A DNA stretch of 64,000 bases from Clostridiales bacterium (lineage in GTDB: Bacteria; Bacillota; Clostridia; Lachnospirales; Lachnospiraceae): assembly GCA_015655075.1 (NCBI GenBank), contig JAATFT010000055.1:62001-126000 (forward strand), written 5' to 3'. The notes under the pieces were generated by a model. That model had not been told where the DNA came from, did no database searches, and was given only the letters and a program-made list of their open reading frames with translations. Shown in pieces: positions 1 through 64,000 of this stretch. The position numbers were made by a program, and so were the translations under genes. Numbering within the stretch: the stretch's first letter is position 1; each line of letters opens with the position of its first letter.

Positions 1-1079
1 AGATTGGTAACGGAGATGCAAAATTTACGGTTACTTTAAAAAAACCAATCGACAAAAGCGAATTAATCACCAGTACCTCTCTGGCGTTAGGAGAAGCGTA
101 TATGCGGGGAGATATTGAGGTGGATAGGGATTTGTATGAAGTTTTGAATTTATTTCTGGGAGAAATGGGCAAGTTCACAACGAATAAATCGAAGCTCCGC
201 AGCTTGTTATATTCGGCTACAAGTAAAGGAAATCAGAAAAAGGAAGTCACTTCACACTATGATATCGGCAATGATTTTTACAGTCTCTGGCTGGATGAAA
301 CCATGAGTTATTCCTGCGGATACTTTAAAGAGGAAAATAATACCCTTTATGAAGCCCAAATGAACAAAATTCATCATACCCTGGAAAAACTATATTTAAA
401 ATCCGGCATGTCACTTCTTGATATCGGTTGCGGCTGGGGTGCCCTTTTAATTGAAGCGGCTAAAAAGTATCAGATAAAAGGAACCGGAATTACTCTAAGC
501 CAGGAGCAATACGATAAATTCAAGGAACGGATACAGGAAGAAAAATTGGAAGAGCTTCTTAAGGTGGAAATTATGGACTACAGGGATCTAAGCAGTACAA
601 ACCTGCAGTTTGACCGGGTTGTCAGCGTCGGCATGCTGGAGCATGTAGGCAGGGACAACTATGATCTCTTCATAAAGAATGTACACCATGTATTAAAAGA
701 AAAGGGAGTGTTTTTGCTCCATTCCATTACCGCACAGAAAGAACATCCCGGGGATGCATGGATTAAAAAATATATTTTTCCGGGGGGAACCATTCCATCT
801 TTAAGAGAATTAATACAGATTTTACCGGAATATCAATTTTATACTCTGGATGTGGAAAGCCTGCGAAGACATTACAACCGGACCCTGCTATGCTGGAGAA
901 GCAGGTTTTTGGACCATAGAGAAGAAATCGTAAAAATGATGGGAGAAGAATTTACGAGGAGGTGGGAGCTTTATCTGGCATCCTGCGCCGCTACCTTTAA
1001 TAATGGAATTATTGACCTGCACCAGATTTTAGTATCAAAAGGGGTGGCAAATGATCTGCCAATGATCAGGGTGGTGTAG
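1..1079 (+). CDS. cfa: Cyclopropane-fatty-acyl-phospholipid synthase (5' end outside window)
   Basis: The reading frame is open from the first base of the window, so the gene begins upstream and only its C-terminal part is visible. The family methylates cis double bonds of membrane phospholipid acyl chains using S-adenosylmethionine, modifying the membrane under stress. Visible hallmarks are the SAM-binding motif LLDIGCGWGALL, the preceding YDIGNDFYSLWLDETMSYSC segment typical of Cfa enzymes, and a downstream SVGMLEHVG. The internal ATG at 102 (MRGDIEVD) is not the true start, because the upstream codons (LGEAY before it) continue the family's N-terminal domain. The gene ends at TAG 1077-1079, followed by an intergenic stretch and an opposing eutC fragment. 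Assignment to the family is secure; lipid specificity is inferred. Confidence 0.92.
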   Translation, partial: IGNGDAKFTVTLKKPIDKSELITSTSLALGEAYMRGDIEVDRDLYEVLNLFLGEMGKFTTNKSKLRSLLYSATSKGNQKKEVTSHYDIGNDFYSLWLDETMSYSCGYFKEENNTLYEAQMNKIHHTLEKLYLKSGMSLLDIGCGWGALLIEAAKKYQIKGTGITLSQEQYDKFKERIQEEKLEELLKVEIMDYRDLSSTNLQFDRVVSVGMLEHVGRDNYDLFIKNVHHVLKEKGVFLLHSITAQKEHPGDAWIKKYIFPGGTIPSLRELIQILPEYQFYTLDVESLRRHYNRTLLCWRSRFLDHREEIVKMMGEEFTRRWELYLASCAATFNNGIIDLHQILVSKGVANDLPMIRVV

Positions 1080-1152
1080 TTAGAGAGGGACAAACGCATA
1101 TAGGAAATATTTAAAATACAGCCGCTGCGGTTTGGTATCGTAACGGCTATAT

Positions 1153-1437
1153 TTATCCGTTTTTATTTATCTGTAATTTTAAATTAATTCCGCTTGTCTT
1201 GGCCCTCATCATGGTTTCTACGATAGAAATGATTTGAGCACCTGCTTCAACAGGTGGGATGCCGTTTTTATGTATATTGGATACTACAGTTCTTTGGGAT
1301 TCCGGCTTTTTGCCGCTTGATTCATATGCCAAATAAGCACTCATGCTTTCTCCTGTAGCAAGCCCCGGCCTTTCACCGATTAATATAATGGTTACTTTTG
1401 CATTTAAGGCTTCGCTGATTCGATCCATGGTTGCGAC
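1153..1437 (-). pseudogene. eutC: C-terminal remnant of ethanolamine ammonia-lyase small subunit (EutC)
   Basis: About 95 codons on the minus strand match only the C-terminal third of EutC, which is normally near 300 residues. The fragment has the family signature LIGERPGLATGESMSAYLAY followed by SQRTVVSNIHKNGIPPVEAG. EutC forms the adenosylcobalamin-dependent lyase with EutB that splits ethanolamine into acetaldehyde and ammonia. An in-frame stop lies just upstream of the homologous segment and no other eut gene is visible nearby, so this is a truncated relic. The apparent ATG at 1428 is internal to the ancestral gene. No Shine-Dalgarno site precedes it. Confidence 0.8.
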
Positions 1438-1520
1438 GTATTTATATTAATATAAAAGAATTAGCGGATTGGGTGGAGATAATTCTTTGCGGCGATGGGG
1501 CAAAAATATGAAAAAATATG

Positions 1521-1548
1521 TTGTTTCCGTTTCCATTTATGTTATAAT
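1521..1548 (+). promoter_or_regulatory. Sigma-A type promoter upstream of degV
   Basis: TTGTTT at 1521-1526 and TATAAT at 1543-1548 are separated by 16 bp. Predicted transcription would start near 1555, inside the repeat end that follows, and read into the DegV gene. Confidence 0.5.
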
Positions 1549-1550
1549 TA

Positions 1551-1570
1551 CTAGAGCGTGTTTGAAAAAT
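1551..1570 (+). repeat. Solo terminal end of the dispersed palindromic repeat
   Basis: CTAGAGCGTGTTTGAAAAAT is identical over 20 bp to the left end of the 166-bp repeats at 10859 and 25655, but the rest of the element is absent. It is either a truncated copy or a related element sharing only the terminus. Confidence 0.6.
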
Positions 1571-1728
1571 TATATAAAAGAAAGATGACTATTCCGCTAT
1601 TTCCGTCACAGGTTTCTTACGAACCGATGCACATGGACATATCCCAAATGCATATGTGGGCGCTGTTTCAATCGAAATTCTGCTGATTTCCCGGGATAAC
1701 TGAATAGTTGCGAAGAAAGAATGATTTT
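1571..1728 (+). promoter_or_regulatory. Leader region with imperfect dyad before degV
   Basis: This stretch holds no gene. ACTATTC at 1588-1594 is matched by GAATAGT at 1702-1708, extending imperfectly inward by about ten bases on each side, so the leader RNA could fold into a long interrupted hairpin. A smaller dyad sits around 1645-1665. Function is unknown. Confidence 0.35.
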
Positions 1729-2607
1729 ATGATTAAATTAATAGTGGACAGCACCTGTGATTTACCCGAGGATTATATAAAGAAATATAATATTTCCGTA
1801 TTATCCCTTAAGGTTTTGCTGGAGGATAAGGAATATCTGGACAAGAAAACAATAACGGTGGACGAAGTTTATGCCGCAATGCGAAAAGGTATTATGCCTA
1901 AGACTTCGCAGCCCAGTCCCAATGAAATTTATGAGGTATTTAAAGAGTGTGCAAGCAATGGCAGAGATTTTATTTATTTGGCGTTTTCCCAGGCAATGTC
2001 GGGAACTTACCAATTAGCGCGCGGTATATTAAAGGAAATTAAGGAGCTGTATCCCAAAGTGAACATGAAAGTGATTGATTCCAAGGGCGGCTCTGCCGCA
2101 ACAGGGCTTATAGCGCTTCAGGCAGTCCGGATGGCCGATGAAAAATGTCTGGATTTTATTAAAGTGGTGGAAAAGATTAATGAGCTGATTAGTTGTGTGG
2201 AACACATTTTTACAATTTCTGATTTAAGCTGGCTTGTCAAAGGCGGAAGAGTTAGCAAAGCCCAGGGCATGCTAGGTAATATTCTGAATATTAACCCGAT
2301 CCTTCATGTGAAAGACGGAAAGATGGAAGTAATACATAAGGTAAGGGGAAGGAAAAAAGCGTTGAATATGGTTGTAGATCTATTGGAGGAAAGGGCTAAG
2401 AATCTTACGGATCAGATTATTGGAATCAGCCATGCGGATGATTTGGAAACGGCGGAGGAACTGATTGAATTAATAAAATCCAGATTGGGATGTACCAGAT
2501 TTATTGTGAATAAAATCGGCAGTGTACTGGGAAGCCATTTGGGAATAGGCGGCGTCGGAATCTTTTTTTTCAATAATAATGCAATGGATTTATTAAAAAA
2601 CACTTGA
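1729..2607 (+). CDS. DegV family fatty-acid-binding protein
   Basis: The product is about 292 residues, normal for DegV proteins. These bind a fatty acid between two alpha/beta domains; several act with fatty acid kinase (FakA) as FakB subunits that deliver acyl chains for phosphorylation and phospholipid synthesis. The N-terminal signature IVDSTCDLP is clear, and SKGGSAATG and VKGGRVSK match the lipid-pocket region. I chose ATG 1729 (MIKLIVDST) over an upstream TTG at 1708, because family members begin at this point. The next gene follows within about 75 bp. The family is certain; the bound lipid and any FakA partner are not visible here. Confidence 0.88.
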   Translation: MIKLIVDSTCDLPEDYIKKYNISVLSLKVLLEDKEYLDKKTITVDEVYAAMRKGIMPKTSQPSPNEIYEVFKECASNGRDFIYLAFSQAMSGTYQLARGILKEIKELYPKVNMKVIDSKGGSAATGLIALQAVRMADEKCLDFIKVVEKINELISCVEHIFTISDLSWLVKGGRVSKAQGMLGNILNINPILHVKDGKMEVIHKVRGRKKALNMVVDLLEERAKNLTDQIIGISHADDLETAEELIELIKSRLGCTRFIVNKIGSVLGSHLGIGGVGIFFFNNNAMDLLKNT

Positions 2608-2681
2608 AAATTACTATTAGGAAGATTAATATAGTAATTATATTAAAAATTTTGAATTATTATGAAAGAAGGATGAGTATC

Positions 2682-3752
2682 ATGTTAGATATTAGAATCG
2701 AAAAAACCACAGCCCCCAAGGAACTTCCTAAAGCGGACAATCCCCTAAAATTCGGAACAATATTTACGGATCATATGTTCATTATGAATTATAAAACCGG
2801 TAAGGGCTGGCATGATGCAAGAATAGTGCCCTATCAGCCAATCAGTTTAGAACCGTCGGCCATGGTGTTCCATTACGGACAGGCGATGTTTGAAGGTTTA
2901 AAAGCATATAAGGCAGAGAATGGAAGAGTTTTATTGTTCCGTCCTGATAAGAACATTGAAAGGGCAAACAAAACGAACCAAAGACTCTGTATTCCTGAAA
3001 TTCCTGCGGAGGATTTTTTACAGGCTTTAAAGACCGTGGTAAAAACGGAGGAAGCTTGGATTCCCCATAAACCCGGAACTTCTCTTTATATAAGGCCGTT
3101 CGCTATTGCAACGGATCCGTTTTTAGGCGTAAGGCCCGCCGATACTTATATGTTTATAATTATATTGTCTCCGGTAGGAGCTTATTATCCGGAAGGCCTA
3201 AATCCCGTTAAGATTTGGATTGAAGACGAGTATGTCAGGGCCGTGAGGGGCGGCATCGGAGAAGCTAAAACCGGCGGTAATTATGCCGCGTCCTTAAAAT
3301 CACAGGTCAAAGCCCATGATGAAGGCTATTCACAGGTCTTATGGCTGGATGGTGTTGAACGTAAGTACATTGAAGAAGTAGGAGCAATGAATATTTTCTT
3401 TAAGATTAACGGAACCGTCGTTACGCCGAAGCTGAACGGAAGTATTTTACCCGGAGTTACCAGAGATACTGTAATCCAGCTTTGTAAAGCCTGGGATCTT
3501 CCCGTCCAAGAAAGAAGGATATCCATAGAGGAGATCTATGAAGCTCATAAAAACGGTACGCTGGAAGAAGTATTCGGCACCGGAACCGCGGCGGTAATTT
3601 CTCCGGTGGGACAGTTAAGATGGGAACAGCATATAATGAAAATAAAAGACGGCGGAATCGGCGAATTCAGCCAGAAGTTCTATGATACCATAACAGGAAT
3701 TCAATTGGGTAAATTAGAAGATAAATTTAACTGGGCCGTAGAAGTAAGATAA
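2682..3752 (+). CDS. ilvE: Branched-chain amino acid aminotransferase
   Basis: This PLP-dependent fold-type IV aminotransferase interconverts leucine, isoleucine and valine with their 2-oxo acids in the cytoplasm. The roughly 356-residue length and the segments VFHYGQAMFEGLKAY, SLYIRPFAI, TGGNYAASL and EVFGTGTAAVISPVG are characteristic of the clostridial IlvE group; a Lys in the GGIGEAKTGGNYAAS region is the expected PLP-linking residue neighbourhood. The start was set at ATG 2682 because AAAGAAGG lies about 9 bases upstream; the ATG at 2673 would be too close to that site. A terminator at 3775 closes the unit. Confidence 0.93.
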   Translation: MLDIRIEKTTAPKELPKADNPLKFGTIFTDHMFIMNYKTGKGWHDARIVPYQPISLEPSAMVFHYGQAMFEGLKAYKAENGRVLLFRPDKNIERANKTNQRLCIPEIPAEDFLQALKTVVKTEEAWIPHKPGTSLYIRPFAIATDPFLGVRPADTYMFIIILSPVGAYYPEGLNPVKIWIEDEYVRAVRGGIGEAKTGGNYAASLKSQVKAHDEGYSQVLWLDGVERKYIEEVGAMNIFFKINGTVVTPKLNGSILPGVTRDTVIQLCKAWDLPVQERRISIEEIYEAHKNGTLEEVFGTGTAAVISPVGQLRWEQHIMKIKDGGIGEFSQKFYDTITGIQLGKLEDKFNWAVEVR

Positions 3753-3774
3753 TTATAGAAGAAAAATATTATTT

Positions 3775-3810
3775 AAGGGCTGATCCCTTCCCGGGACCGG
3801 CTCTTTTCTT
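3775..3810 (+). terminator. Rho-independent terminator after ilvE
   Basis: GGGCTGATCCC and GGGACCGGCTC pair with two G-U pairs and one mismatch around a short loop, followed by TTTTCTT. Confidence 0.7.
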
Positions 3811-3986
3811 ATGGTACGGAAATTACGCTGAATTTAGTCCGTATGAAACATAAAAATGTATAATAAAAGCCGCGTAATTTTAATGTTTGTTGTGCAATAA
3901 TCATATTGACGGTTAATATATAAATTAGTAGAATTAGAAGATATTTGCTAGCAATATTGTACTTATATATTAAGGAGAAAGCATAG

Positions 3987-5846
3987 ATGAACATTAAAGA
4001 TGTTATACTTGGAAAACCGTTAAAGAATAACGAGATCAGTCATGAAAAGCTGTCACGGATCTGGGGTTTACCAATTATGGCAAGTGACGCAGTGTCTTCC
4101 GTGGCATATGCGATTGAAGAAATACTCTTAATTTTAATACCGGCAATGGGGCTTCTGGCTTTTCATTCACTTCCGTTTATTGTATTGCCTATTTTATTTT
4201 TATTGGTCATACTTATATTGTCTTATTCACAAATTATTGACCATTATCCCAATGGGGGCGGTGCCTATGCCGTAGCAAAGGAAAACATCGGTAAGACAGC
4301 GGCTTTGTTATCCGCAGCCACATTGACCATTGATTATATTATGACGGTTGCAGTAAGCATTTCCTCTTCCACAGCGGCGCTGGTTTCCGCATTTCCGCTG
4401 CTGCATGATTATAAAGTACTTATTTCATTAATATGTGTTTCCCTTATCACACTTATTAATTTAAGGGGAATTCGCGAGGCCTCCAAAATTTTTGGTTTGC
4501 CTACCTATATTTTTGTTTTTTCCATGGCGATTCTGATAATCGGCGGATTATTGAAATTAATTACGGGTACATTAAATCCCATAGATTATACAAAACCCAT
4601 TCTGCCTGAAGAAACTGTGCAGGGAGTAGGAATACTCGTTTTATTAAAGGCCTTTTCTTCCGGGTGTTCAGCTATGTCCGGTGTGGAAGCCGTAAGCGAT
4701 GCCGTGCCAAGCTTTAAGGAGCCTTCAAAAAGGAATGCAAAACATATTTTATTTATCCTGGGCGGGATAATTGTTTTTATTTTTGGGGGTACGTCAATTC
4801 TTGCGGTTCATCTTCAGGTTGCCCCATTGGAAGGACATACCGTATTGTCCCAGATTTCTTCCGCAGTTTTTGGACATACCTTTATGTACTATGTAATCCA
4901 GGTATTTACCTCCCTCATATTAATACTTGCGGCTAATACGGCCTATAACGGATTACCTCAGCTTTTATATATACTTGCCCATGACGGATATGCTCCGAGA
5001 CAGTTTTCCTCCAGAGGAACAAAGCTTAGTTTTTCCAACGGCATTTTATTTATTTTTATTTCGGCCTCCCTGCTGATTATAGGCTTTAGGAGTGAAACCC
5101 ACAGGCTGATTCCACTATATTCCGTCGGGGTTTTTATATCCTTTACCGTCGCACAGATCGGAATGTATAAGAAGTGGCTCTCCCTTAAAGAAAAAAACTG
5201 GCAGTATAAATTCTGGATTAACGGTTTTGGGGCTTTGGTAACTCTTGTTGTTTCCGTTATTGTCTTTTCCATGAAATTTGCGGACGGCGCCTGGATACTT
5301 GCCATAGCAATTCCGACAATTATGACAGGGATGTATTTTATTAACAAATATTATGCGAAAATCGGAAAACAGCTTCATTTGGAAACCTTTTATCCGTATT
5401 ATAATAAAGACGCCGTAAGATCAACCCAATGTATATTATTGGTCCATGACATCAACAAACCGTTTTTAAAAGCCATTAATTATGCCAATTCCATTTCCAG
5501 TAATATCACGGCCCTCCATGTATGCCGCCATCCCGAGCATGCCAAAACACTCCGGAAAAAGTGGGATGAACTTGGAATTCCCGTGGAATTGAAGATTATT
5601 GAAACACCTTACCGTGATATTATAAAACCCATGGATAATTATTTGTGGCAGAGAGAGCAGGAATTAAATCACGGGGAGAATATTTCCGTTATACTCATAA
5701 AATTTATTACGGCCCATTGGCATGATAACCTTTTACATAATCAGACCGCTTATTTTTTAAGTCATCACTTAAGCAAGCATAAAAATATAGCTACGGTTAT
5801 TCTGCCATTCCATTATATGCTTGACGACAAACATTTTTGTAAATAG
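3987..5846 (+). CDS. APC superfamily permease, KimA-like potassium/amino acid transporter
   Basis: The 619-residue membrane protein has about twelve hydrophobic segments and then a soluble C-terminal domain of roughly 150 residues (from about 475) resembling a universal-stress-type fold. The N-terminus (GKPLKNN, then SDAVSSVAYAIEE and YPNGGGAYAVAKENIG) closely resembles KimA (YdaO), the high-affinity proton-coupled potassium importer of Bacillus, and related APC permeases. Start ATG 3987 follows AAGGAGAAAG. Bacillus kimA is controlled by a c-di-AMP riboswitch; I saw no such structure in the 235 bases upstream. The APC family is secure; potassium as substrate is inferred and an amino acid permease remains possible. 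Confidence 0.8.
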   Translation: MNIKDVILGKPLKNNEISHEKLSRIWGLPIMASDAVSSVAYAIEEILLILIPAMGLLAFHSLPFIVLPILFLLVILILSYSQIIDHYPNGGGAYAVAKENIGKTAALLSAATLTIDYIMTVAVSISSSTAALVSAFPLLHDYKVLISLICVSLITLINLRGIREASKIFGLPTYIFVFSMAILIIGGLLKLITGTLNPIDYTKPILPEETVQGVGILVLLKAFSSGCSAMSGVEAVSDAVPSFKEPSKRNAKHILFILGGIIVFIFGGTSILAVHLQVAPLEGHTVLSQISSAVFGHTFMYYVIQVFTSLILILAANTAYNGLPQLLYILAHDGYAPRQFSSRGTKLSFSNGILFIFISASLLIIGFRSETHRLIPLYSVGVFISFTVAQIGMYKKWLSLKEKNWQYKFWINGFGALVTLVVSVIVFSMKFADGAWILAIAIPTIMTGMYFINKYYAKIGKQLHLETFYPYYNKDAVRSTQCILLVHDINKPFLKAINYANSISSNITALHVCRHPEHAKTLRKKWDELGIPVELKIIETPYRDIIKPMDNYLWQREQELNHGENISVILIKFITAHWHDNLLHNQTAYFLSHHLSKHKNIATVILPFHYMLDDKHFCK

Positions 5847-5856
5847 CCAATTGCAT

Positions 5857-6132
5857 ACGAAAGGGGGAAGGCTCTCTTTCGTACAGTGATAATTCCACTG
5901 CAAAATCAGACTTAACACCCATTGTAACATGTCCTTTATATAATAAATCAATCTCCCGGTATTGGCCTAATACCAGACTGGTCAGGATAATACCTGCTGT
6001 CTTTTACCCTTGCAATTACCCCTTCCGGGTTTTGCTGCTTTACTAATTGGAACAATTCAATGCCGTACCCGGGAACATATCTGGATACGGCTAATTTTAT
6101 ATTCTCATTGACGGTTTTTTCTAATAATTTTT
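5857..6132 (-). pseudogene. ATP-dependent DNA ligase remnant (3' part, NHEJ-type)
   Basis: Minus-strand translation gives a broken C-terminal ligase segment: LEKTVNENIKLAVSRY, then EGVIARVKDSRYYPDQSG, a frameshift and stop, then LLYKGHVTMGV and EPSPF. These match the adenylation/OB-fold region of bacterial LigD-type ATP-dependent ligases, where homologues read like EGIVAKRKDS.YYPGKRS and LVYKGHVTLGV. These enzymes seal double-strand breaks together with Ku. The N-terminal part with the lysine nucleophile is missing, and the frame is disrupted at least once, so no functional ligase can be made. It abuts the Ku remnant directly, showing an internal deletion. Confidence 0.72.
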
Positions 6133-6449
6133 ACAAAATACAGCTGGTCAACTTCTTCCAATTTGGCGAACTGGATTATGTGTATTGTTTTATCCTTTTT
6201 GGTTCTAATTTTCTCCGGTTCTTCCTCCGTCATTACACATATTTGTCTTTTTCATATTCATACCCTTTGATAATATCGTCGGAAGTGACCTCCTTATTAC
6301 AATGGCTGCAATATTTTATATCGAATTATTGCTTTACTTTCTTTGTCCGATTGGTTAAAATGTATATCATTATCCATAGTGGTTTTATATAAACCAATGG
6401 GAATTAATACAAGTCCCATACTAATGGAGCCTTTATGTGCAACTCCCAT
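6128..6449 (-). pseudogene. ku: Ku-family DNA end-binding protein remnant (5' part)
   Basis: From ATG 6449 on the minus strand the translation begins MGVAHKGSISMGLVLIPIGL, the conserved start of bacterial Ku, and continues with DNDIHFNQSDKESKAIIRYK. After a frameshift it reads YCSHCNKEVTSDDIIKGY with the CxxC pair, then EYEKDKYV, a stop, and in another frame IIQFAKLEEVDQLYFVK. Ku forms the ring that threads broken DNA ends and recruits LigD. Only the first 100 or so codons survive, with at least two disruptions, before the sequence jumps into ligase. The small plus-strand open frame over this stretch (6060-6392) is antisense to these relics. Confidence 0.8.
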
Positions 6450-6586
6450 ATGATATCCAATAAACGGTATTGGTTAATGGCCGAGTACAATATAAAGAAA
6501 TATGTTATACTTTCAAAATCCGATAAAGAAACATTTTATCGTTTAAAACTTATATAAAATTTATAAATTAAGAGGAGGAATGCGCT

Positions 6587-7294
6587 ATGAGTGGAAAATC
6601 GATGATTGAGGAGTTTCTTAACAGTCTGAAGGAAGTCAATACCCTTTCCATTATGATACGTTTAACCCTGGCAACCTTATGCGGCGGATTAATCGGATAT
6701 GACAGGGGGAGGAAAAAGAGACCCGCAGGGTTTCGGACCCATATTTTAGTATGTGTAGGTTCTGCTTTGGCCATGCTTACCAATCAGTATATAATAGATA
6801 TTATGGGATACAATGCGGATCCCACCAGATTAGGAGCCCAGGTCATCAGCGGTATCGGTTTTCTGGGCGCGGGGACAATTTTAATTACCGGGAAACATCA
6901 GGTGAAGGGGCTTACTACGGCGGCCGGATTATGGGCGTCGGCCTGCATGGGACTTGCAATTGGGATCGGCTTTTATGAGGGGGCTTTAGCCGGCTGCATG
7001 TTCATTTGGGGAAGTATGACTTTGCTTCACCGGTTCGATTCTTATTTTATGTCGAAAACAAAATTAATGGAATTATATGTGGAATTAGTTTCGTTAAAAA
7101 GCATCGGTGCGGTTTTTGATTTAATAAGAAATAGTAATTTGGAGATAGTGAATGTTGAAATAATTAAAACGGCGACGGCCGGGGATGTGGTGACACTCTC
7201 CATAACCATAAAGCAAAGGGAAAGGCAGGAGCATGAAAAAATAATTACTTTAATCGGAGCATTGGAGGATGTGGTAATGGTGGAAGAAATATAA
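6587..7294 (+). CDS. MgtC/SapB family membrane protein
   Basis: The 235-residue protein has four to five N-terminal membrane segments and a roughly 80-residue cytoplasmic C-terminal domain with an ACT-like pattern. The MgtC signature is clear: RLTLATLCGGLIGYDRG, RKKRPAGFRTHILVCVGSAL, then DPTRLGAQVISGIGFLGAG. MgtC proteins are linked to survival at low magnesium and to inhibition of F-type ATP synthase in pathogens; in clostridia the role is less clear and magnesium or envelope homeostasis is inferred. ATG 6587 is preceded by AGAGGAGGA at ideal spacing. It appears monocistronic, followed by a new promoter at 7303. Confidence 0.9.
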   Translation: MSGKSMIEEFLNSLKEVNTLSIMIRLTLATLCGGLIGYDRGRKKRPAGFRTHILVCVGSALAMLTNQYIIDIMGYNADPTRLGAQVISGIGFLGAGTILITGKHQVKGLTTAAGLWASACMGLAIGIGFYEGALAGCMFIWGSMTLLHRFDSYFMSKTKLMELYVELVSLKSIGAVFDLIRNSNLEIVNVEIIKTATAGDVVTLSITIKQRERQEHEKIITLIGALEDVVMVEEI

Positions 7295-7302
7295 TAGATA
7301 AC

Positions 7303-7331
7303 TTGACAAAAAATTATTACTATGCTATAAG
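7303..7331 (+). promoter_or_regulatory. Sigma-A promoter for the M24 peptidase gene
   Basis: Perfect -35 TTGACA at 7303-7308, 17-bp spacer, -10 TATAAG at 7326-7331. Initiation is expected near 7338, upstream of a leader hairpin. Confidence 0.7.
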
Positions 7332-7354
7332 GAATTAAAACGTTCCAAGAAACA

Positions 7355-7395
7355 AAAGTGTTTTAAATCTAACGGTTTGAAACACTTTGCTTTTT
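7355..7395 (+). terminator. Leader terminator/attenuator before the M24 peptidase gene
   Basis: AAAGTGTTT (7355-7363) pairs with AAACACTTT (7380-7388), followed by GCTTTTT. It lies between the promoter at 7303 and the coding region, so transcripts must read through it; this suggests attenuation or release of a short RNA. Confidence 0.6.
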
Positions 7396-7460
7396 AGCGG
7401 TATAGAATTGTTTTAAGGAGGGTGGGTTTTGGCTTACGTAAGCCGGAAAGGAATGCTGAA

Positions 7461-8540
7461 ATGGATAGTAAAAGATTGAAGAATGTATTGGCAAACATGG
7501 AAAACACAGGTATCTCCCAGATATTAATCTCAGATCCGTTTTCCATATTTTATTTAACAGGAAGACGGATAGATCCAGGAGAACGTTTTGTGGGAATATA
7601 TTTGAATAAAAACGGAACACATAAAATGTTTATCAACAAGCTTTTTACAGTGCCGGAGGACTTAGGAATTGAAAAAATATGGTATTCGGATAGAGAGGAT
7701 GGCATGGAATTGCTGGGTAAATATACGGATCATTCCCTGCCCCTTGGAGTGGACAAAATATTTCCGGCAAGATTTTTGATTCCGTTAATGGAATATAAGG
7801 CGGCCTCTTTTTACATAAATGCCTCTTCCTGTGTGGATGAAGCAAGGGCGTTAAAGGACGGCGAGGAGCAGGAAAAGATGCGGGCGGTTTCCCGGATGAA
7901 TGATAAGGCTATGGAGGAATTGCAAAAAAGGATACGCGGGGGTATGACGGAGCTGGAACTGTCGTCGGAATTGGATAAAATCTATAAAGAATTAGGAAGC
8001 GAAGGGTATTCTTTTAAAACGCTTGTTGGTTTTGGGGCGAATGCGGCAAAGGGACATCATGAACCGGACCGGACCAAACTACAGGAGGGAGATTGTGTGC
8101 TGATTGATATGGGATGCAAAAAAGATGATTACTGTGCGGATATGACCAGGACCTTCTTTTACCAATATGCGGCTCCCCAACATAAGAAAATATATGAGAT
8201 TGTAAAACGTGCAAATGAGGAAGCGGAGGCCGTGATTAAGCCAGGGGTCCGTTTCTGTGATATTGATAAAACGGCAAGGGACATAATAGAAAAAGAAGGA
8301 TACGGTGACTGTTTTACCCATCGTTTAGGACATTTTATCGGACTGGAAGTTCATGAACAGGGAGATGTGTCGGCTGCCAATACGGCGGTTGCCAAGTCAG
8401 GTATGATATTCTCCGTTGAACCCGGAATTTATTTGGAAGGGGAAACGGGAGTACGTATTGAGGATTTAGTATTGGTCACCGAAAACGGATGCGAAATATT
8501 AAATCACTATTCCAAAAAAATGCAGACTATTGGATCCTGA
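7461..8540 (+). CDS. M24 family Xaa-Pro aminopeptidase / dipeptidase
   Basis: The 359-residue protein has a creatinase/prolidase-type N-terminal domain (about 1-130) and a pita-bread metallopeptidase domain. The five dinuclear-metal ligands are all present: D216 and D227 in IDMGCKKDDYCADMTRTFF, H291 in GHFIGLEVHE, E320 in FSVEPGIY and E334 in RIEDLV. It should cleave N-terminal residues next to proline in the cytoplasm. I chose ATG 7461, preceded by GAAAGGA, over an upstream start at 7422 whose extra residues are not family-like. It lies directly upstream of the hydantoinase genes but has its own promoter and leader hairpin. Creatinase shares this fold, but peptidase is the more likely activity. 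Confidence 0.88.
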   Translation: MDSKRLKNVLANMENTGISQILISDPFSIFYLTGRRIDPGERFVGIYLNKNGTHKMFINKLFTVPEDLGIEKIWYSDREDGMELLGKYTDHSLPLGVDKIFPARFLIPLMEYKAASFYINASSCVDEARALKDGEEQEKMRAVSRMNDKAMEELQKRIRGGMTELELSSELDKIYKELGSEGYSFKTLVGFGANAAKGHHEPDRTKLQEGDCVLIDMGCKKDDYCADMTRTFFYQYAAPQHKKIYEIVKRANEEAEAVIKPGVRFCDIDKTARDIIEKEGYGDCFTHRLGHFIGLEVHEQGDVSAANTAVAKSGMIFSVEPGIYLEGETGVRIEDLVLVTENGCEILNHYSKKMQTIGS

Positions 8541-8631
8541 ATGAAACAAGCAGGGCGGATGACAAGGAGTATCAAAAATTTCACTAATAGCATAATTTTT
8601 TATAAATATTGAAAAAATAATTAAAAATTTA

Positions 8632-8660
8632 TTGACACGTGAAATAAAGCATGTTATAGT
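8632..8660 (+). promoter_or_regulatory. Sigma-A promoter for the first hyuAB operon
   Basis: TTGACA at 8632-8637, 17-bp spacer, TATAGT at 8655-8660; predicted start near 8667. Confidence 0.72.
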
Positions 8661-8690
8661 ATGTAAAACTTATAGAAATTCAATGCCAAA

Positions 8691-8732
8691 CAAAGACGTT
8701 TTTAGATATGCTAAAAACGTCTTTGTTTTTTT
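8691..8732 (+). terminator. Strong leader terminator/attenuator before hyuA
   Basis: A perfect 15-bp stem (8691-8705 with 8711-8725, arm CAAAGACGTTTTTAG, 5-base loop) is followed by seven T residues. It sits between the promoter at 8632 and the GGAGG at 8741, so operon expression requires read-through or antitermination. Confidence 0.78.
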
Positions 8733-8752
8733 GCTTTAGAGGAGGTAAGCCT

Positions 8753-10807
8753 ATGTCAATAAGAGTCGCAGCTGATATTGGAGGTACATTTACGGATTTT
8801 GTAAGCCTGGATGAAGAAACCGGCAGAATTATTGAAGAAAAAGCACATACCACACCGGCAAATTTTGCGGAGGGTGTTATCTATGCGGTAAAAAAATCCG
8901 GAATCAGTTTAAGTGAAGTAAGTTATTTTGTTCATGGAACGACGGTAGTCATTAATGCGATTACAGAACGCAAGGGAGCGCCAACGGCGCTGATTACAAC
9001 CAAGGGATTCCGGGATGTATTGGAAATCGGACGGGCTAACCGTCCCGATATGTATAATTATTTTTATAAAAAGCCCGTTCCCTATGTTCCGAGAAAATAC
9101 CGGTATGAAGTTGAGGAACGGGTATCCAATCGTGGCGAAATACTGATTCCTTTAAACGAAGAAGAACTTTTGTCAGTGGCGTCTAAAATCAGGGAAAGCG
9201 GTATCAGATCGGTGGCGGTGTGTTTTATTAATTCCTATGCCAATGCCGGGCAGGAGCAGAAGGCCGGCAAAATCTTAGCAGGACAGCTGCCGGATGCGGA
9301 AATTACCATATCCTCCGATTTATTAAAGGTATGGAGGGAATATGAACGGACCAGCACGACGGTTTTGAACGCTTATGTTAAGCCGGCAGCCAGACTTTAT
9401 CTGGATACGTTAAAAGATACGTTAAAAGAAATGGGGCTGAAGGAGGAACCCCATGCAATGCAGAGCAACGGCGGAACGGCTACCTTTGAACGCGCGAAGG
9501 AAGTGCCCATCAGTCTTATTGAATCAGGCCCGGTGGGCGGCGTTATCGGAGGAGCGGCGCTGGGCAAAGTAATAAACGAACCCAATATCATCACCTTTGA
9601 CGTGGGCGGCACTACCGCAAAAACATCCCTGATTTCCAAAGGTCAAGTAAAAATTACCACGGAATATAAACTGGAATGGACGCCCCTTTTTGCGGGTTAC
9701 CCGGTAAAGAGTCCGGTGGTTGATATTATTGAGATAGGAAACGGCGGAGGGTCCGTTGCATGGATTGACGAGGTGGGAGTACTGAAGGTGGGGCCGAAGA
9801 GCGCCGGCGCTGATCCGGGGCCTGCCTGCTATGGAAAAGGAGGCACCCAGGCGACGCTTACGGACGCGAATCTGGTTACGGGGCGAATTGACCCGGATAA
9901 TTTTCTGGGAGGCACCTTTAAAGTGGATACAGAGAAATCCAGGCAGGCGATTAAGCCCATTGCGGATTATTTTAAAATTTCCGTCGAAGAAGCCGCCATG
10001 GGTATTATTAAAACGGCTGCCGGCAACATGCTAAACGCCTTAAAGTTAGTTTCTGTACGGCGGGGCTACGATCCCCAGGACTTTGCCATGCTGGCACAGG
10101 GCGGAAACGGTGCGCTGTTAAGCCCGTATCTGGCCCGCGAATTAAAAGTGAAAAAGTGTATCATTCCCAATCTGCCCGGGACATTCTCTGCCTGGGGCAT
10201 GTTGATGACAGATCTGCGGCAGGATTTTATGCAGACCTGTATCATGCCTTTTGGGAATGCGGATTTGAAAATAGTGAACGACATTTATGGCAGGATGGAA
10301 GAGGAAGCGGTTTCCATCTTTAAAAGACAGAATATTAAGGAAAAGGATATTTTATTTATCCGGACAGCCGAGGTCCGTTACGCAGGGCAGGAACATGCGG
10401 TATCCACGCCTGTGGCGTCCGGTGCTGTTACGAAAGAGAGCATCAAAGAATGCAGAGAACAGTTTGATATGATTCACGAGCAGAAATATACCTTTTCTCT
10501 TCCCGAGGCCGGTGCGGAATTTGTGGGATTTAACCTGACCGCTTACGGCGTGGTATTAAAGCCTGAAATCAAAAAGATCGGAAAAGGCGGTAATTTAGAG
10601 GGGGCCGTGAAAGGAGAAAGAAACGTTATGTATGAAGCATACGGCGGGATTCTTTGTAAGGTATACGACCGCATGAAATTAGGCAGGGGAGACAGAATTA
10701 CAGGACCCGCGATTGTAGAAGAAAGTAAATCCGTCACGGTCCTCTGCCCGGATCAGACACTGGAAGTGGACGCCTATGGAAATTTAATTATTAATACAAA
10801 ATATTAA
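8753..10807 (+). CDS. hyuA: Hydantoinase/oxoprolinase A subunit (N-methylhydantoinase A family), copy 1
   Basis: The 684-residue product belongs to the ATP-dependent hydantoinase, 5-oxoprolinase and acetone carboxylase beta superfamily. The ASKHA-type phosphate motif DIGGTFTD lies at residues 6-13, followed by HGTTVVINAITERKGAPTAL and the second nucleotide motif FDVGGTTAKTSL. With HyuB it couples ATP hydrolysis to ring opening of a cyclic amide or ureide such as hydantoin, N-methylhydantoin or 5-oxoproline. ATG 8753 follows AGAGGAGG. The partner hyuB starts 268 bp downstream, beyond a palindromic repeat, unlike copy 2 where the genes are 4 bp apart. A dedicated importer and a racemase follow, which supports catabolic use. 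Exact substrate is unknown. Confidence 0.88.
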   Translation: MSIRVAADIGGTFTDFVSLDEETGRIIEEKAHTTPANFAEGVIYAVKKSGISLSEVSYFVHGTTVVINAITERKGAPTALITTKGFRDVLEIGRANRPDMYNYFYKKPVPYVPRKYRYEVEERVSNRGEILIPLNEEELLSVASKIRESGIRSVAVCFINSYANAGQEQKAGKILAGQLPDAEITISSDLLKVWREYERTSTTVLNAYVKPAARLYLDTLKDTLKEMGLKEEPHAMQSNGGTATFERAKEVPISLIESGPVGGVIGGAALGKVINEPNIITFDVGGTTAKTSLISKGQVKITTEYKLEWTPLFAGYPVKSPVVDIIEIGNGGGSVAWIDEVGVLKVGPKSAGADPGPACYGKGGTQATLTDANLVTGRIDPDNFLGGTFKVDTEKSRQAIKPIADYFKISVEEAAMGIIKTAAGNMLNALKLVSVRRGYDPQDFAMLAQGGNGALLSPYLARELKVKKCIIPNLPGTFSAWGMLMTDLRQDFMQTCIMPFGNADLKIVNDIYGRMEEEAVSIFKRQNIKEKDILFIRTAEVRYAGQEHAVSTPVASGAVTKESIKECREQFDMIHEQKYTFSLPEAGAEFVGFNLTAYGVVLKPEIKKIGKGGNLEGAVKGERNVMYEAYGGILCKVYDRMKLGRGDRITGPAIVEESKSVTVLCPDQTLEVDAYGNLIINTKY

Positions 10808-10858
10808 ATTGTGAAAATGTGAAGAAAAAACATCTTCACACATTATTCTTAAGATGCC

Positions 10859-11024
10859 CTAGAGCGTGTTTGAAAAATCATTGCGCCGTTCTGAACACCC
10901 CACTTTGCGGTATTCTGCGTCGCAATTTTGGGAACGTAGCACCACTACGCGCCCAAAATCGCTCCTTGCTTCCCACAAAGTGGAGCATCAAGCCCGGCAC
11001 AAGCATTTTTCAAACACACTCTAG
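10859..11024 (+). repeat. 166-bp dispersed palindromic element, copy A
   Basis: Ends CTAGAGCGTGTTTGAAAAAT and ATTTTTCAAACACACTCTAG are inverted with one mismatch. Internal dyads (CACTTTG with CAAAGTG, ATTTTGGG with CCCAAAAT, CGTAG with CTACG) let the whole element fold into one long hairpin. It lies between hyuA and hyuB. It is nearly identical to the copy at 25655 and diverged from that at 38077. The open frame across it is not a gene. Confidence 0.9.
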
Positions 11025-11075
11025 AGCGGCATCATGTTTGGATGCATTTAGGAAGTTTAGACAGGAGGGAAAATC

Positions 11076-12800
11076 ATGGGAAAGACAGATCCTTTTACAA
11101 GAGAAAACATTGCGCAGGGTTTACTGGCGGCGGCGGACGAAATGTTTTACAGCTGGGGAAGAACCAGCCAGAGCACCATTATTTATGAAGTACTGGATTA
11201 TGCCTGCGGTTTGACCGATGCAAACGGTAATTTAATCGGCCAGGCAAATGGGGCCACTATGTTTTTAGGGGCTATTACCTTTTCGGCTAAAGCCATTTTG
11301 AAAAAGTTTGGAAAAGATAAGATTAAACCGGGGGATGTATTTCTTACCAACGACCCGTTTACCGGCGCGGGAACCCATCTCTGCGACGTGGCGGCGGTGC
11401 TCCCCATATTTTATCATAATGAGCTGGTCAGCTTTGCCGTTAACAAAGGCCACTGGAATGAAATCGGAGGAAAGAACCTGGGCAGCTGGTCCACGGATGC
11501 CGAGGAGATTTTTCAGGAGGGCCTTCAGCTTCCGGATATCCGTATTTACGACGGAGGCGTGTTTAACGAATCGGTAAGGGATATTATCGGTGCCAACTGC
11601 CGTACCCCGGATATGACTCTGGGAGACCTTTACGGTCAGACGGCGGCCCTTCGGATTGCACAGGCAAGGGTATTGGAATTATTTGATAAATACGGAAGGG
11701 ATGAAGTTCTGGAAAGCATGGAATTCATCCTGGAAAACGGACGGAAAACGGCACTTCTGGAATTAAGCAAAATGCCCAAAGGGGTATTTGAGGCCGAAGA
11801 TTTATTGGACACGGAAGCAAACGGGGTAAACGACATACCGGTTAAGGTCAAGGTCACAATCACCGATGAAGAGTTTATACTGGATTTTACCGGAACGGGA
11901 AAAGCCGTATTTGCACCCATTAATTGTTCGGTTTACGGTGCACAGTCCGGTGCGCGCATTGCTTATTCGGCATTGCTGTCTCCCCATACGCCTCCCAACG
12001 ACGGTTTTTACAGCCTGTTAAAGGTACTGGTACCGGAAGGCTGTCTGTTTAACGCCAAATCGCCTTATCCGGTATCCTGTGACTGGGAGCCCATCCAGAT
12101 ACTGATTGACGTTGTGATGAAAGCTCTGGCAGAGGCGGTTCCGGAACGTGTTCCCGCAGGACATTTTCTGTCGATTATCGGAACCATTGTAGGAGGCACC
12201 GACGATAAAACCGGAAAGCCTTTTGTCTTATGCGAACCCCAGGCCGGAGGCTGGGGAGCCGGCGACATTAAGGACGGCGAAAGCGGTCTTGTTGCAGTCT
12301 GCGACGGGGAAACCTTTATTGTTCCGGTGGAAGTATGCGAATACCGCTATCCCATCCGGGTGGAACAGTTTGCATTAAATCCCAAAACCGGAGCGGGGCA
12401 GTTTCGCGGAGGACACGGCCTGATTAGGGATTACCGGATTTTAAATTCGAAAGCGGAGGTAACCACGATTGCAAGCCGCCATAAAATTGCGCCATGGGGA
12501 TTTGCAGGAGGGAAGGATGGTTCCATCAATGATGTTCAAATATATAAAAAAAGGAGCGGCGAGATGAAAAGCGCCGCCACCTGGTCCCACGAGCCTTTGG
12601 AGCAGGGTGATTTGATTCGTTTAATCAGCGGAGGGGGAGGCGGATACGGGAATCCGAAGAAACGTCCGGCAGAAAAGGTATTAAAGGACTGGGAAGACGG
12701 CCGGATTACCCTGGAGGAAGCAAAGAAGGAATACGGGATCATTATTGATGAAGCCGCAGGTAAAGTTGATATGGAGAAAACCAAAGCGTTTCGTCCATAA
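11076..12800 (+). CDS. hyuB: Hydantoinase B subunit (N-methylhydantoinase B family), copy 1
   Basis: The 574-residue protein is the catalytic partner of HyuA in ATP-dependent hydantoinases and is related to acetone carboxylase alpha. Family segments include TIIYEVLDYACGLTDANG, GDVFLTNDPFTGAGTHLCDV, the KGHWNEIGG metal-site region, and the glycine-rich GGGGGYGNP near the C-terminus. ATG 11076 follows ACAGGAGG. The repeat upstream may insulate or modulate its expression relative to hyuA. The next gene encodes the substrate-binding protein of an importer, so ring-containing substrate is probably brought in and opened by this operon's products. Confidence 0.88.
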   Translation: MGKTDPFTRENIAQGLLAAADEMFYSWGRTSQSTIIYEVLDYACGLTDANGNLIGQANGATMFLGAITFSAKAILKKFGKDKIKPGDVFLTNDPFTGAGTHLCDVAAVLPIFYHNELVSFAVNKGHWNEIGGKNLGSWSTDAEEIFQEGLQLPDIRIYDGGVFNESVRDIIGANCRTPDMTLGDLYGQTAALRIAQARVLELFDKYGRDEVLESMEFILENGRKTALLELSKMPKGVFEAEDLLDTEANGVNDIPVKVKVTITDEEFILDFTGTGKAVFAPINCSVYGAQSGARIAYSALLSPHTPPNDGFYSLLKVLVPEGCLFNAKSPYPVSCDWEPIQILIDVVMKALAEAVPERVPAGHFLSIIGTIVGGTDDKTGKPFVLCEPQAGGWGAGDIKDGESGLVAVCDGETFIVPVEVCEYRYPIRVEQFALNPKTGAGQFRGGHGLIRDYRILNSKAEVTTIASRHKIAPWGFAGGKDGSINDVQIYKKRSGEMKSAATWSHEPLEQGDLIRLISGGGGGYGNPKKRPAEKVLKDWEDGRITLEEAKKEYGIIIDEAAGKVDMEKTKAFRP

Positions 12801-12850
12801 TTACAAGAAAAGAAAAAAGAGTGCTCAAAATTAGAAAGGAGAATTATATT

Positions 12851-14545
12851 ATGAAAAAACGTATTTTATCAATATTGCTGGCAGTTGTAATGCTATGCCT
12901 TACGGTTACCGGATGCTCCGGTTCAAAATCAGGCTCGGGAGAGAATACGGCCGGTGGGGATTCAAGTAATGCAGACACGGCAGGAGGAGATACAACGGGA
13001 AAAGACGCGGCAGACGGAGAAAAAATCCTGCGTATCTCACAATCTTCAGGCGGCGAAATTGATCCGGGTGTTATAACCGATTTTACATCCTGCATGGCGG
13101 TTGTAAACCTGTATGATTCTTTGGTTTATCCGGATATGGATAATAACGCGGCGGCATCGGCTGCAAAGGAATGGAGTGTTTCGGATAACGGACTGGAATG
13201 GACCTTTGTATTAAATGAGGGCATCAAATTCCATGACGGTTCCGAATTGCAGGCAAGTGACGTTGTATTCAGCGCCGACCGTCTCATGACAATAGGAGAA
13301 GGTTTTGCTTATCTGTTTAAAGATTATCTGGAAAAAGCGGAGGCTGTGGATACCTATACGGTAAAATTTACTTTAAAACAGTCCTTTGCACCTTTTCTTT
13401 CCATACTTCCCAGACTGTATATTTTAAATGAGGATGTTGTTATGGAAAACCTGGCGGACGGTTCCTACGGTGATTTCGGAGATTACGGCAAAGCATACCT
13501 GGCTGAAAATGATGCAGGAAGCGGTGCATATGCCTTAAAGGAAATGAAGGTTCAGGACAGGATTGTAATGGAGAAATTTGATGATTATTTTGCAGAATGG
13601 GAAGAAAATGCCCCTGAAACCGTGGAAATTATTATGAATACGGAAGCAGCTACCATCCGTACCATGATGGAAAACGGGGAACTGGAAATCAGCGACCAGT
13701 GGCAGACCGATGAAGCTTATTCTGCATTGGATCAAATTGAGGGAATTGACCTTGGAAACTTTTCCAACGGACAGGTATTCTATTTAATGCTAAATACCAA
13801 GAAGGCACCCACGGATGATATACATATCAGACGTGCTCTGGCTTATCTGATTGATTATGCCCAGGTGTGCGATACCTTATTCCCCGGATATATCAAGGCG
13901 GGCTCTGTTGTTCCGGCGGGAGTTGTGGGATATACGGATACATACAATGAATATGATTTTAATCTGGATAAAGCAAAGGAAGAACTGAGTCAGTCCGCAT
14001 ATGCCGATTCCCTGGATTCCGTCACTTTGGACCTGGCATGGATAGCGGATGTCCCGGACGAAGAAAAACTGGCATTGCTGATTCAGGCAACGGCACAGCA
14101 GATCGGGCTTAATGTAAATGTAGTAAAAGTTCCCTGGGCAACCCATGTGGATAATGTGGCACAAATTGATTCCACACCCAATGCCGTAACCTGCTTTGTA
14201 TCCAGCGATTACAGTGAAGCGGGCGCCATGCTGTACCAGAGGTTCCACTCAGATACCGCAGGTACCTGGCAGCAGACGGAGTGGCTGCAGGATACCGCCC
14301 TTGATACAAAAATCAAACAGTCACTGACAACTACCGACGAAAATGAACGTATTGCGCTTTATGGAGAACTTCAGAAGGAAGCCCTGGAAAACTGCTGGGG
14401 CATTGCAGTAGCGGAACAGGCGGAAAAGCATGCTTATTATGATTATGTGGAATTCCCCGCCATGGAACGGGCGGCGGAAGGCAAATCCGTATCCACGGCC
14501 ATGGGTTATAATTTCCTGTTCCGTACCTTTAAGATAAATAAATAA
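12851..14545 (+). CDS. Extracellular solute-binding lipoprotein, family 5 (Dpp/Opp type)
   Basis: The 564-residue protein begins with a lipoprotein signal peptide ending VTGCSG (Cys22), followed by a low-complexity Gly/Ser/Asp linker to about residue 55, then a family 5 binding domain (KEWSVSDNGLEWTFVLNEGI and GIKFHDGSELQASDVVFS are typical). It should be anchored outside the membrane and deliver peptides or peptide-like ligands to the permeases that follow. ATG 12851 has AGAAAGGAG upstream. Given the flanking hydantoinases and racemase, a hydantoin, N-carbamoyl or cyclic peptide-like ligand is a reasonable inference. A large hairpin separates it from the permeases, consistent with higher expression of the binding protein. 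Confidence 0.9.
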   Translation: MKKRILSILLAVVMLCLTVTGCSGSKSGSGENTAGGDSSNADTAGGDTTGKDAADGEKILRISQSSGGEIDPGVITDFTSCMAVVNLYDSLVYPDMDNNAAASAAKEWSVSDNGLEWTFVLNEGIKFHDGSELQASDVVFSADRLMTIGEGFAYLFKDYLEKAEAVDTYTVKFTLKQSFAPFLSILPRLYILNEDVVMENLADGSYGDFGDYGKAYLAENDAGSGAYALKEMKVQDRIVMEKFDDYFAEWEENAPETVEIIMNTEAATIRTMMENGELEISDQWQTDEAYSALDQIEGIDLGNFSNGQVFYLMLNTKKAPTDDIHIRRALAYLIDYAQVCDTLFPGYIKAGSVVPAGVVGYTDTYNEYDFNLDKAKEELSQSAYADSLDSVTLDLAWIADVPDEEKLALLIQATAQQIGLNVNVVKVPWATHVDNVAQIDSTPNAVTCFVSSDYSEAGAMLYQRFHSDTAGTWQQTEWLQDTALDTKIKQSLTTTDENERIALYGELQKEALENCWGIAVAEQAEKHAYYDYVEFPAMERAAEGKSVSTAMGYNFLFRTFKINK

Positions 14546-14584
14546 AGCAGGCGGCATAAAGCAGACAGGACCGAATCGTTACGA

Positions 14585-14628
14585 ATTCGGGAAGTATCCG
14601 GGAAAATATTCCCGTATGCTTTCCGAAT
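14585..14628 (+). promoter_or_regulatory. Intercistronic stem-loop after the binding-protein gene
   Basis: ATTCGGGAAGTAT and the following CCGGGAA pair with TTCCCG and ATGCTTTCCGAAT around AATA. No T-tract follows, so an mRNA-stabilising or partial-termination role is inferred. Confidence 0.55.
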
Positions 14629-14691
14629 TATATCAGTTGATTCCATCGTTTTACAGGAAGCTTTAAAAGGAAAGAAAAAGAGGAATGAACC

Positions 14692-15714
14692 ATGAATTTT
14701 AAAAGATTTATTTTACACAGATTATTATTATCTATTATTGTTATCTTTGGTCTTTCCATCGTTATATTTTGTATTGCCCGGATTATTCCCGGAGACCCGG
14801 CCCGTATGGCACTTGGGGCAACTGCAACCGATTATGCCCTGGAAAATTTCCGGGAGGAAAACCATCTTAACGAAGTATTGCCGGTTCAGTATGTATACTG
14901 GATAGGCGGCGTCTTAAGAGGTGATTTTGGCATTTCAACCATGACCAGCCGGCCTGTTTCAGGTGATATAATGGAATTTTTACCGGCTACGCTGGAAGTT
15001 GTGGTGCTGGCGGCACTTTTCCTGGTCGTCGGTTCCATATTTTTAGGTACACTTGCCGCCAAGCACAGGGATTCCGTACTGGACGGGCTGATCCGTGTAT
15101 TTTCCTATGCGGGTGTCGCCATGCCGGGATTTGTACTGGCCATACTTTTAATGCTGCTTTTTGGCTATGTCTGGCCGGTTATTCCGGTTCTGGGCCGTTT
15201 AAGCCATGGCATTACGTCGCCGCCCTCCATAACGGGCATGTATACCGTTGACAGTCTCCTGTCAGGTGATTTTAAAACCTTTTGGAATGCTTTTTTACAT
15301 ACCCTGGTACCTGCGCTTGCCCTGTGTGCCGGCGGCATGTTTCAGGAGGCCCGTCTGGTGCGCAACGCCATGACGGAAAATATGGGCAGGGATTATCTGG
15401 CGGCAATGAAAGGCTATGGTGTTCCAAACCGTTTGATTATGAACAAATATCTGCTGAAACCCTCGTTGATTCCGGCTGTTTCCTGCATGGGAATGGACAT
15501 TGCCTCCCTGATGAGCAATGCGTTCCTGATTGAGGTTATCTTTGGATGGCCGGGAATTTCCAAATATGGTATGAACGGCATGCTGGCCAAGGATTTAAAT
15601 GCCATTTCCGGCGTTATCATGGTTTTCGGTATCCTGTTTGTGGGGATCAATATTCTTGTGGACATAATTGTTGCATATCTGGATCCTAGAATACGGTTGG
15701 GAGGCGGAAAATAA
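14692..15714 (+). CDS. ABC transporter permease (DppB type)
   Basis: This 340-residue inner-membrane permease has about six membrane segments and the N-terminal DppB/OppB pattern (IVIFCIARIIPGDPARMALG). The coupling-helix (EAA-like) region is near residues 215-260, around RLVRNAMTENMGRDYLAAMK, and the C-terminus YLDPRIRLGG is characteristic. It forms the translocation channel with the next gene product. Its stop codon overlaps the start of the next gene by one base, indicating translational coupling. The nearest ribosome site is AAAGGAAAG upstream of ATG 14692. Confidence 0.92.
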   Translation: MNFKRFILHRLLLSIIVIFGLSIVIFCIARIIPGDPARMALGATATDYALENFREENHLNEVLPVQYVYWIGGVLRGDFGISTMTSRPVSGDIMEFLPATLEVVVLAALFLVVGSIFLGTLAAKHRDSVLDGLIRVFSYAGVAMPGFVLAILLMLLFGYVWPVIPVLGRLSHGITSPPSITGMYTVDSLLSGDFKTFWNAFLHTLVPALALCAGGMFQEARLVRNAMTENMGRDYLAAMKGYGVPNRLIMNKYLLKPSLIPAVSCMGMDIASLMSNAFLIEVIFGWPGISKYGMNGMLAKDLNAISGVIMVFGILFVGINILVDIIVAYLDPRIRLGGGK

Positions 15715-16667
15715 TGAATAGAAGGAAAGAGGCGGAAATTAAGAAAGCCCTGGCATACGAGGCAAAGAGAAAAGAAGAAAGACCTGTAACAAGTGAAAAA
15801 GAAAAACAAATTGAGAACATGAAAAAGGCCTGGCACAAATTTTCCAGGAACAAATTATCCGTTGTGGGGTTGATTATAGTCTGTTTGATTGTGTTAGGGG
15901 CGGTTTTTGCCGGATATATTACCCCGTATCCGGAACATGCGTCGGCATACGTTGATTTTGCAAATTCCAGCAAAGCGCCTTCTTCCCGGTTTCTTTTGGG
16001 TACGGACAATATGGGGAGGGATATTCTGACCCGTATTGTATTTTCCTTCCGGGGAGCTTTGTACATGGCTGTTATCGTATTGCTGATAGCCGTCCCCAGC
16101 GGTGTGTTTCTGGGCATCCTGGCAGGTTATTTAAAGGGGTCCGTCTTAGATACTATTGTTATGCGTATCACGGACGTGTTTCTTTCCGTTCCGGCACTTC
16201 TTCTGGCACTGGCCGTAGCTTCCGTATTAAAGCCCAATCTGACCAATGCCATGATAGCGGTAACCGTTATGTGGTGGCCCTGGTACACCCGCCTTGTATA
16301 TGGGATGGCTACCTCCTACCGGAACGAAAATTTTGTTATTTCCGCGGATTTAATCGGAGCTGGTAAATTTCATATTATTTTCAGGGAAATCCTTCCCAAC
16401 TGCCTGTCGGCTATTTTTACCAAAATGGCTCTGGATGTGGGCTGGGTAATTCTAATCGGTGCAACCTTAAGCTACGTGGGGCTGGGTGAACAGCCTCCCA
16501 CACCCTCTCTTGGACAGATGGTATCGGACGGTTCCCGTTATATGCCCGATGCATGGTGGATGACCGTATTCCCTTCCATTGCAATTATAATTATCATCCT
16601 GGGATTTAACTTCATGGGTGACGGCATTGGTGATATGTTGTCGAAAGGGGATGGAAAAGATGAATAA
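15714..16667 (+). CDS. ABC transporter permease (DppC type)
   Basis: The 317-residue protein has a charged cytoplasmic N-terminus (about 1-40), a first membrane helix, and the DppC hallmark LGTDNMGRDILTRIVF. The coupling helix lies around ISADLIGAGKFHIIFREILPN, and SYVGLGEQPPTPSLGQM is the conserved C-terminal loop. It pairs with the DppB-type subunit. Start ATG 15714 overlaps the previous stop, and its own 3' end overlaps the following ATPase gene, so the operon is tightly packed. Confidence 0.92.
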   Translation: MNRRKEAEIKKALAYEAKRKEERPVTSEKEKQIENMKKAWHKFSRNKLSVVGLIIVCLIVLGAVFAGYITPYPEHASAYVDFANSSKAPSSRFLLGTDNMGRDILTRIVFSFRGALYMAVIVLLIAVPSGVFLGILAGYLKGSVLDTIVMRITDVFLSVPALLLALAVASVLKPNLTNAMIAVTVMWWPWYTRLVYGMATSYRNENFVISADLIGAGKFHIIFREILPNCLSAIFTKMALDVGWVILIGATLSYVGLGEQPPTPSLGQMVSDGSRYMPDAWWMTVFPSIAIIIIILGFNFMGDGIGDMLSKGDGKDE

Positions 16668-17649
16668 AATTGCAACAGCAGAAGAAACCATATTGGAAAT
16701 AAAGGATTTAAAGCTCTGGTACAAAGTATACAAGGGATATTCCAAAGTGTTGGACGGTGTGAATTTAACAGTCCGTAAGGGAGAAAAAGTAGGAATTGTC
16801 GGGGAAGCCGGATGCGGAAAAACAACTACGGTAAAGTCAATTTTAGGGATTATCCCTGAGAAACAATATCTCATACCGGGAGGAGAAATATTCTATAAAG
16901 GAAAAGATGTCCTGACAATGTCGGAAAAACAGATAAATGAAATACGTAGCGGCGAGATTTCCATGATTTACCAGGAACCCTCCGCCGCACTGAATCCCGT
17001 TTTTACCATTGGGCAGCAGATGATGGACGTTGTCCGGTTTTCCGCACAGGGAAAGGGAAAAGATAAAAAAGAGCGGAAAAAAATGGTGCTCCAGGCTATA
17101 CAGGATGTATTCATTCCCGATCCGGAGCGTATTTTCCATTTTTACCCCAATCAGCTGTCCGGAGGTATGAAGCAGCGCATCTGTATCGCCATGGCGATTA
17201 TGACCCAAAGGGATCTGATGATTGCGGACGAACCGGGTACGGCTCTGGATGTTACCATTCAGGATCAGGTTCATAAAACCCTGAATTCCCTGGTCGAAAA
17301 GAGAAATATGTCCCTGATTATGATTACCCATTCCCTGGGAGTCGCCAGGGAACTGACAGACAGTATCAACGTTATGTATGCCGGAAACGTAGTGGAGTCG
17401 GCAATAACTTCCGAAGTGTTTAAGCACACGCTGCACCCCTACACGAAAGGCTTGATGGAGGCGGTTCCAAGATTGGCGGGGGGCGGCATTCAGTCAGGTA
17501 TCTATGGCTCCATTCCGGATTATTTATATCCGCCAAGGGGATGCCGTTTTGCTCCCAGATGCCCCAGGGCCACAAAAGAATGCACGGAGAAAAAACCGGA
17601 GCTCATTGATGTAGGAGACAGACATAAAGCAGCCTGTTTTCATATATAG
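16660..17649 (+). CDS. ABC transporter ATP-binding protein (DppD type)
   Basis: The 329-residue ATPase has Walker A GEAGCGKTTT (Ala replaces the more usual Ser of GESGCGK), signature LSGGMKQR, Walker B LMIADEPGTALD and the switch histidine in ITHSLG. The C-terminal oligopeptide-transporter extension holds the Cys-rich CRFAPRCPRATKEC motif, usually binding an iron-sulfur cluster. ATG 16660 overlaps the permease gene and follows AAAGGGG; an ATG at 16651 would be too close to that site. The P-loop alanine and GTALD (rather than STALD) are mild departures, but the enzyme appears competent. Confidence 0.92.
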   Translation: MNKIATAEETILEIKDLKLWYKVYKGYSKVLDGVNLTVRKGEKVGIVGEAGCGKTTTVKSILGIIPEKQYLIPGGEIFYKGKDVLTMSEKQINEIRSGEISMIYQEPSAALNPVFTIGQQMMDVVRFSAQGKGKDKKERKKMVLQAIQDVFIPDPERIFHFYPNQLSGGMKQRICIAMAIMTQRDLMIADEPGTALDVTIQDQVHKTLNSLVEKRNMSLIMITHSLGVARELTDSINVMYAGNVVESAITSEVFKHTLHPYTKGLMEAVPRLAGGGIQSGIYGSIPDYLYPPRGCRFAPRCPRATKECTEKKPELIDVGDRHKAACFHI

Positions 17650-17658
17650 GAAGCGGTA

Positions 17659-17685
17659 AGCTGAAAAAGCAAAGTTTTTTCAGCT
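17659..17685 (+). promoter_or_regulatory. Stem-loop between the two ATPase genes
   Basis: AGCTGAAAAA pairs with TTTTTTCAGCT across a GCAAAG loop. The string CAAAGTTTTTTCAG recurs at 33545 in the second importer operon. Confidence 0.45.
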
Positions 17686-17737
17686 GCGCAGCAATTCCCA
17701 AGGTGAACTATTGAACATGCGCGGGATGGAGGTTAAA

Positions 17738-18721
17738 ATGGAAGAAACGATTCTGCAGATTAAAAATCTGAAGCAATATTTCAATATAGGAAATAAAAAC
17801 GGAAAACCGGTTTATGTAAAAGCGGTTGACAATGTCTCCATTGATATAAAACAGGGAGAAATAATCGGATTGGTAGGAGAAAGCGGTTCGGGAAAAAGCA
17901 CCATTGCCTATTCTGTTATCGGTATGTATGAACCGACGGACGGTAAAATTATATTTAACGGCCGGGAGCTGAATACAAATGGGAAAAAAAGAACCCTGCA
18001 AATGAAAAAAGACCTGCAGATTATATTCCAGGATCCCGGTTCCTCCTTAAATTCTTATCAGTCTATTAAGGAAATATTGGAACTTCCCCTGAAAGTCCAT
18101 AAAATCTGTAAAAGCAAAGCCGAGCGGGAAAGACGGGTGAAAGAACTGTTGGAGATGGTGGAGCTTCCGGAAAACTATATGTATAAATCCCCCGGTTCCA
18201 TAGGGGGCGGTGAAAAACAGATGGTGGCTATTGCAAGAGCCCTGGCAACGGATCCTAAGTTCGTTATTCTGGATGAACCTACCTCGGCCCTGGATGTATC
18301 GATTCAGGCAAAAATTATTAACATGCTGTTAAAGCTCCAGAAGGAAAAAAATCTGACTTATCTGTTTATTACCCATGATTTAAGCCTGATGCGCAACATA
18401 GCAACCAAGGTTGCAATCCTTTATCTGGGGAAAGTGGCTGAAATTGCTCCGGCGGAAGAATTTTTCCGCAAACCGGAACATCCTTATACCAAGATGCTCA
18501 TATCGTCCATACCTGTCATATCGGAGGAGGAAGAACTGTTAAAACCTGACAAAGTGGAATCCACAGGTGAAATTCCCTCGCCCGTTAACGTGCCCCCGGG
18601 ATGCAGCTTTCATCTAAGATGCGCTTACAGGATGGAGAGATGCAGGGCAGTGGACCCGGTTATGTATCCCATTGACCAAAACCACAGTGCCCGATGCCAT
18701 TTGTGCGACAATATGCAATAA
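17738..18721 (+). CDS. ABC transporter ATP-binding protein (DppF type)
   Basis: The 327-residue ATPase carries Walker A GESGSGKST, a signature region SIGGGEKQM (an atypical IGGGE in place of LSGGQ), Walker B FVILDEPTSALD and ITHDLSLM with the switch histidine. The C-terminal CSFHLRCAYRMERC cluster motif is of the oligopeptide type. ATG 17738 follows GGAGG; an upstream in-frame start at 17711 is less likely. It completes a full importer with the four preceding genes. The altered signature motif is worth noting, because hydrolysis in such heterodimers is often asymmetric. Confidence 0.92.
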   Translation: MEETILQIKNLKQYFNIGNKNGKPVYVKAVDNVSIDIKQGEIIGLVGESGSGKSTIAYSVIGMYEPTDGKIIFNGRELNTNGKKRTLQMKKDLQIIFQDPGSSLNSYQSIKEILELPLKVHKICKSKAERERRVKELLEMVELPENYMYKSPGSIGGGEKQMVAIARALATDPKFVILDEPTSALDVSIQAKIINMLLKLQKEKNLTYLFITHDLSLMRNIATKVAILYLGKVAEIAPAEEFFRKPEHPYTKMLISSIPVISEEEELLKPDKVESTGEIPSPVNVPPGCSFHLRCAYRMERCRAVDPVMYPIDQNHSARCHLCDNMQ

Positions 18722-18744
18722 CGTTTTATCATATTGCTTTTTTT
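18715..18744 (+). terminator. Terminator after the first importer operon
   Basis: GCAATA (18715-18720) pairs with TATTGC (18732-18737), followed by seven T residues. Confidence 0.6.
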
Positions 18745-18763
18745 GGAGCGGGCTGGGATAATT

Positions 18764-18937
18764 GTTACTATTCACAGCCCTGTAAAAAATCAGCAGTTCT
18801 ATGAACAGTAACACGCTTCGCGATGCACACAAAACGCAAAAACAGCGTTTTGGCGCTGCTATTCTCCGGTTTTCTGTGACTTTCGCTTTGCTGCACTCAC
18901 AAAAAACACGTCGAGTTTATCAACTGTGAATAGTAAC
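18764..18937 (+). repeat. 174-bp MITE-like element with 14-bp terminal inverted repeats
   Basis: GTTACTATTCACAG at 18764-18777 is perfectly inverted as CTGTGAATAGTAAC at 18924-18937. The interior codes for nothing convincing and has its own dyads (AAAACGC with GCGTTTT). It sits between the importer operon and the racemase gene. It is unrelated to the CTAGAG repeat family. Confidence 0.75.
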
Positions 18938-18987
18938 GAATAATTACAATTCAATATCGTTATATCATTAAGGAAGGAAGCGGCAAT

Positions 18988-19761
18988 ATGAAGAAAAAAA
19001 TATTAATTATTAATCCGGTAGGGCATAAGGAGTGGAACCGGGAAATTTCCGAATATCTGGAGCCGGTGAAAGAAGAAGATACCGTTCTGGATGTGGTCAG
19101 TTTAAAGGAAGGACTGCCGGAGCATCTGGAATATCATTATTACGAGGCGCTGGTGGCCACGGAACTGCTGCATACGATAAAACAGGCGGAAAAGGACGGC
19201 TATGACGCCTGTATCATCGGATGTTATTACGACCTGTTCCTTAAGGAAGCCAGGGAAATTTGTGAAAATATGATTGTAACGGCGCCGGCGGAGGCGGCCA
19301 TGCATATCGGCACAACTCTGGGCAGCACGTTTTCCACAATAGTGGTGCGTAAAAAATGTATCCCCGATATGCGGGAGAACGTGTTCCGCCATGGGTTTGT
19401 CCATCAGCTTGCATCTTTCCGCAGTCTGGAAATCGGCGTGCAGGAACTTCAGAAAAACCCTGAGTTTACCAAACAGCGTATGCGGGAGGAAATTCAGGCG
19501 GCAATTGAAGAAGACGGTGCGGAAGCAATTCTGCTTGGCTGTACAATCCAGCTGGGATTTTTCCGCCAATTGCAGCAAGAGTTTAAGGTTCCGGTGATTG
19601 ACGCCAATATAGCTCCCTTAAAATATGCGGAATTTTTGTGTGAGCTGAAGGAGAAGGCCGGGTGGTATTTCAGTAAAAGAGGCCTTTATGAGACTCCGGA
19701 CCGGGAGGAAATAAAACGGTGGAATATTGAAAAAACCTTCGGCGTATCCGGGCTGTGGTGA
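18988..19761 (+). CDS. Aspartate/glutamate/hydantoin racemase family protein
   Basis: The 257-residue protein has the two-Cys architecture of cofactor-independent racemases: the first cysteine in IIGCYYDLF (near residue 76) and the second in ILLGCTIQLGF (near 183), plus an N-terminal INPVGHKEWN like hydantoin racemases. It would interconvert enantiomers of a hydantoin or amino acid by two-base proton exchange. ATG 18988 follows AAGGAAGG. Its position between an importer and two HyuAB pairs strongly favours a 5-substituted hydantoin, but related enzymes act on aspartate, glutamate, allantoin or maleate, so substrate is inferred from context. Confidence 0.82.
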   Translation: MKKKILIINPVGHKEWNREISEYLEPVKEEDTVLDVVSLKEGLPEHLEYHYYEALVATELLHTIKQAEKDGYDACIIGCYYDLFLKEAREICENMIVTAPAEAAMHIGTTLGSTFSTIVVRKKCIPDMRENVFRHGFVHQLASFRSLEIGVQELQKNPEFTKQRMREEIQAAIEEDGAEAILLGCTIQLGFFRQLQQEFKVPVIDANIAPLKYAEFLCELKEKAGWYFSKRGLYETPDREEIKRWNIEKTFGVSGLW

Positions 19762-19790
19762 TAAGAAAAATGAAAGAATGTGATAGAATT

Positions 19791-19901
19791 ATGACAGAAA
19801 AAACATTGGAGGATATTATCAGGTGCCGCAGAAGTATTCGATCCTTTCAGGATAAAAGGATACCTATGGAGGATTTGGAGAAGAATTTTATTCTTTTTTA
19901 A
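19791..19901 (+). pseudogene. N-terminal remnant of a nitroreductase family gene
   Basis: A 36-codon frame reads MTEKTLEDIIRCRRSIRSFQ and continues DKRIPMEDLEK, the classic start of FMN-dependent nitroreductases (RRSIR followed by a proline-anchored helix), then breaks into a stop. Functional members are 165-200 residues. This is therefore a truncated relic. Confidence 0.68.
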
Positions 19902-20034
19902 ACCGGCTGGTCTTTAAGATTGCAGAAAAATCAGCTGAATCTTAAGTCTTGCTTTATTGAAATTAATGGGTTATCGTATATAGAATAATGATTATATTTA
20001 GAAATTTAAGGAAAATAACTGAGAGGTGCTGTTG

Positions 20035-20583
20035 ATGAGACAGGAAGTATATATGAAAATTAAGGAAATTCGTAAAAAAAAAGGTATGACTTTAAAAAAT
20101 GTAAGTGAAAAAACGGGATTTTCCATCAGCTTTTTATCCCAGATGGAAAGGGGAAAATCTCCCATTACCCTGGTATCCCTGAAAAAGATTGCGGACGTTT
20201 TAGAAATCCCCATGAAGGATTTATTTGCGGAGCCGGAGGTGGAGGAAGAATTTGTGCGCAGTAACAGCACCCGGCTCTTAGAAGGCATGCAGCGTAATTA
20301 CGAAGAATTCAGCGTATTAAGCGGAAGATTTGAAAACCGGAAGCTGGATTGTTTCCGGCTGAAAATGGAACCGTGCTTTTATGATTTTGAAGAATCCAGC
20401 CATCCCGGCGAGGAAATTTATTATGTACTGAAAGGAAAGGCCACCATTATTGTGGACGGAAAGGAGCATATTGTGGAGGAAGGCGAAACAATCCACTTTC
20501 CGTCCACCCGTGTCCATAAAGTCATTAATAAAGAAGATATCCATCTGGAATTGCTGTCAGTTATTATTCCGGCCATATTTTAG
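20035..20583 (+). CDS. XRE-family regulator with C-terminal cupin domain
   Basis: The protein of about 182 residues has an N-terminal helix-turn-helix (IKEIRKKKGMTLKNVSEKTG, then ISFLSQMERGKSPITLVSLK) and a C-terminal cupin sensor domain with HPGEEIYYVLKG and GETIHFPSTRVHKV, including potential ligand or metal histidines. Such XRE-cupin proteins usually control small-molecule catabolic operons and bind the inducer in the cupin barrel. I chose ATG 20035 with AGAGG 8 bases upstream; ATG 20053 is an alternative with AGGAAG. It lies immediately upstream of the second hyuAB pair and is the most likely regulator of this island. Confidence 0.87.
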   Translation: MRQEVYMKIKEIRKKKGMTLKNVSEKTGFSISFLSQMERGKSPITLVSLKKIADVLEIPMKDLFAEPEVEEEFVRSNSTRLLEGMQRNYEEFSVLSGRFENRKLDCFRLKMEPCFYDFEESSHPGEEIYYVLKGKATIIVDGKEHIVEEGETIHFPSTRVHKVINKEDIHLELLSVIIPAIF

Positions 20584-20635
20584 CCGGCAGACTGCGCTTA
20601 TGCACATAAAATATAAAAACAGGAGGGAAGATCAA

Positions 20636-22678
20636 ATGAGAGTAGCTACTGATATCGGCGGCACATTTACGGATCTTGTATACATAGAGGAAGACGGTAC
20701 GTTATGCGTAAATAAAAGCCACACAACGCCTCCGAATTATGAACAGGGAGTTTTGGATGTTATAGAAAAATCCAATGTGGATCCCGAAGCCGTACGGGAC
20801 CTGATACATGGAACCACAGTTGTCATTAACGCCCTTACGGAACGCAAGGGTGCTAAAACCGGACTGATTACAACGAAGGGATTCCGCGACACTTTAGAGA
20901 TTGGAAGGGGCAACCGGCCGGATTTATTTAATTTCAATTTTAAAAAGCCGGTGCCCTTTGTACCCCGTTATTTAAGGCTGGAAGTGGAAGAACGTACGGA
21001 CTACCAGGGAAATGAGCTGGTTTTGTTAAATGAGGACGATGTGCGAAGATGTGTGGAAATTTTTAAAAAAGAAGGCGTGGAAGCAATTGCAATTGTATAT
21101 TTGCATTCCTATGTTAACGAATCACATGAAATACAGACGGAAAACCTGATCGCCAAATTATGGCCGGAAATTGCGGTTACGGCGTCCTACAGCGTGTCAA
21201 AGGAATGGCGGGAATATGAAAGGACCAATACGGCGGTATTGAATTCTTACGTGAAACCCTCCGCCGGGAAATATATAGATAAGCTCTTTGAACAATTGGA
21301 AAAGAAGAATATCAGATGCCCCAAATATATTATGCAGAGTAACGGCGGCACCACAACTTTTGAAAAAGCGAAGGAGGTGCCTATCAATATGGTGGAATCC
21401 GGCCCAGTGGCCGGGATTTACGGGGCGGCTATGCTTGGGAAAATGCTGGGCGAAGAAAAGATTATTGCCTTTGATATAGGTGGAACCACGGCAAAATGCG
21501 CTCTTGTCGACGGCGGGGAAGTAAAGACGACCACGGAATACAAGATTGAAAAAACGGGGCGCTTTCCCGGATATCCCATCCGGGTGCCGGTGGTTGATAT
21601 TGTGGAAATCGGCAATGGCGGAGGCTCCATTGCATGGATTGACAACACAAATTCACTGCGTGTGGGGCCTGAATCCGCCGGAGCCCTGCCAGGCCCTGTG
21701 GCTTATCAGAAAGGCGGTACGAAACCCACTACAACGGATGCCAATTTGGTGGTGGGACGTTTAAGCAGGAAAAATTTTGATATGGAGGTGGATATGGATA
21801 AAGTCCGTTTTGCCATACAGGACACAATCGGCACTCCCTATGGGCTGAATGCGGAAGAAGCCGCCATGGGCATCATACGGGTGGCAAATTCCAATATGTT
21901 AAATGCCTTAAAGCTTGTTTCCGTGAGAAAAGGCTATGATCCCAGGGATTTTTCCCTGGTGGCTTTCGGCGGAGGCGGCCCCATGCATGCGGCTGCGCTG
22001 GCAAAGGAGCTGAATATTAAAAAAATTATTATACCTATCGCAGCGTCCGTATTTTCCGCATGGGGCATGCTGATGACGGACCTGCGCGCCGACGATATCC
22101 AGACCTTTCGTGTGAATTTAAATAATGCGGATTATGACAGCATTAACAGCAAATGGAGGGAAATGGAAGAAAAGGCGTTCCGGGATAATGCCGAAAAAGG
22201 CATTGGGAAAGAAAACGTATATTTTATTTACTATATGGACATGCGCTATGAGGGACAGGACCACACCGTTAAGGTAAAGGTTCCGGCCGAAGATATGAGC
22301 GCTGAAAATAAGGGACTGTTTATTGAAGCTTTTCATAAGGAGCATGAGCAGAATTATTCTTTCCGTCTGGAGGACAGCGGTGTGGAAATCGTCAATATGC
22401 ATCTGGCCTCCTTCGGGCGGGTGGAAAAGACGCCGATAAAGGAAATGGAAGCACAGCCCTATACCCTTGAGGAAAGTATCCTGGAGGTGCGTCCGGTTAT
22501 CTTTGAAGAAGAGGGCAGATTGGACACCATAGTTTATTCCAGGGAAAAATTATCTCCGGGTATGACAATTTCCGGACCCGCCGTCATTGAAGAAGTAAGT
22601 GCTTCAACGGTGGTTTACCCGGGAATGACGGCGCTCATAGACAAGTACGGCGATATTATTATAGAAACGGGGGTATAA
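20636..22678 (+). CDS. hyuA: Hydantoinase/oxoprolinase A subunit, copy 2
   Basis: The 680-residue product is paralogous to the copy at 8753 and shares DIGGTFTD at residues 6-13, HGTTVVINALTERKGAKTGL, the FDIGGTTAKCAL nucleotide motif and ARELK-type C-terminal regions. ATG 20636 follows AGGAGGGAAG; the open frame extends upstream into the regulator gene but that part is spurious. The following hyuB starts 4 bases after its stop, the normal tight coupling for this pair. Two non-identical A subunits in one locus suggest two substrates or two stereo- or N-substituted forms, rather than simple redundancy; this is inference. Confidence 0.88.
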   Translation: MRVATDIGGTFTDLVYIEEDGTLCVNKSHTTPPNYEQGVLDVIEKSNVDPEAVRDLIHGTTVVINALTERKGAKTGLITTKGFRDTLEIGRGNRPDLFNFNFKKPVPFVPRYLRLEVEERTDYQGNELVLLNEDDVRRCVEIFKKEGVEAIAIVYLHSYVNESHEIQTENLIAKLWPEIAVTASYSVSKEWREYERTNTAVLNSYVKPSAGKYIDKLFEQLEKKNIRCPKYIMQSNGGTTTFEKAKEVPINMVESGPVAGIYGAAMLGKMLGEEKIIAFDIGGTTAKCALVDGGEVKTTTEYKIEKTGRFPGYPIRVPVVDIVEIGNGGGSIAWIDNTNSLRVGPESAGALPGPVAYQKGGTKPTTTDANLVVGRLSRKNFDMEVDMDKVRFAIQDTIGTPYGLNAEEAAMGIIRVANSNMLNALKLVSVRKGYDPRDFSLVAFGGGGPMHAAALAKELNIKKIIIPIAASVFSAWGMLMTDLRADDIQTFRVNLNNADYDSINSKWREMEEKAFRDNAEKGIGKENVYFIYYMDMRYEGQDHTVKVKVPAEDMSAENKGLFIEAFHKEHEQNYSFRLEDSGVEIVNMHLASFGRVEKTPIKEMEAQPYTLEESILEVRPVIFEEEGRLDTIVYSREKLSPGMTISGPAVIEEVSASTVVYPGMTALIDKYGDIIIETGV

Positions 22679-22682
22679 CATA

Positions 22683-24434
22683 ATGAAAAAGCAGAAAGTA
22701 GATTTAATTACGCTTGATATTATAAAAGATTCCCTTCAGGCAATTGGGGAAGAAATGTTTCTCGCGGTGGCAAGGACTTCGAAAAGTCCCATCATATATG
22801 AGGTTTTGGACTTCGCCTCGGGCCTGACCGATGATAAGGGCCGGCTTCTGACCCAGGGAAACGGTGCGGCCGGTTTTCTGGGAATGTTAACTACCATGGT
22901 AAAGGAAGTAATTGAAAAATATACCTTAAAAGGCAATTTAAAAGAAGGGGACATGATTATCGTCAATGATCCCTACGGCGGCGGCGGATCCCATCTTCAG
23001 GATGTGGGACTGGTAATTCCCGTCTTTATTGACGGAGAAATTTTCGGTTACTGTGTAAATAAATGCCATTGGTCCGAGCTTGGCGGAAAGGATCCCGGCT
23101 ATTCCGTGGACTCCAGTGAAATCTATCAGGAAGGCCTTCAGCTTCCCTGCATCAAGCTGTTTCAGGAGGGAGTAATAAACGATGCGGTCATAGAAATCAT
23201 ACGCAGTAACGTACGCTTGCCGGACATGTCCATCGGGGATATGTGGGCGCAGATTTCGGGACTGCGTACCGGAGAAAAACGTATCAGGGAATTATGTAAA
23301 AAATACGGAAAAGAGATTGTGAAGGACGCAATTGAGCGGTTATTAAAAAACAGCGCCGAGTTTTCCGGAAGCCAGGTTGCGGCCATTCCCGACGGAGTCT
23401 ACACGGCAAAGGGTATGATGGACCGGGATGTGCTTGGAAACGGGCCCTTCCCCATTCAGGTTAAAATAACCGTTGACGGCGACCGAATGCTTGTGGATTT
23501 TACCGGAAGTGCCGCACAGACACCCGGCCCCATTAATTTGTCCAGCGCAGGGCTCATGTCGGCAATCCGGAGTATTTTTTTAGCATGCACGGATCCCAGC
23601 CAGGATATTAATGACGGAGTATTTGAGCCTCTGGAAATCCTTTCCGAGGAGGGAAGCATTTTTAACGCAAAACGGCCGGCGGCCGTATCCTGTTACTATG
23701 AATCCATGCAGTTTGCCCTGGACCTGGTCTGGCAGGCAATGGCGCCGGTAGTAGGCAAGGGAAAGCTGACGGCGGGGCATTTCTTAACGGTGGGCGCTTA
23801 TTCCATATCCGGTACGCACTCCGTAACCGGGGAGCCCTTTGTAGACGTGGGGCCTACTTTAGGCGGCTGGGGCGCGGGCGTCGACCGCGACGGCGACAGC
23901 GGCCAGTTTTGTACCGGCGACGGAGAAACCTATAATATTCCCGCCGAGGTGTTGGAAGCCAAATTTGGATACCGTGTAACGGAGTACAGTTTAAATACAA
24001 ATAATGCAGGTGCGGGAGAATACCGCGGCGGCTGCGGCATCATACTGGGGCATGAGGCGCTAAACGACAATATGTATTTTTCGGGAACCTACGGAAGATT
24101 TGACTATCCCGCCTGGGGATATGCAGGAGGAAAAGACGGTTCTCCCAATGGCTTTGATATTATCCGTAAGGATGGAAGCTATGTGAAACAGATGGGGACC
24201 GGGTCTAAAATCCTGCTTCATAAAGGGGATATTGCCAGTATGGTAACAGGAGCCGGCGGCGGTTACGGGTATCCTTTTAACCGTTTGCCTGAAAAAGTGG
24301 CTATGGATGTGAAAAATGAGTATATCAGCCGGAAAGATGCAAAAGAAATCTATGGGGTGCTCCTTGATGATGAAACCTGTGAGGTAGTGGGTATTACGGA
24401 GGAAAGAAAAGCATTTCATATGAAAGCATTGTAA
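22683..24434 (+). CDS. hyuB: Hydantoinase B subunit, copy 2
   Basis: This 583-residue catalytic subunit is paralogous to the product at 11076. It retains PIIYEVLDFASGLTDDKG, GDMIIVNDPYGGGGSHLQDV, the KCHWSELGG metal-site region and the glycine-rich GAGGGYGYP close to the C-terminus. It should form an ATP-dependent ring-opening amidohydrolase with the copy 2 A subunit. Spacing of 4 bases from hyuA implies translational coupling. A weak stem (AATCACAA with TTGTGATT) follows near 24444, without a clear T-tract. Confidence 0.88.
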   Translation: MKKQKVDLITLDIIKDSLQAIGEEMFLAVARTSKSPIIYEVLDFASGLTDDKGRLLTQGNGAAGFLGMLTTMVKEVIEKYTLKGNLKEGDMIIVNDPYGGGGSHLQDVGLVIPVFIDGEIFGYCVNKCHWSELGGKDPGYSVDSSEIYQEGLQLPCIKLFQEGVINDAVIEIIRSNVRLPDMSIGDMWAQISGLRTGEKRIRELCKKYGKEIVKDAIERLLKNSAEFSGSQVAAIPDGVYTAKGMMDRDVLGNGPFPIQVKITVDGDRMLVDFTGSAAQTPGPINLSSAGLMSAIRSIFLACTDPSQDINDGVFEPLEILSEEGSIFNAKRPAAVSCYYESMQFALDLVWQAMAPVVGKGKLTAGHFLTVGAYSISGTHSVTGEPFVDVGPTLGGWGAGVDRDGDSGQFCTGDGETYNIPAEVLEAKFGYRVTEYSLNTNNAGAGEYRGGCGIILGHEALNDNMYFSGTYGRFDYPAWGYAGGKDGSPNGFDIIRKDGSYVKQMGTGSKILLHKGDIASMVTGAGGGYGYPFNRLPEKVAMDVKNEYISRKDAKEIYGVLLDDETCEVVGITEERKAFHMKAL

Positions 24435-24625
24435 ATCTAAGATGAATCACAAAGTAAAACGTTTCGGATTGTGATTTGATACCTTTTCTGCCTATAAACG
24501 GTTGTTGAATTTCATTTTAGATATTCCTTGTGTTTTATTCCGCAATTGGATAATATAGTAGGTGTGGATTGAATGGAAAATATTCTATTGTTTTTTTATC
24601 TGTACTTGTGGAAGGATGGGATTTT

Positions 24626-25216
24626 ATGAAAGAAATTTTAAGGTTATTTATTGCCATTAATTTTACGGATGAAATAAAAGACAATCTGTCCGGGTTAGTA
24701 CAGGAACTTAAGAAGAATACGATTCGAGGGCATTTTACCCGTAAGGAAAACTTTCACCTGACACTGGCCTTCATTGGGGAAACAAAAGATTTGGACCATG
24801 CTATTGAGTCCGTCAGCAATGCCGTATTAAAGAAAAAGCTCTCCCCGTTTTATTTGTCTTTCGGAGGCTTTGGAAGGTTTAAGGGAAGAGACGGCGACAT
24901 TTATTGGATAGGGGTAGAACAGAACCCGGTTTTAACAGAGTTAAATAAAGCTCTTGTAAATGAATTAAAGCATTTTGAATTTAAAGTGGATGAAAAAGAA
25001 TTTAAGCCGCATCTGACTCTTGGCAGAGGTATTGTTTTGAAGCAGGGATATAGTATAAAGGACTTTGAAAAATTGATTTCTCCCATGGCTATGAAGGCCG
25101 ACCGGGTCGGATTGATGAAATCGGAACGTATAGCCGCAAAATTAGTATATACGGAGATTTATGGTAAAGACTTACTAAAAGATAAACGCTGGCCTGTCCC
25201 AACTCCACAGAGATGA
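24626..25216 (+). CDS. thpR: RNA 2',3'-cyclic phosphodiesterase (ThpR/LigT family)
   Basis: The 196-residue protein belongs to the 2H phosphoesterase superfamily. Both catalytic HxTx motifs are present: HLTL in ENFHLTLAFIG (H44, T46) and HLTL in FKPHLTLGR around residue 130. The family hydrolyses 2',3'-cyclic phosphate ends of RNA, or ligates tRNA halves in vitro. ATG 24626 follows GGAAGGATGGG; an earlier start at 24569 adds residues not seen in the family. It stands alone between the hydantoinase genes and a permease remnant. Confidence 0.92.
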   Translation: MKEILRLFIAINFTDEIKDNLSGLVQELKKNTIRGHFTRKENFHLTLAFIGETKDLDHAIESVSNAVLKKKLSPFYLSFGGFGRFKGRDGDIYWIGVEQNPVLTELNKALVNELKHFEFKVDEKEFKPHLTLGRGIVLKQGYSIKDFEKLISPMAMKADRVGLMKSERIAAKLVYTEIYGKDLLKDKRWPVPTPQR

Positions 25217-25552
25217 AACCCATCGTGGAGCCTTGTTGTGCCGCTATCTTTACCGGTTTTAGCAACGGTTGCACTATTTACAATTGTGGGACATTGGAAT
25301 GAATTCTTCCAGGGGCTGGTTCTTTCCAGCAATGCAGACCATTATCCGCTTCAGACGTATATTAAACAGTTGATTGTTGTTATTGATACCTCAAGTATGA
25401 CGGAAGATGATTATAAAACAATGGATTTATTGTCGAATACCTCGTTAAATGCAGCAAAAATATTTATTTCAATGATTCCCATTCTCTGTATTTACCCATT
25501 GCTGCAAAGGTACTTTGTTACCGGAATTATGCTTGGAGGTGTGAAAGAATAA
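25217..25552 (+). pseudogene. C-terminal remnant of a sugar ABC transporter permease
   Basis: About 105 codons encode the C-terminal third of a carbohydrate (MalG/AraQ-like) permease: [20 protein letters not shown], a membrane pair, and the terminal [15 protein letters not shown] typical of this family. Intact members are about 290 residues and are preceded by another permease gene. Here the segment starts right after the ThpR stop codon, with no start site or N-terminal helices, so it is a deletion relic. It is followed by a terminator. Confidence 0.78.
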
Positions 25553-25594
25553 ATGAAAAATCAGGGGTGGAATCCCGAAATACAGGCAAGCTGT

Positions 25595-25629
25595 AAAAAG
25601 ACCGAAAATGATAAATTTTCGGTCTTTTT
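25595..25629 (+). terminator. Rho-independent terminator
   Basis: AAAAAGACCGAAAAT (25595-25609) pairs perfectly with ATTTTCGGTCTTTTT (25615-25629). A second GC-rich hairpin (GTGTGCCC with GGGCACAC) follows immediately and abuts the repeat at 25655. Confidence 0.85.
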
Positions 25630-25654
25630 CTTGTGTGCCCGGTGGGCACACGCT

Positions 25655-25820
25655 CTAGAGCGTGTTTGAAAAATCATTGAACCGTTCTGAACGCCTCACT
25701 TTGCGGTATTCTGCGTCGCAATTTTGGGAACGTAGCATCACTACGCGCCCAAAATCGCTCCTTGTCTACCACAAAGTGGAGCATCCAGCCCGGCACAAGC
25801 ATTTTTCAAACGCGCTCTAG
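25655..25820 (+). repeat. 166-bp dispersed palindromic element, copy B
   Basis: It has the same length as copy A at 10859 and differs from it at only a small number of positions. Ends CTAGAGCGTGTTTGAAAAAT and ATTTTTCAAACGCGCTCTAG are inverted with one mismatch. It directly follows a terminator and precedes the intron-like sequence. Confidence 0.9.
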
Positions 25821-26055
25821 CGGGTGAAAGTCGTGTGTACTGAAAGCCGTCATCAGCTTACCGGTGAAAGTCCGGTCAAGGTAATTGCCAGTGAGCCTTG
25901 TAGCAAGCCCCCAGTGCTTTTGGGTGACTGATTGTGCTGAAGCGGGGTATGCCTATGTGAAATAGGTGCAAATTAGCAGCCTGTAACATTAAGTGAATTC
26001 TGTAGCATCGTTACCTTAGACCTCGAAAGAGGACAATCTTCCTTTCTGCGTTGGC
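25821..26055 (+). other. Possible group II intron 5' fragment (structured, non-coding)
   Basis: The stretch has no reading frame but contains GGGTGAAAGTC and CCGGTGAAAGTCCGG, followed by AAGGTAATTGCCAGTGAGCC, which recall domain I of bacterial group II introns. No reverse transcriptase gene or domain V was found, so if correct it is a truncated relic. It starts exactly at the end of repeat copy B. Identification is tentative. Confidence 0.35.
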
Positions 26056-26059
26056 CGTG

Positions 26060-28579
26060 TTACTGCTGCCAGGACTGTTTATGGATCAAAATCAACCGGA
26101 TTTCATGAGGCTTTAAATCGGCATAATAATTTATGCTGTTGCTGGTAACTTCAATACCTGTTTTATTCAATTTTGGCATGGAACGTCCTTTTAAGATATT
26201 AATTTCTTCTTCAGTTCTAAGCGGAAGTCCGCCCATCCGGACCCATTCATCAAAAGCACTGCCGTATTCCCGGTTTACAATCTGTTCCGTAAGGACATAG
26301 CTTCCGTTTTCTATGTGGGACAGTACGAAATCAAATTCCAGGGGAGCCGGGTTGATAAACGCATTGTAACGGTCTAAAAAAGTAACATTAAATAAAACGC
26401 CCTGGGCATATAGGGGCGAAACATGGGAGTAGTTATAAAAAATAATGGCATAATCACCTCTTTGATTGGTAGTGACAATGTAACCGTTTCCTTTTTCGAC
26501 CAGGGTATCCATTAATTTATTTAAAAAGAGGAAGGCATAATAAGCAGGTTTTTTGATGCCGTTGCAGGTAAACAGGCCTAAATCGCCGTGAAATTCCTCG
26601 TTGGATAAAGGCAGCTCTTCCATGGTATCGGATAAACACCAATTTCCAAAACTGTCCGCCTCATCGTAATTCTCCAATATATTCTTAATAATATAGGACG
26701 AACGGTAACAGGTGTCATTGAGCCAGTCCCTGTGGGAGGAAGTGGAGGCCCATTCTGTTATATAGGCAGGCAGTTTAGGGTATCCTGCAATATTTTTTTT
26801 ATAACATTCAAGGGTATGGGCCATATAATCCGCGTCATCCGATAAGATAATCCGGTCATTTTCACCGTTTTTCCCGGAGGATTCCCCTAAGGCGGCAAGG
26901 TCCCCGGCAGTTGAAGTTTTAACAGGATAGCAGTGGAGACTGTAAAAATCCGGATAACAGTTATTTGCCTTGCAGTAATCCAGGAAGCCGTAAAATTCAG
27001 ATCCGGAAAAATAAGGTGAACCATAGGAAGGACTGCCAAAGCGCAGCTGGGGATCGCATCCTTTTACACAATTTCTTGCAATGCGGTATAATTCATAGGC
27101 AATTTCATTACATTCCAAGGAAGAGGCATAGGATTTAAAAGGTATGTTCCAAAAGGAAAAAACCCATGTTCTCACTTCAGCTAAACCATAACGGTCTATT
27201 ATATGCTTTGTAAGCTGTGTTATGGTATATTCCCATTTAGCATAATTTTTAGATTCACTTAATATGACAGGATTGTAAAATATGGATGAGGAAGGAGCTT
27301 TTACAAGCAGCCTGGGCATAAAGGAAAATTCAATCAGCGGCTTTAAGCCTATGGAAAGCAAAAAATCAAGAATTTCATCTTCATAATTATAGGTAAGGTA
27401 TGGATTGCCGTTCTTATCTTCATGATACAGCATCATGGCATCATCTAAAATACCATGGAATTTTACATAACTGAAACCGATATCTTTCTGCAGGATGATT
27501 AGTTCCGCTTGAATGCGCTGCATTAATATTTCCCTGGCCCTGCCTACACCGGTAAAAACTTTAAAAGTATGGCGCAGGTTACCCTTTACGCTTGCGGCAT
27601 TCACATTGAGCAGGTTTACGAAAGGGGAAGGCGGCTTATTTTTTCCTTCTCCGTAACTCCCAGGCTCCAGATATTCACCCAATTTATTTACAAAATCATG
27701 CTGTTCAATTAATAAATGATCATTATATTTTTGTGCTTTTGCAGTTTTATCGGGACAGTTTTTCTTCTGCTCCTTCTGATACTGTTTTGGAAGCATTCCA
27801 TATTTTTTTTTAAAACAGCTGACAAAATACCTGCTGTTGGCAAAGCCGTTATCGGCTGATATTTGTTCAATTGTTAAATTGGTATTTATCAGATCATATA
27901 CGGCATGATTCATACGTATGTCTGTCAGATAATTAAAAAAGCCCACTCCCATGTTTTTTTCAAAAAAATGTGATAAATAAGAGGGGGATAGATATTCTCT
28001 TTCCGCTACGGTGCTCAGAGTTATATTTTCTGTATAGTTTTCATTTAAATACTGGATGATTTCCTTTAACCTCTTAAGGTTTTTTGACCTTTTGCCTGCT
28101 GCCTGCAATTTTGTATCAAAGCTTTTAAAATTTTTGATTAATTCATGGAGTAGTTGGTAAGCAAGGGAGATATAAAGTAAATCATTGGAATCCGTATTGC
28201 TGTAATTATTATAGATTAACTGTGCAATTATTTTTTTCAGCTCCCAATATCTGGATTTATCATGATAAATAGAAGAATTGCATTGAAAGTATGTGGTCTC
28301 ATCGAGCCATTGCTTAAAATATGTATTTTTAAGCTGAAGAACTGCAACTACGCTGCCGTTACTGTGTATTTCGTGCAGCTGGTTACTGTTAATTAAAAGA
28401 ATATCCTCTTCCAGCAGGTGAAAGGTTTCCGATTCCAATATGACATTTATGTTACCGCATAGGACCAGATAAATTTCAATACTGCTGTGCCAATGCAGGG
28501 GAGTATTGTTTAGTTTTTGAATGCTGATTTTTATAGGAATATTGTTTGCATAGTCAATAATCTCATGTTTATAATGCAT
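26060..28579 (-). CDS. AraC-family regulator fused to a GH39-like domain
   Basis: The 839-residue protein starts with a cupin-like sensor (about 1-150), then an AraC helix-turn-helix pair (about 168-270, with ITLSTVAEREYLSPSYLSHF and TIEQISADNGFANSRYFVSC), and then a GH39 beta-xylosidase-like domain to the end. In the GH39 part the usual WNEP acid/base motif reads WNIP (Ile479 in place of Glu), while the nucleophile motif ITEW (Glu609) is kept. That suggests a sugar-sensing pseudo-enzyme. Start 28579 was chosen because AAGGATGAGA precedes it; an upstream ATG at 28588 lacks spacing. It is divergent from the oligosaccharide importer at 29171, which it probably controls. Confidence 0.85.
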   Translation of the reverse strand: MHYKHEIIDYANNIPIKISIQKLNNTPLHWHSSIEIYLVLCGNINVILESETFHLLEEDILLINSNQLHEIHSNGSVVAVLQLKNTYFKQWLDETTYFQCNSSIYHDKSRYWELKKIIAQLIYNNYSNTDSNDLLYISLAYQLLHELIKNFKSFDTKLQAAGKRSKNLKRLKEIIQYLNENYTENITLSTVAEREYLSPSYLSHFFEKNMGVGFFNYLTDIRMNHAVYDLINTNLTIEQISADNGFANSRYFVSCFKKKYGMLPKQYQKEQKKNCPDKTAKAQKYNDHLLIEQHDFVNKLGEYLEPGSYGEGKNKPPSPFVNLLNVNAASVKGNLRHTFKVFTGVGRAREILMQRIQAELIILQKDIGFSYVKFHGILDDAMMLYHEDKNGNPYLTYNYEDEILDFLLSIGLKPLIEFSFMPRLLVKAPSSSIFYNPVILSESKNYAKWEYTITQLTKHIIDRYGLAEVRTWVFSFWNIPFKSYASSLECNEIAYELYRIARNCVKGCDPQLRFGSPSYGSPYFSGSEFYGFLDYCKANNCYPDFYSLHCYPVKTSTAGDLAALGESSGKNGENDRIILSDDADYMAHTLECYKKNIAGYPKLPAYITEWASTSSHRDWLNDTCYRSSYIIKNILENYDEADSFGNWCLSDTMEELPLSNEEFHGDLGLFTCNGIKKPAYYAFLFLNKLMDTLVEKGNGYIVTTNQRGDYAIIFYNYSHVSPLYAQGVLFNVTFLDRYNAFINPAPLEFDFVLSHIENGSYVLTEQIVNREYGSAFDEWVRMGGLPLRTEEEINILKGRSMPKLNKTGIEVTSNSINYYADLKPHEIRLILIHKQSWQQ

Positions 28580-29170
28580 TAATCTCATCCTTATTTTTAT
28601 AATTTTGTGTATAATTCCTATTTTCTCTAATAATTATTTTACGATTTTAAATTATAGATAAGATGCAGTAGCCGAACAGTTAATTAAAACAGCATACTAA
28701 ATACCGGGATTAATTTCCTTGTGTGGATGAAATTGAAAATTATGCTGCTTGTTTACTCTGTTATTAATTTACATTAATATAAAAAGTGAAATATTTCCAT
28801 GCTAATTTCCATATATTTTATCTGTTTTTATACATTATTTTGCTGGTTTTACAAATTGGTTCCATAAATAAAATAAAAAAGCAAAAAATAATGAATATAG
28901 GAAACTGCTCCTATAAGATAAAAAACAGTACGGGGAATTAGTTATAATGCTTATACGATATTGACAAAAATGTATATGCATATGTGATTTTAATCTCTTA
29001 TATATAGAAAAAAAATTACTAACATAGCAAAATAAGGTATAAAAATAGACAAAATATATCGAAATAAGCATGGGTTTATTCTACAAGATACATTAACATA
29101 GGTGATAGAAAGCTTTACAGACTGTAAAAATTTCTAACTTCAAATCATATTTCAATACGGGAGGTAAAAA
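28580..29170. promoter_or_regulatory. A+T-rich divergent intergenic region
   Basis: No gene is supported here; the minus-strand open frame at 28835-29071 has no ribosome site or coding character. A TTGACA on the plus strand at 28961 lacks a well-spaced -10. The region must hold the divergent promoters and the AraC regulator's operator, but I cannot place them. Confidence 0.4.
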
Positions 29171-31042
29171 ATGAAAAGAAGTAAACACCTAACGGCTATT
29201 TTATTAGTAATGATTCTTACAGTTACATCATTATTTGCCGGATGCGGGAAGAAAAATACTACGGATACATCCGCTGATGCAACAACTTCGGAGGCGACGA
29301 CCACAGAGCCCACCCAGGCGGCTACACAGACGGAAACGGCGTCTCAGGATGCGGCCGGCGTTGCGGCTTCCCTTCCCAGAGAAGAAACCCTTTATTTCGC
29401 CGGACAGCAATGGGGCGCCATTAATGACTACAATCCGTTTTCCAGTAACTCAAACAACTGGTGGATTGAACAGAATGACGACGCCAGAGTAATGGTTTAT
29501 GAAACATTATTTATGTACAATCAAAATGACGGCAAGCTATACGGCCTGCTGGCAACAGATTATGAGCAAAGCGACGACGGAGTATTTACCATTCACCTGA
29601 ATAAGGATGCTCACTGGAGCGACGGAACGACGGTTACCGCCGAGGACGTTGTTTACACCTTTGACGCCCATAAGAGACTGGAAACAAATCAAAGCTCCAT
29701 GTGGACCTACATAGATTCCGTGGAAGCCTCCGATGCTTCCACAGTGGTTATTACACCAAACAAAGAGAACTACAATCCTTTAAAGATTCTTGAAGTATTG
29801 CCAAAGCTTTATATTGTCAATAAGGCGCAGATGTCCCAACTGGAGGCGGACAACGGAAATGATAAGGATAAAATCAAAACGGCTAAGAATGAAAACCTGA
29901 TTGCCTCAGGCCCCTACAAACCCTATTATGATGATGAAACAAAGGTGGTTGTGATCAGGGACGACAATTACTGGGGCCAGGCTGATTCCATGTGGGGAAA
30001 ACTTCCCGTACCCAAATATTTGGCGCATAATATCTATATTGATAACAATGCGGGTGCGGTTGCTTTTGAACAGGGCGAAGTGGATATGTCCCAGCAGTTT
30101 ATGTCGGAAGTTTGGAAAATGTGGGAAGACGACAAGCCCGTATCCACCTATCTGGACGAATCGCCCTATTATGAATGCGTATCCCTTCCCAGCGCAATCT
30201 TTAATGTGACAAAATCGGGGCTTGACCAGGTGGCGGTAAGAAAAGCCCTTGCCATGGCTACCGACTACGAGCAGATCGCCACAACCGCCATGAGCGGATA
30301 TACTCCGTTAATGAGCGACTCGCCTCCGGCCCTGATGAATCCTACCGATACGGAACGTGCTTTAATTGACGAAGCGCAGCTGAAAGATTTACAATGGCAG
30401 GGAAAGCAGGTGGATGAAGCAAAAGCTTTATTGGACGAAGCCGGTATCAAGGATACCGACGGCGACGGATACCGTGAATACAAGGGAAAGAAAATTGAAT
30501 TTACGGTACAGTGCCCGTCCGGCTGGACCGACTGGAACTCGGCCCTTGAAATGGTCGCCGCCGCCGGTCAGGCAATCGGACTGGATGTAACAACCCTTTG
30601 GACCACCGCCGCCGAATGGACGACCAACTATCTTACCGGTAATTTTGATGTAATCATGTATACCTATGCAGGAGCCAGCATTTCTAATCCCTGGACCCGG
30701 TGCTTTCAGACAATGCACAGTACTCCTGCGAAAGATGGTGAAAATGCATCCTGGAATTATGGCCGCTACAACAATCCGGAAGCGGATAAGATTATCGATG
30801 AGATTCCAACCGTAACGGAGGAAGCTAAATTAAAAGAATTATATACAAAATTAAATAAAATTTACTTAACAGATTTACCATGTTTCGCATTAATGTACCG
30901 TCCGGGCCTGTTCCACACCGTTAACGAATCCGTATGGACCGGATTTCCTCAGGCTGACGACGGCAGTAATGTACCTCCGACCGTTCTTACCGACGGTTAT
31001 GGTATCGCAGGCTTATACAATTTAACCTTGGCAGCAAAATAG
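29171..31042 (+). CDS. Family 5 solute-binding lipoprotein, probably for oligosaccharides
   Basis: The 623-residue protein has a lipoprotein signal ending SLFAGCG (Cys25), a Thr/Ala/Gln/Glu-rich linker to about residue 70, and a family 5 domain with WSDGTTVTAEDVVYTFDAH and an aromatic-rich opening (QQWGAINDYNPFSSN). This aromatic pattern resembles Opp-like binding proteins that carry cello-, xylo- or gluco-oligosaccharides in Clostridia and Thermotoga. ATG 29171 follows GGGAGG. A divergent AraC-GH39 regulator supports a xylan- or glucan-type ligand, which is inference. A hairpin after the gene may reduce transcription into the permeases. Confidence 0.88.
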   Translation: MKRSKHLTAILLVMILTVTSLFAGCGKKNTTDTSADATTSEATTTEPTQAATQTETASQDAAGVAASLPREETLYFAGQQWGAINDYNPFSSNSNNWWIEQNDDARVMVYETLFMYNQNDGKLYGLLATDYEQSDDGVFTIHLNKDAHWSDGTTVTAEDVVYTFDAHKRLETNQSSMWTYIDSVEASDASTVVITPNKENYNPLKILEVLPKLYIVNKAQMSQLEADNGNDKDKIKTAKNENLIASGPYKPYYDDETKVVVIRDDNYWGQADSMWGKLPVPKYLAHNIYIDNNAGAVAFEQGEVDMSQQFMSEVWKMWEDDKPVSTYLDESPYYECVSLPSAIFNVTKSGLDQVAVRKALAMATDYEQIATTAMSGYTPLMSDSPPALMNPTDTERALIDEAQLKDLQWQGKQVDEAKALLDEAGIKDTDGDGYREYKGKKIEFTVQCPSGWTDWNSALEMVAAAGQAIGLDVTTLWTTAAEWTTNYLTGNFDVIMYTYAGASISNPWTRCFQTMHSTPAKDGENASWNYGRYNNPEADKIIDEIPTVTEEAKLKELYTKLNKIYLTDLPCFALMYRPGLFHTVNESVWTGFPQADDGSNVPPTVLTDGYGIAGLYNLTLAAK

Positions 31043-31110
31043 GTAACTATCCGGTTGAACAAAGGAATAGTTACAAAGATAATTTTAAGAATTGTGTAGA
31101 GAATTGCTTT

Positions 31111-31196
31111 TAGCGGTCATGAGCAAATAGCACAGCGGACCTGGAATATCCGCTTTGGCAAGAAATTACCAAGTAAATTCATGGCCGCTAATTTTT
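31111..31196 (+). terminator. Intercistronic hairpin/partial terminator after the binding-protein gene
   Basis: TAGCGGTCATGA (31111-31122) pairs with TCATGGCCGCTA (31179-31190), followed by ATTTTT. An inner AGCGGA/TCCGCT stem sits in the loop. It probably attenuates transcription into the permease genes. Confidence 0.55.
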
Positions 31197-31241
31197 ACCG
31201 TTGAACAATAGGTATAGGACCAATGAAGCGAGGTGTTAGAT

Positions 31242-32246
31242 TTGAAAGGTTATCTGAAGTATTTTTCCAATAAAACAGCATGGTACTTACTGACTTTAGT
31301 AGTTGCCGTTATTCTTAATTTCTTATTGCCCCGTCTGACACCGGGGAATCCTGTGGCAACCATTGCAAGTAAAGCGGTTGCCGGTATGACGGATGCAAAT
31401 GCCATACAAAAGGTTTACGAAGATTATACCAGAATGTTTGGGCTGGATAAATCTATGCCGGAACAATTCCTATTATATATATCCAATTTATTCAAAGGCG
31501 ATCTGGGAGTTTCTTTTTCCTATTTTCCAAGGGAAGTATCCGATCTGATTGGTTCGGCTATCGGCTGGACCGTTGCTCTCCAGCTTCCGGCAATTTTAGT
31601 CGGCTGGTTTCTGGGCAATTTATTGGGAGCTGTCGCTGCCTATATCAAGGGTCCCGTCGATAAAGTCGTTTTCCCCGTATTTTTATTTATAAGTAATGTA
31701 CCTGCTTTTGGCATGGCGATTATTATATTGTTTGTATTCGGTATCTATTTAAAATGGTTTCCCTCCAGCGGCGGATACGGCTTTGATTTAATTCCCGCGT
31801 TGAATATGAAGTTTATATTATCTGTGATCCGTCATTATCAGATGCCTTTCTGGTCCATTGTACTGACCACCATAGGCGGCCAGGCTATCGGTATGAGATC
31901 CATGTCCATATATGAATTAAATGCCGACTATGTAAAATACAGCCGTTTTTTAGGCATCAAGGATAAGGTGATTGTCAAATATGTATTTCGTAATGCCATG
32001 CTTCCTCAGATAACCGGTCTTGTACTTTCCCTTGGAACCATGGTAGGGGGAGCCTTGGTCGCCGAGATGATTTTCAGTTATCCGGGCCTTGGCACGAGAA
32101 TATTAAACGCGGTTACCGGACAGGATTTCCCGGTAATATCCGGCTGTACGTTAATTATTACCGTCGGTGTCTTGCTGGCAAATCTTATTTTGGAAATTTT
32201 GTATGGCTTGATAGATCCTAGAATTAAAACGGCACAGCAGGAGTAA
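31242..32246 (+). CDS. ABC transporter permease (OppB/DppB type, oligosaccharide group)
   Basis: The protein of about 334 residues begins [19 protein letters not shown], typical of the oligosaccharide-associated OppB group, and has about six membrane segments with PRLTPGNPV after the first helix. The coupling-helix region is near [19 protein letters not shown], and the C-terminus [10 protein letters not shown] is diagnostic. I favour TTG 31242 as start, with AGGTG six bases upstream; GTG 31233 is an alternative. It forms the channel with the following permease. Confidence 0.9.
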
Positions 32247-32271
32247 TGGACGGAAAGGATGAGAAACAGAA

Positions 32272-33525
32272 ATGAAATATCAATTACAGTTAGTATTTAA
32301 ATCACAAAAATTTGTTACCGGATTTGTCATCTTTGCGGCAGTTTTTTTATTAATCCTGTTTTACCCCCTGCTGGTTACAAAAAATCCTCTGGAAATGACG
32401 GGAGGTTTATTTTATAAACCGGGGACCTATGTAAGTGTAACGGATGCCGTGGATACACAGTCTTATAAAATCAATAAGGATGTTGTGACCGGTAAACTGA
32501 CGAAGTCGGTAACGGCAGAAGAACAGCAGCTGATGAGGGACTGGCTATTAAATTATTGTCCCGAGGTAAAACCCGAAGAAGTAAGCGACGCAAAAAAAGC
32601 CTATGATATTATTGAATTATGGCTGCAATATTATGATAAGACCGTTGAAATGGAGGGTGCCACAAAAGCTGTAAAGAATCAATATGTAAGATTATATGAT
32701 AAAGTAGAAAATATACTGGAATCAGAAGGTTATATAGTGAGCCGGAAAAATGCCGAAACAGGAGAAATGGAAGAAGTAGCGGCAATTGAAACGAAAGAAT
32801 TTGTCAATGTGAAAGATATACCAAACAGGGTAACCTTTCCCCTTGGAACGGATAATTTCGGCAGGGATGTGCTTACCGAGCTGGTAGCGGCTACCAGGAC
32901 TTCTTTAAAGATTGGGTTGCTTGCCGGGACTGTTGCAACGGCAATCGGCCTGACTCTCGGGCTGTTGGCCGGCTATGTGGGAGGCATGATTGATAATGTC
33001 ATTACCTTTATCACCAATATGTTTACCGTAATTCCGTCTTTTATTATACTGATATTAATCGCATCCGGTTTAGGGCAGGCAGGAAGGGGAGCCATGCTGG
33101 TTGCGGTGGTCATCGGATTTACGTCGTGGCCTTGGACCTGCAGGTCCGTAAGGGCGCAGACGATTTCTTTAAGAAACAGGGATCATGTTAATCTGTCCAA
33201 GCTTTCCGGACATAGCTTACCCAGAATTGTATTAACGGATATTCTTCCCTACGTTGCCTCCTATGTAGTTATGGCCTATATTCTTCAAATAGCCTCCGGT
33301 ATTCTGTCCGAAGCTCAGTTATCCATGATAGGATTGGGACCGAGTACAAACAAGGTGGCGACATTGGGACTTATGATGAACTGGGCGATGCAGTTCCAGG
33401 CGCCGCTTTCAGGCGCATGGTGGGCATTCATACCAGTCGTTCTTTCCATAGCGATGATATCCTTTTCGCTTAACTTAATGAATACCGGCTTAGATCAGGT
33501 ATTCAACCCGCAGTTAAGAGAATAG
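32272..33525 (+). CDS. ABC transporter permease (OppC/DppC type) with large extracytoplasmic insert
   Basis: At 417 residues this is about 100 longer than a standard DppC. After the first membrane helix there is a charged, soluble stretch of roughly 140 residues (about 45-185) before the hallmark [16 protein letters not shown]. The coupling region follows at [20 protein letters not shown], and the remaining helices are normal. Such inserted domains occur in oligosaccharide-type Opp permeases and may contact the binding protein; that role is inferred. RBS GGAAAGGATGAG precedes ATG 32272. Confidence 0.9.
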
Positions 33526-33616
33526 AAAGAAGGTTGAGAAAACAAAGTTTTTTCAGACAGAAGTTTTGTGCCTGCGTAATCCCCGGCACAAGCTTCGTGG
33601 AATGGAGGTAATATAT

Positions 33617-34618
33617 ATGGGAAAGATTATGCTGGAAGTGAATAACTTAAAAACAAAATACGTTACAAGATTTAATGAAAGCGTCTATGCCGTTGACAAC
33701 GTATCCTTAAGACTGGAAGAGGGTGAGTCCATGGGTATTGCAGGCGAATCCGGCTGCGGAAAGTCAACTTTGGCATTAAGTCTTATGGGATATTATTTTG
33801 CACCCCTTCATCACATAGAGGGAAGTATTATTGTGGAGGGGAAGGATATTACTAAGATGACACCGGATCAGGTCCGCAAAACAGTATTGGGTACGGAGAT
33901 TTCCTATATTCCCCAAGCGGCCATGAATGCGTTAAATCCCACACAGAAAATTATTCGTTTTATTGAGAATGTGATTCATGCACATGATCCCGGAATGCCT
34001 AAAAACAGGATTTATGAGATGGCAAGGGATAGATTTGAAGTCCTGAATCTGCCGGAGGAGGTGCTTGAGAAATATCCGGTTGAATTATCCGGAGGCATGA
34101 AACAGCGTACGGTTATAGCCATATCCACCATATTGTCACCCAAGGTCCTGATTGCGGATGAACCTTCCTCCGCCTTGGACGTTTCATCCCAGAAAATGGT
34201 AATTAAGATGATGCGTGAACTTATGAAAAATGGTTTTATAAAATCCATGATATTTATAACCCATGAGCTGCCGCTGCTCTACAATGTAACGGATGATATT
34301 ATGGTTATGTATGCGGGACAGATTGTAGAAAAAGGTACTGCAAAAGAAATGGTATTTGACCCCCTTCATCCGTATTCCAAGGGCCTTATGGGTTCCATTA
34401 TAGTTCCGGAAGCCGGTACGAGGGATGCTAAATTAACCGCGATACCGGGAACGCCTCCCAATCTAAAAAATCCTCCCGCCGGCTGCCGGTTTGCACAGCG
34501 CTGCAAGTATGCCCATGCAGCCTGCAAAGTACAAAGCATTGAGGAAGTCCGTCTTAAGGACGGCAGAATGTATCGGTGTATTCTTGATCAGAATGAGCTG
34601 AAGGAGGGTAAGAAATAA
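33617..34618 (+). CDS. ABC transporter ATP-binding protein (OppD type)
   Basis: This 333-residue ATPase carries Walker [10 protein letters not shown], signature LSGGMKQR, Walker [13 protein letters not shown] and ITHELPLL, and a C-terminal [14 protein letters not shown] cluster motif. ATG 33617 follows ATGGAGG; an upstream in-frame start at 33566 lies in a hairpin-rich spacer. The spacer contains GAAG-TTTTGTGCC paired with GGCACAA-GCTTC and the string shared with 17672. Its stop overlaps the start of the next ATPase by one base. Confidence 0.92.
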
Positions 34619-35430
34619 TGGCTAAATCCAATGAAATATTTCTTGGCGGCAAAGGTGTAACCAAAGTCTATGGCTTTGGCGATAAGAAAACAGTTGCCGT
34701 AAATAAAGTAGATTTTGAATTTCATAAAGGAGAAATTGTATCCATTGTCGGTGAAAGCGGCAGCGGAAAGACGACCCTGGCAAAAATGTTATTGGGGCTT
34801 CACAGTGTCACGGCCGGTGAAATTTACTATAACGGAGAACTTAGGGATATACGCAGCCCCCGTAAGAAAAGAGCTTATTGGAAGGGAATCCAGGCTATAT
34901 TCCAGGATCCTTTTTCTTCCTTTAATGTTTTTAACCGTATTGACACCCTTTTATTGGATTGCATTAACATGAGAGGGCAAAAAAATTTGCCTTACGATAA
35001 AAAAGTAGAATTAATGACACAAGCCTGCGGTTTTGTAAATCTGAAGTTTGCCGAATTAACCAGAAAATATCCGTTTGAATTATCCGGAGGCCAGATGCAG
35101 AGGCTGATGATAGCCAGAATCTTTCTGCTGAAGCCCCGGATACTCATAGCCGATGAACCCACCTCCATGATAGATGCCTGTTCCCGTGCAACTATTCTGG
35201 ATATGTTATTAAAACTTAGGGATGAAATTGACATGACCATTATATTTATTACCCATGATATCGGTCTTGCTTATTATGTGTCCGATTCTGTTTATATTAT
35301 GGAGCATGGAATTTTTGTAGAGAGGAATACCGCGGACGAAGTAATTCTTCATCCTAAGGCAGATTATACAAAAAGGTTGATTAAAGATGTTCCGAAGATA
35401 TATGAAGAATGGGATTTATCAACGGTTTAA
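34618..35430 (+). CDS. ABC transporter ATP-binding protein (OppF type, short)
   Basis: The 270-residue ATPase has Walker [10 protein letters not shown], signature LSGGQMQR, Walker [13 protein letters not shown] and [10 protein letters not shown]. It lacks the C-terminal Cys-rich extension of typical OppF (about 320 residues), a short form common in oligosaccharide-type importers. It overlaps the preceding gene by one base (TAATG) and completes the five-gene importer. Confidence 0.92.
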
Positions 35431-35502
35431 CCGGTTATTAGCTGAAGGATGCCTGCATATTATAATAAAAACAGATAAAAAGCCCTTATGAAATGGTATT
35501 GG

Positions 35503-35508
35503 TATAAT
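35503..35508 (+). promoter_or_regulatory. Extended -10 promoter before the polysaccharide deacetylase
   Basis: TGGTATAAT forms an extended -10 element (TATAAT 35503-35508) with no good -35. Transcription starting near 35515 would leave the ATG at 35517 almost leaderless, which argues for a start further downstream. Confidence 0.5.
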
Positions 35509-35543
35509 ACATAAGTATGGGCGGCTGTGAGACAGGGATTAGT

Positions 35544-36455
35544 GTGAAAAATAAAAAGGGTAAAAAATATAAAATTATTCTAATTGGCATATTGTTTGTC
35601 TTAACCCTTAGATTGAGCTTTATGAATAATAAAGCAGACGGCGGGTTTACGACTTATAAGAAAGAGAATGAGACGGTTACGGCACGGAATTTCAATTCCA
35701 GTATCAGGATAATGGCTGAGATGGAAAATGAAATGGCGAAAGCAAAAGTACTTAGCGATGATCAGAAAAAAAGCTACATGGAACTTTATCCGGATATGTA
35801 TGTGGAAAGTATTAAACCGGTCATTCTTTTAGAAGAGAAAAAGGTAGCCTACCTTTCTTTTGATGACGGACCCAGTCATATTACGAGTGATATATTGAGA
35901 ACTCTGGCGGACTATGATGCAAAAGCTACTTTTTTTGTACTGGGCTGCACGATTACAAAAGAGGGGGAGGAATGCTTAAAAGCCATGGTAGAACAGGGCC
36001 ACACCATTGGAATACATACTTATTCCCACAATTATAAGAACATATATTCGTCGGTGGAGGCATTTCTGAATGATTTCTATCAGGATTATCTGTTAATTTA
36101 TGAAACAACAGGGGTAAAGGTTAATATTTTCAGATTTCCATGGGGAAGCTACAACAGCTATAATAAATATATCCGGGATGAATTAATTGCCGAAATGGAG
36201 CGCCGTGGTTTTACCTATTATGACTGGAATGTGAGCGCGGAGGATTCCGTGGGCTGTCCCACCGAATACCGGATTAAATGTAATATAATGAATGAACTGG
36301 ATAAATTTAACAATCCCATTATTCTTATGCATGATTCCGCCGTTAACCGCCTGACGGCTAAAACCCTGCCGGATATTTTAAAATCCATTATTGATAAGGG
36401 ATACGATTTTGATACCCTGGACCACAGGGAGCCATATCAGTTTGGCGGCAAATAA
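35544..36455 (+). CDS. Polysaccharide deacetylase family protein, membrane anchored
   Basis: The protein of about 303 residues has a short basic N-terminus, one hydrophobic anchor (IILIGILFVLTLRLSF), a linker, and a NodB deacetylase domain from about residue 100. The catalytic motifs are complete: SFDDGPSH, then HTYSHNY with the metal histidines, FRFPWGSYN, and ILMHDS. It should remove N-acetyl groups from peptidoglycan or another extracellular glycan at the outer membrane face of the cell. I favour GTG 35544, preceded by ACAGGGA; ATG 35517 is the longer alternative (312 residues). Confidence 0.88.
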   Translation: MKNKKGKKYKIILIGILFVLTLRLSFMNNKADGGFTTYKKENETVTARNFNSSIRIMAEMENEMAKAKVLSDDQKKSYMELYPDMYVESIKPVILLEEKKVAYLSFDDGPSHITSDILRTLADYDAKATFFVLGCTITKEGEECLKAMVEQGHTIGIHTYSHNYKNIYSSVEAFLNDFYQDYLLIYETTGVKVNIFRFPWGSYNSYNKYIRDELIAEMERRGFTYYDWNVSAEDSVGCPTEYRIKCNIMNELDKFNNPIILMHDSAVNRLTAKTLPDILKSIIDKGYDFDTLDHREPYQFGGK

Positions 36456-36467
36456 GAATGCATTCTT

Positions 36468-36506
36468 ATCACTTTCTTATTCCTGAAAGCATATACTGAA
36501 AGTGAT
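36468..36506 (+). terminator. Hairpin after the deacetylase gene
   Basis: ATCACTTTC (36468-36476) pairs with GAAAGTGAT (36498-36506), followed by ATTATTTTA. Confidence 0.55.
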
Positions 36507-36574
36507 ATTATTTTAAGGATACAGCAAGGGCTTGTCGCGTTAACGTGCTATAGCCTCTTGTAACGGGTGTAAGC

Positions 36575-37921
36575 ATGAATATAAAAGATTATTACAGGAA
36601 TAATGCCGGGTCTTTCTCCTACCCGGATCAGTATCCCGGTATTCGTTATGAATACGGTGTGGGCCCCAGATTATATCCTGCACAGACGGAGACGCAATCC
36701 CTGGGCAGGCTCCAGGTAAATTGCGTAACCCAGACAGGATTCCGGCCGATTCAGGGTGCTACGGTAAGAATCTCATATACGGGAGATCCTACTTCTGTGG
36801 TGGAGGAATTGACTACGGATGCTTTGGGACGTACGGAAGAAATCGAATTACCGACCCCTCCGGTAGAGTATAGTCTGGATCCGGCTGTTTTTGAACAGCC
36901 CTATTCCGAATATACGGTAGAAGTAACGGCACCCGGCTATGAAAGGGTTGAAGTTTCCGGAACGGAATTATTGGCCGGAGTAACGGCAATCCAGCCGATA
37001 GAAATGGTTCCGGCACCGGAAGAGGAACAGGCCGAGGAAGTTTTTGTAATACCGCCCCATACCCTTTATGGTGATTATCCGCCGAAAATTGCCGAAGCGG
37101 AGATTAAACCCACGGCAGAAACCGGCGAAATAGTACTGAGAAATGTAGTGATACCGGAATTCGTTGTTGTTCATGACGGACCGCCTACGGATACTTCGGC
37201 AGGGAATTATTATGTACGTTACAGGGATTATATTAAGAATGTCGCTTCCAGCGAAATCTATGCAACCTGGCCGGAGGCAACCATAATTGCCAATGTGCTG
37301 GCCATTATGTCCTTTACTTTAAACAGAGTTTTTACCGAGTGGTATCGGAATCAGGGCTTTAATTTTACCATTACGTCTTCCACGGCCTTTGATCATAAAT
37401 GGATGAGAGGCAGGAATATTTATGACAATATTGGTTTGACAGTGGATCAGATCTTTAACAATTATCTGTCAAGGCCCAATGTGAGGCAGCCCATTCTGAC
37501 ACAATACTGTGACGGAAGAAATGTAACCTGCCCCGGCTGGATGACCCAATGGGGTTCTAAAGCATTGGGTGATCAGGGACTTACAGCCATACAGATTATC
37601 CGTAATTTTTATGGGTCCGATATGTATATTAATTCTGCAAATGAAGTTGCCGGCGTACCGTCCTCCTGGCCGGGGTCGAATTTAACCGTCGGTTCCAGGG
37701 GAGACAGCGTAAGACAGATTCAGGAGCAACTGAATGCAATCGCCAGTGTCTATTTTGCAGTACCGGCAATTGCCGCCGACGGTGTATACGGGGAGCAGAC
37801 TGCAAATGCGGTGAGCGCATTTCAGCAGACTTTCGGTCTACCGGCTAACGGTATTATCGACTTCCCTACCTGGTATCGGATATCTGAAATATATGTGGCG
37901 GTTACCAGATTGGCAGGATAG
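36575..37921 (+). CDS. SleC-like spore cortex-lytic protein (SpoIID-like plus peptidoglycan-binding domain)
   Basis: The 448-residue protein has no obvious signal peptide. Residues about 45-150 form a beta-rich prodomain-like region, about 200-355 resemble the SpoIID/SleC catalytic fold (YVRYRDYIKNVASSEIYATW, then TILNRV-like FTLNRVFTEWYR), and about 370-445 form a PG_binding_1 domain (VGSRGDSVRQIQEQL, DGVYGEQTANAVSAFQ). This order matches clostridial SleC, a pro-enzyme that degrades spore cortex during germination after cleavage by a Csp protease. A Csp-type protease gene lies about 5 kb downstream on the other strand. ATG 36575 is preceded by a weak GGGTG-type site. Role in germination is inferred. 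Confidence 0.8.
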   Translation: MNIKDYYRNNAGSFSYPDQYPGIRYEYGVGPRLYPAQTETQSLGRLQVNCVTQTGFRPIQGATVRISYTGDPTSVVEELTTDALGRTEEIELPTPPVEYSLDPAVFEQPYSEYTVEVTAPGYERVEVSGTELLAGVTAIQPIEMVPAPEEEQAEEVFVIPPHTLYGDYPPKIAEAEIKPTAETGEIVLRNVVIPEFVVVHDGPPTDTSAGNYYVRYRDYIKNVASSEIYATWPEATIIANVLAIMSFTLNRVFTEWYRNQGFNFTITSSTAFDHKWMRGRNIYDNIGLTVDQIFNNYLSRPNVRQPILTQYCDGRNVTCPGWMTQWGSKALGDQGLTAIQIIRNFYGSDMYINSANEVAGVPSSWPGSNLTVGSRGDSVRQIQEQLNAIASVYFAVPAIAADGVYGEQTANAVSAFQQTFGLPANGIIDFPTWYRISEIYVAVTRLAG

Positions 37922-38018
37922 TAAGCGGGGAAAACGGATTTTTGAGGAAGAATCTGAATGTAATGTATAAATATAGGAAGGATAATTGATATCCCAATTT
38001 TTAATCTGAAGTCGGAAT

Positions 38019-38074
38019 GGACTTAATAATTTAAGGTATTTCTAAACTATCTTAAAATAATTAAGTCCTTTTTT
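38019..38074 (+). terminator. Strong terminator after the SleC-like gene
   Basis: GGACTTAATAATTTAAG at 38019-38035 pairs with CTTAAAATAATTAAGTCC at 38051-38068, ending in a run of T. Confidence 0.8.
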
Positions 38075-38076
38075 AC

Positions 38077-38243
38077 GTAGGGCGTGTCAGAAAACACATT
38101 GTACCGTTCTGACCGCTTCACTTTGCGGTATACTGCGTCGAGGTTTTGGAAACGTAGAACCCACTACGCTCCCAAAATCGTTCCTTGTCTCCCGCAAAGT
38201 GGAACGCCCAGCCCAGCGCAAGCATTTTTCAAACACGCCCCAG
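38077..38243 (+). repeat. Dispersed palindromic element, diverged copy C
   Basis: About 167 bp aligned along its length with copies A and B, but with many substitutions: the left end reads GTAGGGCGTGTCAGAAAA and the right end ATTTTTCAAACACGCCCCAG. The inner CACTTTGCGGTAT and CCCAAAATCG segments are kept. It directly follows a terminator, as copy B does. The open frame over it is not a gene. Confidence 0.8.
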
Positions 38244-38381
38244 CAGAAAATTCCATGAATTTTTTCATTTATAAAAAAACTAATAAATTTAACATTTTAC
38301 TTGATTAAATTACATATATATTTTATAATTATAAATGAAAAATGCATAATAATTAATTTGCTTTAAATATCAAATAAGTAC

Positions 38382-38410
38382 TTGTATTTTAAATAGAGTT
38401 GTGATAGAAT
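38382..38410 (+). promoter_or_regulatory. Promoter of the carAB operon
   Basis: TTGTAT at 38382-38387, 17-bp spacer, TAGAAT at 38405-38410. Predicted start near 38417 gives a leader of about 230 bases. Confidence 0.55.
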
Positions 38411-38445
38411 TTTAGCAATTTGGGAACCTGTAGACCTGATATGCG

Positions 38446-38486
38446 AAAGAAGTATATCCAAAGTATTTTGAGTATACTCTTTTTTT
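38446..38486 (+). terminator. Leader attenuator of carAB
   Basis: AAAG(A)AGTATA pairs with TATACTCTTT (one bulge) and continues into a run of T at 38480-38486, about 30 bases after the predicted start and 160 bases before carA. I did not see a convincing PyrR-binding sequence; the rest of the leader to 38647 holds no gene. Confidence 0.5.
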
Positions 38487-38647
38487 ACGGGCAAATACGG
38501 CTTATTACAGGGAATGGTACAGAACTATAGGTTGCGGTAACGTTGGGCCTTGCCGGTAAAAATTACTTTTTATGCGCACAAAAACAAGTAAATGACACTT
38601 GTCAGTAAAAAGCACTTGTATTAATGGGAAAGGAACAGGTGGAAGTT

Positions 38648-39781
38648 ATGAAAGCTTTTCTAATACTGGAGGACGGTAATATCTTTACAGGCAAAAGCAT
38701 TGGTTCAACCCGGGAGATAATTAGTGAAATCGTATTCAACACCTCAATGACAGGTTATCTGGAGGTGCTTACGGACCCATCTTATGCAGGTCAGGCGGTG
38801 GTGATGACTTATCCGTTAATCGGAAACTACGGAGTCTGTTATGAAGATATGGAATCGAAAAAATCATGGGTGGACGGATATATAGTAAGAGAAATTGCAA
38901 GGCGCCCGAGTAACTTCCGAAGTGAGGACAGCATTGAAACCTTTTTAACGGAAAAAGACATACCCGGAATTGCCGGAATTGATACAAGAGCTTTGACTAA
39001 AATATTAAGGGAAAAAGGTACTATGAACGGTATGATTACAACCGATGAAAATTTTATTCTTAAGGAAGTCATTTCCAAATTAAAAGGACACCGGATAACA
39101 AAGGTAGTTGAGAAGGTAACCTGCAAGGAGAAAAAGACCTATTATGCCAGAGATTATGCGGACACCGACGCAGATAAGGCAAGAAGCGGACTTAAAATTC
39201 ACCCTTACAGAAAAGGTGATTTTAAGGTAGCACTGCTGGATTACGGCACCAAGGATAATATCAGGGAGTGCTTATTAAAAAGAGGCTGTGATGTCACCGT
39301 TTACCCCGCCTTAACCAAAGCAGAAGAAATCCTTGCGGAAAATCCGGACGGAATTGTGCTGTCCAATGGTCCCGGAGACCCGAAAGAATGTGTGGAAATA
39401 ATTCAGGAAGTTAAAAAAATGTATGACAGTGACGTCCCCATCTTTGCCGTTTGTCTGGGGCACCAGTTAATGGCATTGGCTAACGGGGGGGATACCAGAA
39501 AATTAAAATACGGACACAGAGGCGCCAATCATCCGGTAAAGGATTTAAAGACCGGAAAGGTGTATATATCTACACAGAATCACGGTTATGTGGTAGAGGA
39601 CGGCTCCATGAGGGATGACATCGCGGAAAAGAGTTTTATCAATGCCAATGACGGAACCATAGAAGGATGCCATTATTTGGGAAAGAAAGTGTTTACGGTT
39701 CAGTTCCATCCGGAGGCATGTGCAGGACCCCAGGATTCCGAGTTCCTTTTCGATGAGTTTATTCATATGATGGAGGTATAA
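38648..39781 (+). CDS. carA: Carbamoyl-phosphate synthase small subunit (glutaminase)
   Basis: The 377-residue subunit releases ammonia from glutamine and channels it to CarB for carbamoyl phosphate, feeding pyrimidine and arginine synthesis. The N-terminal CarA domain ([19 protein letters not shown]) precedes a class I amidotransferase domain with nucleophile Cys269 in [10 protein letters not shown] and the HPEAC histidine/glutamate pair near the C-terminus. ATG 38648 follows AGGTGGAAG; ATG 38624 is upstream and less likely. CarB starts 2 bases after the stop. Confidence 0.95.
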
Positions 39782-39783
39782 AA

Positions 39784-42700
39784 ATGCCAAAGATTGACAG
39801 CATCAAAAAAGTACTGGTTATAGGTTCCGGTCCCATTATAATCGGACAGGCGGCGGAATTCGATTATGCAGGTACGCAGGCCTGCCGTTCCTTAAAGGAA
39901 GAAGGCATCTGTGTCGTACTGGTAAATTCCAATCCGGCTACCATTATGACGGATAAAGATATTGCGGATATGGTTTATATTGAACCTTTAACACCGGATA
40001 TTGTAAAAAAGATAATTTTAAAGGAAAAACCGGACAGTGTACTGCCAACCCTGGGCGGCCAGGCAGGCTTAAATATTGCCATGGAATTAGCGGAATCCGG
40101 ATTTTTAAAGGAAAATGACGTTAAATTAATCGGCACCACGTCGGAAACCATAAAGAAAGCGGAGGACCGCCTGGAATTTAAAAAGACCATGGAAAAAATC
40201 GGAGAACCCTGCGCGCCAAGTACAGTGGTAACCACGGTAAAGGAGGCGCTTTCCTTTGCAAAAACCATAGGATATCCGGTGGTTGTCCGACCGGCTTATA
40301 CCCTCGGGGGAAGCGGCGGCGGAATCGCACAGAGTGAAGAGCAGCTGGAAGAAATCTGTTCCAACGGTCTGCGCTTAAGCCGTGTGGGCCAGTGCCTTAT
40401 TGAACGCTGTATTGCCGGCTGGAAGGAAGTTGAATATGAGGTAATGAGGGATAATCAGGGCAATTGTATCACGGTATGTAATATGGAAAATATAGATCCG
40501 GTTGGTGTACATACCGGTGACAGTATTGTGGTGGCGCCTTCCCAGACCCTTGCCGATAAAGAATACCAGATATTGAGATCTTCAGCATTAAATATTATTA
40601 TGGAGTTAAATATTACCGGCGGCTGCAATGTTCAATATGCGCTGCGGCCGGATTCCTTTGAATACTGTGTCATTGAGGTAAATCCCAGGGTAAGCCGTTC
40701 CTCTGCTCTGGCCTCCAAGGCCACCGGATATCCCATTGCCAAGGTCGCCGCTAAAATAGCGTTGGGCTATAATCTGGATGAAATCCAGAATGCGATTACC
40801 GGTAAGACTTATGCCAGTTTTGAACCTGCCCTGGACTATGTGGTTGTTAAGATACCCAAATGGCCCTTTGATAAATTTATTATGGCAAAAAGGACCTTAA
40901 CCACCCAGATGAAAGCAACCGGCGAGGTTATGAGCATCTGTACGAATTTTGAGGGAGCCTTAATGAAGGCGTTGCGTTCATTGGAGCAGAACATATACAG
41001 CCTCCACTACGGCGGTTACGAGCAATTTCCCATGGATGAAATCAGGGAAAAATTACATCAGATCGATGACAGACGTCTGTTTGTAATTGCAGAAGCAATC
41101 CGCAGGGGAATTACTTTTGATGAAATATATGATATAACAAAAATAGACAAATGGTTTTTAGATAAGATTGCCGTTCTGGTTGAAATGGAAGAGGATTTAA
41201 AAACCAGGCCGTTGACAAAAGAATTATTGGAAGAAGCAAAAAGACTGGAATTCCCTGACCGTGTTATTGCGGAATTCACAGGTAAAACTCCGGAGGAGGT
41301 GAAAAAACTCCGCAAGGAGGACTATAAAATTATACCCGCCTTCAAAATGGTGGATACCTGCGCGGCGGAGTTTGAAGCCAGCACGCCCTATTACTATTCC
41401 TGCTTTGGCAGTGAAAATGAGGTGGACCCGGTTAAGACCAGGAAAAAGGTTATGGTACTGGGTTCCGGTCCAATCCGTATTGGGCAGGGTATTGAATTTG
41501 ATTATTGCTCCGTACACAGCGTATGGGCCTTGAGTAAAGCAGGATATGAAACTATAATCGTAAATAATAACCCGGAAACCGTTAGTACGGATTTTGATAT
41601 AGCGGATAAATTATATTTTGAACCCCTTACCCCGGAGGATGTGGAAAATATTGTGGATTTGGAGCGGCCGGACGGGGCGGTTGTGCAATTCGGCGGCCAG
41701 ACTGCAATTAAACTGACGGATGCTTTGTTAAAAATGGGTGTGCCGATTCTTGGAACCTCTGCGGAAAACGTGAATGCGGCGGAAGACAGGGAATTATTTG
41801 ATGAAATTCTGGAAGAATGTTGCATACCAAGACCTGCGGGCAAGACTGTGTTTACGGCGGAAGAAGCAATTGCGGCAGCCAATGAGCTGCGATATCCGGT
41901 TTTGGTAAGGCCCTCCTATGTATTGGGCGGACAGGGAATGCAGATTGCCATTTCCGATGACGATATAAGGGAATTTATGGCAATCATTAATCAGAATGTC
42001 CAGGAACATCCCATTCTGGTTGATAAATATCTGATGGGCAAGGAGGTTGAGGTAGATGCCGTATGCGACGGGGAGGATATCCTGATTCCCGGTATTATGG
42101 AGCATGTGGAACGCGCCGGTATCCATTCCGGTGACAGTATCTCAGTATATCCTGCACAGAATGTGACCGAAAGACTCCGGAATGTGATTGTCGATTACAC
42201 CGGAAAGCTGGCAAAATCCCTTAATGTAATCGGCTTAATCAATATACAGTTCATCCTGTATAACGACGAAGTATATGTAATCGAAGTAAATCCCCGTTCC
42301 AGCCGTACCGTTCCCTATATCAGCAAAGTAACCGGCATTCCCATTGTAGCTCTGGCCTCCCGCGTCATATTGGGGGAAAGGATTAAAGACTTGGGATATG
42401 GAACCGGTCTGGCACCCAACGGAGACTATATAGCAATTAAAATGCCCGTATTCTCCTTTGAAAAATTACAGGGAGCCGATATCAGCCTTGGTCCGGAAAT
42501 GAAATCCACCGGTGAATGTCTGGGAATTGCCAAGACCTTTAATGAAGCTTTATATAAAGCTTTTTTAGGTGCGGGAATTAACCTACCCAAGCACAAGAAA
42601 ATGATAATAACCGTAAAAGATACGGATAAACTGGAAGCTGTAAAAGTGGGCAAAAGATTTAAGGCACTTGGTTACGACATATATGCAACCAGAAGTACGG

Positions 42701-42984
42701 CCAGATTTTTAAACGAGAACGGGGTGGAAGCCATCCCGGTTAACAAGCTGGATAAGGAGGCGCCGACGATTATTGATTTAATCCTTGGTCATGAGATAGA
42801 TCTGGTTATTGACACGCCGACCCAGGGCCGGGATAAATCCAGGGACGGATTCTTAATACGCCGTACCTCCATAGAAACGGGCGTAACCTGCCTGACCTCA
42901 CTGGATACGGCCAATGCCCTGCTAACCAGCCTTGAAAATGCGGATACTGACAATATTTCATTAATTGATATAGCAAAAATATGA
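39784..42984 (+). CDS. carB: Carbamoyl-phosphate synthase large subunit
   Basis: The 1066-residue subunit has the expected duplicated ATP-grasp architecture: an N-terminal carboxyphosphate half ([20 protein letters not shown], later GGSGGGIA) and a second carbamate half ([20 protein letters not shown], later GGQGMQIA), then a C-terminal MGS-like allosteric domain ending near IDTPTQG. It uses two ATP, bicarbonate and ammonia to make carbamoyl phosphate. Length and motifs are complete. It is the last gene of the carAB unit; a GC-rich hairpin separates it from the convergent protease gene. Confidence 0.97.
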
Positions 42985-43000
42985 TTAATATGCCAAAACG

Positions 43001-43036
43001 GGCAGTAAATCATCTGTCCCTGGATGACTTACTGCC
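43001..43036. terminator. Bidirectional hairpin between carB and the Csp-like gene
   Basis: GGCAGTAAATCATC (43001-43014) pairs with GATGACTTACTGCC (43023-43036) with one mismatch. It has no long T-tract, but the convergent position supports a terminator. Confidence 0.6.
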
Positions 43037-43053
43037 GGACAATTCCGGGTATA

Positions 43054-44769
43054 CTAACCTGTCGTTTCTCCTCTTAAACTATTAAAGGAATTATAAATAT
43101 CTAAAATACCGTAGCCCCATTCCCTGTTAGGATAGGTGGTACCTGGATTTCTTCTTGCACCACGTATCAGCAGATTTTTTATTTCCACACTGTCAAGCTG
43201 GGTATAATTACCTTCAATGATGCCCCATTCCAGCAGCATGGCGGCGACTCCTGCCGTGTGGGCTGCAGCCACGCTGGTACCTGTCATGGTAATATAGGTA
43301 TTGCCCGGACCGGGACCAATCAGATTGACTCCCGGCGCAGCCATGTCGGGGCTTATATTACCTGTTCTTGTATATCCTCTGCTGGCGTTGATAAAGAGGC
43401 TTTGATTGAGATAATTGTAAGCCGTGACAACAATGGGAATTATGGTATTGCCGGGAGAGGTTAAGGTGGTTTCGGGAGTGGGCTGGGTAAAATAAGTCTG
43501 GTCGCTTACAAAATTTGATATAGGAAGCCAGACATTAAAACGAGAATCCAGGTCAATATTGGAATATACCCGAAATCTCCATATACCTTCGGTAGGAGTG
43601 TTAAATCGCATCAGGATCAGCTGGTCTCCTGTCTGAGCCTCTACAATTTGATAGTCCACATAAATTACAGTTTCTTCAAAAATAAAACGAATTACTCTGG
43701 TTTCTCCGATTCTGGCAGGTATTCTTGGTATGAATTCTCCCGTAGGGGACAGGATATCAATGGAAAAAGTACTGGGAGATTCGCCCCATAATTCCATGGA
43801 AAATCCTCCTTCATTTGATCCAACCCTTAATTCAAACGTTTCATATTCAATTCCGCGGGCAATGATTCCCTCAAAATGATGCCCGCTGTTGCCTTCATTA
43901 CCTCCGGCTACTGAGACACTTATTCCTGTAAAATCAGCTACGGTAGAAAGATAATTACTGAAAATGCCCCGTTCATCATGGGCGCCCTGAGAAGTACCAA
44001 AGCCTATGCAGATGGATAAAGGTCTCATTAACCGGTTGGCAATGCTTAGCAGATAATTAATTCCCAGCATAATATCTGTTGACTGAAAACATATGGCATC
44101 CTGGGGTATTGAAAAGAAGTCTCTTGTAAATTGCTTTGCCTGTCTTAACTTAACTACCACAATATTGGCAAAGGGAACTACGCCGGAAAAATTATTTTCA
44201 TTACTTTCCGAACCTGCCGCAATACCCGCAAGAAAAGTACCATGCCCCTCCTCGTCAGTGCTTGGTACGATAGAAAGGGGAGTACTGATCTCAAGGGCAA
44301 GGTTAATCTGTGCCTGGGTGTATTCCGTACCATAGAAAAAGCCCTCCGGCGACTGTCCGGTTTGAATTGTCTGATCCCATATGGAATATATTTTTGTTGT
44401 ACCGTCGGCATTTTTAAATGCATCGTGGGTATAATCAATTCCCGTATCAATAATTCCTATTAAAACACCCTCGCCTCTTAAGCTGAAGCCGGGTATATTT
44501 CGGATTCTGGTAACCCCGGAGGCTTCCAAACTGCCGGCATCCATTAAACCAAAGCAGCTGGGATAGATACTATATCCGTATTGTTGAATTAAATTATCCG
44601 GCAGGCTGCTGATAGGAGCATAAACGACGGCATGAGTCGTAGTAAGGGGAGTATAACAGGTATTTCGATTTGCCGTAAACTGATCCAGACGTTGCCCGAA
44701 TTCTAAAACAAATTCAGCATAATCTTCACTAAGAGCATAATCTCTGCAATTTTGATCCAAGGTCATCAT
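43054..44769 (-). CDS. Csp-type subtilisin-like germination protease
   Basis: The protein of about 571 residues is an S8 serine protease of the clostridial CspA/B/C group. A short N-terminal prodomain (to about 95) precedes the subtilase core; catalytic Asp is in IGIIDTGIDY, His in DEEGHGTFLAG and Ser in TGTSVAAAH (about positions 110, 178 and 501 counted from the longest frame). A roughly 130-residue jelly-roll-type insertion lies before the Ser motif, as in CspB. The complete triad suggests an active protease rather than a CspC-like pseudo-protease. Csp proteases cleave pro-SleC during spore germination. The start is uncertain: ATG 44769, ATG 44766, or TTG 44760, which has GGAG at the best spacing. 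Confidence 0.87.
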   Translation of the reverse strand: MMTLDQNCRDYALSEDYAEFVLEFGQRLDQFTANRNTCYTPLTTTHAVVYAPISSLPDNLIQQYGYSIYPSCFGLMDAGSLEASGVTRIRNIPGFSLRGEGVLIGIIDTGIDYTHDAFKNADGTTKIYSIWDQTIQTGQSPEGFFYGTEYTQAQINLALEISTPLSIVPSTDEEGHGTFLAGIAAGSESNENNFSGVVPFANIVVVKLRQAKQFTRDFFSIPQDAICFQSTDIMLGINYLLSIANRLMRPLSICIGFGTSQGAHDERGIFSNYLSTVADFTGISVSVAGGNEGNSGHHFEGIIARGIEYETFELRVGSNEGGFSMELWGESPSTFSIDILSPTGEFIPRIPARIGETRVIRFIFEETVIYVDYQIVEAQTGDQLILMRFNTPTEGIWRFRVYSNIDLDSRFNVWLPISNFVSDQTYFTQPTPETTLTSPGNTIIPIVVTAYNYLNQSLFINASRGYTRTGNISPDMAAPGVNLIGPGPGNTYITMTGTSVAAAHTAGVAAMLLEWGIIEGNYTQLDSVEIKNLLIRGARRNPGTTYPNREWGYGILDIYNSFNSLRGETTG

Positions 44770-44884
44770 CTCCAATATATAGAATTCATTATTTAAATAT
44801 ATGAGCCATTATCTTTATTATTCTTTATAACAATTAAGCACCTGCTATAATATGGAATTACAGGAAGCTTTTTCACTTTTTTTG

Positions 44885-44913
44885 TTGTCTGATATTAAAA
44901 TTCATGGTATAAT
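44885..44913 (+). promoter_or_regulatory. Promoter of the GGDEF/EAL gene
   Basis: TTGTCT at 44885-44890, 17-bp spacer ending in TGG, TATAAT at 44908-44913. Confidence 0.65.
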
Positions 44914-44969
44914 TTATTATAATTCTACTTCATTAAAAGTACATCAGGGAAGATGGGAAAACATACAAC

Positions 44970-47600
44970 ATGGATGGGAAAGATAAAATACCAAGGAAAA
45001 GAAATCTTTACACGAAAGAACGATTAATGGATTTTTTTACAAATATTTCATTGCCGGACGGTGTGACCTGCAATTATATAGAAAAAGATAATTATATTGA
45101 ATTTGTTTATAACGGCATTATTTATTCCGCATTAATTGACGGAGATAACTGGGAAGAAATAAAGAGGGAAATGTTTCGGCAGAAGGAACGCAAGCTTATG
45201 GAAAGTTTTCTGATGAAAGAACTTGAAAAGCAGGATTCCCTGACGAAATTATTTAATAAAGAATACAGCAGGCGTATAATAGAAGAATTCTTAAAAGCTT
45301 CCAAGCCGGGCTCCCACCATGCACTTATGATCGTTGATATCGATAATTTTCAGGTGGTGAATGAGAACCTTGGTTATTTATTTGGCGATACGGTTTTAGT
45401 TGATATCGCGGAATCTTTAAAAAAAATATTTTACGATACGGATATCGCCGGCCGGATTGGCGGAGACGAATTCCTTATATTTTTAAAAGATGTTGTTAGC
45501 ACGGAAGTGTTAAAGGACAAGGCAGGAGAAATCTATTCCGTATTCCGTAATACTTATACCGGTGAGAATAAGGATTATATGTTGTCCTGCAGCATCGGAA
45601 TCGGAATCTATCCGGGTGACGGTTTGGACTTTATGCAGCTGTTCATGAAAGCGGATGCGGCTTTAAGACATACCAGGGAAAGGCATAAGAATTTTTACGG
45701 TTTCTATCATGATATACAAAAGGTTGCCGGTTATATTGCTCCCCGCTGTTATGAGAAATATAAGATAACGAAAACCAGAGCATATGGAAGCAATAATTTT
45801 GATAAGGAAATTACTGCTTTTGCCTTTGATATTATGTCACGGACCAAGGATGTAAACAGTGCGATTAATCTTTTACTGAATAAGGTAAGGACACAATTTA
45901 GCTGTAATCATATCTGTATATTGGAAAATTCTGTACCAAATTCAAATTTTAATATAACCTATCTTCGCTGTAAAGACGCGGCGAATCAGGAGAAAAACGA
46001 ACTCAATCATTTTATAACCGAATTAAAAGACTACACCCATAAATTTGATGAAAGCGGCATTTATTTCATTAATAATGTGAGCGAATTAAGAACGGAAAAA
46101 GATAAAATTATTCTTAATTCTTTGGGAATTCAGGCATTACTTCAATGCGGATTTTTTGAAAACGGTATTTTAAAAGGTTGTGTCAGCATACATGACTGTG
46201 AGAAGCCAAGATATTGGACACAGTATGAAATCGATTCTTTAGTTACCATAACGAAAATAATTTCCTCTTATTTATTAAAAATGCGGGCGTCGGAGCGTGC
46301 CAGCGAGCAGCTTTATAAAATCAGGAACTATGACGCCTTAACGGGACTGCCTACCTTACATAAATTTAAAAAGGATGTCAGGCAATTATTGGAGGAGCAT
46401 CCGGAACAAAAATACGCCGTCATTTATTCGGACATTATCCAGTTTAAATACATAAATGATTCCCTGGGATATGACGTTGGCGATAAAATATTATGTGATT
46501 TTGCAATGCTTATATCCTGCAACGGGAAAAAAACAAAAGGCCTGGCAAGATTTTCAGGAGATAATTTTGTGGCGGCTGTTCCCCTGGAGGATAAAAAATT
46601 GCTTAAGGACCAAATTATGACTTTCAATGAGCAGTTTAATGCGATGCAGAGGGCGAAGTATCCTGGAAACAAGTTTATTGTTGCCAGCGGTGTTTCTTTT
46701 ATTGACGAGTCAAAAGATATTACGGCTGCTATTGATAATGCCAATATTGCAAGAAAAAGCATAAAGAATTCACCCGAAATCACCTGTAAGTTTTTTGACA
46801 ACGCCATGAAAATTAAGCTTCAAAGGGAAGCGGAGATTACCAATTCTATGGAACAGGCTCTTAAAAATGGTGAATTTATCGTATATCTACAGCCTAAAAT
46901 CGGTTTAATGGAGAATAATTTAGTGGGAGCGGAAGCCTTGGTGAGATGGAAAAAGAAGGACAATACCCTGATTCCTCCCAATGATTTCATTCCCCTGTTT
47001 GAACGTAACGGCTTTGTTGTTAATGTGGATTTTTATATCTACGAAGAAGTTTGTAAACTGATTCAATCATGGATAAAGAACGGTTTTCCCGTTTTACCCA
47101 TATCCGTTAATGTATCCAGAATTCATTTAAATGATGAGGATTTTGTAAATGAAATTAAGAATTTGGTGGATCATTATAAGATACCTTATCATTTATTGGA
47201 ATTGGAGCTGACGGAAAGTATGTTCTTAAGTAATGTGGAAGCGGCACTGTCCACGATGAAAAAACTTCGGAAGCTGGGATTCGGCGTTTCCATAGACGAT
47301 TTTGGCTCGGGTTATTCCTCCCTTAATTTATTGAAGAATATGGAAACCGATGTTATAAAGCTGGATAAGGAATTTTTTAGACAGGGCGGCATACAAAAGG
47401 AAGAGCAGATTATCGTATCCAGTATTATTAGTATGGCAAAACAGCTGAATATGAAGGTGTTATCGGAAGGGGTGGAAACACAGACCCAGTCGGATTTTCT
47501 GAAAAGCGTATCCTGCGATATGGCACAGGGCTTTCTTTATTCAAGACCCATTCCGGTTGACGAATTTGAAAAATTAGTAAAGAATCAATTATTAAAATAA
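44970..47600 (+). CDS. GGDEF-GAF-GGDEF-EAL cyclic di-GMP signalling protein
   Basis: The 876-residue protein has no membrane segment. An N-terminal sensor (about 1-85) leads to a GGDEF domain with intact GGDEF at residues 164-168. A GAF-like region follows (about 265-430), then a second, degenerate GGDEF domain whose motif reads SGDNF, and a C-terminal EAL domain (about 615-870) with EALVRW, ELTES, IDDFGSGYSSL and SEGVET. The intact cyclase and phosphodiesterase motifs mean it could both make and degrade cyclic di-GMP; the degenerate middle domain may be regulatory. Net activity cannot be told from sequence. Monocistronic. Confidence 0.9.
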   Translation: MDGKDKIPRKRNLYTKERLMDFFTNISLPDGVTCNYIEKDNYIEFVYNGIIYSALIDGDNWEEIKREMFRQKERKLMESFLMKELEKQDSLTKLFNKEYSRRIIEEFLKASKPGSHHALMIVDIDNFQVVNENLGYLFGDTVLVDIAESLKKIFYDTDIAGRIGGDEFLIFLKDVVSTEVLKDKAGEIYSVFRNTYTGENKDYMLSCSIGIGIYPGDGLDFMQLFMKADAALRHTRERHKNFYGFYHDIQKVAGYIAPRCYEKYKITKTRAYGSNNFDKEITAFAFDIMSRTKDVNSAINLLLNKVRTQFSCNHICILENSVPNSNFNITYLRCKDAANQEKNELNHFITELKDYTHKFDESGIYFINNVSELRTEKDKIILNSLGIQALLQCGFFENGILKGCVSIHDCEKPRYWTQYEIDSLVTITKIISSYLLKMRASERASEQLYKIRNYDALTGLPTLHKFKKDVRQLLEEHPEQKYAVIYSDIIQFKYINDSLGYDVGDKILCDFAMLISCNGKKTKGLARFSGDNFVAAVPLEDKKLLKDQIMTFNEQFNAMQRAKYPGNKFIVASGVSFIDESKDITAAIDNANIARKSIKNSPEITCKFFDNAMKIKLQREAEITNSMEQALKNGEFIVYLQPKIGLMENNLVGAEALVRWKKKDNTLIPPNDFIPLFERNGFVVNVDFYIYEEVCKLIQSWIKNGFPVLPISVNVSRIHLNDEDFVNEIKNLVDHYKIPYHLLELELTESMFLSNVEAALSTMKKLRKLGFGVSIDDFGSGYSSLNLLKNMETDVIKLDKEFFRQGGIQKEEQIIVSSIISMAKQLNMKVLSEGVETQTQSDFLKSVSCDMAQGFLYSRPIPVDEFEKLVKNQLLK

Positions 47601-48023
47601 GGAAATTCCCCCTTTCCTGTTTAAAGTTCGGAAACTCTTTGTATGCAGATTTGTACCGCAAAGATGCGTACGGGGAGTTTCCGAGAGTGCTTGTTTATTA
47701 TGATGGAGCATATAAACCTAAATCATAATAAAAGGGAGGGGGATTATTTTGTTCATCTTTAATCTTCCGTTTTTTTCTTTTTTACAGAGGGAAATGTATG
47801 GTCTGACCGGCCATTTCACCTGCCTAATTAGTATAATTAATAAACAATAATACATGTCGGATAGGAGATAAAACATTGCCGGATTAAAAATTATGGATAT
47901 AATAAAACTTAACAGAAATTGATTTTAAAATTGGTTTAAATTGGTTTTGAAATTTCTGATATAAGGCAGTGCTTTTTAAAATGATACAGAATAATGAAAC
48001 CGGCTGATGGAAAGGAGATATCT
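47601..48023 (+). promoter_or_regulatory. Intergenic region with hairpin and direct repeat upstream of the GH31 gene
   Basis: A nested hairpin is formed by CGGAAACTC (47639-47647) and GAGTTTCCG (47685-47693), with GTAC-GCA/TGC-TAC-type pairing inside. AAATTGGTTT occurs twice in tandem at 47928-47937 and 47938-47947, a possible operator. A GGGAGGGGG followed by TTG at 47749 opens a 33-codon frame that I do not consider a supported gene. Confidence 0.4.
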
Positions 48024-50393
48024 ATGAAATTTAGCAATGGATGCTGGGTACAAAGAGAAAGAACGGAATGCTTCAGCCCGGCCGAGGTCTATGAAACAAA
48101 ACGAAGCAATAACAGCATAACCTTTTTGGCGCCTACTCATAAAATCAATCACAGAGGCGACACCCTGGGCGGACCTAACTTAACAATCACAATTTCCGCA
48201 CCCGCACCGGAGGTCTTAAGAGTTCAGACCTTCCATTATATTGGCGCCTCGGACCACGGACCCAATTTTGAATTATCCATAGATGATAACGCAGTTTTAG
48301 CAATTGAAGAAGAGGACTGGGGTTACAGGCTTTTAAGCGGTTCCCTGAATTTAACTGTCAATAAACATAATGGGGATATGGAGTTTAACCGCGGGAAATA
48401 TAAATTAACGGACAGTAAACGACGTGACCTGGCATATGTGAAGACGGATTTTAAAGGGCTTGCTTATGAAACCGACAACAAAGACGCCTATATGCGGGAA
48501 CAGTTGGGTTTGTCCGTAGGAGAATTAATCTACGGACTTGGGGAACGTTTTACGCCGTTTATCAAAAACGGACAGACTGTAAATATCTGGAACGAGGACG
48601 GCGGTACTTCGACGGAATTATCCTATAAAAACATACCGTTTTATCTGTCCAACAGAGGATATGGCATATTGGTCAACAGTCCTGACAAGGTATCCTTTGA
48701 AGTAAGTTCGGAGATGGTTAAGAAGATTGGTTTTTCCGTTCCGGGGGAAAGCCTGGATTACTTTATTTTTAACGGGCCGACTATGAAAGAGGCCATATCC
48801 CGATACACGGATTTAACAGGTAAACCGGCGCTTCCGGCACCCTGGACTTTTGGCCTGTGGCTGTCCACTTCCTTTACCACCGACTATGATGAAGAAACGG
48901 TGACCGGTTTTGTGGACGGTATGATAAAAAGAGAGATTCCTCTCAGTGTATTTCATTTTGACTGCTTCTGGATGAAAAGCTTTCACTGGTCTGATTTTCA
49001 GTGGGATAAGGAGGTATTCCCGGATCCGGCCGGCATGTTAAAGCGTTTAAAAGAAAAGGGACTTAGGATCTGTGTATGGATAAATTCCTATATTGCCCAG
49101 GAGTCGGCTTTATTTGAGGAAGGCATGAAAAACGGTTATTTTGTAAAGAGAGTTAACGGCGACGTGTGGCAATGGGATATGTGGCAGCCTGGAATGGCTT
49201 TGGTTGACTTTACTAATCCGGCGGCCTGCGAGTGGTTTTCCTCCAAGCTGGAAGCGTTGATGGATATGGGAGTTGACTGCTTTAAAACTGACTTCGGAGA
49301 GAGAATACCCATCAGGGATGTTGTATATGATAACGGTGCGGATCCGGTAAAAATGCATAATTATTACACCTATCTCTACAATAAAACCGTATTTGGATTA
49401 TTGGAGAGAAAAAGGGGAAAAGGAGACGGAGTGGTATTTGCCAGAAGCGCCACGGTGGGCGGACAGAAGTTCCCGGTACATTGGGGCGGAGACTGCTGGT
49501 CGGACTATGAATCCATGGCGGAAAGCTTAAGGGGCGGATTGTCCTTGACCATGTCGGGTTTTGGTTTCTGGAGCCATGATATCGGCGGCTTTGAAGATAC
49601 CTCCACACCGGACGTTTATAAAAGATGGGTCGCATTTGGATTACTGTCCTCCCATTCCAGACTGCACGGAAGCACTTCCTACCGTGTGCCCTGGGCTTAT
49701 GATGAAGAATCGGTTTCGGTAGTCAGGTTCTTTGCAAAATTAAAGGCCTCTTTAATGCCGTACATTTACAAAAATGCCGTTGAAACCAGTACAACGGGGA
49801 TACCTACCATGAGAAGCATGGTTTTGGAATTCCAGGATGACCCCGCCTGCCAGTACCTGGACAGACAGTATATGTTAGGTGACAGCCTTTTGGTGGCGCC
49901 TATCTTTAATGAAGAAGGCATGGCACAATATTTTGTCCCGGAAGGGAACTGGACGGATTTTCTCACCGGTGAAAAGGTTACGGGCGGAAGATGGATAAAG
50001 GAACATCACGGTTATTTAAGCATTCCCTGCCTGGTGAGGGAAAATTCCATTATTGCGGCAGGGGCGGTGGATACGAAACCGGAATACGACTATGCAAAGG
50101 ATGTAACCTTAAAAGTTTATGAGCTAATGGAAGGAACAAAAGCCCAAACAGATGTTTACAACAGCAAAGCGGAGTTGGAATTAAGTGCCTCCGTGTTAAA
50201 GGAAGGAAATAAAATTACGGTTCAGGTTCAAAAATTTGGAGAGGGAAAGCCTTTTCGAATTTATCTCCACAATGTTAAAAATGTGGCTACCATTACCGGC
50301 GCCGTCCTTCAGGCCGAAGAGAAGGGGACAATGCTTCTGCCTGCCGAAGAGGGAAAGGATTCTGTTACGATTATGACTTGTTTGTTAAATTAA
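48024..50393 (+). CDS. GH31 alpha-xylosidase (YicI type)
   Basis: The 789-residue protein aligns with YicI-type alpha-xylosidases, which remove alpha-1,6-xylose from isoprimeverose and xyloglucan oligosaccharides in the cytoplasm. The nucleophile is Asp423 in KTDFGERIP and the acid/base is Asp490 in GGDCWSDYESM, at the expected spacing. The N-terminal beta-sandwich, the (beta/alpha)8 core from about residue 270 and C-terminal beta domains from about 580 are complete, with no signal peptide. ATG 48024 follows AAAGGAG. With the xylan-like importer elsewhere in the window it suggests use of hemicellulose fragments, though the two are 13 kb apart. Confidence 0.9.
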   Translation: MKFSNGCWVQRERTECFSPAEVYETKRSNNSITFLAPTHKINHRGDTLGGPNLTITISAPAPEVLRVQTFHYIGASDHGPNFELSIDDNAVLAIEEEDWGYRLLSGSLNLTVNKHNGDMEFNRGKYKLTDSKRRDLAYVKTDFKGLAYETDNKDAYMREQLGLSVGELIYGLGERFTPFIKNGQTVNIWNEDGGTSTELSYKNIPFYLSNRGYGILVNSPDKVSFEVSSEMVKKIGFSVPGESLDYFIFNGPTMKEAISRYTDLTGKPALPAPWTFGLWLSTSFTTDYDEETVTGFVDGMIKREIPLSVFHFDCFWMKSFHWSDFQWDKEVFPDPAGMLKRLKEKGLRICVWINSYIAQESALFEEGMKNGYFVKRVNGDVWQWDMWQPGMALVDFTNPAACEWFSSKLEALMDMGVDCFKTDFGERIPIRDVVYDNGADPVKMHNYYTYLYNKTVFGLLERKRGKGDGVVFARSATVGGQKFPVHWGGDCWSDYESMAESLRGGLSLTMSGFGFWSHDIGGFEDTSTPDVYKRWVAFGLLSSHSRLHGSTSYRVPWAYDEESVSVVRFFAKLKASLMPYIYKNAVETSTTGIPTMRSMVLEFQDDPACQYLDRQYMLGDSLLVAPIFNEEGMAQYFVPEGNWTDFLTGEKVTGGRWIKEHHGYLSIPCLVRENSIIAAGAVDTKPEYDYAKDVTLKVYELMEGTKAQTDVYNSKAELELSASVLKEGNKITVQVQKFGEGKPFRIYLHNVKNVATITGAVLQAEEKGTMLLPAEEGKDSVTIMTCLLN

Positions 50394-50405
50394 AATATTG
50401 AAGTT

Positions 50406-50447
50406 AAAATCAGCCGGAAAACAGTTTCAATTTTTCCGGCTGATTTT
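50406..50447. terminator. Bidirectional terminator between GH31 and agrB
   Basis: AAAATCAGCCGGAAAA at 50406-50421 pairs with TTTTCCGGCTGATTTT at about 50432-50447, with flanking A and T runs serving the two convergent genes. Confidence 0.85.
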
Positions 50448-50494
50448 AATTGATATTTGAATTGCTTTGATAAAATAAAAGTTAGAATATAACA

Positions 50495-51088
50495 TCAAAT
50501 TTTCGAAAATTTACTTATTATTATAAATTTCATTTTAGATAGTATCAAAAGTATTGAGATGATAATGAAAGAAAATAGTATTATGGTAGTATAATTAATA
50601 AGTTTAAAATAATAAAATATACTTAAAAGCAGTGTTTGAAGAGTTAAAATTATATTTACCATTTTCTTAAAAAATATAATTTCCGTATCATCTAAAGGTT
50701 TGCTTATGCTTCCCATCGGAGATAATTTATGTATTGTATAAATTGCGAATAATAAGATACATAAACCTAATATTTTATTTTTATTGATACTGATATAATT
50801 TATGATAACGCATAATATAAATATAAGAGAGTTTGAAAGAATATAACAAGTAAGTTTTCTTTTACTATGATAGCCTCCGGTGAATGTCCTCAAAGTGATA
50901 AATGATGATAAAAATACCAGAACCGTAATTAGCTTATGCATACATACACCAATACATATAGCAGTCAATATATTAATGAGTATATTGATCGTGCTTTTAA
51001 TTCCATAATTATATAATTCCTTATCCTGTGTATCTATGATATTTTTATCTATCATCTGCTGTACAATTAAGCCTGAAATATTAATCAT
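50495..51088 (-). CDS. agrB: AgrB-like peptide-processing membrane protease
   Basis: The 197-residue protein has five to six hydrophobic segments. The AgrB catalytic pair is present as His74 and Cys81 in FTGGYHSKRKLTC. AgrB cuts the C-terminal tail of AgrD and forms the cyclic thiolactone autoinducer at the membrane. It is the last gene of the minus-strand operon; its ATG overlaps the agrD stop codon (ATGA), so the two are translationally coupled. Base composition is far more A+T-rich than the neighbouring GH31 gene. Confidence 0.9.
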   Translation of the reverse strand: MINISGLIVQQMIDKNIIDTQDKELYNYGIKSTINILINILTAICIGVCMHKLITVLVFLSSFITLRTFTGGYHSKRKLTCYILSNSLIFILCVIINYISINKNKILGLCILLFAIYTIHKLSPMGSISKPLDDTEIIFFKKMVNIILTLQTLLLSIFYYFKLINYTTIILFSFIIISILLILSKMKFIIISKFSKI

Positions 51089-51177
51089 ACAAACTTTCTT
51101 AATTTTTTAGCGCTATCGGGAAGAGAATCCTGATACATAATATACCAGCAAGTTATATTGGCACTAACAGTTACCAT
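51085..51177 (-). CDS. agrD: AgrD-like cyclic autoinducer precursor (30 residues)
   Basis: The 30-codon frame from ATG 51177 encodes VSANITCWYIMYQ followed by an acidic then basic tail (DSLPDSAKKLRKF). This is the standard clostridial AgrD pattern: SAN-T-C, a five-residue ring (probably Cys-Trp-Tyr-Ile-Met), then YQ and a charged tail removed by AgrB. The usual N-terminal amphipathic helix of about 20 residues is missing or very short, because the frame is preceded by a stop a few codons upstream. It overlaps the end of the kinase gene by 14 bases and the start of agrB by 4. The missing leader may impair membrane presentation. Confidence 0.8.
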   Translation of the reverse strand: MVTVSANITCWYIMYQDSLPDSAKKLRKFV

Positions 51178-52069
51178 AAGAAATAAGTACGGAATTTAAA
51201 ACAATATTAGTCGTATAAATAGTATTCTCTACCTCATCCAGTTCAAGAAAAATTTTATTAAATTCGTTTTTTACAGATGTATTATCTTTTTCAAAGCTAT
51301 CATATAGACTAATCAACTGATTTTTAATATCATGTCTAACCTTTCGTAATTGCTTATTACTTTCATCCATTTCCCGATAATAATTCTCATTAAGCTTGTT
51401 TTCCAGCAGCATAAGGTCATTTTGATGCTCTTTCCATATCATAAAGTTAAATTTTTTGAAGATGTAGAATATGATATAATTACTAAATAACACCATTATA
51501 ATGATAGAAAGACAAAGAATACTGCTTTCCAAATCTTGATTATGCCATACAAGTCTTATAATTAAGCAGCAACTGATTATTCCCGTAATTGGAATAATTA
51601 TTAATAAGGCTATTATATTTTTAGGAAGCTTTACTATTTTTTCAGTCCGAAAATAACAAAGTACTTTTATAATAAGAAATCGAAGTAATTCACAGATAAT
51701 AATTCCGATATAATATTCTTCTATGAAGTTATCTCCCTTTAGAATATATAAGGCTGTTTGTAATATTAATAAGCCAACCGGTTCCACGACGAAACCGATT
51801 CCTATATACATAATTACCAATATAAATCTTGAGGATAAAATGCATGAATATTGAAGACTAAAAATATATATAATTAACAGGCAGCCGATCAGATTTACTG
51901 AAGGAATGCCAAGTCTATTAATGCAGGTAAGAGCTGCGGCGCTAGTTATTAATGTTATAAGATGGACTAACGGGGGGGATTTTCTATTATGGGCAAAGCA
52001 ATTCATATATTTTGTTTGTATTAAAAAATCAAAAAAATTAGCAGCAAATAGAATAATTATTTCTGTCAT
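51164..52069 (-). CDS. AgrC-like sensor kinase lacking its ATP-binding domain
   Basis: The 301-residue protein has six or seven membrane segments (to about 205), a coiled-coil dimerisation helix, and an H-box KVRHDIKNQL with phospho-acceptor His246. It ends in the middle of the N-box (TTNIVLNSVLIS then a stop), whereas AgrC-type kinases run on for about 130 residues with the G-boxes of the HATPase_c domain. It can therefore sense but not autophosphorylate. It starts within the response-regulator stop (ATGA) and its 3' end overlaps agrD. Either a deletion removed the kinase end and the agrD start, or the truncation is functional. Confidence 0.8.
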   Translation of the reverse strand: MTEIIILFAANFFDFLIQTKYMNCFAHNRKSPPLVHLITLITSAAALTCINRLGIPSVNLIGCLLIIYIFSLQYSCILSSRFILVIMYIGIGFVVEPVGLLILQTALYILKGDNFIEEYYIGIIICELLRFLIIKVLCYFRTEKIVKLPKNIIALLIIIPITGIISCCLIIRLVWHNQDLESSILCLSIIIMVLFSNYIIFYIFKKFNFMIWKEHQNDLMLLENKLNENYYREMDESNKQLRKVRHDIKNQLISLYDSFEKDNTSVKNEFNKIFLELDEVENTIYTTNIVLNSVLISYGNC

Positions 52070-52773
52070 AATTTATTATTTAAAAACTCTAAATGTTTAA
52101 GTTTAACTTGCTGCCGATAATTTCTGCTAATATATAAAATTTCATCCGTTTTTAAAATAAGCTCTCCTCTGACAATTTCTCTTATATATTCCATATTTAT
52201 TATATATGAAATATGTATATTAACGAAAAGATGTTCATCTAATTGTGACCATATCTCTTCGAGTGTCATATTAAATTGATATAACTTATTATTTGTATGG
52301 ATAAAAGCTTTTCGTCTATTTTTTTCAATATAAATGATATCCCCACAGGCTAAATTGTACCTATTTTTTCGATAACTGAAGGCAAAATTACTTTTGGTTA
52401 ATTTAAGGTAAGAGGATACTTTATCCAAAATTTGAATAAATTTATCATATTCGATAGGCTTTCGAATGAAATCAAAGGTGATTACTTCAAATACATCATA
52501 AACATACTGAGGATAGCTGGTTAAATATATAAACAAAGCCCTTGGCTCTGTATTTCTTAGTTTCTTGGCAAGGGTAATCCCATCTAAATTTTCCATCTCT
52601 ATATCCAGAATATATAAATTATAATGAATATCTTGTTTATTTTTATAATCCAGAAGTTCATTACCACTAAAAAAAACATCATATTCATAATTCCGGTTAT
52701 GGAGTGTATCAAAGTAGCGTTCAATTTTCTCAATTACCTTTGTATCATCGTCACATACAGCAATAGAAATCAT
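52066..52773 (-). CDS. LytTR-family response regulator (AgrA-like)
   Basis: The 235-residue regulator has an N-terminal receiver domain (acidic CDDD at 7-10, phospho-acceptor Asp57 in LYILDIEM, conserved Lys near 106 in FIRKPIE) and a C-terminal LytTR DNA-binding domain (about 140-235, ending HLEFLNN). Such proteins bind paired imperfect direct repeats and activate autoinducer operons. A purine-rich AAGGATG precedes ATG 52773. With the cognate kinase lacking an ATPase domain, phosphorylation would need another donor or not occur. Confidence 0.9.
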   Translation of the reverse strand: MISIAVCDDDTKVIEKIERYFDTLHNRNYEYDVFFSGNELLDYKNKQDIHYNLYILDIEMENLDGITLAKKLRNTEPRALFIYLTSYPQYVYDVFEVITFDFIRKPIEYDKFIQILDKVSSYLKLTKSNFAFSYRKNRYNLACGDIIYIEKNRRKAFIHTNNKLYQFNMTLEEIWSQLDEHLFVNIHISYIINMEYIREIVRGELILKTDEILYISRNYRQQVKLKHLEFLNNKL

Positions 52774-52795
52774 CTACTTTCACATCCTTTGTAAG

Positions 52796-53029
52796 TTAAT
52801 CATCTTCTACACAAGAATCAAAAAACTTGGAAGAAAAAAATTCCTTCATTGAAATTTCAAAACCATCACATAATCTACTAATCGTAGTAATAGTTGGATT
52901 TTTTCCATGTATGATATTCATTAGGGTAGACATGGGAACAGCAGAGCGGTATGATAGAACATAGTAACTAATCTGTCTTTGAGAACATAATTCATTGATG
53001 CGGTTTACTACAGCTTCCCTACTTTTCAA
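52796..53029 (-). CDS. Small XRE-family transcriptional regulator
   Basis: The protein of about 77 residues is a single helix-turn-helix domain (SYYVLSYRSAVPMSTLMNII, then NPTITTISRLCDGFEISMKEF). I favour TTG 53029 as start because GGGGGA lies seven bases upstream and the promoter at 53082-53054 then leaves a short leader; ATG 53044 gives 82 residues but almost no leader. It is the first gene of the agr-type operon and is probably its local repressor or modulator. C-terminal residues are acidic. Confidence 0.82.
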   Translation of the reverse strand: MKSREAVVNRINELCSQRQISYYVLSYRSAVPMSTLMNIIHGKNPTITTISRLCDGFEISMKEFFSSKFFDSCVEDD

Positions 53030-53053
53030 GACATAATCCCCCATCTAAATATA

Positions 53054-53082
53054 ATAATATTATATCCTATTTATATTGACAA
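53054..53082 (-). promoter_or_regulatory. Promoter of the agr-type operon
   Basis: On the minus strand TTGTCA (53082-53077) and TATTAT (53059-53054) are 17 bp apart. Predicted start is near 53047. Confidence 0.5.
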
Positions 53083-53383
53083 TTACTACCTTATATGGGA
53101 GTAATTTTATTAGATTATAAAAGAAATATTACATTGAAAATGGTAAGTCTGAAAAAAATATCATAAATTTATAAATTATAAGTAAATAATATAAATTTTT
53201 TAATGTACATTCCGTGTAATATAATCGCATAATACTTATATCAGTATTCTCAACATGACTGAATGACATTCACCGCTTTCAAATTTGATGCATTCGTTAT
53301 AACATTTTCCATCGTAAAAAGATGAGGATTGCGGAAGAACCTAATTACTTCAAGAATATTCATTTGTATGAAATATAATTTAA

Positions 53384-53453
53384 TGACAATTCATGTCAGA
53401 TAAAGTACATAATGTGGCTTAAAATGGAAAATAGAAATCATTTTAATTATAAT
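53384..53453 (+). promoter_or_regulatory. Putative promoter and dyad operator before the secreted-protein gene
   Basis: TATAAT at 53448-53453 has TGGAAA 17 bp upstream (53425-53430). The dyad TGACA-ATTCA-TGTCA at 53384-53398 lies just upstream, and GAATGACATTC occurs near 53263. The rest of 53045-53383 contains no gene. Confidence 0.4.
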
Positions 53454-53515
53454 AAAATTACAAACAAAATATCGATATTAGTTTGAAAGTAATTATTCGC
53501 AAAGGAGGCTTTTTT

Positions 53516-54028
53516 ATGTCTAAAGTTTTTAAAAAGTTTATTTTAGGTTTTTTAGTTATGGTTCTGGTAACATTAACATTGTCACCCCCACCGATTAGTA
53601 ATGCAGCTGTTAATGATAATCAAGTTTCTACTATAACGGCAAAAAAAACTTATCCAACTGAATGGACTCAGAGATTTGATGCAACACAATATTCCAGTGC
53701 AAAATTAAAAAAAGCATCAAAAGCTATTCTAGCTGCTGCAATAATTGCAGCTTTTGGAAAAACAGGATTAACATCAGAGACATTTGCTAAAACTATTGCT
53801 AGTGCTTTACTTAGTAATTTCTATGTCAATAGTGAGACACAAGATGTTTATTATTCCTATGAAGTTTATTACAGGGAATTAGGTCCTGGTAAATTTGATT
53901 CTATAGGAAATTTTTTAGGAGACTATCAAATTAAAGTAGTTGAAACAACTTATTCAAATGTCGGGATGACAAAAAAGATATCTTCCAATATTACATATTA
54001 CAAGAGTACTAGTATTTTTTATTGGTAA
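53516..54028 (+). CDS. Small secreted protein of unknown function beside the agr-type locus
   Basis: The 170-residue protein begins with a clear signal peptide (basic SKVFKK, hydrophobic FILGFLVMVLVTL, cleavage likely after ISNA or ISNAA). A Lys-rich linker leads to an amphipathic, alanine-rich segment (ASKAILAAAIIAAFGKTG), and the C-terminal half is Tyr-rich and probably beta-stranded. AAAGGAGG precedes ATG 53516. I do not recognise the family. Its divergent placement next to an Agr-type operon in an A+T-rich insert suggests a quorum-controlled secreted factor such as a bacteriocin-like protein; that is inference. Confidence 0.72.
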   Translation: MSKVFKKFILGFLVMVLVTLTLSPPPISNAAVNDNQVSTITAKKTYPTEWTQRFDATQYSSAKLKKASKAILAAAIIAAFGKTGLTSETFAKTIASALLSNFYVNSETQDVYYSYEVYYRELGPGKFDSIGNFLGDYQIKVVETTYSNVGMTKKISSNITYYKSTSIFYW

Positions 54029-54032
54029 AAGT

Positions 54033-54066
54033 AAAAGGGTCAGAAATTATTTTTTCCGACCCTTTT
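54033..54066. terminator. Terminator after the secreted-protein gene
   Basis: AAAAGGGTC (54033-54041) pairs with GACCCTTTT (54058-54066), followed by more T. It overlaps the 3' end of the convergent 57-codon gene and may serve both strands. Confidence 0.75.
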
Positions 54067-54220
54067 TTATATACGCATAAATATCATATATTAAAAGACA
54101 ACATATAGTAATTGATGAAAATTGAATAGATTTAATTATATTCTTGTTTTCTATCCAGATATAAGAAATTAATAATAAAAATATGTATTTAAATATATTT
54201 GATATTATTATATTTTTCAA
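54047..54220 (-). CDS. Candidate 57-residue two-helix membrane peptide
   Basis: From TTG 54220 on the minus strand a frame runs 57 codons to TAA at 54047, preceded by AAAAGGAGATATAA, a near-ideal ribosome site. The product starts MKNIIISNIFKYIFLLLIS, has a second hydrophobic stretch (SITICCLLIYDIYAYI) and a basic tail (KKGRKK). It is convergent with the secreted-protein gene. A small basic two-helix membrane protein in this position could be an immunity factor, or simply an unknown peptide. The ORF is real as read; expression is unproven. Confidence 0.5.
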   Translation of the reverse strand: MKNIIISNIFKYIFLLLISYIWIENKNIIKSIQFSSITICCLLIYDIYAYIKKGRKK

Positions 54221-54476
54221 TATTATATCTCCTTTTATTAGTGATGTTATAAATATAATTGTATAAAAACATACTTTATCATCATCTTTTATGAGTAAGA
54301 AAAGTATTTATTTGTTTTTTATATAAAACTCCTATCATATTATTACTCATTGCAATATTATAGATAGAGTAAATTTTGATTAATTATAGCTTATATGTGG
54401 GTGTCGATTATAACATTAACGATATATAAATATATTAGTCCTATTTTAAAATTTTTGCAAGGAGGAAATAAAAAAC

Positions 54477-54582
54477 ATGATAAATTACCGTCCGTTTTGG
54501 GGAAACTTTAAAAGAGAAAAATGTATCATCTTATGCATTAATTCACAAATGTAAATATAATGTAAGTAACTTTAATTGTGAA
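54477..54582 (+). pseudogene. Frameshifted XRE regulator remnant
   Basis: A strong AAGGAGG precedes ATG 54477, which encodes MINYRPFWGNFKREK before running to a stop. In the frame one base earlier, the same DNA continues KNVSSYALIHKCKYNVSN. Together these match the start of small XRE regulators (MI-Y-PFW-T-K-K, S-Y-LIHKYN), split by a single-base shift in an A-run. The remainder is cut off by the IS remnant. Confidence 0.6.
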
Positions 54583-54823
54583 TGGCAATAGAAAATGTAT
54601 CTTTTTTGGCAACTAAAAATGTACTTCCTATTGTCACCTACAGGACTCTCACCGTTAGGTAATTAAATAATTACTCTTTATCATTACCTTTCAGATAAGC
54701 TTTACGGTGCTCTAGCCGGTAATTTTTACCTTCAAGGTGTATGACATCACATCGATACATTAGACGGTCAAGAGCTGCTGAAACTAACTTCCCGTCATCA
54801 CTGAACAGTTCCTGCCATTCTTC
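54583..54823 (-). mobile_element. IS21-family remnant: terminus and istB 3' end
   Basis: Minus-strand translation from about 54823 gives EEWQELFSDDGKLVSAALDR, then LMYRCDVIHLEGKNYRLEHR and a stop at 54671, the C-terminus of an IstB-type ATPase helper. The outer end carries TAGTTGCCAAAAAAGATAC and TTTTCTATTGCC, which resemble IS21 terminal repeats. IstA and most of istB are missing, so the element is dead. Confidence 0.68.
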
Positions 54824-54894
54824 AAATCATTTATTTCAGATTAGTGCCGGCAGAGGAATTGACAAAAACATCCCGCAGTACAGTGGATAAAGCT

Positions 54895-55836
54895 CTATGA
54901 AAATACGTGTCTGGATATTTCAATAAATTTTTCCATTGCTTTTGTAATGCTGGTGTTTTTTCTATGCGCCAGAAAAGTATCACGATGAGCTGTTTCATCA
55001 TCGATTTTATAATAAATCAATTCATTTTGGCGTGTAGCCAGCTTTACAAGAGTATCAGTAACAAAAACGTTTCCTATTCCGTGAGTCCCAAGGTTATAGG
55101 CAGTCATAAGCTGGTTTAAATACAGCACGTTTCCGGGAAGAAAACCGTAATCTTCGCAAATCTTCATGCTTCTTGTGTGCAAATCATGCCCCTTTTTAAG
55201 AAGAATAAAACTCTGGTCAGATAATTCGGACATATTTAAACATTCCTGCTTATAAATATGCTTATTGTTTAAAATATCTAAATAGGATAATTGATATTTT
55301 TGATATTTTTTATTGACAGGATCGTTTACAGGTATTCCCAGCAGTATCTGTTCTGTCAGAAGATGGTGTGAAATAAATAAATTACTGTCATATTCTCCGG
55401 AGTCAATAATCAGGTCTATATGACTATCCAGTGCCCGTTTATATAAGTCTATGGAATCTGCTTCCGTAATCTCCAGGGATATTCCCGGATACTTTTGAGT
55501 AAATATTTTGATAATGGGGGGAAGCATGCAGGAAGAGAAAAAATTAGCCCCGCCTACATTTAAATGACCGGATTTCAAATTAGATATTTCTAAAAGCTGA
55601 TTTTTTAATCCATACTCGATATTCATGATTTGTTCAATTGCATGAATGTATGCTTCTCCGGCTTCGGTTAACGTTAGCGGAATTGTGGAACGATTAAATA
55701 TTTTATTGTTTAGTTCGATTTCAGCTTTATGTATTGCCGTGCTCAATGCAGGCTGAGATATAAATAGATTTTTAGCGGCTTTGGAAAAACTTCCGGCTTT
55801 GTATACCTCATATACATATTTTGTTCCTCTAAGCAT
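54895..55836 (-). CDS. LysR-family transcriptional regulator
   Basis: The 313-residue regulator has an N-terminal winged helix-turn-helix (YVYEVYKAGSFSKAAKNLFI, then SQPALSTAIHKAE) and a LysR substrate-binding domain from about residue 90. ATG 55836 follows GGAGG; the longer frame to 55920 lacks a ribosome site. It is divergently transcribed from the ATC-hydrolase-like operon at 56135, the classic arrangement of a LysR activator and its target, and the effector is probably that operon's substrate. Its 3' end lies next to the IS21 remnant. Confidence 0.9.
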   Translation of the reverse strand: MLRGTKYVYEVYKAGSFSKAAKNLFISQPALSTAIHKAEIELNNKIFNRSTIPLTLTEAGEAYIHAIEQIMNIEYGLKNQLLEISNLKSGHLNVGGANFFSSCMLPPIIKIFTQKYPGISLEITEADSIDLYKRALDSHIDLIIDSGEYDSNLFISHHLLTEQILLGIPVNDPVNKKYQKYQLSYLDILNNKHIYKQECLNMSELSDQSFILLKKGHDLHTRSMKICEDYGFLPGNVLYLNQLMTAYNLGTHGIGNVFVTDTLVKLATRQNELIYYKIDDETAHRDTFLAHRKNTSITKAMEKFIEISRHVFS

Positions 55837-55888
55837 AAAATGACCTCCATATAAAAAAAATTTATAACTGTTATATAAATATATGTAT

Positions 55889-55917
55889 TTGATTATATCC
55901 TTTGCAGATGCTATAAT
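55889..55917 (+). promoter_or_regulatory. Promoter of the ATC-hydrolase-like operon
   Basis: TTGATT at 55889-55894, 17-bp spacer, TATAAT at 55912-55917. It lies 53 bp from the LysR start codon, a typical LysR-regulated divergent layout. Confidence 0.6.
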
Positions 55918-55952
55918 CAACCTATATTTTATATGAGATCATTGACAGCGGA

Positions 55953-56107
55953 GTCTTTGGATAATTATCCAAAGGCTTTTTTTATCGAATAGGAAATTGC
56001 GTCCTATTCGATAAAAATCCTACCGGGGGATGCGCATGACGCTTGCAGGGTATTATGTCGCAAAGCGACCAAGCGTCAGCGCAGAGTTTGCTTTGCAAAC
56101 TCTTTTT
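55953..56107 (+). promoter_or_regulatory. Leader with serial hairpins before the ATC-hydrolase-like operon
   Basis: Four consecutive dyads are visible: GTCTTTGGAT with ATCCAAAGGC plus seven T (55953-55983); TTTATCGAATAGGA with TCCTATTCGATAAA (55981-55994 and 56002-56015); GACGCTTG with CAAGCGTC; and AGAGTTTG with CAAACTCT plus T residues (56083-56107). The first and last look like terminators, so conditional read-through is likely. Confidence 0.6.
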
Positions 56108-56134
56108 CATTTGACAGAACAAAGGAGCTTATAT

Positions 56135-57181
56135 ATGTTTGAAGATAAAGATAATGCATTTGCAAATTACATTGAAGAAGACAACGCCGGCAGAGCGCAA
56201 TTTTTATGGGTTTCATTATTTTACTTTCTGATGAAAGTGAGCATGGATGATTATGGTGCCCGTGGAGAAGGTATCATGAGACAGGCCGTCAGAGATTTGG
56301 GAACAGAAAGAGCGGTTCGAAAAAGACAGAGATCGGATGCTTTAGGATTAGAACCCAATTTAGTATCTATGGGCAAGGTAATCGATTTATTTGGGGAACC
56401 CCGTTTTTCCTTTGGAAAACAGGTTTCGGAAGCCGGACCGGAGTATAAATTAATTCAGGTATATACTTGTCCTAATAGTAATATCTGGGCAAGGCTTGAA
56501 GGGAAAAAATCAGGAAGCTATTTAAAAATCGGGTCTATCTACTGTGAAGAAGTACATCATTATCTGTACGGAAAATATGACCCTGCTATTCAGGTCAATC
56601 TATGTGAGATTTTAACAAAGGGAGATCATCTTTGTAACTTTCGGTTAAATATGAGTAAAGCAAATAGGAGGCCTTATATATTGCCTCCCTATGAAAAAGA
56701 AACCTGGGAAGATTATGGAACTGATGTTACAGCTTCCATTATTACTGTTTTTGGATTAAATTATTACCACTATGGACGTGCAATCTACGATAATCTGGGT
56801 GAAAGTACATTAAGAAAAGGATTGAGAGCCTTTGCATATTGCAGGGGAGAACGGATGAAGGAATTAAATCGTCGCAGAAACCGACCCAATGACATAGCGG
56901 GACTGATAAAGGATGGGGATTTGTTCCTGGATCCGAGAGAGGAAATGAAGATAAATATTGTTGGGGAAGATGAATACGATATTGAACTGTTAAGAAATAT
57001 TTTAGTTGAGGTGCTTCATACACATTGTGCGGATCACTTAACCAGAATTTATTATGAAGAGGTATTCCCTGGAATTTGTGATATATACAATCCGGAAATA
57101 GAAGTATCTTTTGAAAATATTCTTTGTGAAAACGGAAATTTTAGAATTATTATGAATAATCGAGGTAATGAAAAATGCTGA
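56135..57181 (+). CDS. ATC-hydrolase-like protein 1 (divergent paralogue)
   Basis: The 348-residue protein is the most divergent of four paralogues here. It keeps TCP (111-113), IGSIYCEE (Cys137, Glu138, Glu139) with a following His pair, and a late Cys167 in HLCNF. This is the L-2-amino-thiazoline-4-carboxylate (ATC) hydrolase-like pattern. The reference enzyme opens the thiazoline ring of ATC to a carbamoyl-cysteine. The C-terminal half (from about 225) repeats the helical character of the N-terminal domain and is longer than in the others. ATG 56135 follows AAAGGAG. It overlaps the aminotransferase gene by 7 bases. Family assignment is from motif memory; the substrate is unknown. Confidence 0.62.
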   Translation: MFEDKDNAFANYIEEDNAGRAQFLWVSLFYFLMKVSMDDYGARGEGIMRQAVRDLGTERAVRKRQRSDALGLEPNLVSMGKVIDLFGEPRFSFGKQVSEAGPEYKLIQVYTCPNSNIWARLEGKKSGSYLKIGSIYCEEVHHYLYGKYDPAIQVNLCEILTKGDHLCNFRLNMSKANRRPYILPPYEKETWEDYGTDVTASIITVFGLNYYHYGRAIYDNLGESTLRKGLRAFAYCRGERMKELNRRRNRPNDIAGLIKDGDLFLDPREEMKINIVGEDEYDIELLRNILVEVLHTHCADHLTRIYYEEVFPGICDIYNPEIEVSFENILCENGNFRIIMNNRGNEKC

Positions 57182-58365
57182 CAAAAAGAGTTCAGGTATT
57201 AGCGCCTTCAAAAACAATGTATTTTACGGCAAAGGCAAACAAGCTGAAAGATCAAGGCTTTTCTGTTATGGATTTCAGCGTAGGCGAGCCGGATTTTTGT
57301 ACGCCTGAAAATATATGCCGGGCGGCGAAGGCCGCTATAAACGAAGGATATACAAAATATACCCTGGTGAACGGAATTTTGGAATTAAGGGAAGCTATTT
57401 GTAAAAAGCTTCTGACGGATAACAAGATCTTTTATACGCCGAATCAGATTTGCGCAGGAACCGGAGCGAAACAGCCGCTGTTTAATGCAATATTTGCCCT
57501 CTGCGAAACGGGGGATGAGGTTATTATTCCGACACCGAGCTGGGTAAGCTACGAAGAAATGGTAAAATTGGCGGGAGCAGATCCGGTATTTGTTAAATGC
57601 AGGGAAGAAGAAAACTTTGAACTGAATATTCATGATATTGAAAGGGCTGTTACCGACAGGACGAAAGCTGTCATAATTAATACACCGAATAATCCTACCG
57701 GTGCCGTATACGGGGAAAAGACGTTAAGACAGCTGGGCGATTTGGCTCTTCAGTATAATTTTTACATTATAGTGGATGAGATATATGAAAAATTAGTTTA
57801 TGATAAAGCAAAGCATTTTTCTATTGCATCGGTTTCGGAGAAAGTGAAAAACAAATGCATCTTAATTAACGGATTGTCCAAATCTTATTCAATGACAGGC
57901 TGGAGAATTGGGTATGCCGCTGCAAATGATGAAGTGTCAGCGGCGATGAAGGCGATTCAAAGCCATACTACCTCGTCCGGCAATTCCATTACTCAGTATG
58001 CGGCTGTGGAGGCCTATAATGGAACGCAGGAGTTTGTTCAGTCCATGCATGATGAGTTTCATAAAAGAAGAAATTATCTTGTAAGCCGGATACAAAAAAT
58101 GCCGTTTGTAAGCTGCGGCAGGGCTCCCTCGGGAGCATTTTATATAATGCTGAATGTGGTGCGGACCTTTGGAAGGGAATATAAGAATATAAGGATTGAT
58201 TCCGCGGATACTTTAGCAGATTTACTGCTGATGGAAGCGCATATTGCAATGGTGTCCGGAGAAGCATTTCATGCGGAGGACTATTTGAGAATTTGTTATG
58301 CGGTATCCATGGAGAATATCGCGAGGGGTATGGACAGATTAGTGGAATTTTTAAGGGAACTTTAA
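57175..58365 (+). CDS. Class I/II PLP aminotransferase (aspartate aminotransferase group)
   Basis: The 396-residue enzyme has the fold-type I hallmarks: FSVGEPDFCTPENI, TGAKQPLFNAIFAL, NTPNNPTGAVY, and the PLP lysine Lys236 in NGLSKSYSMTGWRIGY, with the substrate-carboxylate Arg near the C-terminus in DYLRICYAVS. It transfers an amino group between an amino acid and a 2-oxo acid. It overlaps the preceding gene and is followed by a 2-hydroxyacid dehydrogenase, suggesting that an amino acid freed by the hydrolases is deaminated and then reduced. That pathway is inference. Confidence 0.92.
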   Translation: MLTKRVQVLAPSKTMYFTAKANKLKDQGFSVMDFSVGEPDFCTPENICRAAKAAINEGYTKYTLVNGILELREAICKKLLTDNKIFYTPNQICAGTGAKQPLFNAIFALCETGDEVIIPTPSWVSYEEMVKLAGADPVFVKCREEENFELNIHDIERAVTDRTKAVIINTPNNPTGAVYGEKTLRQLGDLALQYNFYIIVDEIYEKLVYDKAKHFSIASVSEKVKNKCILINGLSKSYSMTGWRIGYAAANDEVSAAMKAIQSHTTSSGNSITQYAAVEAYNGTQEFVQSMHDEFHKRRNYLVSRIQKMPFVSCGRAPSGAFYIMLNVVRTFGREYKNIRIDSADTLADLLLMEAHIAMVSGEAFHAEDYLRICYAVSMENIARGMDRLVEFLREL

Positions 58366-58406
58366 GAAATCGGCAATCAGTGGTTCAATGCGAAAGGTTA
58401 TGTGAT

Positions 58407-59336
58407 ATGAAGATATTTTTACATGATGAAATTCATCCGGATGCAGTTTCGTTTCTAAAGAAGCATGCTGAAATTATTGATAATTGGGACAGGATTGGCG
58501 AAGCAGATGCAATCCTGGTCAGAAAAATCCGGCTGGATAGGGATATTTTTGAAAAGGCTCCAAATTTAAAGGTAATCGGATTTCATGGATCAGGAATTAA
58601 CGGAATTGATCTGGACGAAGCGGAAAAGCATAAGGTTGAGGTATTTGCGGTTCCCGGCTTAAATGCTGATTCCGTAGCCGAGCTGAATGTAGCGCTTGCC
58701 TTGGATGTTTCTCATATGGTTTCAAAAGCAGTACATGAAATTAAGTCAGGCGTCAGTATGAAGGATGGGCTGCGGCGCTTTAAGGGAACTGAAATAAGCC
58801 GGAAAACGGCGGGAATTATGGGCATGGGTATGGTCGGAAGCAGGACGGCAAAAATATTAAAAGAAAGCTTCCATATGCAGGTCATGGGCTGTTCCAGATC
58901 GCTTACTCCATCAAAGGCGCGGGAGCTGGGAGTAATATATTCTCCGGATAAAGAGAGTATTTTACAGAAAGCGGATTTTATTTTTCTTGCACTGCCGTAT
59001 TCAAAAGAAACGGAATATATGATAGGTGAAACTGAATTTAAAATGGCAAAGAAGGAAGCTGTTTTTATTAATACCGCAAGAGGAAAATTAATCGATGAAA
59101 AAGCGCTGTATCAGGCCTTGAGCAATCACTGGATCAAGGGAGCGGCCTGTGACGTATTTGAGGTAGAGCCTTTGGAAACGAATCACCCGCTGCTTCAGCT
59201 GGATAATTTTATTGCAACCCCCCATGTTGGAGGGAATACCGAAGAAGCTTTATACAGAGTGGGAATGGGTGTAGCTGCGGGAATCCTGGAAAAATTACGC
59301 GTAATTTTATCTAATGTTGAGGAAAGGCCGGAGTAA
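58407..59336 (+). CDS. D-isomer-specific 2-hydroxyacid dehydrogenase
   Basis: The 309-residue NAD(P)-dependent enzyme has the Rossmann motif GMGMVGSRT near 139-147 and the catalytic trio Arg225 (NTARGK), Glu254 (FEVEPL) and His273 (TPHVGG). It reversibly reduces a 2-oxo acid to the D-2-hydroxy acid. ATG 58407 follows CGAAAGG; an earlier in-frame start at 58293 lies inside the aminotransferase gene. Lying after the aminotransferase, it could reduce the resulting 2-oxo acid and regenerate NAD. A 3-phosphoglycerate dehydrogenase role is less likely because no serine genes are nearby. Confidence 0.9.
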   Translation: MKIFLHDEIHPDAVSFLKKHAEIIDNWDRIGEADAILVRKIRLDRDIFEKAPNLKVIGFHGSGINGIDLDEAEKHKVEVFAVPGLNADSVAELNVALALDVSHMVSKAVHEIKSGVSMKDGLRRFKGTEISRKTAGIMGMGMVGSRTAKILKESFHMQVMGCSRSLTPSKARELGVIYSPDKESILQKADFIFLALPYSKETEYMIGETEFKMAKKEAVFINTARGKLIDEKALYQALSNHWIKGAACDVFEVEPLETNHPLLQLDNFIATPHVGGNTEEALYRVGMGVAAGILEKLRVILSNVEERPE

Positions 59337-59357
59337 ATACGATAAAGAGGTGCTTGT

Positions 59358-60251
59358 ATGTATGGTATTAGTGAGATAAAGCTTCAGAATCAGCAGGACA
59401 GCTTGACAAATTTATATTTTTATTTATGTAAGAATATTCTATCAGTAGCCGGAAGAAACGGAGAAGGGATTATTCGGTCATCCGTAAGGAAGCTGGGAAT
59501 TCATTTTGGAGAAATTGACAGGACTAAGCTGATGGAACATGGCAGGAAGCCTAATCTTAAATCAATGGTTGAAGGCATTGACCGCTTTACCGATCCCAGA
59601 TTTCGATTCTGTCTGCTCAGAGTGACACAGCAGGAGATCTGGCTGGAAGTACATACCTGTCCGATCGCAGATTTAATGAAAAGGAAAAATGCGGCGGATA
59701 TCGGACTGATGTTTTGTGAAGAATATTGCCATGCCTATTTTAAAGGATTTTCAAATGGAAAAGCCCAGTCGAACCTGTCAAAGACTCTTATGTGTGAGTA
59801 TGATAATCATTGCAGGCTATCCGTATATTACAGACCTGCTAATTTGGAAGCGGAGCAGAGGGAAAAAGTTTTTGATCCGGAAAAAGATTTAAAACCGGCA
59901 TGTTTACCGGGACATGAATATAAAGCTGATGAGAGTCTTATGCACAGGTATTTTTGCTTATATCAATGTTTGTATGAAGGTGCAAAGGCTTTAGCCGGTA
60001 ATGAGGGCAGGTGTGCTGTCGCAATGGGGCTGCGGGAATATGCGGCTGCTGAGGCCGGGGATTTGAAAAAGCAGGCCGATGCAACCAAAAGTCAATTAGA
60101 TGAAGCCTTTATCCGTATAAATTTTCCCGTACCGGTAAGAAGGCGGGAGAATGGGTTATTCCATCCTGTATTAGATAATGAAGCGAATGATTTGTTTGCC
60201 GTGAATTTTTACCGGCCGTTTTTGAAATATATCGGCGGGTTAGGGGAATAG
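59358..60251 (+). CDS. ATC-hydrolase-like protein 2
   Basis: The 297-residue paralogue has HTCP (Cys101), IGLMFCEE (Cys120, Glu121, Glu122) and then His125, and Cys152 in NHCRLS. The N-terminal helical region (LTNLYFYLCKNILSVAGRNG) and a C-terminal helical region (LMHRYFCLYQCLYEGAKAL) look alike, as if the domain were duplicated. ATG 59358 follows AGAGGTGC. It is the second of the four family members and starts a run of three consecutive copies. The ring-opening role is inferred from the family. Confidence 0.6.
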   Translation: MYGISEIKLQNQQDSLTNLYFYLCKNILSVAGRNGEGIIRSSVRKLGIHFGEIDRTKLMEHGRKPNLKSMVEGIDRFTDPRFRFCLLRVTQQEIWLEVHTCPIADLMKRKNAADIGLMFCEEYCHAYFKGFSNGKAQSNLSKTLMCEYDNHCRLSVYYRPANLEAEQREKVFDPEKDLKPACLPGHEYKADESLMHRYFCLYQCLYEGAKALAGNEGRCAVAMGLREYAAAEAGDLKKQADATKSQLDEAFIRINFPVPVRRRENGLFHPVLDNEANDLFAVNFYRPFLKYIGGLGE

Positions 60252-60281
60252 GGCAGTGGGAGGCGCTGAAAGGAGATTTTT

Positions 60282-61202
60282 ATGAAGAATATAAAATCGA
60301 CATATACCGAGGCGGATTATCAGGCGGATAATTTGCAGGATCAATATACTATCATGTATGGTATTCTCGGAAAAACGTTAATAGAGGATCTGGGTTATGA
60401 CGGAGAAGCCGTTCTAAGAGAGGCGACCAGGCGTTATGCCAGAGATCGGGGATTAGCCGACAGAAAGAAGCATGAAATGGCAGGATGTAAGGTTAATATG
60501 TACAGTGCCTTTAACATCAGTGCCGGGCTTCCGGGAAACAAGAGAACTGTGTCCTATCGATATCAATCGAAGCCGCAGCAGCATATCAGCCATGTGTTAA
60601 CCTGTCCCATGGCTGAAATTTGGGACCGGTATGGATGCTTTGATATTGGGCGCATCTATTGCGAGGAATTTCATTTTACGTATTACAATACCTATGCCTT
60701 TGGAAAAGCAAAGGTTAATCTTGCGACTACGTTAACGGAAAGAGGCACGGACTGCTGCAGCTTTAACGTGATATTAAGGCCGTCGGATCTGCCGGAAGAA
60801 CTAAGACCCCGATGCTTTGAAGAATATGACAGTGAGCCGAAACAGCCGGATTTATCGTATTTTAAGCCGATCAGTGCACAGGAAGGCTATGGCTCATTAT
60901 ATTTAAGACTCTATTATTATCTGGTTTCAACTGCCTGTGAATCAGCAGGTGAAGCAGGGAAGCAGTCTATCATGCATGGATTACATAGATTGGTTTTGGC
61001 TGCTTCTGAATATATCAGAACGAAAACGGCAAAAGGAAAAGAAAATGCGGCGGTATTGTCAGAGGCGGTATATCTGGAACTGAATTATCCGGCGCGCCTG
61101 AATGTGGAAAAAGAAAGCATGTGGAATCAGTATTCACGTTATTGTGCAAAAGAAATATTCAGAGATGAGTTTTGCAGGCCGTTTATGGCTAGAGGCGATT
61201 AA
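60282..61202 (+). CDS. ATC-hydrolase-like protein 3
   Basis: This 306-residue paralogue has the clearest family motifs: TCPM (Cys108), then DIGRIYCEEFHF (Cys127, Glu128, Glu129, His131), AKVNLATTLTERG and DCCSF (Cys158-159). These match the ATC-hydrolase-like pattern (CP, CEE-type centre, late Cys before SF/DF). It is closely similar to protein 4 along the whole length. ATG 60282 follows AAAGGAG. The next gene begins at the base after its stop codon, so the pair is probably co-translated and may form a heteromer. Confidence 0.66.
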   Translation: MKNIKSTYTEADYQADNLQDQYTIMYGILGKTLIEDLGYDGEAVLREATRRYARDRGLADRKKHEMAGCKVNMYSAFNISAGLPGNKRTVSYRYQSKPQQHISHVLTCPMAEIWDRYGCFDIGRIYCEEFHFTYYNTYAFGKAKVNLATTLTERGTDCCSFNVILRPSDLPEELRPRCFEEYDSEPKQPDLSYFKPISAQEGYGSLYLRLYYYLVSTACESAGEAGKQSIMHGLHRLVLAASEYIRTKTAKGKENAAVLSEAVYLELNYPARLNVEKESMWNQYSRYCAKEIFRDEFCRPFMARGD

Positions 61203-62108
61203 ATGACAGAGCGGGAAGAAATGGGACTGAATGATTTAGAGGATCAATATTGCATTATGTATGCTATTTTAGGCAGAACATTGCTGGAGGATTTTGGACT
61301 GGACGGAGAGCATGCTTTAAGAGAAGGAACAAGATTGTATGGACAAAACAGGGGAAGACTTCATCGGCAAAGGCATTTAGATGCAGGCTTAAAAATTAAT
61401 ATGAAAAATTTGTTTACGACAGGCGGTGATTTGCCAGGAGATACCAGGACATTTCGGGAGCTGCAAAGAATAAATGCCCAGGAAAGAGTCAGCCATACAT
61501 TGGTTTGCCCAATGGCTGATATTTGGAAAGAATATGGTTGCATGGATATTGGAAAGATTTACTGCGAAGAATTTCACTTTTCCTGTTACAGCACATATGC
61601 ATACGGATATACCAAGGTGAATATTGCAAAGGTACTGACACAGGAAGGTGATGAATATTGTGCTTTTAATATTATATTAAGGCCGCAGGATTTGCCGGAG
61701 AAATTAAGGCCGGTCTGCTTTGAAGAATATGATCCGGAATACCCGGAGCCTCAAAACATTTGCCTGAAACCACCCGAAGCTAAGGAGGGATACCGCTCTT
61801 TGTGGTTAAGATTATATTTCTTTTTGCTGAAGGCAGCTGCGGAACAGTTTGGCGAGGAGGGAAGAGAAGCCGTCAAGCACGGTCTGAACAGGCTTGCAAA
61901 AGTGGTGTCGGAAGCATTTGCAAAGGATAACCCGATACCGGTGGATATGGAGTTTTTAGAAGAACACTATCCTGTTGACATGTACGTGGAAAAAGAGGAG
62001 ATGTGGAAGCTTTATGGAGATTACGGAGCAAAAGAACTGGCAGACAGGGAATTTATTCAGCCTTTACTTAATCATCTGCATATTACGAAAGGAGAGAAAA
62101 TGATATGA
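61203..62108 (+). CDS. ATC-hydrolase-like protein 4
   Basis: The 301-residue paralogue carries VCPM (Cys102), DIGKIYCEEFHF (Cys121, Glu122, Glu123, His125), TKVNIAKVL and EYCAF (Cys153). It is clearly a tandem duplicate of protein 3, with a shared ILRP-DLPE-LRP-CFEEYD block before the C-terminal helical half. Start ATG 61203 directly follows the previous TAA, and its own stop overlaps the first permease gene by 4 bases. Coupling of hydrolases to an importer argues that the transported molecule is their substrate. Confidence 0.66.
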   Translation: MTEREEMGLNDLEDQYCIMYAILGRTLLEDFGLDGEHALREGTRLYGQNRGRLHRQRHLDAGLKINMKNLFTTGGDLPGDTRTFRELQRINAQERVSHTLVCPMADIWKEYGCMDIGKIYCEEFHFSCYSTYAYGYTKVNIAKVLTQEGDEYCAFNIILRPQDLPEKLRPVCFEEYDPEYPEPQNICLKPPEAKEGYRSLWLRLYFFLLKAAAEQFGEEGREAVKHGLNRLAKVVSEAFAKDNPIPVDMEFLEEHYPVDMYVEKEEMWKLYGDYGAKELADREFIQPLLNHLHITKGEKMI

Positions 62109-62977
62109 AAAAACGTATTTTAAAAAAAGATTTGGCGGGAAAAATGCCGCTGTTGCCAAATATCATGTATATGATAATCTTTTTTGTTATCCCGATGGCT
62201 TTGCTTATCAGCTACAGCTTTTTTGTAAACAAGGGATATGGAAGAGTGGAGCATACTCTTACAACGGAGAACTATATCAATTTTTTTACGAATAAATACT
62301 ATATTGAAACTTTCATAGCTTCTTTCATAATGGCCGTAATCATCAGTATACTGGCTATATTGGTCAGTTATCCCATTGCGTTTTATATAGTAAGATATAA
62401 AGGTTTCAAGATGAAGCTGGCATCGAGCCTGGTTATGGTTCCCATGCTGGCAAGCTCGGTTGTCACCTGTTTCGGCTGGTATATTATGCTGGGCAATACA
62501 GGAATCATTAATTCGGTATTAATAGGTTTACATATGATTGATGAGCCTGTTCAGCTTTTATATACACGCACCGGTGTTTACATTGTTCTTTTGTCGGGAC
62601 AATTACCATATATGATTACTTCCATCATGAACGGCATAGCTTCTATCGACGAAAATGTGGAACAGGCGGCAAATACATTAGGGGCCAATCCGGTAAAAAT
62701 TTTTTTAACCATTACGCTGCCGTTAAGCATTCCCGGAATCTCTGCCGGTATGCTGCTGGTATTTACCGGAATATTAAGTGCCTATGTGGTACCCATTGTT
62801 ATTGGCGGCGGTAAGGTGAACACGTTGGCCAGCTTAATTGTAAATCAGGCAAGTACAACCCTCAATTGGCCGAAAGCGGCTGTTATGGCGCTTATTTTGA
62901 TGGTTATGTCAAGTGTCGCCATGTTTTTGAATAATAAGCTGATGGAATCGAAACGCTTTGGCGGAGGTGGAAGATAA
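62105..62977 (+). CDS. ABC transporter permease (PotB type)
   Basis: The 290-residue permease has six membrane segments and belongs to the spermidine/putrescine-type importer group (PotB-like), which also carries other cationic, thiamine-like or phosphonate-like ligands. The coupling helix lies at EQAANTLGANPVKIFLTITL. Its start overlaps the ATC-hydrolase-like gene before it (ATGA), and its stop overlaps the next gene by one base. The ligand is not deducible from sequence. Confidence 0.88.
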   Translation: MKKRILKKDLAGKMPLLPNIMYMIIFFVIPMALLISYSFFVNKGYGRVEHTLTTENYINFFTNKYYIETFIASFIMAVIISILAILVSYPIAFYIVRYKGFKMKLASSLVMVPMLASSVVTCFGWYIMLGNTGIINSVLIGLHMIDEPVQLLYTRTGVYIVLLSGQLPYMITSIMNGIASIDENVEQAANTLGANPVKIFLTITLPLSIPGISAGMLLVFTGILSAYVVPIVIGGGKVNTLASLIVNQASTTLNWPKAAVMALILMVMSSVAMFLNNKLMESKRFGGGGR

Positions 62978-63759
62978 TGCGCAAAAGGAAAGAAAAAAGA
63001 GTTCCAATATTATTAAGAATAGCGGTATCGCTTGCCTTAATTTACATTCTGGCGCCTATCTTAGTTATCATCGGTTCTTCATTCGCCAGTGTGGCTAATT
63101 TGACATTTCCCCCAAAGGGCTTCAGCTTGCGGTGGTATCAGGAATATTTTAAGGATACGGGCTGGCTTAACGCTACCTGGATCAGCATTAAGCTGGCTAT
63201 GATAGCTACGGCATGTACGGTTTTGCTGGGATCGTTATCTGCATATGGTATTGAAAAATCAAAACACAGGAATATGTGGCTATCTTTTTTTACTACGCCA
63301 TTAACGATTCCGACAATTATAAGCGGTTTGGCTCTGTTGCAATTCTATAATTTTTTAGAAGTAGAAAGAAATTTCTGGGCCATTCTATCCGGTCATATTG
63401 TTTTTGTAACACCATTTGTGACTCGGACTATGTATACATCATTTTACAGATTCAATCATTCTATTGAGGAAGCCTCATGGGTTATGGGGGCCGGAAAAGT
63501 AAAAACATTTTTGCTGATCGTATTGCCGGCAGTAAAATCAGGATTGATGTCATCGGTTTTCTTTGCATTTATAACATCCTTTAGTAACCTGACAATTTCC
63601 ATTTTCCTGGCTACAGGTAAAAATATAACATTGCCGATTAAAATATATACCTCGGCATCTTTCGATCCGACACCTGTATTGTCAGCAATTTCTACTATTA
63701 TCATAATTATAACCATAACAGTTATGATGGTTATGAAGCATTTTGGCGATCATGAATAG
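62977..63759 (+). CDS. ABC transporter permease (PotC type)
   Basis: The 260-residue permease has six membrane segments and PotC features: PPKGFSLRWYQEYF after the first helix and the coupling helix EEASWVMGAGKVKTFLLIVL. It forms the channel with the PotB-type protein. The TAATG overlap with the upstream gene shows translational coupling. A matching ATPase gene follows 18 bases later. Confidence 0.88.
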   Translation: MRKRKEKRVPILLRIAVSLALIYILAPILVIIGSSFASVANLTFPPKGFSLRWYQEYFKDTGWLNATWISIKLAMIATACTVLLGSLSAYGIEKSKHRNMWLSFFTTPLTIPTIISGLALLQFYNFLEVERNFWAILSGHIVFVTPFVTRTMYTSFYRFNHSIEEASWVMGAGKVKTFLLIVLPAVKSGLMSSVFFAFITSFSNLTISIFLATGKNITLPIKIYTSASFDPTPVLSAISTIIIIITITVMMVMKHFGDHE

Positions 63760-63777
63760 AAAGAATAGGAGAATATT

Positions 63778-64000
63778 ATGGATGCACTTGTAATAAAAAA
63801 CCTGGAGAAAAAATTTGGAGATATTGAAATTTTAAAAACAATTAATTTGGAAGTAAAGCAGGGTGAATTTGTTTCTTTATTAGGACCGTCAGGATGCGGA
63901 AAGACAACTACGCTGAGAATTATTGCCGGTTTATTGGACGCTACTTCCGGCGAGGTATATATTAATGGCGTTAATGTGGCTGATGTGCCGGTACATAAAA
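63778..64000 (+). CDS. ABC transporter ATP-binding protein (PotA type), 3' end outside window
   Basis: The first 74 or so codons are visible from ATG 63778, preceded by AATAGGAGAAT. Walker A GPSGCGKTTT is intact, after VIKNLEKKFGDIEIL and before the LRIIAGLLDATSGEVY strand, all typical of PotA-like ATPases. It energises the two preceding permeases. The operon continues past the window, where a solute-binding protein gene is expected. Confidence 0.92.
   Translation, partial: MDALVIKNLEKKFGDIEILKTINLEVKQGEFVSLLGPSGCGKTTTLRIIAGLLDATSGEVYINGVNVADVPVHK

Follow-up and report, generated by a model that had tools for sequence, protein, structure and literature searches.

A truncated receptor kinase and a shortened AgrD leader in an agr-type operon of a Clostridiales bacterium, probably the result of a single deletion

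Genes of the operon and its two shortened members

The window, a stretch of 64,000 nucleotides (G000:C74:62001-126000) from a Clostridiales bacterium whose 4.51 Mb draft genome consists of 98 contigs and is 78.6% complete, contains an agr-type operon. Its five genes are all encoded on the minus strand and are transcribed in the order XRE regulator, LytTR response regulator, kinase, agrD and agrB (Table 1), an arrangement that a first-pass annotation had read from the sequence and that coordinates and family matches bear out. The LytTR gene starts 22 nt past the XRE gene, and agrD shares 14 nt with the kinase gene and 4 nt with agrB. Two components of an agr-type system are clearly recognisable: the response regulator scores above the cut-offs of both PF04397 and PF00072, and the AgrB peptidase reaches 116.6 bits, against a PF04647 cut-off of 23, over nearly its full length. 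The regulator is 44–46% identical to those of three related loci (L080, L099 and L072; 44% for L099), and the XRE is 43–46% identical to XREs adjoining agr genes in two other genomes, G319 and G706.

Table 1. Features of the window, and the other broken kinases found among surveyed AgrB places
Feature	Position	Strand	Description
AgrB membrane peptidase	50495..51088	-	197 aa, intact; Pfam AgrB E 1.1e-33, profile 4-183 of 185
agrD	51085..51177	-	30 aa, MVTVSANIT-CWYIM-YQDSLPDSAKKLRKFV; TIGR04223 E 1.2e-6, positions 12-38 of 38
Inferred deletion junction, kinase linker/agrD leader	51184..51190	-	located to within this range
AgrC-like sensor kinase, truncated	51164..52069	-	301 aa; overlaps regulator gene by 4 nt
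LytTR response regulator (AgrA-like)	52066..52773	-	235 aa, intact; Pfam LytTR 2.6e-18, Response_reg 3.3e-14
XRE-type (Cro/C1, HTH_26) regulator	52796..53044	-	82 aa, intact; Pfam HTH_26 E 2.5e-8
Protein with apparent signal peptide	53516-54028	+	170 aa; divergently oriented to the agr operon; nothing above cut-off in Pfam or NCBIfam
IS21-type IstB C-terminal remnant	54674-54823	-	PF01695, E 7.9e-8, profile 197-236 of 238; between secreted-protein gene and LysR gene
L079 (G376) broken kinase	2541-4033	-	only model positions 256-411 matched, large internal loss; AgrD and AgrB intact
L114 (G417) broken kinase	2546-5012	-	one stop within ATPase part; AgrD and AgrB intact
L137 broken kinase			front part missing from frame
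L142 (G706) broken kinase	2613-3918	-	front and ATPase parts in two overlapping frames

The kinase retains its membrane part and a histidine motif (RHDIKN) and lacks the ATPase domain. No HATPase match was returned for it by a Pfam search; in two intact relatives HATPase_c_5 is matched (6.6e-21 and 8.2e-22) beyond the point where the window kinase ends. On a 412-position model built in this analysis from related kinases it spans positions 3–291, and with no HATPase match it falls short of an AgrC receptor kinase with a GHKL ATPase. Aligned by MAFFT with five full kinases, to which its aligned identity is 25–35%, it tracks them to ...NIVLNSVL and then ends, in the linker (TTNIVLNSVL) between the histidine-bearing and ATPase domains. 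This point is upstream of the true N-box, which reads GNLLDNAIEAC in the relatives and is missing here with the whole ATPase domain. The earlier claim of a kinase without an ATPase domain thus holds, whereas its placing of the stop inside the N-box does not. The last six kinase residues are encoded by agrD-leader DNA in a different frame; a MAFFT match between YGN...C at the kinase end and YGNLLDNAIEAC of the relatives was judged to be chance, because this same DNA is the AgrD leader in the other frame. A separate ATPase domain was sought in the host genome, where all six matches fall in open frames of 441–461 aa and none is an orphan, a lack that is not certain because the genome is 78.6% complete.

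Of the parts of an AgrD precursor, namely a leader, a ring cysteine and an acidic or charged tail, the window AgrD keeps the core and tail and has lost the front of the leader, which is cut to nine residues. The open frame translates as IPYLFLMVTVSANITCWYIMYQDSLPDSAKKLRKFV, for comparison with ...GALSSVAALALMVTAVNTSSCCWYIFGQDKLPENAKKLRKF in the AgrD of L072. Its score of 28.6 bits exceeds the NCBIfam TIGR04223 cut-off of 19 over model positions 12–38 of 38 only, whereas four intact AgrDs match from position 2–4. The sole start codon in the frame is nine residues ahead of the ring cysteine, an in-frame stop (51196-51198) stands seven codons upstream of it, and inspection by eye shows nothing resembling a Shine-Dalgarno sequence ahead of the ATG. 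In the other scored AgrDs the farthest start codon, not always the true start, stands at least 23 residues ahead of the cysteine, the exceptions being L147, whose cysteine was misassigned by the script, and two rows in which no cysteine was matched.

The gene for the apparently secreted protein was considered as a target of the system and rejected, since a relative (44% identity) occurs in one of the 14 other genomes of the genus (G011), with no agr genes adjoining it. A repeat search of 53045-53530 gave one weak direct pair, AT-rich inverted pairs and no convincing LytTR site.

Related loci

AgrB is matched in 112 of 397 genomes of the family. From the best 61 matches listed, 58 places were taken together with two further places in the host's own genome, making 60; G427 (a copy of G378), G186 (agrB interrupted by a stop) and G406 (located where a contig begins) were left out. 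With 17 further loci and an additional set of regions these yielded 81 AgrB rows, or 75 distinct places once six duplicates had been dropped, a sample of best matches and not a random draw. Plain LytTR-HK-AgrD-AgrB is the commonest layout (31 of the 75) and recurs with additions in three more places (the window, L080 and L114). The regulator-first order noted in the first-pass annotation is therefore present but not unusual, and a new operon layout was rejected.

A complete linked kinase is found in 57 of the 75 places; the kinase is broken in five (the window included), cut by the end of the stretch in four, and absent within 2.5 kb of AgrB in nine. Among the 62 uncut linked kinases, then, 57 are complete, only the window kinase lacks the ATPase part altogether, and the other four are broken differently (Table 1); a short kinase of the same form across many genomes, the outcome that had been named as telling against a deletion, was not found. 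The host genome itself has six AgrB matches (C74, C85, C19, C60 and C93 among the matches listed), so that several agr circuits coexist in it, and full-length kinases lie near those on C85, C19, C60 and C93.

A near relative of the window XRE accompanies AgrB in three of the 75 places: the window, L099 (G319) and L142 (G706). Both L099 and L142 are ordered XRE-LytTR-LytTR-kinase, with AgrD-AgrB divergent. The kinase is complete in G319 and in two frames in G706, the break falling in a poly(A) run some twelve residues ahead of the window break (model positions 278 and 291, respectively). From the comparison of the G319 and G706 kinases, with dN 0.12 and dS 0.59 in the ATPase part and dN 0.10 and dS 0.65 in the front part, the L142 ATPase part appears to be still constrained, or its interruption recent. 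Reversion of S. aureus agr through a poly(A) change is described in a passage of an unrelated report (PMC10482373). With two of the three XRE loci interrupted, the window by a deletion and G706 by its poly(A) frame break, it could be supposed that XRE-headed agr loci repeatedly part the receptor from its ATPase at the same linker, as a reversible or selected uncoupling of listening from response. The pattern was noticed post hoc and two of three are too few for a rule; we regard this as highly improbable.

A model built here, which picks up near relatives of the window XRE only, found such proteins in 71 of 397 genomes of the family (E<=1e-8) and 43 of 392 of the order (E<=1e-15). AgrB was present in only three (the window, L170 and L200) of 19 regions inspected around them (the window, L158-L164, L170 and L200-L209), and the XRE was rejected as a marker for agr. 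In L201 (G706 contig C3) a near relative of the window XRE sits beside a partial LytTR match, with no AgrB in the 13 kb inspected.

Scans with single proteins, which reach close relatives only, gave 40 pattern matches in genome contigs and one in viral contigs, none of them confirmed, no match in plasmids, and two unannotated phage records at 28–30% identity. A mobile origin received no support from the plasmid, phage and viral-contig scans. A literature search by title, with subscription journals mostly outside its scope, found no such locus described.

The junction and its possible origins

Three of the related loci, L072, L080 and L133, have the layout and the kind of AgrD core seen in the window, together with a complete kinase and AgrD leader; these are the full kinase and longer agrD that the first-pass annotation had proposed to look for in related loci. 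In the window, the kinase reading fits the relatives up to the SVL codons and the agrD reading fits them from LFLMVT onward. From the end of the SVL-type codons to the leucine codon before (M/T)VT there are 646 nt in L072, 574 nt in L080 and 587 nt in L133, and only 4 nt in the window. Compared with these intact loci, the window lacks a single block made up of the kinase ATPase domain, the gap that follows it and the front half of the agrD leader, and one deletion of about 0.57–0.64 kb would explain both losses. The distances thus support the earlier suggestion that a deletion fused the kinase end to the agrD core. Nothing from the same species, or with proteins more than about 50% identical, turned up among the relatives, so that the direct ancestor was not seen.

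It is accordingly a good deal more probable than any other reading considered here that an ordinary regulator-kinase-AgrD-AgrB operon with an XRE in front was hit by one deletion of ~0.6 kb, which would have disabled the receptor and probably the signal too. As in natural agr loss of function, intact homologous operons exist and the ATPase domain has been removed here. Running counter to decay by deletion, the other genes have stayed intact, with the neat overlaps of a working operon.

The strain could instead carry an intact operon from which ~0.6 kb was lost in assembly or binning, as the draft state of the genome (98 contigs, 78.6% complete) and the occurrence of the loss in one genome only would allow. 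Such a collapse, however, would require a repeat common to both ends. The stops in the agrD frame (51196-51198) and the kinase frame (51164-51166) confine any shared stretch to 51167-51195, at most 29 nt, because a stop could not have stood within either gene while it was intact; judged by the fit to the relatives, the stretch would be far below 29 nt, and no more than 6–7 nt are common to the two sites in the three relatives when 60-nt stretches are compared. The site is, moreover, internal to a contig of 166,625 bases. On these sequence grounds a real deletion appears more likely, and an artefact rather unlikely.

The short form might also be functional, the kinase stub being a decoy receptor, or a phospho-acceptor served by the ATPase domain of another kinase, with the leader-poor AgrD still being processed. 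This would suit the preserved reading frames, the complete AgrD core and tail, and gene overlaps that would permit coupled translation, as well as the other full-length AgrC-like kinases in the same genome and the XRE-linked kinase of G706, interrupted about a dozen residues away with its ATPase frame conserved. Yet the same short kinase occurs in none of the 74 other distinct AgrB places, the closest paralogous kinases in the genome, at about 21–25% identity, would be poor partners, and a passage of PMC10482373 treats the AgrD leader as essential in S. aureus. We therefore consider a functional short form very unlikely.

Under the preferred reading, that of a single deletion, the kinase would be capable of neither autophosphorylation nor phosphorylation of the regulator. 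An AgrD core remains encoded, but signal production would probably be inefficient because the amphipathic leader front and a ribosome-binding site of its own are lacking. The regulator and XRE would be left without their usual input, and this agr circuit, one of several in the cell, would no longer receive a signal and would probably not send one either. Because histidine kinases generally require their ATPase domain to function, and S. aureus needs the AgrD helix, deafness, and probably muteness, is the expected state of the locus. In S. aureus, according to passages of two reports (PMC10482373, PMC10196373), AgrB cleaves AgrD at its tail and makes the ring, and recognition and processing depend on the amphipathic helix at the N-terminus of AgrD; the need for the leader in processing comes from cell assays described in one of these (PMC10482373).

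Comparison with known agr systems

The window locus is most probably an agr system of known kind that has been disabled. It also cautions that a kinase with an H-box and membrane part adjoining agrD-agrB cannot be assumed to be a working receptor. Should the deletion be real, this would be a case of agr decay outside Staphylococcus, in which one event struck both receptor and signal, in a genome that has several agr circuits. The XRE-linked agr loci form a small group, the naming of which would be worthwhile only if more were found. Their other members, the G319 and G706 loci (L099/L170 and L142/L200), have in common with the window a related XRE, a related regulator and an AgrD tail of the LPENAKKLRKF type, and differ in their two regulators and divergent AgrD-AgrB.

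With agr operons in general (TIGR04223, PF04647, GHKL kinase and LytTR), the window shares AgrB, the AgrD core, the sensor part of the kinase and the LytTR regulator, in the gene order that prevails in the survey; it differs by the missing ATPase domain and AgrD leader front, and by the XRE gene in front. The agr operon of S. aureus is ordered BDCA, unlike the operon in the window (PMC12405376). A further parallel is with agr-defective natural variants of S. aureus, in which, in passages of PMC8768832, agr is lost spontaneously, frameshifts occur in >5% of genomes and are short-lived, and agrC carries the largest number of distinct ones. Like these, the window operon is affected in the receptor kinase; it would differ from them in belonging to another family, and in a single block deletion that appears to have struck receptor and signal together.
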